From positions 1 to 52,129 of the forward strand of contig CAMBPQ010000018.1 in NCBI GenBank assembly GCA_945869735.1: a stretch of 52,129 bases of DNA, given 5' to 3'. The position numbers and the translations under genes are program-made. The notes under the pieces are model-generated. The model had not been told where the DNA came from, did not search any database, and saw nothing but the letters and a program-made list of their open reading frames with translations. Every line of letters begins with the position of its first letter. Position 1 is the first letter of the stretch. This DNA is from Planctomicrobium piriforme. GTDB taxonomy: Bacteria > Planctomycetota > Planctomycetia > Pirellulales > UBA1268. Positions 1-52,129 of this stretch are shown here, in pieces.

Positions 1-84
1 TGCCCCAAGAAGCCCGGAGCGCGAGCGATGGGAATGCGGGTAGCGACCGAGGGCGTGGCGTGGAGCATGACGGGGTGGCGGGCG

Positions 85-152
85 TATTCCCCGCGCTTGC
101 GCTTGGGGCTTCCTGGCAGGAGGCCCAACCGCGTGAGCGGTGGGGCAGATGC
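85..152 (+). repeat. REP-like intergenic palindrome (family B end), left edge
   Basis: The stretch 1-173 has no convincing gene. It holds a copy of the short palindromic motif found throughout the window: CCCCGCG, then GCTTGGGGCTTCCTGG at 101-116, followed by a related GGCCCAACCGCG...GCGGTGGGGC dyad. A second related half (AAGCCCGGAGCGCGAGCGA) lies at 9-27 in the opposite sense. The motif matches the 3' end of the longer family B units near 24.2, 31.6, 37.7 and 43.1 kb. It sits just beyond the stop codon of the lipoprotein gene read from the other strand, which is the usual position of these elements here. Confidence 0.6.
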
Positions 153-173
153 CACATCACATGGCCCGCGACG

Positions 174-815
174 TCAAAAAGTCAGACTGTCCTCGGCGAA
201 GACTTCGCGGCTCTCGTAGGCATGAAAGCAACGCGAGATCTTCTGCGAGAGGATCTGGAGAAACATGCCACGGAACTCTGCCTCCGACTGGTCGGCTGAC
301 GGGATAGCAGTGTTGGACGGGAAGGTGAAGTCGTCGATTCGTTTTTCGTAGAGGACCTTCTTCGTTAAGACCTCGAAGACGCGGACGTGCGCCGTCGCCC
401 GGCCACGGTAGAGCGTCGAGCCCTCGTGCATGCGAAACTGCTCGAGGTCAATGCCGACGACGAGGTCAGCATCGAGCGATTTGCCGAGCGTCGGGTAGTC
501 GACCCATGAGTTCTCGTCTATCCAACGGGCCACCTCTTGTTGGCCGATGAGCCGCGCGCGGCGGACCTTGCTGTCGAGTTGTGTGCCAACCATTGTGGCG
601 AGTTCTCGGGCCGAACCGGCGTCGCTGAACTCAAGTTCGACGATCGGCCGGCAGACCACGGCCACGTGCTTGCCCCGTAGGCCTTTGAACTCCGCAGGCA
701 CGTCGGCCGGCTGGAACAGATAGGCGGCTGTCAGTAGCGTCGAGCAACCGCAGAAGGCCGGCATCGTCAGCGCCAGGGCCGTGAGGCGGATGCCGCGGGA
801 AACGGTGGCAAACAT
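174..815 (-). CDS. Putative lipoprotein, function unknown
   Basis: 213 aa. The chosen ATG at 815 gives an N-terminus of MFATVSRGIRLTALALTMPAFCGCSTLL, a signal peptide with a lipobox-like FCGC ending at about residue 24, so an envelope-attached lipoprotein is likely. The reading frame stays open upstream, but that extension is arginine/serine-rich and antisense to tilS, so I reject it. The mature part has a mixed alpha/beta pattern with a central segment (KVRRARLIGQQEVARWIDE, then DADLVVGIDLEQFRMHEG) resembling periplasmic lipoproteins that hold a nucleotide-like fold, but I cannot name the family. It is transcribed divergently from tilS with about 120 bp between the starts. Nothing indicates the substrate or partner. 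Confidence 0.75.
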   Translation of the reverse strand: MFATVSRGIRLTALALTMPAFCGCSTLLTAAYLFQPADVPAEFKGLRGKHVAVVCRPIVELEFSDAGSARELATMVGTQLDSKVRRARLIGQQEVARWIDENSWVDYPTLGKSLDADLVVGIDLEQFRMHEGSTLYRGRATAHVRVFEVLTKKVLYEKRIDDFTFPSNTAIPSADQSEAEFRGMFLQILSQKISRCFHAYESREVFAEDSLTF

Positions 816-936
816 GTTCGATTCCTGAGTGGTCGAGGCCGCGCGTTGGCCGGGGCGAGGAGGGTAGCCCCGTCCTCTGGACCGCTCAATGCCGCTTCCC
901 CCACCGCCATCTGGCAGAATAGGCAAGGAGCGAGCC

Positions 937-1992
937 ATGGGATCTACAGGACGCGCGAACAGGCAGATGGGCTCGGCGGTCGACGGCCGCCCGGGCTTCG
1001 TCGCCTCGTTGCGGGCGGCGCTCCCGGTCGAAGGCTTGTGGACGATGCCCGTCGTCGCCGCCGTGTCGGGGGGAGCCGACAGTGTGGCGCTCCTCGTGGC
1101 GCTGCGGCGCATCGTGCCATCCGACTCCGAGCGGCGGCTGATCGTGGTGCATGCCGAACACGATCTGCGGTCGACGGCGGCCGCGGACCGAGACTTCGTA
1201 GCGCGGCTCGCGGACCGGCTCGGACTGGCGATGATCTGGCGGCAGCTGTGCGTTCGCAACTCCGACGATCTCGGTGAGGGGATCGAGGGCCGTGCCCGTC
1301 GGCTCCGCTACGAATTTTTGGCGGAGGTTGCCGCCGAACTCGGCGCGAGGCACGTGGTGGTGGCTCACACGGCCGATGACCAGGCGGAAACCATCCTGCA
1401 CCGCATGCTCAGGGGTACGGGGCTCGCGGGCCTCGGCGGCATGACGGCAGCGCGGCCCCTCAGCCCCGGCGTGTCGCTCCTGCGGCCGATGCTAAGGTTG
1501 TCCCGCGCCGATGCGAGGGCGTTTCTGTCGGTGATCGGGCAGGACTGGCGGGAGGATCCGACCAACGCCGATACGCGACATGCGCGAAACTTCCTCCGTC
1601 ACGAGGTCATCACTCGTTGCGAAAACGGTCCTTTTCCGGCCGCCACAGCGGCGCTCGTGCGCTTGGGCCACCAGGCGGCTGTCGTGGCGGCGGCGATCCG
1701 CAGTGCGGCCGAGCACCTGCTCGAGTCGTGTTCCTGCCGGCACGCCGACGGGAGCATCGTCCTGCGGATCAACGAACTATCCGGCCTCGACGCCCACCTC
1801 ATCGCCGAGGTCTTCGTGGCCCTCTGGCGGCGCGAGGGCTGGCCGCAACGCGACATGACGGCAAAGCACTACGCGGCCTTGGCCGAGATGGTCACGGCGG
1901 AGCATGCGATGCAGACCGCCTTCGACGCGCCGGGGCGCGTGGCGGTGCGGCGCCTCTCCGACAATCAGCTCACCCTCGCCCGCAACGCCTGA
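937..1992 (+). CDS. tilS: tRNA(Ile)-lysidine synthase TilS
   Basis: 351 aa. TilS uses ATP and lysine to convert C34 of the CAU-anticodon tRNA-Ile to lysidine, so that it reads AUA; it acts in the cytoplasm. The PP-loop ATP-binding motif SGGADS is at residues 44-49, and the family motif HTADDQAETILHR follows in the N-terminal ATP-pyrophosphatase domain. A TilS substrate-binding region with LRHEVI follows. The protein is shorter than E. coli TilS (about 430 aa), mainly at the C-terminus, as in many other bacteria. I chose ATG 937 because AAGGAG lies 7 bases upstream; the frame also opens at 889, but the extra residues (MPLPPPPSG...) look non-coding. It appears to be a single-gene unit. Confidence 0.93.
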   Translation: MGSTGRANRQMGSAVDGRPGFVASLRAALPVEGLWTMPVVAAVSGGADSVALLVALRRIVPSDSERRLIVVHAEHDLRSTAAADRDFVARLADRLGLAMIWRQLCVRNSDDLGEGIEGRARRLRYEFLAEVAAELGARHVVVAHTADDQAETILHRMLRGTGLAGLGGMTAARPLSPGVSLLRPMLRLSRADARAFLSVIGQDWREDPTNADTRHARNFLRHEVITRCENGPFPAATAALVRLGHQAAVVAAAIRSAAEHLLESCSCRHADGSIVLRINELSGLDAHLIAEVFVALWRREGWPQRDMTAKHYAALAEMVTAEHAMQTAFDAPGRVAVRRLSDNQLTLARNA

Positions 1993-2048
1993 CGGGCGGA
2001 TGGGCTTACCGCTTGATACGCCTCGCGCATGACCTGTGGCGCGGCTTG

Positions 2049-2178
2049 GGGCTGCCCGTACCCCGTCGCCGGACGTTCACTGCGGCCCTCCGGGCCTTCA
2101 TTCTCTCGGAGTCGTCTGCGCTCCGCCATCCATGGCTCCGCTGGTCGCTTACGCCGGCTCTCGGGGTACGGGCAGCCC
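2049..2178. repeat. Long-armed inverted repeat downstream of tilS
   Basis: The 347-bp gap between tilS and the MFS gene has no gene. It holds a perfect 17-bp inverted repeat: GGGCTGCCCGTACCCCG at 2049-2065 and its exact complement at 2162-2178, separated by 96 bases. The intervening sequence has smaller complementary blocks (TCGCCGG after the left arm, GCCGGC before the right arm; GGCCCTCCGGGCC at 2084-2096). A transcript from either side could fold into a large branched hairpin, perhaps a bidirectional terminator between the two convergent genes. A REP-like half, TCAGGAAGCCCGGAGCGGAAG, lies at about 2247-2267. Confidence 0.7.
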
Positions 2179-2339
2179 ATCAGGCTGTCATCGATCAGAA
2201 AGGGCCGAGCCTCTCGGCGATTGAAAAACCGGGTCATGAGACGAATTCAGGAAGCCCGGAGCGGAAGCGACGGGATCGGCATGACGTGATTATTCAAGCG
2301 TCTAGACGACCCGCAGATGCACCACGGGTCGCAGGCGAT

Positions 2340-4034
2340 TTAGTGGTGCATTCCCTTGGCTTGATAGCCGCCGCGGGTGCGGAACCAGCCGAGCAGCAAC
2401 AGGTAGCAGACGAGCATGGCGGCGGGCACGAAGGCCGTGAGTTTCAGGGCCTGGCGACCTCCGAACAGGCCGGCCTGCTCGACGAGGGGCTTGTCCGCTG
2501 CAGCCGACGTGCTCGCGGTGTCGTTCCACCACGACACGAGCGACTTCTGTGCCTCGATCGTCTCCGGCTTGGCGTTCTCCTTCTGCAGCAACTCGAGGGC
2601 CCGCTGGGCCTCCTTGCCGCCATCCTCGAGCACGCCCACCTTCGAGCCGTCGAGCCCGACGGTCTTGAGCCAGAGAAACTCGTTTTCCTTCGGCGCCTTG
2701 TAACGATCGTAGACCGCCTGGTCGGCCTCGCGGAGATTGGCAGAGGCGTTCTGATCCTGGAGGAAGCCGATCCCGGGGCCACCCAGCAGGCCGGCGGCGA
2801 GCATGCCGACGCCACCAGCCGCGCCGATCGTGATGGCCCCGCCCTTCGGAAACTGCTCGCTCACCACCGCCAGCATCGTCGGCCAGAGGAACGTCTTGCC
2901 GATGCCGTAGACGGTGGCCGCGACGATGCACATCAGCGCGCCTTCGGCGTTGCCGAGGAGCGTCAGACCCGCGGCACCGAACGCCGCCGAAGCGGCCAAC
3001 AGTCCGAGCGGGGAGATCCGCTCCACGATCGGCCCCGCGAAGAACCGCAGGATGAACATCAGGGCCGAGGTGTAGACAAAGAGCAGCAGGCCGTTCGCCT
3101 TGCTGGCCATGATCGTGCCGGTGATCTTCGAGATCCACGAGTCGGTGCCGAGTTCGACGTAGCCCACCATCGCATGCACGAGGAGGAGAAAGGCGAGCAG
3201 GAAGTGGCCGAAGCGGAAGCCGGTGGCGGCACCGAACGCGACGAGCAGGCCAGCGGCGATCGACCCGGAAACGATCGGTGAGAGCCCGAGGTCGTTCTTG
3301 AAGAACAGCGCGAGCAGGCCGCAGATGACCGCGGCACCCAAGAGCCCGAGTTCGCCGAGCATGTCGCGATAGGAGACGCCCGAACTGCTCGCCTCGCTCT
3401 TCGGGAAGCGCTGGCCGATCATCATCAGGCCGTAGAGCACGACCGGGATCATGAACAGCGAGATCTGGATCTGCCACGCCACGGGCTTGGTGGCATCGTT
3501 GCCGGCCATGAAGTAGCTCACGAGGCCGCCGGCGATCAGACCGCCCGGCCAGCCGGCATGGAGGATGTTGAGGTAGTGCGTCTTGTTCTTAGGGAAGAGC
3601 GTGGCGACCAGCGGGTTGACGACCGCTTCGGCGATGCCGTTGCCGATGGCAAAGAGGAACATGCCCCAAAACAGGCACTGAAAGGCGAGCGGCTTGCCGC
3701 CGGCCGCGAAGGCGGCACCGGTGGCGAGCGTGAGGCCGGCAGAGATGACATGCATCACGAACGCGGAGAACATCAGCGGGCCGAAGCCGATGCGATCGGC
3801 GATCAGGCTCGACAGCAGAATGATGATCCCGAAGCCGGTCAGACCGCCGCCCGTGATCGTGCCCAGCTCCGTCTGGGTGAAGCCGTACTGCTCGGCCCAC
3901 TGGCCGAGGATGCCGGCGCGGATCGAAAAGCCCACGCCGGCGGCGAGGATCGCCATGAAGCCTGCCCAGAGCAGCCGCTGCGAGTTGGGGACGGCGCGGT
4001 CGTCTTTGGTGGAACGGGAGGGGGTCGCTGCCAT
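2340..4034 (-). CDS. Major facilitator superfamily transporter with a large extramembrane insert
   Basis: 564 aa inner-membrane carrier. The first helix begins near residue 20 (RLLWAGFMAILAAGVGFSIRAG), and hydrophobic segments continue throughout in the 12-helix MFS pattern. The conserved loop after helix 2 is SLIADRIGFGPLM, and NGIAEAVVNPLVATLFPKNKTHYLNILHAGWPGG resembles sugar/fucose-permease-type carriers, so sugar or organic-solute uptake is possible but unproven. Between the penultimate and last helices is a hydrophilic stretch of roughly 100 residues (GIGFLQDQNASANLREADQ... to LFGGRQALKLTAF), rich in Lys/Glu and unusual for MFS. I chose ATG 4034 because the frame further upstream is arginine/serine-rich and runs into the divergent promoter region. 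It is divergent from the AsmA-like gene with 253 bp between. Confidence 0.88.
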   Translation of the reverse strand: MAATPSRSTKDDRAVPNSQRLLWAGFMAILAAGVGFSIRAGILGQWAEQYGFTQTELGTITGGGLTGFGIIILLSSLIADRIGFGPLMFSAFVMHVISAGLTLATGAAFAAGGKPLAFQCLFWGMFLFAIGNGIAEAVVNPLVATLFPKNKTHYLNILHAGWPGGLIAGGLVSYFMAGNDATKPVAWQIQISLFMIPVVLYGLMMIGQRFPKSEASSSGVSYRDMLGELGLLGAAVICGLLALFFKNDLGLSPIVSGSIAAGLLVAFGAATGFRFGHFLLAFLLLVHAMVGYVELGTDSWISKITGTIMASKANGLLLFVYTSALMFILRFFAGPIVERISPLGLLAASAAFGAAGLTLLGNAEGALMCIVAATVYGIGKTFLWPTMLAVVSEQFPKGGAITIGAAGGVGMLAAGLLGGPGIGFLQDQNASANLREADQAVYDRYKAPKENEFLWLKTVGLDGSKVGVLEDGGKEAQRALELLQKENAKPETIEAQKSLVSWWNDTASTSAAADKPLVEQAGLFGGRQALKLTAFVPAAMLVCYLLLLGWFRTRGGYQAKGMHH

Positions 4035-4287
4035 GCGGGAAAGCCTCGGTCGTGGGAATGGATCAGGAGTATGGTCATCCCACGATGGGTTGCCATGATC
4101 CCCCGGAAGCCGGGAAAGAGGGGGCACTATAGCAACTGGCGCAGACTGGCGGAATGGCGGGTTTTCGCGGAGTGCGGCGGCCTGCGCCGTGCCTTGACCA
4201 CCACTCGGGTAGACGCCTACTCTCCCGCCCCGCTGATCGAAGAATCCGGCGGCTTGCGCGTCGCGTTCACGGCCGACCATCGCCTTC

Positions 4288-7200
4288 ATGAAATCGCTCA
4301 CCGACTTTCTCTGGATGCTGGTCCGCTGGACCCTGCCGCTCTCCGTGGCGGCGGTCGTGGTGGCAATCGCACTCGGGTCGAACCGGATCGGCGAAGAGGT
4401 GCGGCGGCGGATCGAGTCGCGACTCCAAGAACGTTTCCCGGACCTCACGGTGCGGGTCGGTGCGGCCAGCCTTGTCGATGGCGAGGGGATCGTGATCCGA
4501 GGCGTGTCATTCGTCGATCCGGCGCTTCCGGCGGAACACCGGCGTCTTCTCGTGGTCGATGAGGTCCGTGTCGCCTGCGGAACGACGCTCAAGGATCTCG
4601 TCGCGGGTGAGCCGCGGGTCACCGCCGTCCGGGTGTGCAGGCCCGTCGTGCACGCATGCCGCGGCGCCGATGGTCGCTGGAGTCTGTCGAAACTGACGCG
4701 GGGCGGTCAGGGCGGGCTACCGGTACCGGTGACGGTCGACGACGCGACCTTGCTTGTCGATGGCGCCGGATTGGGCACGCGGCTCACCCTGCGGAACATC
4801 GGTATCGATCTTCGGCCCCTTGCTGATGGCTCGGGCGGCACAGGCACGGTGATCCGCGGGACGGTTGCGGCCGATCTTTTCGATCGTGCCGGCTTCGAAG
4901 GAAAGTTGTCGGCGGGCGGCGGCTTCGAACTCACCGGACACCTTGAATCGCTCGATATCTCCCCCCGGCTGCAGTCGCTGCTCCCTGCCGCGGGCGGCGC
5001 GCCCGAGTGGCTCACCGGCCTACGGGGACGACTCAATCTGGAATGGCGGACGTCGGGCGCACTTGACGCGCTCGACGCGGCTTCCTTCGCGGTTGCCGGC
5101 CAACTCGAATCGGGCCGCTTCGAGCATGCCGCGCTGCCGTTCGCGATCAGCGACGTGTCGGCGGCGTTCACTGCCGACCGCAGCGGGCTGTCGTGCGAGC
5201 GGCTGGAGGCCCACTCCGGCTCGACACTTGTGCGCGGCTCCGGCCAGTTCTCTGGCTGGAGCCAGGACGCCGACTTCGACTTCCTCGTCGAGGCGGACCG
5301 GATGCTTGTGGGCCGCCACTGGGAGGGTTTCCTGCCGCAGGCGATCGCAACGCACTGGAGCAAGCTCTTGCCGGCGGGCGAGGTCGACCTGCGGGCGCAC
5401 ATCGTGCGCCGCCGCGGGGCCGTGACGCCCGATATTTCTCTCCGCTGCCGCAACGTGTCGCTCACCTACTACCGGTTTCCCTATCGGGTCGACCGCACCG
5501 TCGGCACCGTGACGCTCAAGGATGATCTGCTCTCCATGCATCTCACCGGCGAGGCCGGCGGGCATCCCGTGCACGTCGAGGCTGCGGTCGGCACGGTCGC
5601 CGGAGGCCGTGGCTTCGTTGAGGTCCGTGGCGACGACATGCGGATCGACGATGCGCTGCTCGTTGCCATGCCGGCAAGAAGCGCCGACATCGTGCGGTCC
5701 CTGCGGGGGAGCGGGGCATTCGACTTCGTGTTTCGGCACGACCGGTCGCCGGAGTTCACGGGCGGGTTTGCCAACTCATTGGGGATCCGGCTCACGCAAT
5801 GCAGCATGGCCTACGCCGGCTTTCCGTATCCACTTGGTGACGTGTCGGGCAGTATCTCGATGAACCGGGGCAACTGGACGATCGGGGAAATCACCGGATC
5901 GAACGACACCGGCGTGGTCCGGTGCACCGGCACGCTCAAGCGGATCGGCGACGACGACGGCGAACTGACGCTCAACCTCGCGGGCACCAATGTCGTGCTC
6001 GAACGGGAACTCCGCGACGCGCTCCCCTCGGGCATGCGGCGCATCTGGGATGACGTCGACCCGCGGGGCAATGCTGAGTTCACCGCGCAGGTGCGGCATC
6101 GCGTGAAGGCGCGACGTACCGAGGTCGAGCTGGAGGCTGCGCCGCAGGCCGATACCGTCTCGATCGAGCCGACCTGGTTTCCCTACCGGCTCGAGCGACT
6201 GCGGGGCCGTCTCCTGTGGAAGGACGGCCGACTCCGTTTCGAGGACGTGCGGGGCGCCCACGCCCGCACAACGGTCTCCGCCGAGGGCGTCTGTCGATTC
6301 ACGCCCGACGGCGGCTGGCACGTGTCGTTCGAACGGCTGGCCGCCGACCGCTTCCGAGCCGACCACGATGTCCTCCAGGCGCTGCCTGCCGGACTCGAGC
6401 AGGCCGTCTCCGGCGTGCGGCTCCGCGGTATGCTCTCGGTCGACGGGGCGCTCGAGATCTATTCGACTGCGCCCACGGTCGTTGCCGGGTCAGGAGGCCG
6501 CAGCGAAACCATCCCCGGGCCGGCTGCCGCCGCGTGGGACGTGCAGCTCGACATGGAGCAGGCCTCGCTCGACGTTGGTGTGCCGCTCGCGCACGTGCAC
6601 GGCGGCATCCGCTTGCGGGGCCAGAGCGACGGCCGGACCTGGCGAACGGTCGGCGATATCGCCATCGACAGCGCTATGTGGAACGGCGTGCAGATGACGG
6701 CTGTCCGCGGGCCGCTGGTGATGGACCCGACGGGGGCCGTGTTTGGTTCGGCGGCGGGCGGCGATCCACTGGTGGCCACGCGACAGCTGACGGCGCGAGT
6801 GGCCGATGGCACGCTTACCGTCGACGGCAGCGTCACCGCGGGAGATGCCGGGGGCTTCACGGTCACCGCCGCGCTCGCCGCAGCCGACCTCGAGCGGCTG
6901 GCGGGGGACATGAGCGGCGGGTCCAATCATTCCAAGGGCCGCGTCCATGGCGGCATCGAGATCCGCGGTTCGCGGGCCGGTACGCACTCGCTCGCGGGCC
7001 AAGGGCAGGTCCGGTTGAGCGATGCCGACATCTACGAACTGCCGGTGATGATGTCGCTCTTGAAGATCCTGCGGGTCAAGGCGCCCGACCGGAAGGCCTT
7101 CACGAGCAGCCTGGTCGATTTCCGTATCGAGGGGCCGCACGCCTACCTCGACACCATCGAACTCTCTGGCGACGCCATCAGCCTGGTGGGGAACGGCGAG

Positions 7201-7458
7201 CTCGACTTCGACTCCAACATCAAACTCATGCTCCGGCCGATCATGGGAGAGGCACAGACGCAGCTGCCCGCGATCAAACGGATGCTCGGGGGCGCGAGCG
7301 GACAGTTCGTGATCGTCAGGGTCGACGGCACGATTGCCGATCCGCTCACGTCGACGGAGGCGTTTCCGACGCTGGCGGCCGCGGTTCAGCGGCTCCAGTC
7401 GCAGCGTCGGGGCCAAGGGGCTCTTGCCGCACGACGAGATGATCAGCCGCCGCGGTGA
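4288..7458 (+). CDS. Large AsmA-like inner-membrane-anchored protein
   Basis: 1056 aa. There is one N-terminal transmembrane segment (about residues 13-30, WTLPLSVAAVVVAIAL), then a very long periplasmic region of beta-rich repeats. The C-terminal section (LSDADIYELPVMMSLLKIL..., then VDFRIEGPHAYLDTIELSGDAISLVGNGELDFDSNIKLML) is the pattern of the AsmA-like C-terminal domain. AsmA/TamB/YhdP-type proteins form hydrophobic grooves that bridge inner and outer membranes and take part in phospholipid transport or outer-membrane homeostasis; applying that role here is inference from family resemblance. A weak promoter-like TTGACC lies at 4194-4199. It is followed after about 95 bp by dapF in the same direction. 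Confidence 0.85.
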   Translation: MKSLTDFLWMLVRWTLPLSVAAVVVAIALGSNRIGEEVRRRIESRLQERFPDLTVRVGAASLVDGEGIVIRGVSFVDPALPAEHRRLLVVDEVRVACGTTLKDLVAGEPRVTAVRVCRPVVHACRGADGRWSLSKLTRGGQGGLPVPVTVDDATLLVDGAGLGTRLTLRNIGIDLRPLADGSGGTGTVIRGTVAADLFDRAGFEGKLSAGGGFELTGHLESLDISPRLQSLLPAAGGAPEWLTGLRGRLNLEWRTSGALDALDAASFAVAGQLESGRFEHAALPFAISDVSAAFTADRSGLSCERLEAHSGSTLVRGSGQFSGWSQDADFDFLVEADRMLVGRHWEGFLPQAIATHWSKLLPAGEVDLRAHIVRRRGAVTPDISLRCRNVSLTYYRFPYRVDRTVGTVTLKDDLLSMHLTGEAGGHPVHVEAAVGTVAGGRGFVEVRGDDMRIDDALLVAMPARSADIVRSLRGSGAFDFVFRHDRSPEFTGGFANSLGIRLTQCSMAYAGFPYPLGDVSGSISMNRGNWTIGEITGSNDTGVVRCTGTLKRIGDDDGELTLNLAGTNVVLERELRDALPSGMRRIWDDVDPRGNAEFTAQVRHRVKARRTEVELEAAPQADTVSIEPTWFPYRLERLRGRLLWKDGRLRFEDVRGAHARTTVSAEGVCRFTPDGGWHVSFERLAADRFRADHDVLQALPAGLEQAVSGVRLRGMLSVDGALEIYSTAPTVVAGSGGRSETIPGPAAAAWDVQLDMEQASLDVGVPLAHVHGGIRLRGQSDGRTWRTVGDIAIDSAMWNGVQMTAVRGPLVMDPTGAVFGSAAGGDPLVATRQLTARVADGTLTVDGSVTAGDAGGFTVTAALAAADLERLAGDMSGGSNHSKGRVHGGIEIRGSRAGTHSLAGQGQVRLSDADIYELPVMMSLLKILRVKAPDRKAFTSSLVDFRIEGPHAYLDTIELSGDAISLVGNGELDFDSNIKLMLRPIMGEAQTQLPAIKRMLGGASGQFVIVRVDGTIADPLTSTEAFPTLAAAVQRLQSQRRGQGALAARRDDQPPR

Positions 7459-7554
7459 GGCGTGGAGGCAGGGCAGGATAGGCCGGGTTGGTAGAGTGGG
7501 CAGGACGCGCGACGTCGCCGAATGGCGGCCGGGCATGAACCGAGGAAGCGACCG

Positions 7555-8424
7555 ATGAAGTTCGTGAAGATGCACGGTGCCGCTAACGATTACGTCTACG
7601 TCGACTGCTTCGTCGAGTCACCACCGGCTGACCCGGCTGCGGTGGCGGCGTTGATCGCCGATCGACATCGGGGCGTGGGCGGCGACGGACTTGTGCTCGT
7701 TCTGCCCTCCGACAAGGCGACTGCCCGGATGCGGATGTTCAACGCCGACGGCAGCGAATCGGAGATGTGCGGCAACGGCGTCCGTTGTGTGGCACATCTG
7801 GTGGTCTCGCGTGGGCGGGCGCCGGAGGGGCCGGTGACGATCGAGACGGGTCGCGGCGTGCTCACGCTCGACGTCACCCGCACGGGTCCACGAACGTCGC
7901 GGGTGCGGGTCGACATGGGCGAGCCGCTGCTCGATGCCGCCGACATTCCCGTGACGGGAGTGGCCGCAGGCCACGTGGTCGATGTGGCCTGCGCGGCGCT
8001 CGGCGAAGAGCAACCGTGGTGGCAGGAGTGTGGCCTCGACCCACGGATGACCTGCGTGTCGATGGGCAATCCCCACGCCGTGTTCTATTGCCGAGACGTC
8101 GATCGCGTGCCGCTGGAATCGATCGGACCGCAGATCGAGAAACACGTGACGTTCCCCCGCCGGGTGAACGTGCACCTCGTCGAGATCGTCTCCCGGGACC
8201 ACGTCAGGATGCGGACCTGGGAGCGGGGTAGTGGGATCACGATGGCCTGCGGCACCGGCGCGTCGGCGGTCTGCGTCGCCGGCGTGCTCACCGGTCGGAC
8301 CGACCGCGCGATCGCGGCCGATCTGCCGGGCGGGAGGCTGGAACTCGAGTGGGCTCCTGAGGGCCACGTTTTCATGACGGGGCCGGCCGAGGAGGTCTTC
8401 GACGGCACCTGGTGGGGTGGCTGA
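7555..8424 (+). CDS. dapF: Diaminopimelate epimerase DapF
   Basis: 289 aa. It interconverts LL- and meso-diaminopimelate by a cofactor-independent two-base mechanism, supplying meso-DAP for peptidoglycan and the lysine pathway. Both catalytic cysteines are visible: Cys72 in MCGNGVRC, and the second in MACGTGASAV near residue 232. The N-terminal MKFVKMHGAANDYVYVD and the HRGVGGDG motif are classical. I chose ATG 7555 because GAGGAAG lies just upstream; the in-frame start at 7522 adds residues not found in the family. The presence of DapF argues that this organism makes DAP, relevant to the debate over planctomycete peptidoglycan. The next gene begins about 40 bp after its stop. Confidence 0.95.
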   Translation: MKFVKMHGAANDYVYVDCFVESPPADPAAVAALIADRHRGVGGDGLVLVLPSDKATARMRMFNADGSESEMCGNGVRCVAHLVVSRGRAPEGPVTIETGRGVLTLDVTRTGPRTSRVRVDMGEPLLDAADIPVTGVAAGHVVDVACAALGEEQPWWQECGLDPRMTCVSMGNPHAVFYCRDVDRVPLESIGPQIEKHVTFPRRVNVHLVEIVSRDHVRMRTWERGSGITMACGTGASAVCVAGVLTGRTDRAIAADLPGGRLELEWAPEGHVFMTGPAEEVFDGTWWGG

Positions 8425-8461
8425 CAGTCGGCCAGTTGAACCAAAAGAAGGACAGTGTTCC

Positions 8462-9298
8462 GTGAAGTTGAAATCTCCATTCGCGATCGGTGCCTGGTCG
8501 CTCGCATCGACCGCTGCGATTCGGCAGTGGATGGGCACGCTTGACTACCAGGTCGATTTCGGAGACCCCGAGACCGATCCGGTGAATCCCGGCTACCGGG
8601 GCTCAAAGATCTATGTCTTCTGGCACGAAAACATCCTGATGCCACTGTATCTCCGCGGCCACAGCAATATCTCGATGCTGTTGTCGCGGCATTGGGATGC
8701 CAACATTCTCGACCGGGTCGCTCGGATGATGGGATTCGGCGTCGTGCGGGGTAGCACGTTTCACGGCGGTTCGTCGGCCCTGCGTGAGCTGGCAGAACGG
8801 GCGAAGGAAGAGAACCTCACGATCACCCCCGACGGTCCCCGCGGGCCACGGCGGCGTCTGGCGCCCGGGTGCGTGTTTCTCGCGAGCACACTCGGGATCC
8901 CGATCGTGGCCATGGGCATGGGGTACGACCGTCCCTGGCGGGTGGGCACATGGGACCGCTTTGCGATCCCCCGGCCTTGGTCGAGGGCTCGGGGCATCGT
9001 CAGCCGCGCGATCATCGTGCCACCCGGTCTCGATCGCGACGGCATCGAACGTCATCGGGCTGGCATCGAGCAACTTCTGTCGCATCTTTCGAACGAGGCC
9101 GAGGCATGGGCCATGGCCGGCACCCGCCGGGAAGGCCAGCGGCCGGTGCGGAAGGAGCCGTCGCGGGTGGCGGCCCGGATGGCGGTGTGCCAGGGGCCGG
9201 CTGGCGTGAGCCTCGATACCGAGATGGAGCGTGTCGGCGTGTCTGCCGCCAAGGCCGGCGCCTCGTTTGATCCGCAGGCAGCCTGTCCGGCGGCGTAA
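8462..9298 (+). CDS. Lysophospholipid acyltransferase-like protein (DUF374 type)
   Basis: 278 aa. It resembles the DUF374 branch of the glycerolipid/LPS acyltransferase superfamily. KIYVFWHENILMPLYL has the HxxxxP-like active-site pattern, followed by the characteristic ITPDGPRGPRRRLAPG motif near residue 125-140. The likely role is transfer of an acyl chain to a lipid or lipid A precursor at the inner membrane; the acceptor is not evident. I chose GTG 8462 (VKLKSPFAIG) because AAGGA lies 10 bases upstream and related proteins begin with a similar KLKSP segment. A GTG at 8417 overlapping the dapF stop would add 15 residues. The C-terminal 70 residues are low-complexity and not obviously conserved. 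Confidence 0.82.
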   Translation: MKLKSPFAIGAWSLASTAAIRQWMGTLDYQVDFGDPETDPVNPGYRGSKIYVFWHENILMPLYLRGHSNISMLLSRHWDANILDRVARMMGFGVVRGSTFHGGSSALRELAERAKEENLTITPDGPRGPRRRLAPGCVFLASTLGIPIVAMGMGYDRPWRVGTWDRFAIPRPWSRARGIVSRAIIVPPGLDRDGIERHRAGIEQLLSHLSNEAEAWAMAGTRREGQRPVRKEPSRVAARMAVCQGPAGVSLDTEMERVGVSAAKAGASFDPQAACPAA

Positions 9299-9392
9299 CC
9301 GGGCTCTTCGCCGCGTTCGACGTCGGTTGGTGGATCGCCGGCTCAGGGGCCTCGTCCAGAAGTGCGATTGAGCGCCACCCAACGTGCGCGAT

Positions 9393-10775
9393 CTAGCGAC
9401 CGCCGCGGGAGAGCCGCTCCAGCCGCCGTTCGAGCACGTCGAGCCAGGCCCTGACGAGGCCGACCTCGCGCCGCAGTTCGCCGGCTTCCGCCTCGGCCGG
9501 TGTCTCGGGGCGACGGCTCGTGCGCGGGGCCGGTCCGGGCTCGAGTGCAGGGGCCACCGTCGGCTGCATCGAGGCATCGCCGACGAGCGCTTGCTCAAGC
9601 GGCTGCTCCAGCGACTGCAGCATTACATCGGCACGTTTTTCTGTGCCCCCGGGCAGCACGTACTCGAGCGCCATGGGGCGGTCGGTCGGTCCGGAGGCAA
9701 CGAGTTGCGTGAGCTCTTGGGGCGATCGAACGGGGCGGTCCCCCAGTTTCACGATCACGCTGCCGGGCGGAACGCCGGCCTTCGAGGCCGGCAGATCGCC
9801 CACCACGCCGACGACGTAGGCGCCCGCGGCCTCTGACAGGCGAAACCGTGCCTGAATGTCGGAATCGATGGGCACGGTGCGCACGCCGAGAGCGGTGCGG
9901 CCTCGTGACGTGGGTACTGCAGTCGTGATTGGCGTGTGAGTGTTCATGTTCGGCGCGACCATGACCGCCGCTGGTTGGGGAGTCACAAACGCAGGCGGCG
10001 TCATCGCTGCGGGCCCCGCCGGCAGGACCATCGCGGCGGGAGTGGACGTGGCAACGACCGCTCGAGGCTCCACGAGCACCGATGCCGTGGGCGAGGCGAT
10101 GGCCGTCGGCAGGACCGAGACCACGGGCTGACGCATTTCGACTGGTGACAGTTGCTGCTGCGGCGTGGCCTGCCATTCACGGGCTGCCGCTACGGTCGGG
10201 CGGGGCACGGCCACGAGAGCCATGTCACCGACCTGATCAGCCCGCGCGACGGAGAGCCGGACATTCTGGCCAGCCGCGATCGCCGTCATCGCCTGGGCGA
10301 CTTCGTCGGCGTTTGTCGGCGCGACGCCGTCGATGGCGCGGAGTTCGTCCCCCGTGCGGACCCCTGCGGCTGCGGCGGGTCCGTTCGGGACCACTTCCAC
10401 GATGGACCAGCGGCCCGCAACGGTCGACTCGGCGACCGACATTCCCAGCCATCCGTTCGGGGCGGCGGTGGCATTCGCTGCGAGCGGTGTGACGGGAACG
10501 GAAGCCGGGGCCTGCGTCGCCGCAGGGCCTTTGAGCGTGGGTGCGGGCTTTGCAAAGGGCAGGGCGATCGGCTCGCCGATCAAGATGTCGTTGGGTTGGA
10601 AGCTCGCCGGCGGCCGCGATGGCTCTTCCGCCGAGCGTGCCGACGATGGTCGAAGACACGCCGCAGCCAACGCACAGCCCACGCACACAAGGAAGCTGCG
10701 TACGAGTCGCCCGGCAGCCCCAACATCACCGCGATTCAGCGCAACGCTGCTCGAGGGTTCGCACGCGTCGAGCAT
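9393..10775 (-). CDS. Secreted protein with two PDZ domains, no protease domain
   Basis: About 460 aa. The N-terminal hydrophobic stretch (RLVRSFLVCVGCALAAACL) followed by RSAEE suggests export. PDZ domain 1 is the WLGMSVAES...VVPNGPAAAAGVRTGDELRAIDG region. PDZ domain 2 is LGVRTVPIDSDIQARFRL...SKAGVPPGSVIVKLGDRPV. They are joined by a long Ala/Pro/Thr-rich linker. The last 35 residues (EAGELRREVGLVRAWLDVLERRLERL) look like a short coiled coil. No His-Asp-Ser protease triad is visible, so this is probably an adaptor or scaffold rather than an HtrA enzyme. The start is uncertain: ATG 10775 is used because it places the signal segment near the N-terminus; ATGs at 10811 and 10847 also exist. It is divergent from dnaA. 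Confidence 0.8.
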   Translation of the reverse strand: MLDACEPSSSVALNRGDVGAAGRLVRSFLVCVGCALAAACLRPSSARSAEEPSRPPASFQPNDILIGEPIALPFAKPAPTLKGPAATQAPASVPVTPLAANATAAPNGWLGMSVAESTVAGRWSIVEVVPNGPAAAAGVRTGDELRAIDGVAPTNADEVAQAMTAIAAGQNVRLSVARADQVGDMALVAVPRPTVAAAREWQATPQQQLSPVEMRQPVVSVLPTAIASPTASVLVEPRAVVATSTPAAMVLPAGPAAMTPPAFVTPQPAAVMVAPNMNTHTPITTAVPTSRGRTALGVRTVPIDSDIQARFRLSEAAGAYVVGVVGDLPASKAGVPPGSVIVKLGDRPVRSPQELTQLVASGPTDRPMALEYVLPGGTEKRADVMLQSLEQPLEQALVGDASMQPTVAPALEPGPAPRTSRRPETPAEAEAGELRREVGLVRAWLDVLERRLERLSRGGR

Positions 10776-10958
10776 GGTTCGTGAATCCGTCCGTGGAACG
10801 TCAGGCGTCATTAATGAAAGACGCAGTATAAGCGATGCAGGTCGCATCGCGGGCCATGCCCGGCATTCGCGTCTGGACGGGGAAAATCGGCCCGTTTCGG
10901 CGGTAAGGCGGGTGTTTGGGCGGCCTCTGGCACGTCGTCGCCGACTTCACCGCGGCCA

Positions 10959-10973
10959 TGCACAACTTGTGCA
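10959..10973. promoter_or_regulatory. 15-bp palindrome upstream of dnaA
   Basis: TGCACAACTTGTGCA is a perfect odd-centred palindrome (7-bp arms, one central base) in the 437-bp gap between the PDZ gene and dnaA. Read either way, each half gives TTGTGCA plus two bases, loosely like a DnaA box (TTATNCACA), so it could be a degenerate DnaA-box pair. A transcription-factor site is equally possible. Nothing else in this gap apart from the promoter dyad at 11076-11119 stands out. Confidence 0.4.
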
Positions 10974-11075
10974 CGATGCGAACGCTACGGTGGAAAGACT
11001 CGTTTGTGTCGAAGCAGCCACAGCATCGCCGACGTTTCGCGTTTCGATTCGAGGCGGACGGTCGTTCTTTCCCGC

Positions 11076-11119
11076 GCAGTGCTGTCATGGTTTGACAGCA
11101 CTGCAGGCACTCCTATACT
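11076..11119 (+). promoter_or_regulatory. dnaA promoter with overlapping 29-bp operator-like palindrome
   Basis: There is a perfect -35 TTGACA at 11092-11097 and a TATACT -10 at 11114-11119, with a 16-bp spacer. This predicts a start near 11126 and an 87-base leader to the dnaA ATG. Overlapping the -35 is a perfect dyad: GCAGTGCTGTCA (11076-11087), spacer TGGTT, TGACAGCACTGC (11093-11104). Twelve-base arms with a five-base spacer are the geometry of a dimeric repressor operator, and occupancy would block RNA polymerase. The dyad is not followed by a T-tract, so it is not a terminator. Confidence 0.75.
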
Positions 11120-11212
11120 CGCGCCGCCTCTTTGGTTCAGTGCGAATCGGAGATGTGAAACCACGGATGGAATAGTCCAGGAACCGCGAGGTTTTTGGAA
11201 CGGGAAGGACCC

Positions 11213-12748
11213 ATGGGGAACGCACGCGACGTGGTCGAAGCCGCCGAATCGTCCGACGGCGAGAGGATCGCAGAACGTGTCCTGAAGGCCTTTCGTTCAC
11301 GTATCGGAGACGACAGGTTCGCAGTCTGGTTCGGAAACGCGGTCCGTCTCTCGGTCGAGGCAGACAGCGGCAGCGGTCGCGGCCAGCGGGTGATTGTCAC
11401 CGTGGGCAGTGGCTTCACGTACGACTGGCTATGCCGCACGTTTCGCGCGGAAATGGCCGCGGCAGCCTGCGATGCCTGCGGACCATCCGCGGAGGTGGCC
11501 TGGGAGCCAGCCGCGGCAGATGCCGTGGCGTTGCCGCCAAGCCCGCCCGCCGAGGCCGCGACTCAAGCGCGACGCCGGCCTGGCGGCAGGCGGCAGGCGG
11601 ATCGTCCCACGGCCGCGACCACGTCGGGGGCTGCACGATCTCCGCAATCATCAGTTCGTGAGCTCAGTGTCGTCGCCCAGCAGCCGAAGGGCGTGGTGTC
11701 GCCGAGCCGTCGGCCCGGTCTCCGGCTGGCGGACTTCGTCGTCGGTCCGAGCAACCGTATGGCCTACGGTGGCGTTGAAATGGCAGTCGCACGGCCCGGC
11801 GAAATCTCGCCGCTCGTGATCCACGGTCCAAGCGGCGTGGGCAAAACGCACCTCCTCGAAGGGGCGTGCGAACGGGCCCGTGAAATCCATCCTGGCGTCA
11901 ATGCGGTGTGTCTCTCGGCCGAACAGTTCACCACCGCCTTCCTGCATGCTCTCCACGGTGGCGGTGGCCTCCCTGGCTTCCGCCGCACGTGCCGCAGCGC
12001 CGACCTTCTCGTCATCGACGACCTGCACTTCTTCGTGGGTAAGAAGGCCACGATCCTCGAGTTGCAGCACACGCTCGACTTCTTGCAGCGGCAGGGGCGA
12101 CAGGTCATCCTCGGTTGCGACCGCGAACTCGATGCGTTGCCCGATCTCGGTCCCGATCTGCTGACGCGGCTCCGCGGCGGAATGACCGCACGGATTCTCC
12201 CTCCCGACTACGACGTGCGTCGGGGCATCGTGGCTGCGATTTGTGCGAAGCGCGGCCTGACGGCGCCCGACGATGTCGTCCAGTATGTCGCCACCAACAT
12301 GACGCGGCATGCCCGTGAACTCTTCGGGGCGGTCAACCGTCTGGAGGCGACGAGCCAGATGCTCGGCCTCCCGATCGCGCTGGACATGGCGGCTGAAGCA
12401 CTCGCCGACCTCGTGCGATCGAGTGCCCGAAGCGTCCGGCTGGCTGACATCGAGCGGGCTGTCTGCAAGGCTTTTGGGATCGACAGCGGCAGTTTGCAGT
12501 CGGCGCGGCGGGCTCGGACGACGAGCCATCCGCGGATGCTTGCGATGTTTCTTGCCCGGAAGCACACCCATGCCGCGCTCGTCGAGATCGGCAGCTTCTT
12601 TGGCCGTCGCAGCCACTCGACGGTGATCGCCGCGCAGAAGGCGGTGGGGGAATGGGTGGCGAAGCGATCGCAGATCGTCCTGGCCGACGCCGCCTGGGAT
12701 GTCGAAGAGGCTATTCGCCGCGTCGAGGACGTGCTGCGGGCTGGGTGA
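11213..12748 (+). CDS. dnaA: Chromosomal replication initiator DnaA
   Basis: 511 aa. It is the AAA+ ATPase that binds DnaA boxes and opens the origin. Domain I is residues 18-85 (RVLKAFRSRIGDDRFAVWFGN...). Domain II is a low-complexity linker (about 95-165). Domain III carries Walker A GPSGVGKT (205-212), Walker B LLVIDD (265-270) and LLTRLRGG (317-323) with the arginine finger. Domain IV has the DNA-binding signature HPRMLAMFLARKHTHAALVEIGSFFGRRSHSTV (439-471). Its core HSTV is intact, but the flanking residues (GRRS instead of the usual GGRD) are divergent. ATG 11213 has GGGAAGGA just upstream; a TTG at 11195 is less likely. No dnaN, recF or gyrB lies nearby, so this is not the classical dnaA-dnaN origin cluster. 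Confidence 0.92.
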   Translation: MGNARDVVEAAESSDGERIAERVLKAFRSRIGDDRFAVWFGNAVRLSVEADSGSGRGQRVIVTVGSGFTYDWLCRTFRAEMAAAACDACGPSAEVAWEPAAADAVALPPSPPAEAATQARRRPGGRRQADRPTAATTSGAARSPQSSVRELSVVAQQPKGVVSPSRRPGLRLADFVVGPSNRMAYGGVEMAVARPGEISPLVIHGPSGVGKTHLLEGACERAREIHPGVNAVCLSAEQFTTAFLHALHGGGGLPGFRRTCRSADLLVIDDLHFFVGKKATILELQHTLDFLQRQGRQVILGCDRELDALPDLGPDLLTRLRGGMTARILPPDYDVRRGIVAAICAKRGLTAPDDVVQYVATNMTRHARELFGAVNRLEATSQMLGLPIALDMAAEALADLVRSSARSVRLADIERAVCKAFGIDSGSLQSARRARTTSHPRMLAMFLARKHTHAALVEIGSFFGRRSHSTVIAAQKAVGEWVAKRSQIVLADAAWDVEEAIRRVEDVLRAG

Positions 12749-12791
12749 GCCCGGCACGTGGCGCTGCCCTCCCGCTTACGCGGGAACGCTC

Positions 12792-12807
12792 CCTGAGTCA
12801 GGAAGCC
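12792..12807. repeat. 16-bp direct repeat, left copy (flanks family A element)
   Basis: CCTGAGTCAGGAAGCC occurs here and again at 12923-12938, bracketing the family A element between the dnaA stop and the convergent secreted-protein gene. It starts with the palindrome CCTGAGTCAGG and ends with the AGGAAGCC half of the REP-like motif. Just before it, CCCGC TTAC GCGGG (12771-12784) forms a small hairpin 22 bases after the dnaA stop that may help end the transcript. Confidence 0.6.
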
Positions 12808-12819
12808 TCGAGCGCACTC

Positions 12820-12923
12820 GACTTCCGTGGAACGCCGGCTCGGGGGCGGCAAAAGTCTCGTCGCCGGGGCGAGGATACGCCCAAGGCTCCTCGAGCGTTC
12901 GCCGACCCCCTTGCCCCCGTTTC
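12820..12923 (-). repeat. Family A intergenic repeat, copy 1
   Basis: This is a 104-bp element. Read on the minus strand it is nearly identical to copy 2 at 36234-36337 (same length, only a handful of differences), and related to the copies at 40143 and 51519. Each copy contains the hairpins GCTC-GAG-GAGC and GGGCG-TATCCT-CGCCC. Its outer ends (GGC..GGGGGTCGGC and GCCGCCCCCGAGCC) are complementary, so the whole element can fold. No open frame is shared by all copies, so it is not a gene. It lies between two convergent genes and is bracketed by 16-bp direct repeats. Confidence 0.8.
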
Positions 12924-12959
12924 CTGAGTCAGGAAGCCCAACGGCGTAAGCCAGTTGGG
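12923..12959. repeat. 16-bp direct repeat, right copy, with REP-like hairpin
   Basis: This is the second CCTGAGTCAGGAAGCC (12923-12938), running directly into CCCAAC ... GTTGGG (12937-12942 and 12954-12959), a six-pair hairpin. On the minus strand this reads CTTACGCCGTTGGGCTTCCTGA, a variant of the CGCTTGGGGCTTCCTGA end motif of family B. Confidence 0.6.
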
Positions 12960-12986
12960 TTGTGCGAGCATCGCATGGCGGCCGTA

Positions 12987-13850
12987 TCAGTCGTGCTGCG
13001 ACGCAGCGAGCGTCTCTTCGAGACTCGCTTTATAGCGAACGCTCGACTGCGGGCCGCCGAAGCCGACGACGCGGCGGTCGATGCCCGTGCGTCGGGAGAC
13101 GATCCGCCCCTGGGCGATGTCGAAGCGGATCTCGCCGTCCCAGATGCGTTCGAGGAGCCGGGCCTCGAGCCGCGGGTCATCGATGGGCGTGAGCACGGTC
13201 GTGTCGACCGCGATCGAGGCGATGCCGTCCTTGACCGAGTCGAGGCGGTAGCGGAGCCGTGTGCGGACCGCCTTGCGGGGGCCATTGGGAACCTCGACGA
13301 CTACTTCCTGCGGCACCGTCCACTCCGCACCGACCAGCACCGGTTCTTCGGGGAGGGGCACGACCACGAGGTCGCCGGTCGCCGCCGGCGGGCAGGGCCG
13401 GAGTTCGCGTCGGTCGATCACGCGGCCGTCGGTCGCGACCACCATCCGCACCAGCGGCACGCCGAGGCTGTGCCGCACCAGTTCATAACCCGGCGGTGGC
13501 TCGTCGGTACCGTTGCTCTTCCAACGGATTTCGCCCCGGTCGCTGGTTCGTGACGTCATCGTGACGTCGTCGACGGAGTGCTCGAGCGTGGCCCTGCCAT
13601 CCTCCGCGACGTCGATCACCGTCCACGTCTTGGTCGAGTCGGTCATCGTCTCGACCGACTGGGTCGTGCCGTTCATCGTGGTCTCGGTGAGGGCCCGATG
13701 GGCGACCTGCGTCACGATCCGGCCAGCGGGCTGGAACTGGTAACGAAGCGTCACCGGCTCCTCGGCGGCCTGGACGATGCCGCAGGTGAGGCACAGCGCG
13801 AGCAGGAACCGCGACGTGAGCGGTGGCAAACCGGCGTGGGATGCGATCAT
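12987..13850 (-). CDS. Secreted hypothetical protein
   Basis: 287 aa. A clear signal peptide occupies about residues 1-29 (LTSRFLLALCLTCGIVQAAEE). The mature part starts PVTLRYQFQPAGRIVTQVAHRALTETTMNG and has alternating beta strands throughout, resembling planctomycete secreted proteins with a DUF6263-like beta fold; that family assignment is tentative. No catalytic motif is visible. Its ATG overlaps the nadK stop by 4 bp (ATGA), so it is the last gene of the xseA-xseB-ispA-dxs-nadK operon and is probably translationally coupled. Whether it has any functional link to isoprenoid or NADP synthesis is unknown. Confidence 0.8.
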   Translation of the reverse strand: MIASHAGLPPLTSRFLLALCLTCGIVQAAEEPVTLRYQFQPAGRIVTQVAHRALTETTMNGTTQSVETMTDSTKTWTVIDVAEDGRATLEHSVDDVTMTSRTSDRGEIRWKSNGTDEPPPGYELVRHSLGVPLVRMVVATDGRVIDRRELRPCPPAATGDLVVVPLPEEPVLVGAEWTVPQEVVVEVPNGPRKAVRTRLRYRLDSVKDGIASIAVDTTVLTPIDDPRLEARLLERIWDGEIRFDIAQGRIVSRRTGIDRRVVGFGGPQSSVRYKASLEETLAASQHD

Positions 13851-14767
13851 GCGTGACCCCGCGGCGCCGGCGGCTCGGCGGCCCGTGGCCCGCCTCCCCA
13901 GGCGAGTTTCTCGCGGAGTGTGCGGTAGTAGCCGTGCCGGCCGGTCTCCACCAGCGTGAATCGCGGCGCGGCGCGGCGGACACGGATGCGGTCGCCGGCG
14001 ACGAGGCCCGCCACCACGCGGCCGTCGACGACGCAGGCGGAGCCTGCATTAGGTTCGGGAACGACTATCTCGTAGGTGCGGGAGGCGGAGTCCACGACCG
14101 TCCGGTTGGTGAGGGTGTGGGGATTGAGCGGAGTGAACACGAACGCGTCGACGTCCTTGCGGACGATCGGCCCGCCTGCCGACAGGTTGTAGGCGGTCGA
14201 GCCGACGGGTGTCGAGACGATCAGGCCGTCGGCTCGGTAGGTCGTCGCCAGTTCACCGTCGACGAGGAGCCGGATCTCGATCATCGAGAACGGTGGACCG
14301 GCAAGGATTGAGGTCTCGTTGAGGCCGAGTTCCCGCTGCACGGCCACGTTGTCCCGCAGCACCTCCGCCTCAAACATCAGGTGATCCACGAGCCGGAACC
14401 GGCCAGCGGCGATCTCCTGGAGGGCCTCGGCCGCGTCGCGTCGAGGCACGTCTGCGAGGAACCCGAGCCGGCCGAGATTCACCCCCATGACCGGCACCTG
14501 CCCGTATCCCATCCAGCGGGCCGCCCGCAGGATCGAGCCGTCGCCGCCGAGCACCACCACTAGATCGGTGTCAGCGGGGCACTCCGCGACGGCCGCGTCG
14601 GCCCGGGACGTGAGCAGGCGGGTGACGTCGTGCCCGGCCGACACCAAGTTCGCGGAGAGCCGATCTGCCTCCGCGGCCACGTCGACGATGTCGCCTGCAC
14701 CGGCGATCACGACCCGCATGGGCACTGGCATGGCCTGCTCGGGACGCAGTCGGGACCCACAATTCAT
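13847..14767 (-). CDS. nadK: NAD kinase
   Basis: 306 aa. It phosphorylates NAD to NADP using ATP or polyphosphate, in the cytoplasm. The signature GGDGS is at residues 74-78, followed by the LGRLGFLADV loop. The second signature RADGLIVSTPVGSTAYNLSAGGPIV and a C-terminal HTLTNRTVV also match. I took ATG 14767 because GGAG lies 8 bases upstream; ATGs at 14731 and 14719 would trim a non-conserved N-terminus. It starts 20 bp after the dxs stop and overlaps the next gene by 4 bp. Placement with dxs makes sense because the following pathway enzyme, Dxr, needs NADPH. Confidence 0.94.
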   Translation of the reverse strand: MNCGSRLRPEQAMPVPMRVVIAGAGDIVDVAAEADRLSANLVSAGHDVTRLLTSRADAAVAECPADTDLVVVLGGDGSILRAARWMGYGQVPVMGVNLGRLGFLADVPRRDAAEALQEIAAGRFRLVDHLMFEAEVLRDNVAVQRELGLNETSILAGPPFSMIEIRLLVDGELATTYRADGLIVSTPVGSTAYNLSAGGPIVRKDVDAFVFTPLNPHTLTNRTVVDSASRTYEIVVPEPNAGSACVVDGRVVAGLVAGDRIRVRRAAPRFTLVETGRHGYYRTLREKLAWGGGPRAAEPPAPRGHA

Positions 14768-14787
14768 GGCGATCGCTCCGCGAGGGT

Positions 14788-16710
14788 TCAGCGATCAGCC
14801 GCTGCGTGGGCGGTGGCTTCAACGCTCAGGGGCTCCCGGCCGGCGAGCCGTCGGCAGGTGGCAGCGATCCCGGCGGCGTCGAGTCCGAGATCGGCGAGCA
14901 ACTCGGCCCGCTCCCCGTGCTCCACGAACCGGTCGGGTAGTCCCAGCCTCACAATCGGCCCGGCGTGGATGCCCGCGTCGTTGACGGCTTCGAGTACGCT
15001 GCTGCCGAAGCCGGTCGGCAGGGCGTTTTCCTCGAGCGTCACGGCCCACGGAACGGACTCGAGCCGTTCGACGATGCCGCTGTCGAGCGGCTTCACAAAC
15101 CGGGCGTTGAGCACCCCGATCTCGAGCCCCTCGCGGCGCAGTTGCTGCGCCGCCTTGAGCGCCTCACCGAGGAGCGTGCCGCAGGCGATCACAAGGCCGT
15201 CGTTGCCCTCGGCGAGCACCTCCGACCGGCCCAGTTCGACCGGTGTCCGCGGGCCGGCGTGGGTCTCCGCGACCGCCTTGGGGTAGCGGATCGCGACCGG
15301 TCCGCCGTGGGCGAGCGCCCAGTCGAGCATTGCGGTCAGGTCGTGCTCGTCGCCGGGGGCGAGCACCGTCATGTTGGGGAACAGCCGCAGGTAGCCCAGA
15401 TCGAAGGCACCGTGATGGGTGGGACCGTCGGGCCCTGTCAGTCCGGCGCGGTCGAGCATGAAGACAACCGGCAGATTCTGCAGGCAGACCTCCTGAAAAA
15501 TTTGATCGAACGACCGCTGGAGAAACGTGCTGTAGATGTCGACGATCGGCAGGCAGCCGGCCTTGGCCTGGCCGGCCGCGAAGGCGACGGCGTGCGACTC
15601 GCAGATGCCGACGTCGAAGAACCGATCAGGAAACTCTTCGCGAACGGGCTCGAGCTTGTTGCCCTGGCACATCGCGGCAGTCATCACGGTGACTCGCTTG
15701 TCGCGCCGCAGCGCAGCGCCGATCGCCGTCGACGCCGTGTCGGTGTAGGCCCGCGACGACGACTTTTTGATCGAGACGATGCACTCTTCGTCATCACACT
15801 CGAACGGGGCGGGGGTATGGAAGAAGACGGGGTCGGCCTCGGCTGGCTTGAAGCCGTGCCCCTTCTCGGTGAGCACGTGCAGCAGGATCGGCCCCTCCTC
15901 GTCCTTGACGAGTTCGAGGTAGCGGATGAGGTTGGGGAGCGAGTGCCCTTCGACAGGGCCGAAGTAGCGAACCCCCATCGCCTCGAAGAGCATCCCGCCG
16001 TGGAGTGTTGCCTTGAGCGAGTCCTTGACGTTGGTCAGCATCCGCTCGACCTGCTCGCCCACCACCGGCACGCCCTTGATGAGCTCGCCAGCCTGATGCT
16101 TGATGCCGCGATACCAAGGGTTGGTCCGCACGGTGTCGAGGTATTCGGCCAGTGCGCCCACCCGCGGGCAGATCGACATCTTGTTGTCGTTGAGAATCAC
16201 GAGCAGCCGCTTCTTGAGAAAGCCGGCGTTGTTGAGCGCTTCGAAGACGATGCCGGAGGGCAGGGCCCCGTCGCCGATCACGGCCACGCTGCGGCGGTCG
16301 TCCTCGCCCCGCAGACTGTCGCCGCTCGCCAGGCCCAGTGCCGTCGACACACTGCACCCGGCGTGTCCCGTCATGAACAGGTCGTAGGGACTCTCCTCCG
16401 GGTTGGGATAGCCCATCAGCCCACCCTTGGTGCGGATGGTGCCGAACCGGGCGAACCGGCCGGTGATCAGCTTGTGGGGATAGATCTGATGGCCGGTGTC
16501 CCAGATCAGCCGGTCGCGGCTGAAGTCGAACACCCGATGCAGTGCCAGGCAGAGTTCCACCACGCCGAGGTTCGACGCGAAGTGGGCCGTCCGCGACGTC
16601 ACAACTTCGCACAGCGCCCGCCGCATTTCGGCGGCGAGCAGCTCGAGTTGCTCCATGGACAGACCCTGGAGGTCGCGCGGCGAGAGGATGCTGGGCAGTA
16701 TGTCGGGCAT
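14788..16710 (-). CDS. dxs: 1-deoxy-D-xylulose-5-phosphate synthase
   Basis: 640 aa. It is the thiamine-diphosphate enzyme that condenses pyruvate and glyceraldehyde 3-phosphate in the first step of the MEP isoprenoid pathway. Features include AHFASNLGVVEL with the active-site His at 43, WDTGHQIYPHKLITGR (70-85), and the ThDP-binding GDGALPSG...LNDN (146-175). The transketolase-like GICESHAVAFAAGQA carries the catalytic Glu, followed by MLDRAGLTGPDGPTHHG. Length is normal for the family. I used ATG 16710 (MPDILPSILSP); the frame is open further upstream but would run into ispA. It lies 28 bp after the ispA stop in the same operon. Confidence 0.95.
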   Translation of the reverse strand: MPDILPSILSPRDLQGLSMEQLELLAAEMRRALCEVVTSRTAHFASNLGVVELCLALHRVFDFSRDRLIWDTGHQIYPHKLITGRFARFGTIRTKGGLMGYPNPEESPYDLFMTGHAGCSVSTALGLASGDSLRGEDDRRSVAVIGDGALPSGIVFEALNNAGFLKKRLLVILNDNKMSICPRVGALAEYLDTVRTNPWYRGIKHQAGELIKGVPVVGEQVERMLTNVKDSLKATLHGGMLFEAMGVRYFGPVEGHSLPNLIRYLELVKDEEGPILLHVLTEKGHGFKPAEADPVFFHTPAPFECDDEECIVSIKKSSSRAYTDTASTAIGAALRRDKRVTVMTAAMCQGNKLEPVREEFPDRFFDVGICESHAVAFAAGQAKAGCLPIVDIYSTFLQRSFDQIFQEVCLQNLPVVFMLDRAGLTGPDGPTHHGAFDLGYLRLFPNMTVLAPGDEHDLTAMLDWALAHGGPVAIRYPKAVAETHAGPRTPVELGRSEVLAEGNDGLVIACGTLLGEALKAAQQLRREGLEIGVLNARFVKPLDSGIVERLESVPWAVTLEENALPTGFGSSVLEAVNDAGIHAGPIVRLGLPDRFVEHGERAELLADLGLDAAGIAATCRRLAGREPLSVEATAHAAADR

Positions 16711-16738
16711 GGCGTAGAGGTGCTCCCGGCGTGTCTTG

Positions 16739-17728
16739 TTAATGATCGCGGCTGACGATCCAGCAGGCGAGGGCCGCCAGTTCCGCGGCCGGTTTGCCCA
16801 AGGGTTCGACTGCGGCGACCGCCTCGGCAGCCAGGCTGCGGGCCCGCTCCCGCGCGGCGGCGATGCCGGCAACCGTGGGATACGTGATCTTGCCACGGTC
16901 GGCGTCCTTGCCCACGCGCTTGCCCATCGCGGACTCGGTACCCTCCGCGTCGAGCACGTCGTCGGCAATTTGAAACGCGATCCCAAACGCCCTGCCAAAC
17001 CCGGCCAGCGCAGCCTGCTGGGCGGCGTCGGCGCCCGCCGCGAGTCCGCCGAGTTCGAGCGCCGCGAGAAAAAGTGCGCCGGTCTTACGGCGGTTGATGC
17101 GGTCCATCCACGCGATCTGTTCAGCGGCCGCCGTTGGCCTCGCTAGCATCCAGCCCCGTTCGGCGGCGAGATCGTCGACCTGGCCACCGACGAGCGCCTC
17201 GGCGCCGGCGGCGCGGGCCAGCGTCAGGCAGGCCCGGCCGGCCGCTGACGCGGGCATGCCTGCGGCGAGCACTTCGAAGGCCAGCGACTGGAGCGCGTCG
17301 CCGCAGAGGATAGCGGTCGCCTCGTCGTAGGCCCTGTGGCAGGTGGGGCGGCCACGGCGGAGGTCGTCATCGTCCATCGCGGGGAGGTCGTCGTGGACGA
17401 GCGAGTAGGCGTGGATCATCTCCACGGCGATCGCCGCCGGTGCGGCAGCGTTCCACAGACTTGTCGCATCGCTCCCCGGCTGGCCGCAGGCCTGGGCCGC
17501 CCAGAGGGCCAGTGCCGGGCGGAGCCGCTTGCCGGGGGCCAGCGTTGCATACCGCATCGCGTCGGCGAGTCGTGCGGGTGCGTCGTCGGAAAGGCGGAAT
17601 GCCGCCTCAAGCCGTGGGTCGATGAACTGCCGCACGCGGTCCAGCGAGCGGCCGACCTGCTCGTCAGAAGCGTCGTACGACGGCACGGCGGACGTGGATT
17701 CTCTGCTGGTCACCGGGCAGCTTGCCAT
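16739..17728 (-). CDS. ispA: Polyprenyl (farnesyl-type) diphosphate synthase
   Basis: 329 aa. A trans-isoprenyl diphosphate synthase that chains IPP onto allylic diphosphates. The first Asp-rich motif, DDLPAMDDDDLRRGRPTCH (113-131), has the two-residue-longer spacing typical of bacterial farnesyl diphosphate synthases. GKRLRP precedes it (67-71), and the second motif FQIADDVLDAEGT follows with the Lys of GKRVGKD. Product length cannot be fixed by reading, but IspA-type FPP (C15) is most likely. It lies between xseB and dxs, the same order as in many bacteria. It is 79 bp downstream of xseB. Confidence 0.92.
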   Translation of the reverse strand: MASCPVTSRESTSAVPSYDASDEQVGRSLDRVRQFIDPRLEAAFRLSDDAPARLADAMRYATLAPGKRLRPALALWAAQACGQPGSDATSLWNAAAPAAIAVEMIHAYSLVHDDLPAMDDDDLRRGRPTCHRAYDEATAILCGDALQSLAFEVLAAGMPASAAGRACLTLARAAGAEALVGGQVDDLAAERGWMLARPTAAAEQIAWMDRINRRKTGALFLAALELGGLAAGADAAQQAALAGFGRAFGIAFQIADDVLDAEGTESAMGKRVGKDADRGKITYPTVAGIAAARERARSLAAEAVAAVEPLGKPAAELAALACWIVSRDH

Positions 17729-17807
17729 ACGGGGGCCTGCAGGAAGTGCGAGGCTCGGAGGGAAAGCGATTGTGCCTCCCTAACGTGTGTGTCGCTCGCC
17801 CAGAAGT

Positions 17808-18164
17808 CTAGACGGCGTCGGCCGCATCGTCCATCCCAGGAAGCGTTTTTGACCTTGGCTTTCGGGCTCCGCTGCGTGTGGGCGACATGGCCGCGCCGGC
17901 CGCGGTCGCCGTCTCGTGCGGCGTCAGGATCGGCCGGCCCTCCTCATCGATACGGACCAGCACGCTGACCTTCTTCTCGGCCGCGGCCAGTTCCTCGTGC
18001 AGGCGGTGCAGCACGGCCACGCCACGCTCATAGGCGGCGATCGAGTCGGAAAGGCCTAGGCTTCCCGATTCGAGCTTCGAGACGAGCCCGCCGAGGTCGG
18101 CGAGCGCCGTTTCAAACGAGGAGGTTTGGCCAGAGTTTGCGGCCGCTTCTTCAGGTTCCGACAT
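17808..18164 (-). CDS. xseB: Exodeoxyribonuclease VII small subunit
   Basis: 118 aa. XseB pairs with XseA to form exonuclease VII, which degrades single-stranded DNA from both ends. The core SSFETALADLGGLVSKLESGSLGLSDSIAAYERGVAVLHRLHEELAAAEKKVSVL is the full conserved helical domain. The roughly 45-residue C-terminal tail (TPHETATAAGAAM...GMDDAADAV) is an extension beyond the usual family length. I chose ATG 18164 (MSEPEEA) with AAGGAT 11 bases upstream; it overlaps the 3' end of xseA by 14 bp, implying coupled translation. Confidence 0.92.
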   Translation of the reverse strand: MSEPEEAAANSGQTSSFETALADLGGLVSKLESGSLGLSDSIAAYERGVAVLHRLHEELAAAEKKVSVLVRIDEEGRPILTPHETATAAGAAMSPTRSGARKPRSKTLPGMDDAADAV

Positions 18165-19401
18165 CTTCGTTTGAGATCCTTTCCACTCGGCTCCAGATTC
18201 GCCCGTCGGCAAGTTGTGTGACCAGAGTATCGCCCGGTGCGAGTCGCGCGACGCTTCGCAGCGACGCCGGATCGCGATCTGTCCATGTCACCGACCAGCC
18301 GCGGGCGAGCAGATGGAGGGGGCTGCCCGCCTCGAGTCGCGCGGCCGCCGCGGCGAGCCGCTCGCGACCGCGGTCGACGGCCAGTCCGGCAAGCCGTCGT
18401 AGTCGCCGCGCATGCTGGTCGAGGACGTCGCGACGATCGCGGACGAGCCGGCTCGGGTCGGCAAAAATCCGTGACCTCGCAAGAGACACCACCCGCTCCC
18501 GCGCCATCTCGAGGCGGTGGGAGAGGGCCGCGTCGAGTCGCAAGCCGAGCGTGCCCACGGTTGCGGCCACCTGTCGGCCGTCGGGCACGATCTTCACCGC
18601 AGCGTCGGTCGGGGTGAGGGCACGGACGTCTGCGGCGAGATCGCAGAGCGACACGTCGATCTCGTGCCCGACACCCGACACGACTGGGATCGGTGACGCC
18701 GCCACCGCGCGGACGAGGACTTCCTCGTTGAACGACCAGAGGTCCTCGAGGCTGCCTCCGCCCCGCACCAGTGCGATCACGTCTATGACCGGCCGCAGCC
18801 GGGCTGCGACCTCCAGGGCCGCGGCGAGTTCCTCGGCCGCGCCGGCGCCTTGCACCCGGGACGGCACCACGATCACCTCGCTGGCCTGCCAGCGGGAGAG
18901 GAGCGTCTTGAGAAAATCGGCGATTGCGGCACCCGTCGGGCTCGTCACCACCGCGATCCGTTTCGGAAACGGTGGCAGCGGCCGCTTTCGCGCCGCCGCG
19001 AAAGCACCCTCCGCCTCGAGCTTCGCGTAAAGCCGCCGCAACTGCGCTTCCAGCGCCCCGGTGCCGACGGCGTGGAGGCGGTCGATCGTGAGCTGGTAGG
19101 TGCCGCGGGGCGCGTAGACCTCGAGCCGCCCGTGGCAGATGACCTCGAGCCCATCGGTCGGCTCGAGGGCGAGTGCCTGCATGGAGCCCCGCCAGATCAC
19201 CGCCCGCAGCACCGCCGCGTCGTCCTTGAGCGACAGGTAGACATGGCCGCTCGAGGCCCGGGTAAGATTGCTGACCTCGCCCGTCACCCAGACGTCTGAG
19301 AACCGTGTCTCGAGCTGCTCCTTGACGCGCGACGTCAGCTCCGACACGCTCTGGGCGTCGTCCGGCGGGCTCTTGCTGTCTGTCGCGACGCGGGTGGCCA
19401 T
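18151..19401 (-). CDS. xseA: Exodeoxyribonuclease VII large subunit
   Basis: 416 aa. It is the catalytic subunit of exonuclease VII. An N-terminal OB-fold (VKEQLETRFSDVWVTGEVSNLTRASSGHVYLSLKDDAAVLRAVIW) is followed by the catalytic region with PPFPKRIAVVTSPTGAAIADFL, then ALVRGGGSLEDLWSFNEE and VSGVGHEIDVSLCDLAADVRALTPTDAA. A coiled-coil helical arm and a C-terminal DGRIWSRV segment complete it. I chose ATG 19401 (MATRVATDSK); longer starts would overlap the divergent MFS gene. It is the first gene of the operon running through xseB, ispA, dxs, nadK and the secreted protein. The divergent gap to the MFS gene is only 76 bp. Confidence 0.94.
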   Translation of the reverse strand: MATRVATDSKSPPDDAQSVSELTSRVKEQLETRFSDVWVTGEVSNLTRASSGHVYLSLKDDAAVLRAVIWRGSMQALALEPTDGLEVICHGRLEVYAPRGTYQLTIDRLHAVGTGALEAQLRRLYAKLEAEGAFAAARKRPLPPFPKRIAVVTSPTGAAIADFLKTLLSRWQASEVIVVPSRVQGAGAAEELAAALEVAARLRPVIDVIALVRGGGSLEDLWSFNEEVLVRAVAASPIPVVSGVGHEIDVSLCDLAADVRALTPTDAAVKIVPDGRQVAATVGTLGLRLDAALSHRLEMARERVVSLARSRIFADPSRLVRDRRDVLDQHARRLRRLAGLAVDRGRERLAAAAARLEAGSPLHLLARGWSVTWTDRDPASLRSVARLAPGDTLVTQLADGRIWSRVERISNEDVGT

Positions 19402-19477
19402 GGCCCGCCAGTGTAGCAGTCGTGCTTCGTGCGCCCTCCGGTGCGCGAGGCGGAAACGCGAGCCAATCGGACCGGGT

Positions 19478-20812
19478 ATGCAACCGCGATCAGAGACCAC
19501 CACATCCAGCTCGACCAGCGGCGATTCCGCGTCGCGGGGAGCACTGCTCGTTGTCTTCCTGACCGTGTTCATCGACCTGCTGGGGTTCGGCATCGTCCTG
19601 CCGGTGATGCCGAGGCAGGCCGAGCCCTACCTCCGAGCCCTCGGCTTCTCCGATACCGCCACTGGGGCCGCGATCGGTGTCCTGTTTTCCGTGTTCTCGC
19701 TGATGCAGTTCCTGTTCAGCCCGATCTGGGGCCGATTATCGGATCGTGTCGGTCGGCGGCCGCTGCTGCTGCTCAGCCTCTCGGGATCAGTCGTCTGCTA
19801 CGCGTTGTATGGCTGGGCCGTGACGGTTCCGACCGACCCGGTGCCATCGCGCGAGATGGCGGCCGTGGCGATCGGATTGATCCTTCTCTCGCGGATTGGC
19901 GCCGGCATCGCGGGGGCGAGCGTCGGCACGGCGGCGGCCGTGATCGCCGACTGCACCACCCCCGAAAACCGGGCCCGCGGCATGGCCCTGATCGGGATCG
20001 CGTTTGGCGGCGGCTTCACGCTTGGACCGCTGATCGCCTACTTCGGCCTGGCGCTCTTTCAACAGCAACCGTGGGGCGTGGGAGCGATCGCTTCGGCGTT
20101 GTCCTTGATCGCGCTGTTGATCGCGATCTTCGTCTTCAAGGAGACGCGGCCGGCGGGAGGCGTTCCACCTCGACAGCACTCAGGGCTCGCGCGGACGGCC
20201 GCCGTTTTGCGGATGCCGACGGTCGGCGCGCTCGTGCTCGTCTACTTTCTGTCGATCGTCGCCTTTGCTAACTTCGAGGCCACGCTTGCGAGGCTCACGA
20301 GTTCGGCCTTCAAAATGACCGACAACGACAACTTCCTGGTCTTCGCCTTCATCGGGCTGATGCTGCTGATCGCAGGGGGCGCGTATCGGCCGCTTGCCAA
20401 GCACTTTCCGGAGAACCGGATGCTCGCCGTGGGCGTCACGCTCATGATCGTCGGCCTGGGCCTACTCGGCGGCGTGGCCTGGTGGGTGTTTCGCGACCCG
20501 GCGGCGGGCGGGACGGCGGCCCTGAGGACCGTCTTCTATGTCGCGGCGGCTGTGGCCGTGGCCGGTTTTGCCTGCGTCAACCCGTCGGTGTCGGCGCTGA
20601 TCTCGAAGCGGGCCGATCCCACCCGGCAGGGCGAGGTGCTCGGGGTCAACCAATCGTTCGCCTCCCTCGGCCGGATCATCGGGCCGTTCATGGGATCGTT
20701 CCTGTTTGGCCTCCATCCGTCGCACTCACTGCCGTTCGCGGCCGCGGTGGTCGTGTTGGCCGCAGTGTCCATGCTGCTCCCGCGGATCGCGGGGGCGGGG
20801 GCGACACGCTGA
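19478..20812 (+). CDS. MFS transporter, TetA/drug-efflux-like
   Basis: 444 aa, predicted 12 transmembrane helices. Helix 1 (ALLVVFLTVFIDLLGFGIVLPVMP) carries the DLLGFGIVLPVMP signature of the TetA/DHA1 family. The loop motif GRLSDRVGRRPLLL (motif A) is intact, and GAGIAGASVGTAAAVIADCTTPENRARGMALIG is the central DHA1 pattern. Proton-coupled efflux of a small molecule is likely; the substrate is unknown. Its TGA stop overlaps the ATG of the CbiX gene (TGATG), so the two are translationally coupled, although a functional link with cobalt/heme metabolism is not obvious. ATG 19478 is the first methionine that avoids a long antisense overlap with xseA. Confidence 0.9.
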   Translation: MQPRSETTTSSSTSGDSASRGALLVVFLTVFIDLLGFGIVLPVMPRQAEPYLRALGFSDTATGAAIGVLFSVFSLMQFLFSPIWGRLSDRVGRRPLLLLSLSGSVVCYALYGWAVTVPTDPVPSREMAAVAIGLILLSRIGAGIAGASVGTAAAVIADCTTPENRARGMALIGIAFGGGFTLGPLIAYFGLALFQQQPWGVGAIASALSLIALLIAIFVFKETRPAGGVPPRQHSGLARTAAVLRMPTVGALVLVYFLSIVAFANFEATLARLTSSAFKMTDNDNFLVFAFIGLMLLIAGGAYRPLAKHFPENRMLAVGVTLMIVGLGLLGGVAWWVFRDPAAGGTAALRTVFYVAAAVAVAGFACVNPSVSALISKRADPTRQGEVLGVNQSFASLGRIIGPFMGSFLFGLHPSHSLPFAAAVVVLAAVSMLLPRIAGAGATR

Positions 20813-21621
20813 TGGGCGGGCCGTTTCCTGCCGGGGTCGGCCTGCTCGTCGTCGGGCACGGCACTGCCGATCCAGTGGGGGCCGCCGAGACGCAGGCCGT
20901 CGCAGACGCGGTCGCTGAACTCCTGCCCGGCGTGGCGGTGGAGCTCGGCTTTCTCGAGGTGATTGGTCCCACGATCGGCGACGCGCTCGAGCGGCTGGCT
21001 GGTCGGGGATGCTGCGAGGTCGTGGCGGCGCCGCTCCTGCTCTTCGCAGCCGGGCACGCGAAGCGAGACGTGCCCGAGGCGATCGCCGGGCCTGCGGCCA
21101 CCCTCGGCTTACGGGTTTGTCAGACGGAGCCCTTCGGCTGCCAGGCGGAGATCGTGGAACTCTCACGGCGGCGCCGGCATGAGGCGGTCGCCGACCTGCG
21201 GCCGGTGCCGCCGGCCGAAACCGTCCTGCTGATGGTCGGCCGAGGCTCGAGCGATCCCGGGGGGGTGTCGCAGTTGAGGTCGTTCACGGAAGCGTCGCTC
21301 GCGGACGAGCCCGGGGGCCGTCCACGACGGATAGAACTCGGCTTCGTGGCCGCCGCCCGGCCCAGCCTCGACGAGGCGATTGCTACGGCCTGCGATCCTA
21401 TGGCGGGTGAGGTGCGTAGAATCCTCGTGCAGCCGCACCTGCTGTTTCGCGGTCATGTGGAGGAGCAGGTGAGCAAAGCGGTGTGCATAGGACGCGATCT
21501 GCGGCCGGAACTCGAGTGGGTGCAGGTCGCACGCCTGGGGGCCGATCGGCTCGTGGCCCGGGCATTGGTGATTCGGGCGGTCGAGTCGATCGGCCCGGAA
21601 AGCCTGTCTCGCCAAGGATGA
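20812..21621 (+). CDS. cbiX: Sirohydrochlorin chelatase-like protein, two fused CbiX domains
   Basis: 269 aa. Two CbiX domains lie in tandem. The first begins LLVVGHGTADPVGAAE (residues 11-26) with LFAAGHAKRDVPEAI. The second begins LLMVGRGSSDPGGVSQL with PHLLFRGHVEEQV. CbiX inserts Co(II) or Fe(II) into sirohydrochlorin for B12 or siroheme. In the first domain both metal-site histidines (GHG and GHAKRD) are present. In the second, the first His is replaced (GRG) but RGH is kept, so activity may reside in one half. Whether it loads cobalt, iron or nickel cannot be read from sequence. The start overlaps the upstream MFS stop. Confidence 0.88.
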   Translation: MGGPFPAGVGLLVVGHGTADPVGAAETQAVADAVAELLPGVAVELGFLEVIGPTIGDALERLAGRGCCEVVAAPLLLFAAGHAKRDVPEAIAGPAATLGLRVCQTEPFGCQAEIVELSRRRRHEAVADLRPVPPAETVLLMVGRGSSDPGGVSQLRSFTEASLADEPGGRPRRIELGFVAAARPSLDEAIATACDPMAGEVRRILVQPHLLFRGHVEEQVSKAVCIGRDLRPELEWVQVARLGADRLVARALVIRAVESIGPESLSRQG

Positions 21622-21691
21622 TATAAATCGTCACACTAGGTGAACTCGACCCCTCGCCGATTCCCGGGGCCAGACATGGAGGATCCAGCGC

Positions 21692-23911
21692 GTGAACGGC
21701 ATGATTCAATTTGGGCGAATGATCGGACTGGTCGCGATGACGGCGGCCGTGCTGCTGGTTCAGGCCGGCTCGACGGCCAGATCACAGGGCTTCACCCAGC
21801 CCCCCGCCATTGTTGCCCCTGCAGATCGGCCGGTGGTCGCCGCGCCCTCCCCGGCGGCAACGCCCCCCGCGCCGGCTGCCATTTCCAACCAGCCAAGCGC
21901 CCCGCCGGCCGGGATGAAGCCGGGTTCTAACGACCGCCACATCGCGGTTGCCGTCCGCCGGCAACTCGAGCGGGAGCACTTCCTGCGGAAGTCCATCGAC
22001 GATGAGATGGCCCAGCGCTGGTTCACGGCGTTTCTCGAAGCCCTCGACCCGATGAAGGTCTATTTCCTCCAGAGCGACGTCGACGGCTTCATGCTGAAGC
22101 GGGAATCGCTCGACGACCTCGTGAAGCGGGGCGACGTCACGTTTGCCTACGAGGTGCTCAGTCGGTTTCTTCAGCGGGTCGACTCGCGGCTGCCGCTCAT
22201 CGAGCGGCTGATCAAGGCGCCGCAGGACTTCACGACTGCTGAGTCGATCGTCATCGACCGTGACGAAACAAAATGGGCGCGGAGCGATGCCGAGGCCGAG
22301 GATATCTGGAGGCGCCGGATCAAATACGACCTCCTCGTGCAGAAAATGGAGAAGACGCCCCCCGAGGAGGCGAAAGACAAACTGCTCCGCCGCTATCGCA
22401 GTCTTGCCAAACGGTGGCATCAGATGACGGCCGACGAACTGCTCGAGACCTATCTCTCGTCGTTGACGAGCAGTTTCGACCCGCACACGAGCTACATGTC
22501 GCCCGGCACGCTCGAAAACTTCGAGATCGGCATGCGTCTGCAACTCGACGGCATCGGTGCCCAGCTCAAGGGCGAGGACGGCTACACGACGATCGTCGAA
22601 CTCACCCCCGGCGGTGCCGCCGACGGTGATGGCCGCCTGAAATCGAAGGACCGCGTTGTCGGTGTTGGGCAGGGTAACGAGGGAGAGATCGTCGATGTGG
22701 TCGACATGAATCTCAACGAGGTGGTCAAGCTCATCCGAGGTAAGCGTGGGACGGTCGTCCGCCTGAAGGTGATTCCGGTCGGCGATACCGCCCCTAAGGT
22801 CTACGACATCACCCGCGCCAAGATCGAGCTCAAGGATGCCGAAGCACGCGGCGAGGTGATCGAGTACGGCAAGAAGGTCGACGGCTCGCCATACCGTATC
22901 GGTGTCATCAACCTGCCGAGCTTCTACATGGACATGGCTGGCGCGCAGCAGGGGCAGGCGGATTTCAAGAGCAGCACCCGCGACTGCAAGCGGCTGCTTG
23001 ACGAGTTTCGTCAGAAGGGGGTCGACTGCGTGGTGCTCGACCTGCGAAGTAACGGCGGCGGCTCGCTGCCGGAGTCGATCAAGCTCACCGGCTTGTTCAT
23101 CGACAAGGGGCCGGTTGTGCAGATCAAAGACGCCGACAAGCAGGTGCGCCCGTACGACGATGTCGATAGGGGCGTGGCCTGGGACGGTCCGCTGGTGGTG
23201 CTGACGAGCAAGTTTAGTGCGAGTGCCAGCGAGATCCTTGCCGGCGCGATCCAGGATTACCAACGCGGGCTGATCGTTGGCGACAAGTCAACTCACGGCA
23301 AGGGCACGGTGCAGACGCTGCTCGACGTGGGCCGCCAGTTATTCCCGCGGTTCGATAACGTGCCCTCGCTCGGGGCGATCAAGGTGACGATCCAGCAGTT
23401 CTACCGGCCGTCGGGCGCCAGCACGCAACTCGAGGGCGTGAAGAGCGACGTGGAGATTCCGAGCATCACCACGCACCTGCCGATCGGCGAGTCGGACCTC
23501 GACCATGCGATCACGTTCGACAAGGTACCGCCGGCCGAATTCGAGGCGACTGGTCAGGTGACCGACGGGATGGTGGCGAAGCTTCGCGAGGAGTCGTCCA
23601 AGAGGGTCGGGACCAACAAAGAGTTTGAGAAACTCTCGAACGACATCGCCCGCTATCAGAAGCGGAAGGACGAGAAGACGATCTCACTCGTCGAGACGGA
23701 GTTCGAAAGGCAATGGAACGAGGGCAAGGCGGCTGAAGACGAGGAGGAGAAGAAGCTCGAGGAACTAGAGATGCAGAAGAAGCCCGTCGTCCGCCGCGAC
23801 TTCTCCTTCGACGAGGCGATGAACATCACGATCGACTACCTCCGAGTCCTGGCCGGCGCGACGGGTCTCACCGACACCGCGAAGGTTCAGGAAGCGACAC
23901 CGGCACGTTAG
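21692..23911 (+). CDS. S41 C-terminal processing (tail-specific) protease
   Basis: 739 aa, exported. A signal segment (GRMIGLVAMTAAVLLVQAGSTARS) is followed by a Pro/Ala-rich linker. An N-terminal helical domain (DDEMAQRWFTAFLEALDPMKVYFLQSDV) resembles Prc of E. coli. A PDZ domain (about residues 265-365, FEIGMRLQLDGIGAQLKGEDGYTTIVELTPGGAA) is next. The S41 catalytic core follows, with KFSASASEILAGAI (catalytic Ser511) and STHGKGTVQ (general-base Lys537). It degrades or trims periplasmic proteins from their C-termini. I chose GTG 21692 because GGAGG lies 9 bases upstream. The C-terminus is a charged helical region ending in a hydrophobic helix. Confidence 0.93.
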   Translation: MNGMIQFGRMIGLVAMTAAVLLVQAGSTARSQGFTQPPAIVAPADRPVVAAPSPAATPPAPAAISNQPSAPPAGMKPGSNDRHIAVAVRRQLEREHFLRKSIDDEMAQRWFTAFLEALDPMKVYFLQSDVDGFMLKRESLDDLVKRGDVTFAYEVLSRFLQRVDSRLPLIERLIKAPQDFTTAESIVIDRDETKWARSDAEAEDIWRRRIKYDLLVQKMEKTPPEEAKDKLLRRYRSLAKRWHQMTADELLETYLSSLTSSFDPHTSYMSPGTLENFEIGMRLQLDGIGAQLKGEDGYTTIVELTPGGAADGDGRLKSKDRVVGVGQGNEGEIVDVVDMNLNEVVKLIRGKRGTVVRLKVIPVGDTAPKVYDITRAKIELKDAEARGEVIEYGKKVDGSPYRIGVINLPSFYMDMAGAQQGQADFKSSTRDCKRLLDEFRQKGVDCVVLDLRSNGGGSLPESIKLTGLFIDKGPVVQIKDADKQVRPYDDVDRGVAWDGPLVVLTSKFSASASEILAGAIQDYQRGLIVGDKSTHGKGTVQTLLDVGRQLFPRFDNVPSLGAIKVTIQQFYRPSGASTQLEGVKSDVEIPSITTHLPIGESDLDHAITFDKVPPAEFEATGQVTDGMVAKLREESSKRVGTNKEFEKLSNDIARYQKRKDEKTISLVETEFERQWNEGKAAEDEEEKKLEELEMQKKPVVRRDFSFDEAMNITIDYLRVLAGATGLTDTAKVQEATPAR

Positions 23912-23951
23912 GGTCACCGGGAGGGTGGAGCGGAATGGGGTGGAAGGCGTC

Positions 23952-24214
23952 TACCCCGCGCTCGCGCTTGGGGCTTCCTGACGGAGAGGAAACGCCCGCA
24001 GATGCCCCACCCGACTCCCGAGCGTGAGGAGTCGGTCGGGGGCACGCGCAGAAGCCGGGGAATGTTTGCGACTCACGAACGATGCCCAGTCGGCTAGCCG
24101 GGCATCCTGTAGCAAAATCCCCCGGCGCCGAGCATGCCACCGCCGGCGAACCAATCCGGCACCGTCTCCATGCGGCCCGCATACCCCGCGCTCGCGCTTG
24201 GGGCTTCCTGACGG
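23952..24214 (+). repeat. Family B intergenic repeat, complete unit between two end motifs
   Basis: The 307-bp gap between the convergent protease and epimerase genes is filled by this element. A 33-bp sequence (TACCCCGCG...CTTCCTGACGG) occurs exactly twice, at 23952-23984 and 24182-24214, so the repeat period is 230 bp. Between them is the conserved core (24001-24180). It contains GAGGAGTCGGTCGGGGGCACG, GTTTGCGACTCACGA, CATCCTGTAGCAAAATCCCC and AACCAATCCGGCACC, all shared with the copies near 31.4, 37.6 and 43.0 kb. The core can fold through a long imperfect stem. It has no shared protein-coding frame. Confidence 0.85.
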
Positions 24215-24218
24215 CTGG

Positions 24219-25106
24219 TCAGGGGGCGTTCACGAGGCCGGCGAGAGCGACGAGCGAATCAGGATGCAGGAGCACGAGGGGAAAGTCGGTGAAGAGCCGC
24301 GACGGGTCGACTCGCTTGTCGGCGCCGCGGGTGCGCGGAGCCGACGGATCCCAGCGGGGCTCGGGACTGCCGGTGAGGGTCGCGAGACGGCCGTACCATT
24401 CGCGGCGGCGGACGGGCGTGCCATCCGAAACGACGTACAGCGGCTGCGGTGAGGCCGCGTCGGTCACGGTGCAGACCACCGCGGCGGCATCGTCGACATG
24501 GACAAGATTGAGCCACGAGTCGGGGTCGGCGGCGAGCGGTCGGCCGGCGCGAAGATCGTCGAGTCGCGGCAGGCGATCGGGGCCGTAGAGACCGGCGAAC
24601 CGCAGCGTCGTGCCCGGCCCGAGGGGGTGCGCCGCGAGCAGGGCCTCCGCCTCGACGAGCACGCGGCCAGCATCGCGGCTCGGATTCGGCGGGCTGGCCT
24701 CGTCGACCACGCCCCCACCCTCGTCGCCCCACACGCCGGTCGAACTTGAAAAGATGATCCGCGTTGGCGGGGAGACGGAGCTCGTCGTGGCGAGGGCATC
24801 AAGCAGTTTTTTGAGCCCCTCGACATGCACGTCGCGATGCGTCGCCCTCGCAGCCCGGTCAAAGCCCACACTCCAGAACACGGTCGCCGGACGGCCGAGC
24901 GAGGCAAAGGTATCTCGCCAGCCCGGCTCGGCAGCCGTCACATCGATGATCACCGGCTCGATGCCGAGCGCGTGCAGTTCCGCGGCCCGTGCGGCCCGCC
25001 GCGTGATTCCGATCACCCGCGATCCGGCGGCCACCCACCGCCGCGCGACGCGTTCTCCGAGATAGCCGCAGCCGACGACGAGGCGGAGGGGAGCTGAAGG
25101 ATGCAT
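24219..25106 (-). CDS. NAD-dependent epimerase/dehydratase-like SDR protein
   Basis: 295 aa. An extended short-chain-dehydrogenase fold: Rossmann glycine motif LVVGCGYLGERVARRW at the N-terminus, IIFSSSTGVWGDEGG carrying the catalytic-Ser region, and a C-terminal substrate domain. The normal YxxxK motif is not obvious (the segment after the Ser region is EASPPNPSRDAGRVLVEAEALL), which suggests a degenerate or non-catalytic SDR, as in the YeeZ/atypical branch. The substrate is unknown. It is the last gene of the minus-strand cluster and starts 13 bp after the ruvX stop. ATG 25106 is preferred over in-frame upstream codons that overlap ruvX. Confidence 0.82.
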   Translation of the reverse strand: MHPSAPLRLVVGCGYLGERVARRWVAAGSRVIGITRRAARAAELHALGIEPVIIDVTAAEPGWRDTFASLGRPATVFWSVGFDRAARATHRDVHVEGLKKLLDALATTSSVSPPTRIIFSSSTGVWGDEGGGVVDEASPPNPSRDAGRVLVEAEALLAAHPLGPGTTLRFAGLYGPDRLPRLDDLRAGRPLAADPDSWLNLVHVDDAAAVVCTVTDAASPQPLYVVSDGTPVRRREWYGRLATLTGSPEPRWDPSAPRTRGADKRVDPSRLFTDFPLVLLHPDSLVALAGLVNAP

Positions 25107-25119
25107 GGTGCGCTGTGCC

Positions 25120-25596
25120 TTATCCGTCCAGCGGCCGCGGCCGCTCGCCTCGCGTTTGCGAGTCGAGCCACGATTGCAACACCACCTGCGCCGCCACGGC
25201 ATCGGCCCGGGCTTTCTTGCGTCCGCGGGTGAGACCCACGCCCGCCAGCATCCCGGCCGCCTCACGGGAACTGTAGCGCTCGTCGTGAAAGGTGACCGGC
25301 AACGTCGTGATCCGTCCGAGCCACGCGCCGAACCTCTCGACCTCCACCGACATCGCGCTATCGGTGCCGTCGGCGTGGACCGGGAGGCCGACCACGAAGC
25401 CCGCGAGCGTCTCCTCGGTGACGAGGTTACGGAAGAAACGGGCGTCGGCCTCCAGATCGCCCGTCGTCTGCCGCACGCAGAGGGGGCTGCAGATGATTCG
25501 CTCGGCGTCGCAGATCGCTACGCCGATGCGGCGGCGGCCATAATCGACTCCCGCCACGCGGCCGGTGGGAATCGTCGGGGAGGGCGCACTATTCAT
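25120..25596 (-). CDS. ruvX: Putative pre-16S rRNA nuclease / Holliday junction resolvase YqgF (RuvX)
   Basis: 158 aa. An RNase H-fold nuclease of the YqgF family, implicated in maturing the 5' end of 16S rRNA. The first motif GVDYGRRRIGVAICD (16-30) carries the catalytic Asp. FVVGLPVHADGTDSAMSVEVERF is the second conserved block, and DERYSSREAAGML with a final DAVAAQVVLQSWLD holds the remaining acidic residues. Its ATG overlaps the stop of the upstream hydrolase gene by 4 bp, so it is in an operon with it. Length is typical (about 140-160 aa). Confidence 0.92.
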   Translation of the reverse strand: MNSAPSPTIPTGRVAGVDYGRRRIGVAICDAERIICSPLCVRQTTGDLEADARFFRNLVTEETLAGFVVGLPVHADGTDSAMSVEVERFGAWLGRITTLPVTFHDERYSSREAAGMLAGVGLTRGRKKARADAVAAQVVLQSWLDSQTRGERPRPLDG

Positions 25597-26582
25597 TCGC
25601 CGGCCCCGGCGGTGGGCGCGAGCACGGGAGCAGGGCTGAACCGCCCTGACTTGAGAAATGATTCCGTCGCCTGCTGCACCTTCGGGTCGCGGAGCATGGC
25701 CGCGTGGTGTACCGGCAGGAGCAGGAAGTCATCGGCGCCGTCGAGCCGTGTCTCCTCGACGCGGACCACCGCGTCGTCGTCGCCCTCGAGGAGCGGGCTG
25801 AAACCACGGGAGTCACCGCGGCCGCCGGCCACGATCCCAAACTCGCATGGTGGCACGGCGAGCTGCGGCGCCACCTTGTGCCAGTCGACCACGAGGTCAC
25901 GGGCGGCGCCTTCGGCCAGGCCGGCGAGGAACCGGACGCCCGCCACCTGCCGCGCGAGTTCCGAGCCCTTGTTGGGTGGCCCGAGCATCACCATCCGGTC
26001 GACTCGCTCGAGATCATCGTGGTCGGCCAGCGCCATCCAGCGGCGGACGACCAGGTTGCCCAGGCTGTGCCCGACGAAACTGATACGTCCTGAGGCGGGT
26101 AACGCGGTGACCACGGCATCGAGCGCGCGGCCGTGGGCCTCGATGTCGGCATGGGTGCTGGCGTAGCCGAAGAGGAGGACCGTCGCATCAAGCGACCCGC
26201 GGAGGTGCTCTGCGAGCGGACGCATCGAGGATCGCCCCTCGCCCAACCCGTGGAGAACCAAGACCGTCGGGCCGTCAACCAGCGGTACGGTGCCCTCCGC
26301 TTCGAGTCGCGCGAAGGCCGCACGGCATTCCTCGGCTGTTCCCTCGCGGATGGTGCTGTCACTGGGATCGAGAATCCGGCAGCGGCCGTCACTGGGCCGG
26401 CGCTGGAGCCTCCAGTCGTGTCGAACGACGAGGTCGCTCCACTCGAGCGCCTCCCGCGACCGCCGCAGTTTCTGGAACCACTCCACATCGCGGCGCGCAA
26501 CCTGAGCGGTCTCATCGGCCCGGCTCGCGCAGGCAACGATCAGGGCGAGAACCGACGCGGCGATCAGAGATATTCTTTCCAT
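25593..26582 (-). CDS. Secreted alpha/beta hydrolase (lipase-like)
   Basis: 329 aa. The N-terminal signal peptide is ISLIAASVLALIVACASRADE. The lipase fold is shown by LVLHGLGEG (110-117, oxyanion region) and the nucleophile elbow FVGHSLGNLV with Ser173 in GHSLG. A likely catalytic His lies in LLPVHHAAML near the C-terminus, and an Asp in the preceding strand region. This resembles PGAP1/triacylglycerol-lipase-type esterases; the substrate is unknown. It overlaps the upstream mannose-1-phosphate guanylyltransferase gene by 19 bp and the downstream ruvX by 4 bp, so the three are co-transcribed. The cysteine in the signal segment (VACAS) could make it a lipoprotein. Confidence 0.85.
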   Translation of the reverse strand: MERISLIAASVLALIVACASRADETAQVARRDVEWFQKLRRSREALEWSDLVVRHDWRLQRRPSDGRCRILDPSDSTIREGTAEECRAAFARLEAEGTVPLVDGPTVLVLHGLGEGRSSMRPLAEHLRGSLDATVLLFGYASTHADIEAHGRALDAVVTALPASGRISFVGHSLGNLVVRRWMALADHDDLERVDRMVMLGPPNKGSELARQVAGVRFLAGLAEGAARDLVVDWHKVAPQLAVPPCEFGIVAGGRGDSRGFSPLLEGDDDAVVRVEETRLDGADDFLLLPVHHAAMLRDPKVQQATESFLKSGRFSPAPVLAPTAGAGE

Positions 26583-27646
26583 CCTCGCTTCTCGATCTCG
26601 GCCACGACCTTGCGGACGGCTTCCTCGTGGGCCCGGGTGGCGACCAGCGTGGCGTCGGGGGTGTGCACCACAAGGATATCCGTGAGCCCCAGCGTGACGA
26701 CCAGATGGTCATCGGCGGCATGCACGATCGTGCCGGAGGAATCGATGCCAAGGTGCCGTCCCACCGATGTATTGCCCGCTTCGTCCGCTCCACGCTGTCG
26801 GGCCACGGCCGACCAGCCGCCGAGGTCGTCCCAGCCGAACGGAGCCTCGATAACGGCCACGTCCGTGGCGTGCTCGAGCACCGCGTAGTCGATGGAAATC
26901 CCTTTGATGGCGGCAAACTCCTCCGCGAACACTGGCTCGCGATCAGGGGTGTCCCAGGCCGCGGCGATTCGTCGCAGGTGGGCCATGCACTCCGGCTGTC
27001 GTTCGTCGAGCGCCGCGAGGATTGTGGCCGCTCTCCAGACGAAGATGCCAGCATTCCAGAGGTAGTTGCCCGCCGCCACGTATTCCGCGGCCACGCTGGC
27101 GGGCGGCTTCTCGCGGAACCGGGCGACCGCGTGGGCCTGCGACGCGGTCGGGCCGCCGGCGAGCGGCACACCCTGCTGGATGTAGCCGAAGCTCTCCGCA
27201 GGATACGTCGGCCGCACGCCGAAGGTGATCAGGCGGCCCGGCGCGGCGGCCACCATCGCCGCCGCCTCGTGGATCGCGCGGCGAAACTCGGCGGCGGGGC
27301 GGATCACGTGGTCGGAGGGCATCACCGCCATCATCGCGTCTGGATCGTGCCGCAACACGAGCAGGGCGGCGAGGCCGATGCAGGGCGCGGTGTCGCGTTT
27401 GCAGGGCTCACCGACGAGGCCTGCCTCGGGCACGCCAGGTGCCTGCCGGCGGACGGCATCGAGGAGCCGGGCCGACGTCACGATCATCGTGCGTTCCGGG
27501 GGCACAAGACCGTCGAGTCGCGCGACTGTGTCTTCGAGCAACGACTTCTCCCCGGCGAGCGGCAGCAACTGCTTCGGCAGGCCGGCGCGGCTGGCGGGCC
27601 AGAACCGGGTTCCCGATCCACCGGCCATCACGATCGCATGCAACAT
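26564..27646 (-). CDS. manC: Mannose-1-phosphate guanylyltransferase
   Basis: 360 aa. A nucleotidyltransferase making GDP-mannose from GTP and mannose 1-phosphate for polysaccharide or glycoprotein synthesis. The N-terminal signature is MAGGSGTRFWPASRAGLPKQLLPL (8-31). AVMPSDHVI holds the metal Asp, RFREKPP is the sugar-binding segment, and GNYLWNAGIFVW follows. The C-terminal GWDDLGGW is typical. The length is that of the single-domain form, without the isomerase domain found in longer bifunctional ManC/AlgA. The gene symbol is a family guess. It starts about 50 bp after a small membrane-protein ORF and overlaps the lipase-like gene by 19 bp. Confidence 0.92.
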   Translation of the reverse strand: MLHAIVMAGGSGTRFWPASRAGLPKQLLPLAGEKSLLEDTVARLDGLVPPERTMIVTSARLLDAVRRQAPGVPEAGLVGEPCKRDTAPCIGLAALLVLRHDPDAMMAVMPSDHVIRPAAEFRRAIHEAAAMVAAAPGRLITFGVRPTYPAESFGYIQQGVPLAGGPTASQAHAVARFREKPPASVAAEYVAAGNYLWNAGIFVWRAATILAALDERQPECMAHLRRIAAAWDTPDREPVFAEEFAAIKGISIDYAVLEHATDVAVIEAPFGWDDLGGWSAVARQRGADEAGNTSVGRHLGIDSSGTIVHAADDHLVVTLGLTDILVVHTPDATLVATRAHEEAVRKVVAEIEKRGWKEYL

Positions 27647-27698
27647 CGGCGGGTCATTCTCCAGAGGGTGTGGCGACGGGCCGGGGGATTGGGCCTCG

Positions 27699-27809
27699 TC
27701 AGCGGCCCCTCACCCACGTCCAGAACAGAAAGCAGAGCAGGGGAAATCCCCCAAAGATGACGCCGTATGTGAAGAGCGTCGTCCAGAGACGACTCGGCCA
27801 GCGTGCCAT
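27699..27809 (-). CDS. Small single-span membrane protein (36 aa), hypothetical
   Basis: This short frame, ATG 27809 to TGA 27699, encodes 36 residues with one strongly hydrophobic helix: a positively charged, Trp-containing N-terminus (MARWPSRLWTTLF), then TYGVIFGGFPLLCFLFW, then TWVRGR. Arg at both ends is compatible with a single transmembrane span. It starts 7 bp after the stop of the upstream membrane protein gene and is followed by the guanylyltransferase gene, so it fits the operon. There is no strong Shine-Dalgarno sequence. I do not recognise a family; the support is hydrophobicity, spacing and the otherwise unexplained gap. Confidence 0.5.
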   Translation of the reverse strand: MARWPSRLWTTLFTYGVIFGGFPLLCFLFWTWVRGR

Positions 27810-27816
27810 CAACGTT

Positions 27817-28647
27817 TCACCGGGGAGCCTGCACGAACACGTCGACCGGAATCTCCAGCGGTTCCTCCGCCGGTTCCGTCAGCCGGCACTCGACTCGGAC
27901 TCCCCACGGGAGCACCTCCGCCGCAGACACGACTGCCTCCACTCCATCATACTCGGTGGTCACGCGGACCGACGGGGTCTCGGCGAAGGAAGGGCAGAAG
28001 CCGACGTGGGCATGGGCCGCACGACTTCCGGCCGGCAGGGAGAGATGGAGCCGGCCGCGGAGGCAGTCGGCGCCGGAAGGCGATTCAAAGCGCTCGAGCC
28101 GCTGCAGGAGCCTTCCGGGCACGTTGTCGCGGCGCACGCTCACGGCGCGGCGGCGCGGCGGCTGATGTGGATGGGTCGGCGGAGCGCTGGAGGGGGGCGG
28201 TGCGACTGTTCGTCGCGGTGCTGCCGTGCTGGGCATCCGCACCACCGCCACAGCCGCGGCTGTCATGACGGCGAGGATCGATGCCCAGTCGCCGGCGCGT
28301 GGCGGCAGCGCCACCGAGATGACGCCGAGCGCGAGCCCGCACCGGGCTGCCACGGGGCCGAACACTCCGCCACCGTGCCGGGATGACTGATCGGCAACGG
28401 ATACCAGCACGATCCCGGCCGCCGTGACGAGCCAGGCCACAGCCGATTCCGCGACACCGAAGCCCCCGGAAAGACGTCGCACCGCAAGCACGGTGCCGCA
28501 CGCCACCGCCGTTCCGCCGATGAGTGCAGCAGCGAGCACCGGGAGCGCGACAACCACTGACGGGAGTGCATCGACGGCCAGCGAGGCCCTCAGCCGCGGG
28601 CCGCCGCGGGGTACGTGCCGCCCACCCATCGCCGGTGTCGTCGCCAT
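27817..28647 (-). CDS. Membrane protein with soluble C-terminal domain, hypothetical
   Basis: 276 aa. The N-terminal half has about four hydrophobic segments (LPSVVVALPVLAAALIGG, AVAWLVTAAGIVLVSVA, ARCGLALGVISVALPP, ASILAVMTAAAVAVVRM). A Pro/Ser/His-rich linker follows (APPPSSAPPTHPHQPPRRR), then a soluble domain (GRLHLSLPAGSRAAHAHVGFCPSFAETPSVRVTTEYDG...) with a beta-sandwich-like pattern. No catalytic motif is visible. It starts about 8 bp upstream of the metK stop region in the same direction, so it is probably co-transcribed with metK. I do not recognise the family. Confidence 0.75.
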   Translation of the reverse strand: MATTPAMGGRHVPRGGPRLRASLAVDALPSVVVALPVLAAALIGGTAVACGTVLAVRRLSGGFGVAESAVAWLVTAAGIVLVSVADQSSRHGGGVFGPVAARCGLALGVISVALPPRAGDWASILAVMTAAAVAVVRMPSTAAPRRTVAPPPSSAPPTHPHQPPRRRAVSVRRDNVPGRLLQRLERFESPSGADCLRGRLHLSLPAGSRAAHAHVGFCPSFAETPSVRVTTEYDGVEAVVSAAEVLPWGVRVECRLTEPAEEPLEIPVDVFVQAPR

Positions 28648-28654
28648 GGAGTGT

Positions 28655-29833
28655 TCAGCCTACGGCGGCGCCGGACCGGGCGGCTTCGGCCAGTTGCTTC
28701 GCTTTGTCGGTGTTCTCCCACGAGAAGCCCTCGCGACCGAAGTGACCGCCGGCAGCCGTCTTGCGGTAGATGGGGCGACGCAGGTCGAGGTAGTCGATGA
28801 TTCCGCGTGGCGTCAGCGGGAAGAACTCCCTGACGACTTCGCAGAGCCGCTCATCCTCGACCTTGCCTGTGCCCTCAGTGTCGACATGCACGCTCACCGG
28901 CTCGCTGACGCCGATCGCGTAGGCGAGTTGCACTTCGCAGCGGTCGGCAAGGCCGGCCGCCACGATGTTCTTGGCGACATGCCGCGCCATGTAGGCGGCG
29001 CTCCGGTCGACCTTTGTGGGATCCTTGCCGGAAAACGCACCACCGCCGTGGCGACCCCAGCCGCCGTAGGTGTCGACAATGATCTTCCGGCCGGTGAGGC
29101 CGCAGTCGCCGTGCGGACCGCCCACCACGAACCGGCCCGTGGGGTTGATGTGGTACGTGATGTCGCTCGTGTCGAGATTCTTCGGGAGGAGCGGCTTGAT
29201 CACCTTCTCGATGACGAACCCACGAATCTCCTCGTTCGACACGTGGGGGGCGTGCTGCGTGGAGACCACGATCGTGTCGACCCGCACCGGCTTTTTGCCG
29301 TCGTATTCGATCGTGACCTGGCTCTTCGAATCGGGCCTGAGCCAGTCGACCTCGCCCTTCTGCCGGGCCTCGGTGAGCCGGTTGAGGATCCGGTGCGAGA
29401 GCGCGATCGGCAGCGGCATCATCTCCGGGGTCTCATTGCAGGCGTAGCCAAACATCAAGCCCTGGTCGCCGGCGCCGATGTCCTTGCCCTTCGACTCGTC
29501 CTCGTTGACGCCCATGGCGATGTCGCCCGACTGCTTCCCCACTGCCACGAGTACCGAGCAGGTATCGGCCGCGATGCCCATTTCGTCATCGGTGTAGCCG
29601 ACGTCACGGATCACGTTGCGGACCACCTGCTGGTAGTCGATCGTGCCCTTCGACGTGATCTCGCCGGCGATCACGGCCAGGCCGGTCGTCACCATCGTTT
29701 CGCAGGCCACGCGACTCCGGGGATCCTGTGCCAGGTAGGCGTCGAGTACACCGTCGGAGATCTGGTCAGCCAGCTTGTCCGGGTGACCCATACTGACCGA
29801 TTCGCTGGTGAACAGATACTTGCCTTGTGCCAC
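28655..29833 (-). CDS. metK: S-adenosylmethionine synthetase
   Basis: 392 aa. It makes S-adenosylmethionine from methionine and ATP. Signatures: [23 protein letters not shown] at the N-terminus (family form is SEGHPDK, here SMGHPDK), [16 protein letters not shown], then [49 protein letters not shown]. Length is standard. The only suitable start is GTG 29833 (VAQGKYLF), with ACGAGG 8 bases upstream; there is no ATG nearby in frame. The 107-bp leader is too short for a full SAM-I riboswitch and shows no such fold that I can see. Confidence 0.95.
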
Positions 29834-29940
29834 GACAGGAGCCTCGTGCTTGAGGATGGGACGGATGGACGGGCCGGCGATCGGCCCCCGAAGCCAGTCA
29901 TTATCGGGAACGGACCGGGATCGGCAACCCGCGGACCGTG

Positions 29941-31263
29941 TCATCCGATCCGTGGGCCGGCTGCGGCCCCTGTCGGGGCGGGCAGCCGGCCGAGGATCAG
30001 CCGAGCCGTGGCGTTCGTCGCACCCCTCTGGGAGAAGACGAGTTCCGCGGCCCGACGCCCGAGTTCGGTGGCCCATGCCGGGTCGACGAGGCAGCGGGAG
30101 ACGAACGCGACGAGCTCGGCGCCGTCGGCCACGACCACCGCCGCCCTGGCATCGAGCAGCCGCCGGACCTCGTCGCGGAAGTTGCGGGTCTGGGGACCAA
30201 ACGACACCGCGGCTCCATAGGCTGCGGGCTCGAGCATGTTTTGGCCCCCCCGCTTCCCGTCGAGGCTCCCGCCCACAAACGCGATCACCGCCGTGCCCCA
30301 CCACCAGCCGAGTTCGCCGGTCGTGTCGACAAGCAGCACCTGGGGCGGCGCTTCGGCCGCAGCCTCCGTCAGTGTGCTGCGCCGCTGCCACGCAAGCCCG
30401 AGTTCGTCGAGCATCCGGCCGATCTCGGCCACGCGTTCGACGTGCCGCGGTACGATCACGAGCCGTAATCGAGGATGACGCGCGCGGATCGCGAGATAGG
30501 CCTCTGCTGCGAGCTGCTCTTCAGGATCCTGCGTACTGCCGGCGAGGAATACGACGTCGTCGTCGGCGAATCCCGCGAGCCGTCGGAGGTGAGCGACCTC
30601 GGGAGCGTCGCGGTCGCCCTGCACGCCGTCAAACTTCATCGATCCGGTCACCGTGACGTCCTGCGCCCCGAGGGCGGCGAAGCGGTCGGCATCGGCCTGC
30701 GATCGCGCGATCACGAGCGACACGTGCCCGAGCATGCGGCGGACGAGAGGCCTGATTCTCGCGTAGCCCGCGGCGCTCCGCGGGCTCATGCGGGCATTCG
30801 CCACGACGATCGGGATGCCCCGTCGCCGGGTGTGGGCCACCATCGTGGGCCAGAGTTCGAGTTCGCCGAGCACGAGCAGGTCGGGCCGCACCCGGTCGAG
30901 CACCCGGTCGACGGCCCACGTGAAGTCGAGCGGGCAGGGGAAGGTGTGATCCTCGGCGAACCGTTTCGCCGCCACCTCGAGGCCGGTGGTGGTCGAACTC
31001 GAAACCACGCAGTCGATCAACCGTCCTTCGGCCTTCGCCAGCCGTTGGAGTTCAGCCGCGAGCGATGCGAGCAGTTGCACCTCCCCCACGCTCACGCCGT
31101 GCAGCCAGATCCGCCAAGAGCCAGACGGCTTTGCCGCAACGGCGACCGCGCCGGTGAACCGGGTTCCTGGTGCCGCTACCGGCCGGCCGCCGGAGAGCTT
31201 TCGCCATGCCACCCAGGGGAGCGCCAGGATCGTCGCGAGGAGGTAGGCGGCATCGAGCAACAT
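29941..31263 (-). CDS. waaA: 3-deoxy-D-manno-octulosonic acid (Kdo) transferase
   Basis: 440 aa. WaaA adds Kdo from CMP-Kdo to lipid A precursor at the inner membrane. A short N-terminal hydrophobic segment ([14 protein letters not shown]) is followed by a GT-B glycosyltransferase. Family marks include [35 protein letters not shown] and VTGSMKFD. Near the C-terminus are [34 protein letters not shown] and [14 protein letters not shown]. This indicates Gram-negative-type lipid A with Kdo. ATG 31263 is used; the frame is open upstream into the repeat region but the added residues look non-coding. Confidence 0.92.
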
Positions 31264-31326
31264 CGATCCCAAAAGTAAGTCGCACGTCCGAGCCTGACCA
31301 GAGCAAAAGACGCTGGCCGGCAAGGC

Positions 31327-31347
31327 ACAAGGAACAAGGGACAAGGA
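31327..31347 (+). repeat. Heptanucleotide tandem repeat upstream of waaA
   Basis: Three tandem copies of ACAAGGR (ACAAGGA ACAAGGG ACAAGGA) are preceded by a near copy. They lie in the 369-bp gap between secA and waaA, just before the family B element. On the complement this gives TTGTCCC/TTGTTCC runs. No function is evident; the repeat lies upstream of the waaA start. Confidence 0.6.
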
Positions 31348-31381
31348 ACACGACGGGCCGCGCAGGCCCACGATTGATCCC

Positions 31382-31583
31382 ACCGATTTCCGATCGTGAG
31401 GAGCCGGGGGTGGCACGCGCAGACGCCGGGGAATCTTTGCGACTCACGAGCAACGCCCAGTCGGCCAACCCCGCATCCTGTAGCAAAATCCCCCGGCGGC
31501 GAGCATGTCACCGCCGGTGAACCAATCCGGCACCACATCGAGGCGACCCGCATTCCCCGCGCTCGCGCTTGGGGCTTCCTGGC
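31382..31583 (+). repeat. Family B intergenic repeat, copy near 31.4 kb
   Basis: About 202 bp with one end motif (31556-31583). The imperfect stem runs from GCCGGGGAATCTTTGCGAC (31425-31443) to GTAGCAAAATCCCCCGGC (31480-31497): roughly 16 pairs with one bulge and two mismatches, around a 36-base loop. A small hairpin TCACC-GCC-GGTGA follows at 31508-31520. It lies after the secA stop (antiparallel, 49 bp away) and upstream of waaA. Unlike the 24-kb copy, it has no second end motif on its left side. Confidence 0.85.
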
Positions 31584-31632
31584 AATCGGCCACGGATGAT
31601 TCGGCGATTCTCGATCCCGCGTCGGGCTGGGC

Positions 31633-35157
<3,525 letters not shown>

Positions 35158-35354
35158 GGAAATGAACCGGGGGCTGAGGAGTGTGGTGCGGGATCGGCGT
35201 CCGCCGGGCGGGGCCTGGGCGGCGGGCGACGGGGCAGGCCCGCCTGCAACCGCCTGATTCTCGCGGTCAGACGTCACGTGGGTCAAGGCTGTCTGGGGGC
35301 TGGTTTTGGGCGCGCCAATGGTGCGGTCGGCCGATCGACCCGATAATCCGCCGT

Positions 35355-36191
35355 ATGCCTCCGACCAACGAACACGCGCCTGCGTCCTCGAAGCCGCCGC
35401 TCGGAGTGGGCCGCGATCTGACCGGCCGGCTGCTGTTTCTGGGCACCGGCACGAGCGTCGGCGTGCCGGTGGTGGGCTGCGGCTGCGACACCTGCACGAG
35501 CGACGATCCGCGTGACAGTCGCACCCGGACAAGCGTGCTGCTCGGGCTGCCCGGCGGGCACCTGCTCATCGACACCTCGCCCGACCTGCGTACACAACTC
35601 CTCCGCGAGCGGATCGGCAGGATCGACGCCGTGCTCTACACGCACGATCACGTCGACCACGTGTACGGTCTCGACGACGTGCGGCCGCTCTGCTTCGCGA
35701 CCGGCCGGGCCATCTCGATGTATTGCGAAGAGCGGGTCGAGGTCCGGATTCGGCGGGCCTTCGACTACGCGTTCTCGGCGGCCCCGCCGCCGGGCGGTGG
35801 TGTGCCGAGGATCGTGTTCGAGCGGATCTCGACCGTGCCGTTCGAACTGCTGGGAACTCGTATCGTGCCGCTGCGGCTGCGGCACGGCGTCTTCGATGTG
35901 CTCGGTTTCCGGTTTGGCAATGTCGCCTACTGCACCGACACCAACGGCATTCCCGACGAGACGTGGCCGCTGCTCGAGGGCCTCGACGTGCTGGTGCTCG
36001 ACTGCCTCCGGCCCTCGCGACACCCGACGCACCTTTCGGTCGACGAGGCCCTTGCCGTGGCCGCCCGCTCGGCCGCGAAGAAGACCTTTCTGATCCACAT
36101 GTCGCACGATGTCAGGCATGCGGCGGCATCGGCCACCCTGCCGCCGGGCGTCGAGTTTGCCCACGACGGCCTCGAGATTCCACTCACCTAG
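35355..36191 (+). CDS. Metallo-beta-lactamase-fold hydrolase (PhnP-like)
   Basis: 278 aa. The metal motif is LYTHDHVDHVYGLDD (HxHxDH at 97-102). The cysteine-rich segment VVGCGCDTCTSDD (39-51) matches the zinc loop of PhnP-type phosphodiesterases. SVLLGLPGGHLLIDTSPDLRTQLLRERI precedes the first histidines, and LIHMSHDVRH is the C-terminal metal ligand block. A cyclic phosphate or phosphodiester hydrolase is likely, but no phn genes lie nearby, so a C-P lyase role is not supported. It is divergent from secA across 197 bp and followed by a family A repeat and glpX. Confidence 0.86.
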   Translation: MPPTNEHAPASSKPPLGVGRDLTGRLLFLGTGTSVGVPVVGCGCDTCTSDDPRDSRTRTSVLLGLPGGHLLIDTSPDLRTQLLRERIGRIDAVLYTHDHVDHVYGLDDVRPLCFATGRAISMYCEERVEVRIRRAFDYAFSAAPPPGGGVPRIVFERISTVPFELLGTRIVPLRLRHGVFDVLGFRFGNVAYCTDTNGIPDETWPLLEGLDVLVLDCLRPSRHPTHLSVDEALAVAARSAAKKTFLIHMSHDVRHAAASATLPPGVEFAHDGLEIPLT

Positions 36192-36233
36192 AACGCATCG
36201 CGAGAGAGCTGGAGCGATGTCGTGGCAACCTGT

Positions 36234-36337
36234 GAAACGGAGGCACGGGGGTCGGCGAACGCTCGAGGAGCCTTGGGCGTATCCTCGCCCCGGCGACGAG
36301 ACTTTTGCCGCCTCCGAGCCGGTGATCCACGGAAGTC
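36234..36337 (+). repeat. Family A intergenic repeat, copy 2
   Basis: 104 bp, nearly the same sequence as the dnaA-downstream copy at 12820-12923 (opposite strand). Hairpins are GCTC-GAG-GAGC and GGGCG (36275-36279) TATCCT CGCCC (36286-36290), followed by ACTTTTGCCGCC. The outer arms are GGCACGGGGGTCGGC (36242-36256) and GCCGCCTCCGAGCC (36307-36320). It lies between the metallohydrolase stop and glpX start in the sense orientation of both genes, so it would be in the 5' leader or readthrough transcript of glpX. Confidence 0.8.
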
Positions 36338-36426
36338 AGACGCGGTCGAGCCCATCGTCAATCCCGCCCTTCTCGCGGGCAATCCTGTCTTTGTCGAGCA
36401 TGGCTGGGAAGCTATTCTCATCATCC

Positions 36427-37482
36427 ATGAGTTACCAACCTTCCGACGTCGAGCGGCAGATCGAGCTGGACTTCCTCCGTGCCACCGAGATCGCGGCGCT
36501 CAACACGCTGCAGTGGCTCGGCAAGGGGCAGAAGGAACTGGCCGACGCCGCCGCCTGCGACGCGATCCGCGGCATGTTCGACCTCATCGACATGCGGGGA
36601 GAGATCACGATCGGAGAAGGGATCAAGGACGAGGCGCCGGGGCTCTTCAAGGGGGAGAAGGTCGGGTCCTGGCGGGAGGGCGCCCCGCGGTTCGAGATCG
36701 CGCTCGACCCCATCGACGGCACCACCAACGTCGCCAAGGGGATGCCCAACTCGCTCTCCTGCATCGCCGCAGCCCATGCCGATGGGGCGGAGTCGCCCTG
36801 CCTGCTCGACATCCCCGCCTTCTACATGAAGAAACTCGCCTATCCGCTGGCGGTGCGGAAGGCATGGATCCGCGACCCGAAACTGCCGATCGATGTCGAC
36901 GCTCCGATCGATGAACTGATCGATGTCACGGCCCGGATCCTGGGCAAGGAGGTCCGCGACGTGATGGTCTGCGTACTCGATCGGGACCGTAACCAGTCGC
37001 TCGTCGAGGAGATCCGCCGCAAGGGAGCCGCGCTGCGTATGATCCAGGACGGCGACATCGCGGCAGCCGTTGCCCCGGCCATGATGACCAGCGACATCGA
37101 CCTCTACCTCGGCATCGGCGGCGCTCCCGAGGCGGTGCTCTCGGCCGCTGGGCTGCAGTGCCTTGGGGGCGGCATGCGGGCGAAGATCTGGCCGCGGGAC
37201 GAGGCCGAGCGGAGACACCTCGTGAGCATCGGCTGGGGTGACCGGCTCGATACGCAGTTCATGTCGCGTGATCTGGCCAGCGGCGACCAGATCGTATTCG
37301 CAGCCACGGGCATCAGCACGAGCCCGCTCCTCGACGGCGTCAGTGTTCGCGGCACCGTGGCCACGACCCACTCGGTGCTCATGCGGGCCAAGAGCGGCAC
37401 CGTGCGGTTTATCGAGGCCCATCACGACCTCTCGCGGAAGACGATCCACCTGCGGAGCACGCAGGCGGAACGCCGGGTCTAG
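36427..37482 (+). CDS. glpX: Class II fructose-1,6-bisphosphatase
   Basis: 351 aa. It hydrolyses fructose 1,6-bisphosphate to fructose 6-phosphate in gluconeogenesis; many GlpX proteins also act on sedoheptulose 1,7-bisphosphate. The metal-binding signature ALDPIDGTTNVAKGMPNS begins at residue 92. Earlier GEGIKDEAPGLFKGE and later IGGAPEAVLSAAGLQCLGGGMRA complete the family pattern. Length is typical. I used ATG 36427 (MSYQPSDVERQIELDFLRATE); an ATG at 36400 adds nine residues. Neither has a strong ribosome-binding site, and a family A repeat lies 90 bp upstream. Confidence 0.93.
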   Translation: MSYQPSDVERQIELDFLRATEIAALNTLQWLGKGQKELADAAACDAIRGMFDLIDMRGEITIGEGIKDEAPGLFKGEKVGSWREGAPRFEIALDPIDGTTNVAKGMPNSLSCIAAAHADGAESPCLLDIPAFYMKKLAYPLAVRKAWIRDPKLPIDVDAPIDELIDVTARILGKEVRDVMVCVLDRDRNQSLVEEIRRKGAALRMIQDGDIAAAVAPAMMTSDIDLYLGIGGAPEAVLSAAGLQCLGGGMRAKIWPRDEAERRHLVSIGWGDRLDTQFMSRDLASGDQIVFAATGISTSPLLDGVSVRGTVATTHSVLMRAKSGTVRFIEAHHDLSRKTIHLRSTQAERRV

Positions 37483-37511
37483 ATCGCACACGATCCGGAG
37501 GTGTTCCGGTG

Positions 37512-37760
37512 GGTCGGGGCTGCCCGACGGTGAAGCAACGCCCGCAGATGCCCCACCCGATTCCTGATCGTGAGGAGCCGGTCGGGGGCACGCGCAGAAG
37601 CCGGGAAATCTTTGCGACTCACGAGCGGCGCCCAGTCGGCCAGCCACGCATCCTGTAGCAAAATCCCCCGGCGCCGAGCATGTCACCGCCGGCGAACCAA
37701 TCCGGCACCGTCTCGATGTGACCCGTATACCCCGCGCTCGCGCTTGGGGCTTCCCGACGG
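37512..37760 (+). repeat. Family B intergenic repeat, copy near 37.5 kb
   Basis: About 249 bp, filling most of the 382-bp gap between the convergent glpX and trpD stops. It starts with a shortened end motif (GGTCGGGGCTGCCCGACGG), then CGCCCGCAGATGCCCCACCCGA. It carries the shared core (GAGGAGCCGGTCGGGGGCACG, CTTTGCGACTCACGAGC, CATCCTGTAGCAAAATCC, AACCAATCCGGCACCG) and the right end motif CCCCGCG...TTGGGGCTTCCCGACGG. The remainder of the gap to trpD holds nothing I can identify. Confidence 0.85.
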
Positions 37761-37864
37761 AGAGATGCCACCGAGCATCTGGCCCCTGGCGAACTCATCC
37801 GGTCGCGTTTCACCCTGGTCCCCGTGCGCGACACGGCAGGGGCGACCGCTCGCACCATCCGCGA

Positions 37865-38968
37865 TCAGCCCGGGAAAGTCTCGTGCGACAGGTCAGCGAG
37901 CCGGTCGAGCAGCCGGGTGGCGGCGGCCGAGTCGATCGCCTGCTCGGCCAGCGCGCGGGCGGCGGGCTTGTCGGCCGCCCTGCCGGCCGCCCAGAGCACG
38001 GCCGCCGCGTTGAGGACGACCACGTCGCGGCGCGGGCCGCGTGACCCGGCGAGCACGTCGCGGATCGCCGCGGCGCTCTCCTCGGGGCCGGCGACGACGA
38101 GTTGGGCGATCGCGGATGCGGGAAGTGTCTCGAGGCCGAAGTCCTCGGGTGTCCAGCGCGATCGCGCAGTGCCGGTGGCCGTGATGTCGATCACGTCGGT
38201 CGGGCCGAACAGGCTCACTTCGTCGAAGGACTGCGAGTCGTCGGTGCCGACGTGACCGGAGACAACCAGCACCCGCTTTGCCCCGAGAAGCCGGGCGGCT
38301 TCGGCTAACGGCTCGCGGACCGAGGGCCGCCCCACCCCGATCACCTGGACGGTGGCGCCGGCCGGGTTGCAGAGCGGTCCTACGAGGTTGAACACGGTTG
38401 GCCGCGCGAGCGACCGGCGGAGCGGCCCAACGCAGGCCATCGCCGGATGGTGGGTCGGCGCGAGGCAAAAACAGAGACCAAGCTCGGCGAGGCAGCGGCT
38501 GCTGGTGTCGGCACCAGCATCGATCCACACCCCCAGTTGTTCGAGGACGTCGGCCGAACCGGTGCGACTGGAGACGGCGCGGTTGCCGTGCTTGGCTACG
38601 GGTTGCCCCGCGGCGGCGACCACAATGCCCGCCGCCGTCGAGATGTTGAACGATCCCGAGCCATCGCCGCCGGTGCCGCAGGTGTCGGCGACGGCGGCCG
38701 TGGCCGCCAGGCCGTGCCGCGGCACGGGCACCATGCGCTCCCGCAGGGCCGTGGCCACGCCGGCGATTTCCGCCGCGGATTCGCCGAGGTCGGCGAGCGC
38801 CAGGAGCCAGGCACCGAATGGTGCGGGCTCAACCTCACCCGCCAGCACGGCCCCGATCAGCCGGCAGACATCCTCCTGCGTGGCATGGTGGCCCGCGCGG
38901 AGCATCGCAGTCGAAGCGGCGAGGTCGCCGATTCGCCGCCGGGAGTCAGTGTCGGTATCGCGAGCCAC
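37865..38968 (-). CDS. trpD: Anthranilate phosphoribosyltransferase
   Basis: 367 aa. It transfers phosphoribose from PRPP to anthranilate in tryptophan synthesis. The PRPP-binding motif DTCGTGGDGSGSFNISTA is at residues 95-112, and KHGNRAVSSRTGSADVLEQLG is the second conserved block. Also seen are HPAMACVGPLRRSLARPTVFNLVGPLCNPA and later VSGHVGTDDSQSFDEVSL. The start is GTG 38968 (VARDTDTD). No other trp genes are in the window, so it stands alone as trpD often does in planctomycetes. It is divergent from the nucleoside hydrolase gene. Confidence 0.95.
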   Translation of the reverse strand: MARDTDTDSRRRIGDLAASTAMLRAGHHATQEDVCRLIGAVLAGEVEPAPFGAWLLALADLGESAAEIAGVATALRERMVPVPRHGLAATAAVADTCGTGGDGSGSFNISTAAGIVVAAAGQPVAKHGNRAVSSRTGSADVLEQLGVWIDAGADTSSRCLAELGLCFCLAPTHHPAMACVGPLRRSLARPTVFNLVGPLCNPAGATVQVIGVGRPSVREPLAEAARLLGAKRVLVVSGHVGTDDSQSFDEVSLFGPTDVIDITATGTARSRWTPEDFGLETLPASAIAQLVVAGPEESAAAIRDVLAGSRGPRRDVVVLNAAAVLWAAGRAADKPAARALAEQAIDSAAATRLLDRLADLSHETFPG

Positions 38969-39105
38969 GAGAATGCAGCCTCAGCGCCTTGGTGGGCCAC
39001 CCCGGCCGACCATTTTCCGATAAGATTCGGGCTCATGTCCGACGGCCAGCCTGGCCCAGGGACCCTGACAGCCTACCTTACGCCCTCACAAAAGAGTGTT
39101 TCGCA

Positions 39106-40056
39106 GTGCCCCCCGCGCCCCGCAAGGTGATCATCGACTGCGATCCCGGCATCGACGATGCCGTGGCGCTGCTCATGGCGCTGTTCGACCCGCGGCTGGA
39201 GGTGCTGGCCGTGACGGCGGTGGGTGGCAGCATCGGGTCGGAGCAGGCGACCGCCAATGTTCAGTCGCTGGTCTCGTTTCTCGATCCGGCCCGGCTGCCG
39301 CGATTCGGTGTCGCCGCGACTGACGTCGCCCCGGCGGAGAAGCCGTACAGCATGCACGGCCCCGACGGCCTCGGTGGCGCCGTGGAGCTACCCCGGGTGC
39401 AACTCCACGGCGGCCATGCGTCGGAGAAGGTGATCTGGGAGTGCCTCAAGGCCAACCCGCGGGAAATAACGATCCTCGCGCTCGGTCCCCTCACCAATAT
39501 CGCCCGCGTCTTCAAGCGGGATCCGTCGATCGTGGCGCTCGTCGGCGGCCTTGTGATCTCTGGCGGCACCGTCAACGCGACGGGCAACGCGAGTCCGGTG
39601 GCCGACCTCAACTTCTACTGTGATCCGCAGGCAGCCCGCCACGTGATCCGCGAGCCGGTCGCGAAGACGGTCGTGCCGCTGGAGACGTCGTCGCAGGTGC
39701 TGCTCGGGTTCGATCTGCTCGAGCAGTTGCCGCGGGAGTTTTCCCGAGCGGGCAAACTGCTGCGACAGATGCTCCCTCACGCCTTTCGTGCCCACCGGCA
39801 GATCCTGGGCAGCGAGGGCATCTGGCTCCACGACGTGGTCGCCCTGGTGGCAGCCACGAACCCGGAGCTCTTCGAACGGGTGACGGTGGCCGCCGATGTG
39901 GAGACTGCCGGCGAGATCACGTCTGGCATGCTCGTTGTCGACCGTCGCCAGAACCGCTTAGCGCGGCCCAACCTCGACCTGCTCGTCGGCTGCGACGCCA
40001 CCGCCGTCACCGACTGCATCCTCCGCGGCTTCGCCGCCGCCGCGGACGCCACGTGA
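39106..40056 (+). CDS. Nucleoside hydrolase, inosine-uridine preferring type
   Basis: 316 aa. It hydrolyses the N-glycosidic bond of a ribonucleoside to give ribose and base. The N-terminal Ca-binding signature IIDCDPGIDDAVALLMAL has Asp11, Asp13, Asp17 and Asp18. A conserved strand ILALGPLTNIARVF and VALVGGLVISGG follow, then ASPVADLNFYCDPQAARHVI with the second Asp ligand. The C-terminal IWLHDVVALVAA carries the last histidine/aspartate block. I used GTG 39106 (VPPAPRKVIIDCD); the frame continues upstream but codes Arg/Pro-rich residues that overlap the trpD promoter. Confidence 0.9.
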   Translation: MPPAPRKVIIDCDPGIDDAVALLMALFDPRLEVLAVTAVGGSIGSEQATANVQSLVSFLDPARLPRFGVAATDVAPAEKPYSMHGPDGLGGAVELPRVQLHGGHASEKVIWECLKANPREITILALGPLTNIARVFKRDPSIVALVGGLVISGGTVNATGNASPVADLNFYCDPQAARHVIREPVAKTVVPLETSSQVLLGFDLLEQLPREFSRAGKLLRQMLPHAFRAHRQILGSEGIWLHDVVALVAATNPELFERVTVAADVETAGEITSGMLVVDRRQNRLARPNLDLLVGCDATAVTDCILRGFAAAADAT

Positions 40057-40073
40057 CCCGTTTCGACGCGGCC

Positions 40074-40096
40074 GGCAGGAAGCCCCAAGCGCGGGG
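40074..40096 (-). repeat. REP-like end motif, solitary
   Basis: GGCAGGAAGCCCCAAGCGCGGGG lies here, the complement of the family B end motif with its inner part (CGAGCG) missing. It begins 18 bp after the nucleoside hydrolase stop, and copy 3 of family A follows 46 bp further on. Confidence 0.65.
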
Positions 40097-40142
40097 ACCG
40101 GACCGCATCTGCTTTGTGGCATAGCGGCGAGACGCCACCTTG

Positions 40143-40267
40143 GAGGACGGAGGCCAGGGGTCGGCGAACGCTCGAGGAGCCTTGGGCGTATTCTCGCCCC
40201 GGCGACAATCCGCAGGACCGCGCAGCGGCGACTTTTGCCGCCCCCGAGCCGGCGTTCCACGTAAGTC
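40143..40267 (+). repeat. Family A intergenic repeat, copy 3 with an internal insertion
   Basis: 125 bp. Both ends match copies 1 and 2 (GGGGTCGGCGAACGCTCGAG near the left; ACTTTTGCCGCCCCCGAGCC at the right), and the GGGCG-TATTCT-CGCCC hairpin is kept. After CGGCGAC it has a roughly 21-base insertion (AATCCGCAGGACCGCGCAGC) before a second GGCGAC, so the insert is bracketed by a GGCGAC duplication. It lies between convergent genes, 88 bp after the nucleoside hydrolase stop. Confidence 0.8.
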
Positions 40268-40303
40268 GAATGTGCTCTCAAGCGCTGACGCTCCTCGCGG
40301 ATG

Positions 40304-41479
40304 CTATTCGAAGTCCTTGCGGCTGGCGACCTTCATCCGCAGCGTCATCCGCTCGCGTTCCCGGAAAATCACGAGTTCGACCGTGCGGTCGAGCGGCGTC
40401 ATGCCGACGAGGCTCATGAGGTGGTCATCATCCTCGACAGGCTTGCCCTCGAACTCGAGGATCACATCGTTGGGGCGGATGCCGGCGAGGTCCGCGGGTG
40501 CGCCCCGGGTCACCGTTTCGACGCGGCTGCCTACGGGCCGCACCATGCCGAGGCGGTCGGCTTCCTGCTGATCAAACTTCTTGTCGAGCGCGACGCCCAG
40601 ATAGGCACGGGGCACCGTGCCGAGTTCCACGAGCTGCCGGGCTACGAAGATCACCATCGGGATCGGGATCGCAAACCCGATGCCTTCGCTGCCTCCCGAG
40701 TTGCTCGCGATCGCCGTGTTGAGCCCCACGACCTCGCCCCGCAGATTGACGAGCGGCCCGCCCGAGTTGCCGGGATTGATTGCGGCGTCGGTCTGGATGA
40801 AGTCCTGGAACTTCACGTTGCCGTCGCCGAGATCCAGGTCGCGTCGGCCCTTGGCCGACACGATGCCGAGCGTCACGGAGTGGGAGAGGCCGAACGGGCT
40901 GCCGATGGCGAGCACGGTGTCGCCGATCCGCAGGGTGTCGCCTTCGGCGAGGCGGGCGGGCTGCAGGTCATCGGCGTCAATAGCGAGCACCGCAATGTCG
41001 GTTCCCGGGTCGGACCAGAGCCGCTTGGGGCGGAGTTCGCGGCCGTCGTCGAGCCGGATCGCGATGTCCTCGAGGGCCGCGCGGTTGACCACGTGCCGGT
41101 TGGTGATCACGGCCGTCACCCCCGCGATCTGGGCGATCACGCCCGACCCGGCCTCGTCCTCGGTCGTCTTGCCGCTGCGGGGCCGGGAGAGCGGCTTGGT
41201 AGCGTCGATGTGGACGACGGCAGGGCGGAGCAGATCGGTGAGCCGCCGCAACTGCCTGCCCTGCGACTCGAGCATTTCCGCGTCGCGTGCCGCCTGCTCG
41301 TAGAGCCGCTCTCGCTCGGCCGCCGACATCCGCACCGTCCGCATCGGGTCGACGCGTTCGGAGCGTCGATCGACGGCGGGGCCGACAGGGGTCAGCGGTG
41401 GCTCGTCTGCGTGGGCAGGAGCAAGGGCCAGCAGGTAGTAGACAGACAGGATGACCGGCGGGAAGCCACGATGGATCAT
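40304..41479 (-). CDS. HtrA/DegP-type serine protease with one PDZ domain
   Basis: 391 aa, exported (N-terminal ILSVYYLLALAPAHADEP). A trypsin-like domain carries the triad His129 (ITNRHVV), Asp161 (GTDIAVL) and Ser239 (INPGNSGGPLV). A single PDZ domain spans about 290-388 (YLGVALDKKF...RGAPADLAGIRPNDVILEFEGKPV). Residues 50-85 form a charged helical segment (RLYEQAARDAEMLESQGRQLRRLTDLL) that may be a coiled coil. It degrades or chaperones misfolded envelope proteins. It is transcribed behind the DksA-like gene (56 bp gap). Confidence 0.93.
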   Translation of the reverse strand: MIHRGFPPVILSVYYLLALAPAHADEPPLTPVGPAVDRRSERVDPMRTVRMSAAERERLYEQAARDAEMLESQGRQLRRLTDLLRPAVVHIDATKPLSRPRSGKTTEDEAGSGVIAQIAGVTAVITNRHVVNRAALEDIAIRLDDGRELRPKRLWSDPGTDIAVLAIDADDLQPARLAEGDTLRIGDTVLAIGSPFGLSHSVTLGIVSAKGRRDLDLGDGNVKFQDFIQTDAAINPGNSGGPLVNLRGEVVGLNTAIASNSGGSEGIGFAIPIPMVIFVARQLVELGTVPRAYLGVALDKKFDQQEADRLGMVRPVGSRVETVTRGAPADLAGIRPNDVILEFEGKPVEDDDHLMSLVGMTPLDRTVELVIFRERERMTLRMKVASRKDFE

Positions 41480-41534
41480 GAAACACTCGCAGGAAGTGAG
41501 AGGCCCGTAGGCTTCAGCATATCCCGGGCGGGTT

Positions 41535-41963
41535 TCAGAGTTCCAGTTCGCGGCTCACCGTCTCCTCGCCGGCCTCCTCCTCGGAAAACCCCTGATCTCC
41601 GGATCCACCCGAGCCCGACCGCTCCAACATCCGCTTGCAGTCGATGCACATCGTGGCATAGGGCAGCGCGTGGAGGCGGGCCATCGGGATCCGGCCACCG
41701 CACACCTCGCACTGGCCGTATTTCCCGGCTTTCATTCGCTCCAACGCGTTTTCGATGCTCGCGAGTTCACGGCTCTCGACCTCCGCCAACTGCGAACTGA
41801 TCTCGTCCTGAGTCGAGTCGTAGGCTGCGTCGACAACGTCGCCTGGTGACTCACTGCGGAGTTCCTTGAGGAGCGACAGATCACCGGCCAACGCGCTGCG
41901 GAGCGCATCGCGCCGCTTGACGAGGATCGACCGCAGGTTCAAGAGGGAGTCTTTGCGTGCCAT
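41535..41963 (-). CDS. DksA/TraR-family zinc-finger protein
   Basis: 142 aa. The C-terminal zinc finger has Cys85-x2-Cys88 (CEVC) and Cys106-x2-Cys109 (CIDC) in GRIPMARLHALPYATMCIDCKRML. A long charged helix (residues 5-80) corresponds to the DksA coiled coil that reaches RNA polymerase. Such proteins adjust transcription with ppGpp, and shorter members act in stress response. The tip Asp pair of E. coli DksA is not clearly present, so ppGpp synergy is unproven. It precedes the HtrA gene by 56 bp, suggesting co-transcription of a regulator and an envelope protease. The 172-bp upstream gap has no other gene. Confidence 0.88.
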   Translation of the reverse strand: MARKDSLLNLRSILVKRRDALRSALAGDLSLLKELRSESPGDVVDAAYDSTQDEISSQLAEVESRELASIENALERMKAGKYGQCEVCGGRIPMARLHALPYATMCIDCKRMLERSGSGGSGDQGFSEEEAGEETVSRELEL

Positions 41964-42135
41964 GGGTGCCGTTCCTTACCCCTTCGGGGCAGTGAAAAAC
42001 CGGCCGCCATACGAGCGACCACAACCAATACTACGGGGCTTGGGGAAGGATGGTTCAGGTCAGTAAAATCGGCAGGACTTGTACGGGAAATGCAGTCAAA
42101 CGCGGTCCTGACAGCTGGGGAAGGAAGGGTCAACT

Positions 42136-42783
42136 TTACGGCCGGATCAGTTGTGGGACTGGCGCGACGGGAATCTGGACTTCCGCGTATTTCAAAACGC
42201 CGGGCACGAAGGGGCTGTTGTAGGCGAGCGTCCGGGGCGGACCGGCGGCGACCCATTCCGGATGCGCGGTCAGCCATTCACGGAGTTTCTCCACGAAGCC
42301 CGCGAAGCGATCCTCGCCGTACGAACCGCGGACGCCGAGCGAGATGACCGTCGTCTCCGGGACGTCCTCGACGATCACGCCGGGATCGGCCGGGTCGGGC
42401 CCAACGGCGCCCATTCCTGCATCGCCGTAGAGAAATGCCATCGATTCGGTCGTGGCCGGCGTGCCGTCTTCGCCGTCCTCGTCCATCACCATCTCGACGG
42501 GGGCGGTCATCGCGATCTCGTTCCGCTTGATGTGACGGAAGAGCTTCATGAAGGAGCCGTCGTTTCCGCGGCTCCCCGACGTGGCCCGCGCGAGCCGGTG
42601 CGCAGGATAGGTCTTGGTGATCACCTCGCCCACGGGTCCCGGCGCCGGAAAGCCCGCGGGGAGTTTTGCCTCGGTGATCATCATCGGCTTGCGCACGGCA
42701 TCCTCCTCTGCGGCGGAGGCAACGAAAGCCAAACCCGCGGCGACAGCGATTGCGAGCGGCATGGCATGACGACGGAAAAACAT
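42136..42783 (-). CDS. SOUL-family heme-binding-like secreted protein
   Basis: 215 aa. The signal peptide is MPLAIAVAAGLAFVASAAEE (residues 8-26). The SOUL domain is shown by GNDGSFMKLFRHIKRNEIAMTAPVEMVMD and later YGEDRFAGFVEKLREWLTAHPEWV, as in SOUL/p22HBP proteins. These bind heme or tetrapyrroles in eukaryotes and some bacteria; heme binding here is inference. It is read away from the DksA-like gene's 5' side (172 bp gap) and preceded by a tandem family B region. Confidence 0.85.
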   Translation of the reverse strand: MFFRRHAMPLAIAVAAGLAFVASAAEEDAVRKPMMITEAKLPAGFPAPGPVGEVITKTYPAHRLARATSGSRGNDGSFMKLFRHIKRNEIAMTAPVEMVMDEDGEDGTPATTESMAFLYGDAGMGAVGPDPADPGVIVEDVPETTVISLGVRGSYGEDRFAGFVEKLREWLTAHPEWVAAGPPRTLAYNSPFVPGVLKYAEVQIPVAPVPQLIRP

Positions 42784-42863
42784 GGGGATCTCCTGGAATG
42801 AAAGGCACCGTATTCTACGTTCAACGGAGACTTCGTGGGTTCAGGGTTGCTCGTGTCTCTCCA

Positions 42864-43195
42864 TCAGGGAGCCCCAAGCGCGAGCGCGGGGTATCCGGGT
42901 CGCATCGAGACGGTGCCGGATTGGTTCACCGGGGCTGACATGCTCGGCGCCGGGGATTTTGCGACAGGATGCATGGCTGGCCGACTGGGCGTCGCTCGTG
43001 AGTCGCAAAGATTCCCGGCTTCTGCGCGTGCCACCCCCGGCTCCTCACGATCGGGAGCCGGGTGGATCAACCATGGGTGTTGCCTCCCGTCAGGAAGCCC
43101 CAAGCGCGAGCGCGGGGTATACGGGTCGCACTGAATCGGTGCCGGATTGGTTCACCGGGTGTGACATGCTCGGCGCCGGGTGGGGCATCTGCGGC
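42864..43195 (-). repeat. Family B intergenic repeat, tandem array on minus strand
   Basis: Two head-to-tail units lie on the minus strand. The end motif GCCCCAAGCGCGAGCGCGGG occurs at 42871 and again at 43097, a 226-bp period. The first unit is complete (TTTTGCGACAGGATGCATGG, CTCGTGAGTCGCAAAG, CCCGGCTCCTCACGATCGGGAG). The second is truncated after CGGTGCCGGATTGGTTCACCG...GACATGCTCGGCGCCGG, at about 43181-43195. It fills most of the 429-bp gap between the SOUL gene and the PLP decarboxylase gene, both minus-strand. Confidence 0.85.
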
Positions 43196-43212
43196 GCGGC
43201 TGGGAGGCCGCG

Positions 43213-44682
43213 TCACGGCGGTGCCGAATCCGTGAGCAGTTGCCAGACAGCGACAACGTCGCTCCGCGTCGTCGTTGCCCCGCCGATTGCCAGCCGCAGG
43301 GCGAAGCGGCCGTTGACGCGGGCATGACTGAGGAAACATCGGCCCGAGGCGTTGACACGGTCAAGGAGCCGTCGTGAGGCGTCGTCGCCGGCCCGCAGGG
43401 CGAAGCAAACGAGCGCGAGGCTCGGTTCGACGACGACTTCAAACCGGGGGTCGGCCGCTACCCAGCCGGCAAACTCGCGCGCCCAGTCCACGTGGCTGCG
43501 GATGTGCGTCCGCAGGGCCCCGGCGCCGAGCATGCGGAGCGTCATCCAGAGCTTCAGGGCGCGAAAGCGGCGGCCGAGAGGCACCTGCCAGTCGCTGTAG
43601 TCGATCACGGCTCCACCGTCGCTCGCCTCGTTCCGCAGGTAGTCGGGTTTCATCGACAGGGCCGACACGAGTGCCGCACGGTCGGCGACCCACAGGGCGT
43701 GGCAGTCGAAGTTGACGAGCAGCCACTTGTGCGGATTGAAGCCCCAGCTGTCGGCGCGATCGGCACCGGCCACGAGTGCGGCGCGGAACTCTGGGCAGAT
43801 CGCAGCGGCGCCGGCCCACGCGGCATCCACGTGGAGCCAGGCGGAGTGCCGCGACGCGATCGCGGCGACTCCTGGCACGGGATCGATGCCACCTGCCGCC
43901 GTGGTGCCCACGGTGGCGACAACAAAAAACGGCCGGCGTCCGGCCGCTGCATCCTGATCCATCGCGGCCGAGAGCGCGGCGGCATCCATCCGCCCCCAGT
44001 CGTCGACGGGAATCCTCCGCAGCCACGCACGGCCGATGCCGGCGATCCCCGCCGCCTTCTCGACGCTCGAATGGGCGTCAGCGCTCGCGTAGGCGACAAG
44101 CGGCTGGCCGTTTTGGCAGAGCCCTGTGCTGTTTGTGCGGAGCGACGTGGCCCGCTCACGAGCGGCGACGATCGCGCAGAGCACACCGCTCGAGGCTGAG
44201 TCTTGGATCACACCCCCGCCGGCTGAGCCGCTCGCAAACCGCTCGGGCAGGCCGAGCAGCACGCGCAGCCAGTCGAGCACGTGCGTCTCCAGTTCTGTGC
44301 AGGCCGGCGACGTCGCCCAGAGCATCCCCTGCACGCCGAGGCCGGCTACGAGCAACTCGCCGAGGATCGACGGGCTGCTTGCGCTGGCCGGAAAGTAGGC
44401 AAAGAACGAGGGATGCTGCCAGTGCGTGAGTCCCGGCACGACGACGCGGTCGAGGTCGGCGACGACGGCCGTCAGCGGCTCCGGATCCTCGGGCGCGTGG
44501 GGGGGCAGTTCAGACCGCACCCAGCCGGGGGCCACCTGCGACCGCACGGGCCGCGAGGCGAGCGACTCCCAGTAGGAGGCGATCCAGTCGACCACCTCCC
44601 GGCCCTCGCGGCGGAAGCGTTCCGGGTCGAATGGCGGTCCGGCGTGGCCGCCTGACTCAAGCGGAGGATCGCCGTCGCTCAT
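43213..44682 (-). CDS. Group II pyridoxal-phosphate decarboxylase (aromatic amino acid type)
   Basis: 489 aa. It resembles the DDC/glutamate-tyrosine-decarboxylase group. HWQHPSFFAYFPASASSPSILGELL matches the substrate-pocket block of this family. Catalytic PLP Lys lies in WGFNPHKWLLVNFDC, with VVATVGTTAAGGIDPVPGVAAIA and LHVDAAWAGAA in the cofactor domain. An aromatic or related amino acid is the likely substrate, giving an amine; the exact one cannot be read. Its ATG overlaps the yjbQ stop by 4 bp, so it ends the operon that begins near 50.8 kb. Confidence 0.9.
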   Translation of the reverse strand: MSDGDPPLESGGHAGPPFDPERFRREGREVVDWIASYWESLASRPVRSQVAPGWVRSELPPHAPEDPEPLTAVVADLDRVVVPGLTHWQHPSFFAYFPASASSPSILGELLVAGLGVQGMLWATSPACTELETHVLDWLRVLLGLPERFASGSAGGGVIQDSASSGVLCAIVAARERATSLRTNSTGLCQNGQPLVAYASADAHSSVEKAAGIAGIGRAWLRRIPVDDWGRMDAAALSAAMDQDAAAGRRPFFVVATVGTTAAGGIDPVPGVAAIASRHSAWLHVDAAWAGAAAICPEFRAALVAGADRADSWGFNPHKWLLVNFDCHALWVADRAALVSALSMKPDYLRNEASDGGAVIDYSDWQVPLGRRFRALKLWMTLRMLGAGALRTHIRSHVDWAREFAGWVAADPRFEVVVEPSLALVCFALRAGDDASRRLLDRVNASGRCFLSHARVNGRFALRLAIGGATTTRSDVVAVWQLLTDSAPP

Positions 44683-45101
44683 GCGTCGCCCTGCGCGGTG
44701 AGAACGAGTCTGCGGGGCCCGCCCTGGTCGCGGTGCTCGCAGAGATAGATTCCCTGCCAGGTGCCGAGCCGGAGCCGACCATTGGTGATCGGCACGGTCA
44801 CGGCACTGCCGAGCATCGAGGCCTTCACGTGGGCCGGCATGTCGTCGGGCCCTTCGGCGGTGTGTCCATACTGAAAATCCTCACGCGCGATCTCATTGAA
44901 GGCCATCTCCAGATCAAGGGGCACATTGGGGTCGGCGTTCTCATTGATTGAGAGACTCGCCGATGTGTGCTGGATGAAGACGTGGAGCAGCCCGATCCGA
45001 ACGGGCGGCATCTCCCGCAGCGCCGCCTCGATCTCCGGCGTGATCAGGTGAAAGCCCCGGCGGCGTGCCGCGAGCCGCAGATCGGTCTGGAACCAGGCCA
45101 T
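44679..45101 (-). CDS. yjbQ: YjbQ-family protein (UPF0047)
   Basis: 140 aa. The family motif VFIQHTSASLSINENADPNVPLDLEMAFN is followed by GPDDMPAHVKASMLGSAVTVPI and LRLGTWQGIYLCEHRDQGGPR with the conserved histidines. YjbQ proteins bind a phosphate-like ligand and have been linked to secondary thiamine-phosphate synthase activity; I would not claim the reaction here. It starts one base after the stop of the beta-propeller gene and overlaps the decarboxylase start by 4 bp, so translation is coupled on both sides. Confidence 0.92.
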   Translation of the reverse strand: MAWFQTDLRLAARRRGFHLITPEIEAALREMPPVRIGLLHVFIQHTSASLSINENADPNVPLDLEMAFNEIAREDFQYGHTAEGPDDMPAHVKASMLGSAVTVPITNGRLRLGTWQGIYLCEHRDQGGPRRLVLTAQGDA

Positions 45102-45102
45102 G

Positions 45103-46314
45103 CTAGTGGTCCCTGCTTTCGAAGCACCAGATCGTGCCGTCGTCCGACGCGATCACGACCCGGCCGTCGGCGACCGCGGCACCGGCGCCGAAGCCGCTAC
45201 CGGCATCGAACTCCCACGCCGGCGTGCCTGTCGCCACGTCGAGGGCGGCGATCTTTCCGGCAGCGTCGGCGATGAGGGCCACGTCTCGGGCGACCGTGGC
45301 ATCCGGCCCGATGGCGGACACGACGACGGGCGACGCCTCGACACGCCCGCGCATCGGCTGTTGCCACTTCCGTTCGCCGTCGGACACCGCGAACGCCTCG
45401 ACCGCTTTGCCTCGAAAGCCGACGATCGCGATGTCATCCGCGATCGCGGCGCTCGAACGGTAAGACTGCCCGGCCACGGCGGGCTGCTGTCGCCAGGCGA
45501 CCTCCCCCTTCACGAAGTCGATCGCGAAGAAGACGCCCCCCTCGGTGCCGAAGAAGACGCAGTCGCCTGCGACGGCGGGCGTCGTACCGGTGGGCCCGTC
45601 GATCGGCACGGCGGCCGTTTCCATGCCAGTGGCCGCGTCGATCACGTGGAGTTTGCCATCGCAGCCGGCAAGAAACACGCGGTCACCGGCGGCCGTGCGC
45701 GCGACCGTGGGTGAGCAGCGGATCTGGTCGGCGATCGAGTGCTTCCAGAGGAGTTTTCCATCGATGAGATTCAGGCAGGAGAGCGACGCGTCCTGCGAAC
45801 CGACGAGCACGCGGAAGCCGTCTGCGGTCGGCAGGATCGTTGGCCCCCCCGAGATCTCGCCCTCGGTCTCGTAGGTCCAACGGACTTCGCCCGTCGTCGC
45901 ATTGAAGCCCCGGACGACGCCCGTGTCGTCGCCCACCGCGACGGTGCGGGCCGGCCCGTCGCCGGCGACTGCCGCGGCGGATGAAAAGCCGGCGTCATCC
46001 GCCTTGAATGTCCAGCTCGGTTCACCCGTGTCGAGCGCCAGCGCATGAAACGTGCCGTCAAGGTCGCCGACGTAAACCGTGCCGGCGGCGATCACCGGCA
46101 CCGCCGCGAATGAAGTCTTCGTGAACTCGCGGCGCCAGGCTTCGGCGAGGGGCAGGTGGAGCGTGCCGGCCGACCGACCGGTGCCGGCGAGACAGCCTCG
46201 GGCCATGGGCCATGTGTCGGCGGGAGCCACGTCGGTGCGGGGTTCCTCGCCGGCCCCAAACGCACCGACTACGCCCACCAACGCCACCACGACCCATGCG
46301 ATCACGCGGTTCAT
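45103..46314 (-). CDS. Secreted PQQ-like beta-propeller protein
   Basis: 403 aa with a signal peptide (IAWVVVALVGVVGAFGAGEE). It carries repeated propeller blades of the type LYVGDLDGTFHALALDTGEPSWTFK and FNATTGEVRWTYETEGEISGGPTILP, with the recurring GxxxxW and DxxTG patterns. It resembles BamB-like or PQQ-repeat outer-membrane lipoproteins rather than quinoprotein dehydrogenases; no PQQ-ligand set is evident. It overlaps the iron-type alcohol dehydrogenase gene by 4 bp. Why an exported propeller sits inside a cytoplasmic-enzyme operon is unclear. Confidence 0.86.
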   Translation of the reverse strand: MNRVIAWVVVALVGVVGAFGAGEEPRTDVAPADTWPMARGCLAGTGRSAGTLHLPLAEAWRREFTKTSFAAVPVIAAGTVYVGDLDGTFHALALDTGEPSWTFKADDAGFSSAAAVAGDGPARTVAVGDDTGVVRGFNATTGEVRWTYETEGEISGGPTILPTADGFRVLVGSQDASLSCLNLIDGKLLWKHSIADQIRCSPTVARTAAGDRVFLAGCDGKLHVIDAATGMETAAVPIDGPTGTTPAVAGDCVFFGTEGGVFFAIDFVKGEVAWRQQPAVAGQSYRSSAAIADDIAIVGFRGKAVEAFAVSDGERKWQQPMRGRVEASPVVVSAIGPDATVARDVALIADAAGKIAALDVATGTPAWEFDAGSGFGAGAAVADGRVVIASDDGTIWCFESRDH

Positions 46315-47504
46315 CGGGCGGCCTCGTAAATCATCGCGAGATCAGCGGCGGTCACCGGCCGTGGATTGAACGATCTCGTCCACTGCGCCGCCGCGAGCGT
46401 GGCGAGCGACCCGATGTCGGGCGCTGGGATGCTGCATGCCGAGAGCGAGGTCTTCAGCCGCGACGCCCGCAGGAGGTCGGCCAGCCAGGCAGACAGGCGT
46501 TCGCCCGCGGTCGCCGCGTCGGCATCGATGCCGATCTCGCCAAGCAGTTCGCCGTAGCCGGTACCGCAGGCGTGGCTGTTGAATCGCACCACGTGCGGCA
46601 GCATCACGCCGACCGCCTGCCCATGAATCACGCCATGCACAGCCGTGAGCGGGTTGGCGAGCGCGTGGGCCGCGCCGAGCATGGAGTTTTCGATCGCACA
46701 CCCTGCCAGCGCCGCGCCGAGTTGCACGGCCGACCGGGCCGCGATGCTACTGCCGCCATCGACGAACACCCCCGGAAGATGTCCGGCCAGCAGCCGCCAC
46801 GCCTCCCGGGAAAACATCCGCGACACCGGCGTGGCGGCCGTGCTGACGTGGCTCTCCACGGCATGCGACGCCGCGTCGATGCCGGTGAGCGCGACGAGCG
46901 AGAGCGGCTGCGTGAGTGTGAGATTCACGTCGAGGATCGCAACGCGGAACGCGGCCCGTGGATCGCCGCAGGCCATCTTCGCCCCGGAGTCGGAGTCGGT
47001 GATAAGGGCGAACGACTGCGTCTCGCTCCCCGTGCCCGCGGTCGTCGGCACGGCGATCGAGGGGAGCATTGGGCCAGTCGCCGTGTGGTGGCCACGGTAG
47101 TCCTGCATTCGGCCGCCGCACGAGAAGAGAAAGTTGATCCCCTTCGCGCAGTCCATCGAACTGCCGCCCCCGAGTCCCACGAGCAGGTCGGGCCTGAAGC
47201 GGCGGGCCACCGCCGTGCCCGCCTCGACCTCCAGCGTCGAGGGATTTTCGGTGAACGCCGAGAAGACGGCGGTGGCGATCCCCTCGGCTTCGAGCGACTC
47301 GACGCCCGCGGCGGCGTGACCGGCTTCGACGATGCCAGGATCGCTCACCACGAGCACACGGGAGGCCCCGAGTTCACGGCCGAGACCGCCGAGCCGTGCC
47401 ACCGACCCGGGCCCCACGATGAGTCGGGTCAGGGACTGAAAGCCAAACGTGAGTGGATCCGATGACTGCGGCACGAGGCATTCCGACTGTGTGGCGTCTG
47501 TCAC
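46311..47504 (-). CDS. Iron-containing alcohol dehydrogenase
   Basis: 397 aa. A group III alcohol dehydrogenase. The nucleotide site is VGLGGGSSMDCAKGINF, PTTAGTGSETQSFALI follows, and the metal ligands lie in LTGIDAASHAVESH and AHALANPLTAVHGVIHGQAVGVMLPHVV. It interconverts an alcohol and an aldehyde with NAD(P)H. The GTG start at 47504 shares its TGA with the upstream aldehyde dehydrogenase stop (GTGA), so the two are translationally coupled. Coupling suggests aldehyde made by the dehydrogenase is passed on. Confidence 0.93.
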   Translation of the reverse strand: MTDATQSECLVPQSSDPLTFGFQSLTRLIVGPGSVARLGGLGRELGASRVLVVSDPGIVEAGHAAAGVESLEAEGIATAVFSAFTENPSTLEVEAGTAVARRFRPDLLVGLGGGSSMDCAKGINFLFSCGGRMQDYRGHHTATGPMLPSIAVPTTAGTGSETQSFALITDSDSGAKMACGDPRAAFRVAILDVNLTLTQPLSLVALTGIDAASHAVESHVSTAATPVSRMFSREAWRLLAGHLPGVFVDGGSSIAARSAVQLGAALAGCAIENSMLGAAHALANPLTAVHGVIHGQAVGVMLPHVVRFNSHACGTGYGELLGEIGIDADAATAGERLSAWLADLLRASRLKTSLSACSIPAPDIGSLATLAAAQWTRSFNPRPVTAADLAMIYEAAR

Positions 47505-48928
47505 ACCGACGCGGTGGCCGGCAGTTGCAGCGCCCGCGACCGGTAGAGGAAATCGATGATGTTGCCCTCGTGCGGCTGCAGCCAGTCGAGCTGCGTCGTC
47601 GGGATCGGTCCGAGGTTGAGCCGGTCGATATGCGTGCAATCCATGAGCCGGTTTTGGAAAGCCGAGTCGTGCGTGATGGCGGAGCAGACGAGTGTGGGGC
47701 CGATCGCGTCGAGGGTCCGCTCCTGCGGGCACTCGACCACGCTCACGAACGGAAACATGTATTCGCCCTTCGCGATTGCAGGCTCTGGGCGGGCACAGTG
47801 TGCGACCATGGGCCGCAGCCAGCCGCAGCGTTCGCCCTCCACGAGCCGCGGGCCGTAGGGAGCCGTGGCGTGCGTCACTCCCGACTCCTTCAGGCCGCCT
47901 TCGATCTGCTGCCAGATCGCCTTGGCAGCGCCGGGGATCGTGAACGCCGCCAGCCTCGCCTCGGGGTCGTCCGGCGGCTTGACGTCGATCGGCCCCAGGC
48001 GGTCGGCGAGCGCCGCGGCGATCGCCTTCGTGTGGCGGCTGGCGTAGATCGCCGACGCGTTGATACAGCCGCGGCCGCTGTTGATCGCCACGCTCTCGCA
48101 CATCATGTCGAGGTACTGCTCCCAGTCGTCCACGCAGTCGTCGCCGAGGAGAATCTTGGAGAAGCCGGGGCCATGCACCTGCACGCCGGGGTTGCCACGG
48201 TATTGGTCCACCGTCTTGGCACTGCCGAAGATCATGGAGCGACGACAGCCGGCGAGGATGCCCGCGCCCACGTCGGTCGCGCCGGGATAGAGGCTGATCG
48301 CCTCGGCAGGAATGCCTGCCTCCACCATGGCGGCCGCCATGCGATAGGGAGTCCACGGCTCCTGGCCGCCCGGCTTCATGACGAGACCCACGCCGAGTGC
48401 GATCACCGGCAGCCAGAGCGTGTGCACGCCCGGCGAGTTGGAGGGGAGCACGAGGCCGAGCACCGGCGACTGTGCCTGATAGCTTACCGTCACGCCGCGG
48501 TGCTCGACGCCCTGGCCGTTCCAGAGGATCTTCGTATCGAGTCCGCGGGAGAGGGCGTCGAGGATCCGGTCCATGCTCGAGAGCACGAACATGTTCTTCT
48601 GCATGTTGGCTCGGCAGAGGCTCTCTGGCAGCCCCGTTGTGGCCGACTGCTGCTTGACGAAGTCATCGGGCGACTGCTTCGAGTCGCCGACCGTCACCGT
48701 GCCATTCGCGTAGAGATTCCCGGCCGTCTGTAGCCGCTCGACGATCTCCTCGGGATCGATCGCAAGGAGCGCCGCGCGGGCCTGCTGCGCCTTCTGCAGG
48801 TCGCGGCCCACGATCGCGCCCCCCGCCTGGCTCACCTCGGCGACGGGCTCGCCGGTGAGGAAGTGGACGAGCGTCTCTCGCTCGAGCGACTCATAAGGTT
48901 TACCGAAACGCCAGACAGGAAGGTGCAT
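47501..48928 (-). CDS. Aldehyde dehydrogenase superfamily protein, acylating-like
   Basis: 475 aa. The ALDH fold is visible: YQAQSPVLGLVLPSNSPGVHTLWLPVIALGVGLVMKPGGQEPWTP (150-194), then FGSAKTVDQYR (the FTGS region) and the nucleophile Cys288 in SGRGCINAS. The general base of ordinary aldehyde dehydrogenases (Glu in ELGGK) is missing; the position reads VHGPGFSKILLGDD (251-264). A GPG segment in place of ELGGK is seen in acyl-CoA-reducing (acylating) members such as EutE/PduP, so thioester reduction is plausible. LuxC-like acyl reductases are another comparison. It is the middle gene of the 43-51 kb operon. Confidence 0.86.
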   Translation of the reverse strand: MHLPVWRFGKPYESLERETLVHFLTGEPVAEVSQAGGAIVGRDLQKAQQARAALLAIDPEEIVERLQTAGNLYANGTVTVGDSKQSPDDFVKQQSATTGLPESLCRANMQKNMFVLSSMDRILDALSRGLDTKILWNGQGVEHRGVTVSYQAQSPVLGLVLPSNSPGVHTLWLPVIALGVGLVMKPGGQEPWTPYRMAAAMVEAGIPAEAISLYPGATDVGAGILAGCRRSMIFGSAKTVDQYRGNPGVQVHGPGFSKILLGDDCVDDWEQYLDMMCESVAINSGRGCINASAIYASRHTKAIAAALADRLGPIDVKPPDDPEARLAAFTIPGAAKAIWQQIEGGLKESGVTHATAPYGPRLVEGERCGWLRPMVAHCARPEPAIAKGEYMFPFVSVVECPQERTLDAIGPTLVCSAITHDSAFQNRLMDCTHIDRLNLGPIPTTQLDWLQPHEGNIIDFLYRSRALQLPATASV

Positions 48929-48982
48929 GGGTGGTATCTCACGGATGGGATGAGTGCGAGGTTAGACTATCATTCCTGGTTC

Positions 48983-49009
48983 AAGCGCTTGGGGCTTCCT
49001 GACGGGAGG
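48983..49009 (+). repeat. REP-like end motif, solitary
   Basis: AAGCGCTTGGGGCTTCCTGACGGGAGG lies in the 98-bp gap between the aldehyde dehydrogenase start and the acyl-activating-enzyme stop, inside the operon. It matches the right end of family B but lacks the CCCCGCG left arm, so a full hairpin is not formed. Confidence 0.65.
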
Positions 49010-49026
49010 CGGAGTTGCGCGTCGCG

Positions 49027-50169
49027 TCAGTACACGCCGACGGTCGTGGTGGCGGCTAGCTCGCGGAACGGGCGGACGCCGCTGATGCCGTCCCACGGGT
49101 ACTTCGCGTAGGGCAACTCCCGCTCGCCCTCATCGCGTTCGAGAAAGCCTGGGATGAAGGTCTCCTTCGTGAGTGTGGTGAGGCGGACGCGGCCGGTGCC
49201 GCCGTACGGAACCATGCAGTCGGGGTTATCGAACTCGACCACCTCGATCACCGCGCGGGGCTGCGGAGCGTAGTAGGCGATCGTGTAGCCGTCGGCAGGT
49301 ATGACCGGCCGGCTCGCCGCCAGGCCCATGAGCGTGTTGCCGTAGGTGGGCGTCATAACGGCCCCGTCGAGGAGCTCCTCGACCGCGAACCGGGTCCACT
49401 GCGGCGTAAACTCGGTGCCCCCCGAGAAGATGCCGGTGATTCCGACCTTGCCGATCGTCGTCCCCTTCTTCTCGAGCGCCAAGGCCAGGGATTCCAGCAG
49501 CTTCGGCGTGGTGAACATGCAGCGGATGTCGTGGCCCGCCTCGAGGATCGTGATCGCCTGGTCGATGCAGTGCTGCTTGTAGGCCTCAAGGTGCTCCATC
49601 CAGCCCTTTTGGATCAGCTTGACCACCCAGCGGGGGTCGAGGTCGACGCAGAAGCAGATGCCGCCGCGGAACTGTGCGAGGTGCTCGATCGAGAGCCGCA
49701 GCCGCCGCGGGCCTGAGGGGCCGAGCATCAGCCAGTTGGCGCCCCGCGGAAAATACTGCTCGGGCAACGTCGCCGAGAACTGCTCGTAATCGGTGCGGAA
49801 GTCGCGCGAGTTGACTCGTGACTTCGGGGTGCCGGTCGTGCCCCCCGTCTCAAACACATACATCGGCTGGTCGGCAAACCCCTTCGGCACCCAGCGGCGC
49901 ACAGGTCCTCCGCGGAGCCACTCGTCCTCGAACGGCGGAAACTTCTTCAGGTCGGCATAGCACTTCACGTCGGTGAGCGGATCGAACGGGAGCTTCGTCG
50001 CCTCCTCGAGCCAGAACGGGCAGCCGGTCGACGGATGGAAGTGCCAGGCCATCATCTCGACGGTCTGGGCGTCGAGTTCGGCCCGGGCCTTCTTCACCGC
50101 CTCGTCGCCTGCCACCTCGAACACCGGGGGTTTCCCGGAAGACGATCCTGACGACGAGACGCTGGCCAT
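49027..50169 (-). CDS. Acyl-activating enzyme, PaaK/LuxE-like adenylate-forming protein
   Basis: 380 aa. The adenylate-binding loop FETGGTTGTPKSR is at 106-118. MFTTPKLLESLALALEKKG, FSGGTEFTPQWTRF and PTYGNTLMGLA correspond to the conserved core blocks of adenylate-forming enzymes. The C-terminal part after GGTGRVRLTTLTKETFIPGFLERDEGE is short, so the mobile C-terminal domain of full CoA ligases seems reduced. This is more like LuxE acyl-protein synthetase or short PaaK-type proteins. It probably activates a carboxylic acid as acyl-AMP. ATG 50169 has GGGAGGA 10 bases upstream; the longer frame beyond it is not supported. Confidence 0.8.
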   Translation of the reverse strand: MASVSSSGSSSGKPPVFEVAGDEAVKKARAELDAQTVEMMAWHFHPSTGCPFWLEEATKLPFDPLTDVKCYADLKKFPPFEDEWLRGGPVRRWVPKGFADQPMYVFETGGTTGTPKSRVNSRDFRTDYEQFSATLPEQYFPRGANWLMLGPSGPRRLRLSIEHLAQFRGGICFCVDLDPRWVVKLIQKGWMEHLEAYKQHCIDQAITILEAGHDIRCMFTTPKLLESLALALEKKGTTIGKVGITGIFSGGTEFTPQWTRFAVEELLDGAVMTPTYGNTLMGLAASRPVIPADGYTIAYYAPQPRAVIEVVEFDNPDCMVPYGGTGRVRLTTLTKETFIPGFLERDEGERELPYAKYPWDGISGVRPFRELAATTTVGVY

Positions 50170-50236
50170 GAATGACGTTCCTCCCGGGGCGGGGTGGGGC
50201 AGGGCAGGGGACTCGGGGATGGTGGGCCGCGGACGA

Positions 50237-50707
50237 TCAGCCGTCTGCGGGTGTCTCGGACTGGGGCAGTGGAGCGCCGAGTTGCGCGAAGAGCTGCAGC
50301 ACTCCATTGAAGTGGGCGAGCCGCGGGCCGTAGCGGTCGATAAACTCGCCGAGTGCGTATTCGCTATCGGAGAAGTTTTCGGCGTTGTCGGCAGCTTCTT
50401 GGGCGATACTCGAGAGAAACTCCGTGTGCACCTTCGCGAGCGACTCGGCGGCGTGGCGGCAGGCCTTCGTGAGCCGCGGGTTGGCTTCCTTCCAGGCTTT
50501 GAGTTCCGCCATGCGCTGCCGCTGCTGGAGCGAGACCTGGTTGACCAACTCCGTAAGCAGTTCGCACGACCTGTGCTGTGCGCCGACGAGGTCGCGGAGC
50601 AACTGATTGGTCTCGGCGAGGTCGCCGGACAGGTGCGGTCGGTTGCCGGAGGCGACCGTGCCGGCTGAGATGTCCAACTGCGTGAAGATCGGGGGGCCGT
50701 CGCTCAT
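50237..50707 (-). CDS. Coiled-coil-rich hypothetical protein
   Basis: 156 aa. Predominantly helical: DLAETNQLLRDLVGAQHRSCELLTELVNQVSLQQRQRMAELKAW and AACRHAAESLAKVHTEFLSSIAQEAADNAENFSDSEYALGEFIDRYGPRLAHFNGVLQLFAQLG suggest a helical bundle or coiled coil. No catalytic motif or membrane segment. Its ATG overlaps the stop of the 47-aa ORF upstream by 4 bp, so they are coupled. It is the first mid-size gene of the operon leading into the acyl-activating enzyme; a partner or scaffold role is possible. Family not recognised. Confidence 0.75.
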   Translation of the reverse strand: MSDGPPIFTQLDISAGTVASGNRPHLSGDLAETNQLLRDLVGAQHRSCELLTELVNQVSLQQRQRMAELKAWKEANPRLTKACRHAAESLAKVHTEFLSSIAQEAADNAENFSDSEYALGEFIDRYGPRLAHFNGVLQLFAQLGAPLPQSETPADG

Positions 50708-50847
50708 GGGTTCGCCCGTCCTTTGGGAGGTGGTCGAGGCAACAGCGCTTCAATCCACCGCTCATAGTAGGCATGGCGGCCCGGTTTTTCCACGATCCAG
50801 GGCGTATTGCCGGCAGCATCGGCAGAGTTCGCCCAGCTTCTCGGCAT
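50704..50847 (-). CDS. Small hypothetical protein (47 aa) at head of operon
   Basis: 47 aa (MPRSWANSADAAGNTPWIVEKPGRHAYYERWIEALLPRPPPKG...). The frame ends in TGA that overlaps the ATG of the coiled-coil gene (ATGA, 50704-50707). The core TPWIVEKPGRHAYYERWIEALLP has the amino-acid balance of a real protein rather than an antisense shadow. There is no strong Shine-Dalgarno site, and the frame is open upstream without another good start. It lies divergent from the + strand conserved hypothetical gene, separated by about 114 bp that would hold both promoters. Confidence 0.55.
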   Translation of the reverse strand: MPRSWANSADAAGNTPWIVEKPGRHAYYERWIEALLPRPPPKGRANP

Positions 50848-50961
50848 TTCTGTCGATTGCTGCGACGCCTCAAGTGCCCGGCGGAGACGCCCGATGCAAG
50901 GGGGTGCGGGGAGCGGAGCCAGGGAAGGCGTCCGCAGCGGGTGATGGAGCGTTGAAACAGC

Positions 50962-51474
50962 ATGCAGCAGCAGGCGGACGCCCGTGCCGACGGGCCATTG
51001 TTCGGGTTTCTCACGGCGGTCGATTCGCCGACGCATGGCCTTTTTGGCGGCTATCTCGTCGTCGATGCCCTCGGCCGGCCGCTCGAGTTTCACTGCACGG
51101 CGCCCCTGAAGGTGACCCGCGCCCAGCAGATTCTCTATGGCCCGACGCTCCACGGCCATCTCCATGGACAGCAGATCGGTGGCGCCCTGCTCGCCGAGAG
51201 CAGGATGGCGCCCACCGTCGTCCTCACTGACCACGACGCGATGCTGCATGTCCGCCCGCACACCAAACTCCCGGTCGCCCTGGTGCGGGCGCTTGATGGC
51301 GAACTCATCGCGACCGGATTCACGGTAGGTGCTGCCCACGTGAGCCCGCATCCGAACGACCAGGCCGACGAAGCGGTAATCCGTGAGCGGCTGGTCGAAC
51401 TGGCTGCGGCGGTCGACTTGCGCGAGCCGTTCGATCGGATTCGCGCCGCGATCGACGAGGCCCAGCGGCACTAG
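50962..51474 (+). CDS. Conserved hypothetical protein
   Basis: 170 aa. It opens FGFLTAVDSPTHGLFGGYLVVDALGRPLEFHCTAPLKVTRAQQILYGPTLHGHLHGQQIGGALLAESR, a pattern I associate with a planctomycete hypothetical family of unknown function. HCTAP and YGPTL are the most distinctive segments. The C-terminus (VIRERLVELAAAVDLREPFDRIRAAIDEA) is helical. No enzyme motif or membrane segment is visible. It starts divergently from the 43-51 kb operon, so its product could be related to that operon, but nothing shows this. Confidence 0.75.
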   Translation: MQQQADARADGPLFGFLTAVDSPTHGLFGGYLVVDALGRPLEFHCTAPLKVTRAQQILYGPTLHGHLHGQQIGGALLAESRMAPTVVLTDHDAMLHVRPHTKLPVALVRALDGELIATGFTVGAAHVSPHPNDQADEAVIRERLVELAAAVDLREPFDRIRAAIDEAQRH

Positions 51475-51518
51475 ACCGCGTCTGGAGATAGATGGAGCGA
51501 CGAGTTGATGAACCGGGC

Positions 51519-51620
51519 GAGGGAGGTGAAGGGGTCGGCGAACGCTCGAGGAGCGTCGGGCCGCCGCGGCCCACAGCGACGAGACTTTTGCCGCCCCCGA
51601 GCCGGCATCTCACGAAAGTC
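51519..51620 (+). repeat. Family A intergenic repeat, copy 4 (most diverged)
   Basis: About 102 bp. The flanks match the other copies (GGGGTCGGCGAACGCTCGAGGAGC and GACGAGACTTTTGCCGCC...), but the central part differs. Where the others have GGGCG-TATCCT-CGCCC, this copy has GGGCCG (51558-51563) CCG CGGCCC (51567-51572), a perfect hairpin with longer arms and an unrelated loop. Hairpin retention with sequence change argues that structure is selected. It lies between the conserved hypothetical and the helicase gene, both on the + strand. Confidence 0.75.
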
Positions 51621-51683
51621 GGATCTGCTCCGCACCACGTGACGACCGCTCCAGATCAACGACACGGGTTTGAGGGACCAAGG

Positions 51684-52129
51684 ATGAACGATCGCGTCGG
51701 CCGCATCCGGTCGCTCACGGCGAACGACTTGGCACTGGGGGCCTGCAAGCCCTGGCCACCATTCGATCTGCGGCTGCCACGCCCCCCTGCGCTTCAGCTG
51801 CCGGTCACGGGGCAGTCGCCGGCGGTGGTGCGGGTCGAGTTGTTGGCTGGCCGGCCAACGGTGACGAGCTACCGCTTCATGCCGCCGGCCGCGGCGGTGC
51901 CTCCATCCGGCATAAGGTCGCCTCGTGCCGCCGTGGCGATGTGTGCTTTGCCTCCTGAATCACCGACGATCCGACGCGCTCGGATCGCGCCGCCCCGCGA
52001 CGTCGTCAAACTCTCGGAGCGGTTCTTCTATCTCCTGCAGCCCGACCTCCAGACGATGCTCGACGCGGCGTCGCTCGAGTTCCCCCGGCAACCGTTTCCC
52101 TTTCAACTCGACGGGATGGCGTTTCTCAT
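51684..52129 (+). CDS. SNF2/DEAD-type helicase N-terminus (cut by window edge)
   Basis: The first 148 residues are visible; the frame is open at the right end. It starts at ATG 51684, with GAGGGACCAAGG just upstream. The first 110 or so residues are Pro/Arg/Ala-rich. The last visible part (SERFFYLLQPDLQTMLDAASLEFPRQPFPFQLDGMAFL) ends in PFQLDGMAFL, which corresponds to the Q-motif-like start of SNF2 helicases (PYQLEGVxWL). The Walker A motif would lie just beyond the edge. An ATPase that remodels or translocates on nucleic acid is inferred. Confidence 0.6.
   Translation, partial: MNDRVGRIRSLTANDLALGACKPWPPFDLRLPRPPALQLPVTGQSPAVVRVELLAGRPTVTSYRFMPPAAAVPPSGIRSPRAAVAMCALPPESPTIRRARIAPPRDVVKLSERFFYLLQPDLQTMLDAASLEFPRQPFPFQLDGMAFL

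Follow-up and report, generated by a model that had tools for sequence, protein, structure and literature searches.

The promoter of dnaA in this planctomycete genome is overlapped by a perfect palindrome, and the question that the locus raises is whether this symmetry marks a site at which a regulator controls initiation of replication and, if so, which part of it the regulator would read. The window, the whole stretch of 52,129 nucleotides that was analyzed, is derived from a genus of uncultured Planctomycetota whose nearest relatives are metagenome assemblies, mostly from lakes. The genome itself is a draft assembly of 128 contigs with 95% completeness. A sequence-only reading of the window had proposed that a dimeric regulator acts at dnaA through the palindrome, that DNA repair genes might be co-regulated, and that autoregulation by DnaA would not explain the arrangement.

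The dnaA promoter and its dyad

The dnaA gene is preceded by the hexamers TTGACA and TATACT which are separated by a 16-bp spacer, and the ATG is located 93 bp from the -10 hexamer (Table 1). Hexamers that resemble TTGACA and TATAAT and that lie 15-18 bp apart upstream of a gene characterize sigma-70-type promoters; the dnaA promoter possesses each of these properties and is conserved in relatives. The dyad GCAGTGCTGTCA-TGGTT-TGACAGCACTGC was read directly from the sequence, with arms at 11076-11087 and 11093-11104 and TGGTT as the loop. The right arm spans the whole of the -35 hexamer apart from its first T. The sequence, coordinates and geometry of the near-consensus promoter given in the sequence-only reading were exact, and the perfect 12-base arms with a five-base gap over the -35 hexamer were confirmed. 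The promoter also had been described as unusually strong for the genome, which agrees with the finding that TTGACA-N15-18-TANACT occurs just three times in the 3.17-Mb assembly, so that strong promoters are rare here. A cobalamin riboswitch (Rfam RF00174, 84 bits; L261:1533-1758) is positioned directly downstream of one of the other two occurrences (98847-98874, contig C1). The divergent neighbor of dnaA, at 9393-10847 in the window, specifies a 484-amino acid protein with two PDZ domains.

Considered solely by its length, the dyad is no more than moderately unusual and constitutes weak evidence: one perfect 12-bp dyad with a loop of 0-20 was observed in the window compared to 0.23 expected from first-order Markov sequences. 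Its significance stems instead from its position in the promoter and from its conservation.

Table 1. Coordinates of dnaA and of the promoter features within the window.
Feature	Position	Strand	Remarks
Dyad, 12-bp arms (O1 and O2 plus matching flanks)	11076..11104	.	Unique in genome; arms common to sister
O1, accessory site TGCTGTCA, 8 bp	11080..11087	.	TGMYRKCA match at fixed offset, 25/51 related promoters
-35 hexamer TTGACA	11092..11097	+	Read in window; conserved in relatives
O2, TGACAGCA, overlaps -35 hexamer	11093..11100	+	Conserved in distinct related promoters
O3, TGCAGGCA, core site inside promoter spacer	11102..11109	.	Order-wide consensus TGCTAGCA
-10 hexamer TATACT	11114..11119	+	TANAAT in most of order
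dnaA coding sequence, 511 aa, ATG start after GGAAGGA	11213..12748	+	Pfam domains

Conservation of short palindromic sites upstream of dnaA

This dnaA gene is present, partly in fragmented form, in 20 of 22 genomes of the genus. The sequences TTTGACAGCA and CTATACT were constant in all 18 genus dnaA promoters that were recovered, whereas the flanking DNA had diverged. Retention of the sites while the flanks diverged supports a sequence-specific, probably dimeric regulator. The left arm TGCTGTCA was retained in just a subset of these 18 promoters. Full 12-bp arms are common to a 90%-identical sister (L003/L072) and 8-bp arms are found in the wider clade. Thus, footprinting recovered the dyad in close relatives, absence from all of which had been named beforehand as the outcome that would count against the proposal.

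The repeated unit in the relatives is an 8-bp quasi-palindrome, TGMYRKCA, that occupies three positions designated O1, O2 and O3, of which O3 was missed in the sequence-only reading. The sites are spaced by 13 bp (O1-O2) and 9 bp (O2-O3), distances that are not whole helical turns, and O1 to O3 is 22 bp. Site O1 begins at a fixed position 13 bp ahead of O2 and is centered at approximately -42, assuming a transcription start near 11126. A wider set of dnaA-anchored loci displayed the arrangement TTGACA-N4-(8-mer)-N4-TATACT, and a spacer of 16 bp was common to the window and nearly all relatives. The spacer 8-mer, which is TGCAGGCA in the window, was TGCTAGCA, TGCAAGCA, TGCATGCA, TGCTTGCA, TGCCAGCA, TGACAGCA or TGCTGTCA in the other loci. 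Of 114 distinct related promoters, 73 carry TGACAGCA and 14 carry TGACAGCG at the O2 position. Conservation extends past the -35 hexamer to the G and C that follow TTGACA, and a clean distinction between O2 and mere conservation of that hexamer is not possible.

Site O1 is more variable. A full TGMYRKCA-type site was located at the fixed offset in 25 of 51 distinct TATACT-type promoters compared to 0.3% at other offsets. Approximately half of the nearer relatives possess the site, which is often lost and is displaced by one base in a few promoters. It takes the form of TGCTGTCA, which is inverted relative to O2, of TGACAGCA, which is direct and in the same orientation as O2, or of TGCTGGCA or TGCCAGCA. 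A DnaA tree of 48 rows indicates that these forms interchange and have been lost repeatedly, with at least 13 changes. All of the O1 forms would be explained by a degenerate palindromic protein site, TGMYRKCA. The alternatives at O3 (TGCTAGCA, TGACAGCA, TGCTGTCA and TGCCAGCA) mirror those at O1, as is expected if a single protein reads all of the sites. No significant tendency of O1 to offset a weak O3 was detected (Fisher p = 0.35), and palindromic or direct-repeat covariation around GCTAGC was modest at most in counts that include related genomes. The original proposal that the 12-bp dyad is itself the element is not supported: O1 has frequently been lost or exchanged for a direct or symmetric site, and O3 is more constant. 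The comparison indicates that the dyad is probably not the functional unit, but instead comprises two sites, O1 and O2, of a three-site array in which O3 appears to be the older, more constant member and the ancestral main site in Pirellulales.

Of the 246 genomes that represent the order, 118 possess the pattern TTGAC-N6-GCTAGC-N5-TANNNT and none has more than one copy; like the other conservation counts, this number includes related genomes. When 30 pattern matches were inspected, 28 were found to precede dnaA in the same orientation at a distance of ~190-430 bp, and the remaining two were at contig ends, at which dnaA would fall outside the assembled sequence. Outside the order, the pattern was found in a single genome of 289 in a phylum-wide draw, with a poor -10 hexamer; three further matches in the draw were inside the same order. 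As the 118 genomes were chosen by the pattern, independent evidence comes from the dnaA-anchored sets and not from base frequencies at the positions that the pattern fixes. The free positions that flank GCTAGC were T in 83 and A in 81 of 104 cases, which extends the palindrome to TGCTAGCA, and the -10 hexamer was TANAAT. The dnaA gene was found in 28 of 30 pattern-negative genomes of the order, with 27 usable upstream regions. By manual count, TTGACA-N16-TANNNT is kept in 13 of the 27, in which the site differs by one step, and TGCTAGCA is retained in six more despite changes in the hexamers or spacing; a clear site is absent from about eight. From the six promoters, the palindrome in the spacer can persist where the -35 hexamer does not. 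Overall, the comparison points to a single strong dnaA promoter with built-in, conserved small palindromes in most of Pirellulales.

The arrangement was confined to dnaA. The dyad is single-copy in the 3.17-Mb assembly at up to three mismatches, and no second full dyad was detected in the genome when sharing with repair genes of the LexA type was considered at this threshold. A regulon search with the dyad in the same genome returned eight other places at three mismatches compared to five with a reversed control, which corresponds to chance. The dnaA promoter was the sole match in the genome for the spacer geometry at zero mismatches. In 50 genomes, TGCTAGCA-N4-TANAAT produced four matches away from dnaA which were beside unrelated or unclear sequence and shared no common gene. 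Thus, co-regulation of DNA repair genes was not borne out, as neither the dyad nor the arrangement of O3 within the promoter recurs above chance at other loci. The pattern appears to mark dnaA alone, with no sign of a repair regulon.

A candidate dimeric repressor and competing explanations

The sequences, positions and conservation of the sites and their restriction to dnaA are most readily accommodated by a putative dimeric DNA-binding protein that binds the TGMYRKCA array and represses dnaA, a reading to which we assign a probability of approximately 0.55. In the sigma-70-type promoter, O3 is placed within the spacer, O2 overlaps the -35 hexamer and O1 is just upstream, and occupation of these sites by the candidate protein would block RNA polymerase sterically, thereby repressing dnaA. 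Site O1, the left arm that generates the visible dyad, would be an accessory site by which binding is strengthened in certain lineages. Sites over the -35 hexamer and in the spacer are classic repressor positions, and steric block therefore is the simplest reading of operators that are so placed. Protein binding, its dimeric nature, repression and recognition of all three sites by the same protein are each inferred from these observations. The kind of regulator envisaged in the sequence-only reading is supported by conservation of the sites amid diverged flanks, whereas the 12-bp dyad as its unit of recognition is not. A regulator with one conserved target other than its own gene is unusual, which counts against this interpretation. 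The spacings of 13 and 9 bp, which depart from whole helical turns, and the lack of a clear site at about eight of the 27 pattern-negative dnaA loci likewise weigh against it. More tentatively, a dedicated dnaA regulator may operate order-wide through TGCTAGCA-type sites and without another conserved target, in an order that possesses a full-length DnaA with a changed helix and a short DnaA-like gene beside dnaN.

The properties of DnaA bear directly on whether the protein could itself be the repressor. The window DnaA scored above the curated cut-offs for Pfam Bac_DnaA (108.2 bits) and Bac_DnaA_C (71.8 bits), but below that of the NCBIfam TIGR00362 equivalog (291.1 versus 343.9 bits); a distant Pirellulales DnaA scored 321.6 bits. 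The recognition helix of E. coli DnaA is GGRDHTTV. The corresponding helix in the window protein (residues 464-471) is GRRSHSTV, which differs from GGRNHSTV in other planctomycete orders. In the genome of the window, dnaN (C5:63408) follows a short DnaA-like gene (L031:871-1893, contig C5) with the helix GGRQHTTV, in which Pfam recognizes the C-terminal DNA-binding domain only. The dnaN-linked copy in a closed relative (G027; L217:1-1098) has the canonical helix GGRDHTTIMH and an ATPase domain, and is without the N-terminal domain. From the dnaN-linked short copies in these two genomes, the order carries at least two DnaA-like genes, of which that in the window is the stand-alone, full-length copy. 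Several genomes of the order contain yet another DnaA-like open frame, ~370-480 amino acids long (L212, L213 and others).

Autoregulation, in which a Pirellulales DnaA with an altered helix binds TGMYRKCA or TTGACAGCA sites and represses its own promoter, predicts an arrangement confined to dnaA, as was observed, and is common in bacteria (PMC8203912, PMC5835720). No exact TTATNCACA DnaA box was present in the 52-kb window and canonical TTATNCACA boxes around dnaA in 80 loci were restricted to isolated single matches. Near dnaN, canonical boxes similarly were single mismatched or isolated matches. The absence of TTWTNCACA 9-mers near the promoter sets it apart from promoters that are controlled through canonical DnaA boxes. 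The observation in the sequence-only reading that the sites do not resemble DnaA boxes holds, as they are unlike canonical boxes and none are nearby, but the argument built on it against autoregulation is weakened: a DnaA with a changed recognition helix may act through sites other than canonical boxes. Evidence against autoregulation is provided by the form of the site, a symmetric 8-mer compared to the asymmetric 9-mer that DnaA binds as a monomer, and the variation of the recognition helix within the order (RRS, NRQ, NRT, KRR) while TGCTAGCA is constant. Moreover, no origin-like cluster of sites was found: the sole TTGACAGCA-like local cluster (C1:98210 in the genome of the window) was rejected as an origin because it is repetitive coding sequence. 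In a closed genome (G233), GC skew was too noisy to position the origin and dnaN was not beside this dnaA. Autoregulation by DnaA is the main competing explanation, but is less likely than a separate dimeric repressor.

Somewhat less probable still is an activator that binds O3 in the spacer and aids RNA polymerase at dnaA. Activation through O3 is conceivable since some relatives (G088, G125 and G109) keep TGCTAGCA despite a poor -35 hexamer. However, an activator seems unnecessary at the 16-bp spacer and near-consensus hexamers of most genomes. MerR-type activators act on spacers of 19-20 bp with a dyad centered within them, whereas the spacer here is 16 bp. It is improbable that the preferences of the primary sigma factor explain the conservation without a dedicated regulator: the -35 and -10 hexamers do belong to the conserved block, but the spacer palindrome was not encountered again at other promoters, whether in the genome or in the order, and the position of O1 is upstream of the -35 hexamer. 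A hairpin or cruciform formed by the 12-bp dyad, whether as a terminator, an RNA element or extruded DNA, is very improbable despite the perfect arms and five-base loop. The dyad is upstream of the -10 hexamer and so is absent from the dnaA transcript, no T-run follows it, and no Rfam match was obtained in the dnaA promoter locus. Furthermore, several relatives possess a direct copy, TGACAGCA, as the left arm which is unable to pair with the right arm. As the left arm is direct or lost in relatives, a hairpin is effectively eliminated for the family as a whole and a DNA-binding protein fits.

The putative dimeric repressor is of interest as the conserved palindromes suggest a protein that controls the timing of chromosome copying. 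Many Planctomycetota bud and lack FtsZ and, to our knowledge, control of replication initiation in the phylum is essentially unexplored. A promoter element that is conserved in the order and confined to dnaA provides a direct handle for finding the regulator, and highlights a full-length DnaA that may have acquired altered DNA recognition.

Relation to known systems

Searches of the literature, in which most subscription journals were outside the scope, retrieved no work on the dnaA promoter in planctomycetes, none in which TGCTAGCA occurs together with a promoter, and nothing on this element in studies of planctomycete origins, LexA or transcription starts. The parts consulted of an article that treats chlamydial regulators (PMC4989314) contain no such motif. 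No earlier description of the element was found in the literature searched, which is weak evidence of novelty.

Certain established elements were compared with the array. The CIRCE operator of HrcA (TTAGCACTC-N9-GAGTGCTAA) does not correspond to the dyad, in which the arms AGTGCT and AGCACT are in the opposite orientation. A methylation site at O3 is unlikely as, in the genus of the window, TGCAAGCA, TGCAGGCA and others occur in place of GCTAGC. Operators of MetJ-type ribbon-helix-helix proteins consist of tandem 8-bp palindromes that are bound cooperatively by dimers. The array upstream of dnaA resembles these operators in that 8-bp palindromes are arranged over a promoter, but differs in sequence, in the spacings of 13 and 9 bp, and in that no ribbon-helix-helix protein is linked to it.

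The E. coli dnaA promoter is autoregulated through DnaA boxes and additionally is subject to methylation, SeqA and Fis. The likeness to the present locus is that protein-binding sites in and around the promoter control dnaA transcription. In E. coli, TTATCCACA and AGATCT boxes are distributed between and around two promoters (PMC8203912, PMC5835720), whereas here a symmetric 8-mer is placed inside a single promoter with no canonical DnaA boxes nearby. Expression of dnaA in Caulobacter crescentus involves methylation together with a cis element that is located upstream of the -35 hexamer (PMC8203912). Although the arrangement differs, the Pirellulales promoter resembles that of C. crescentus in possessing a cis element near the -35 hexamer and in pointing to control of dnaA beyond plain autoregulation by DnaA.
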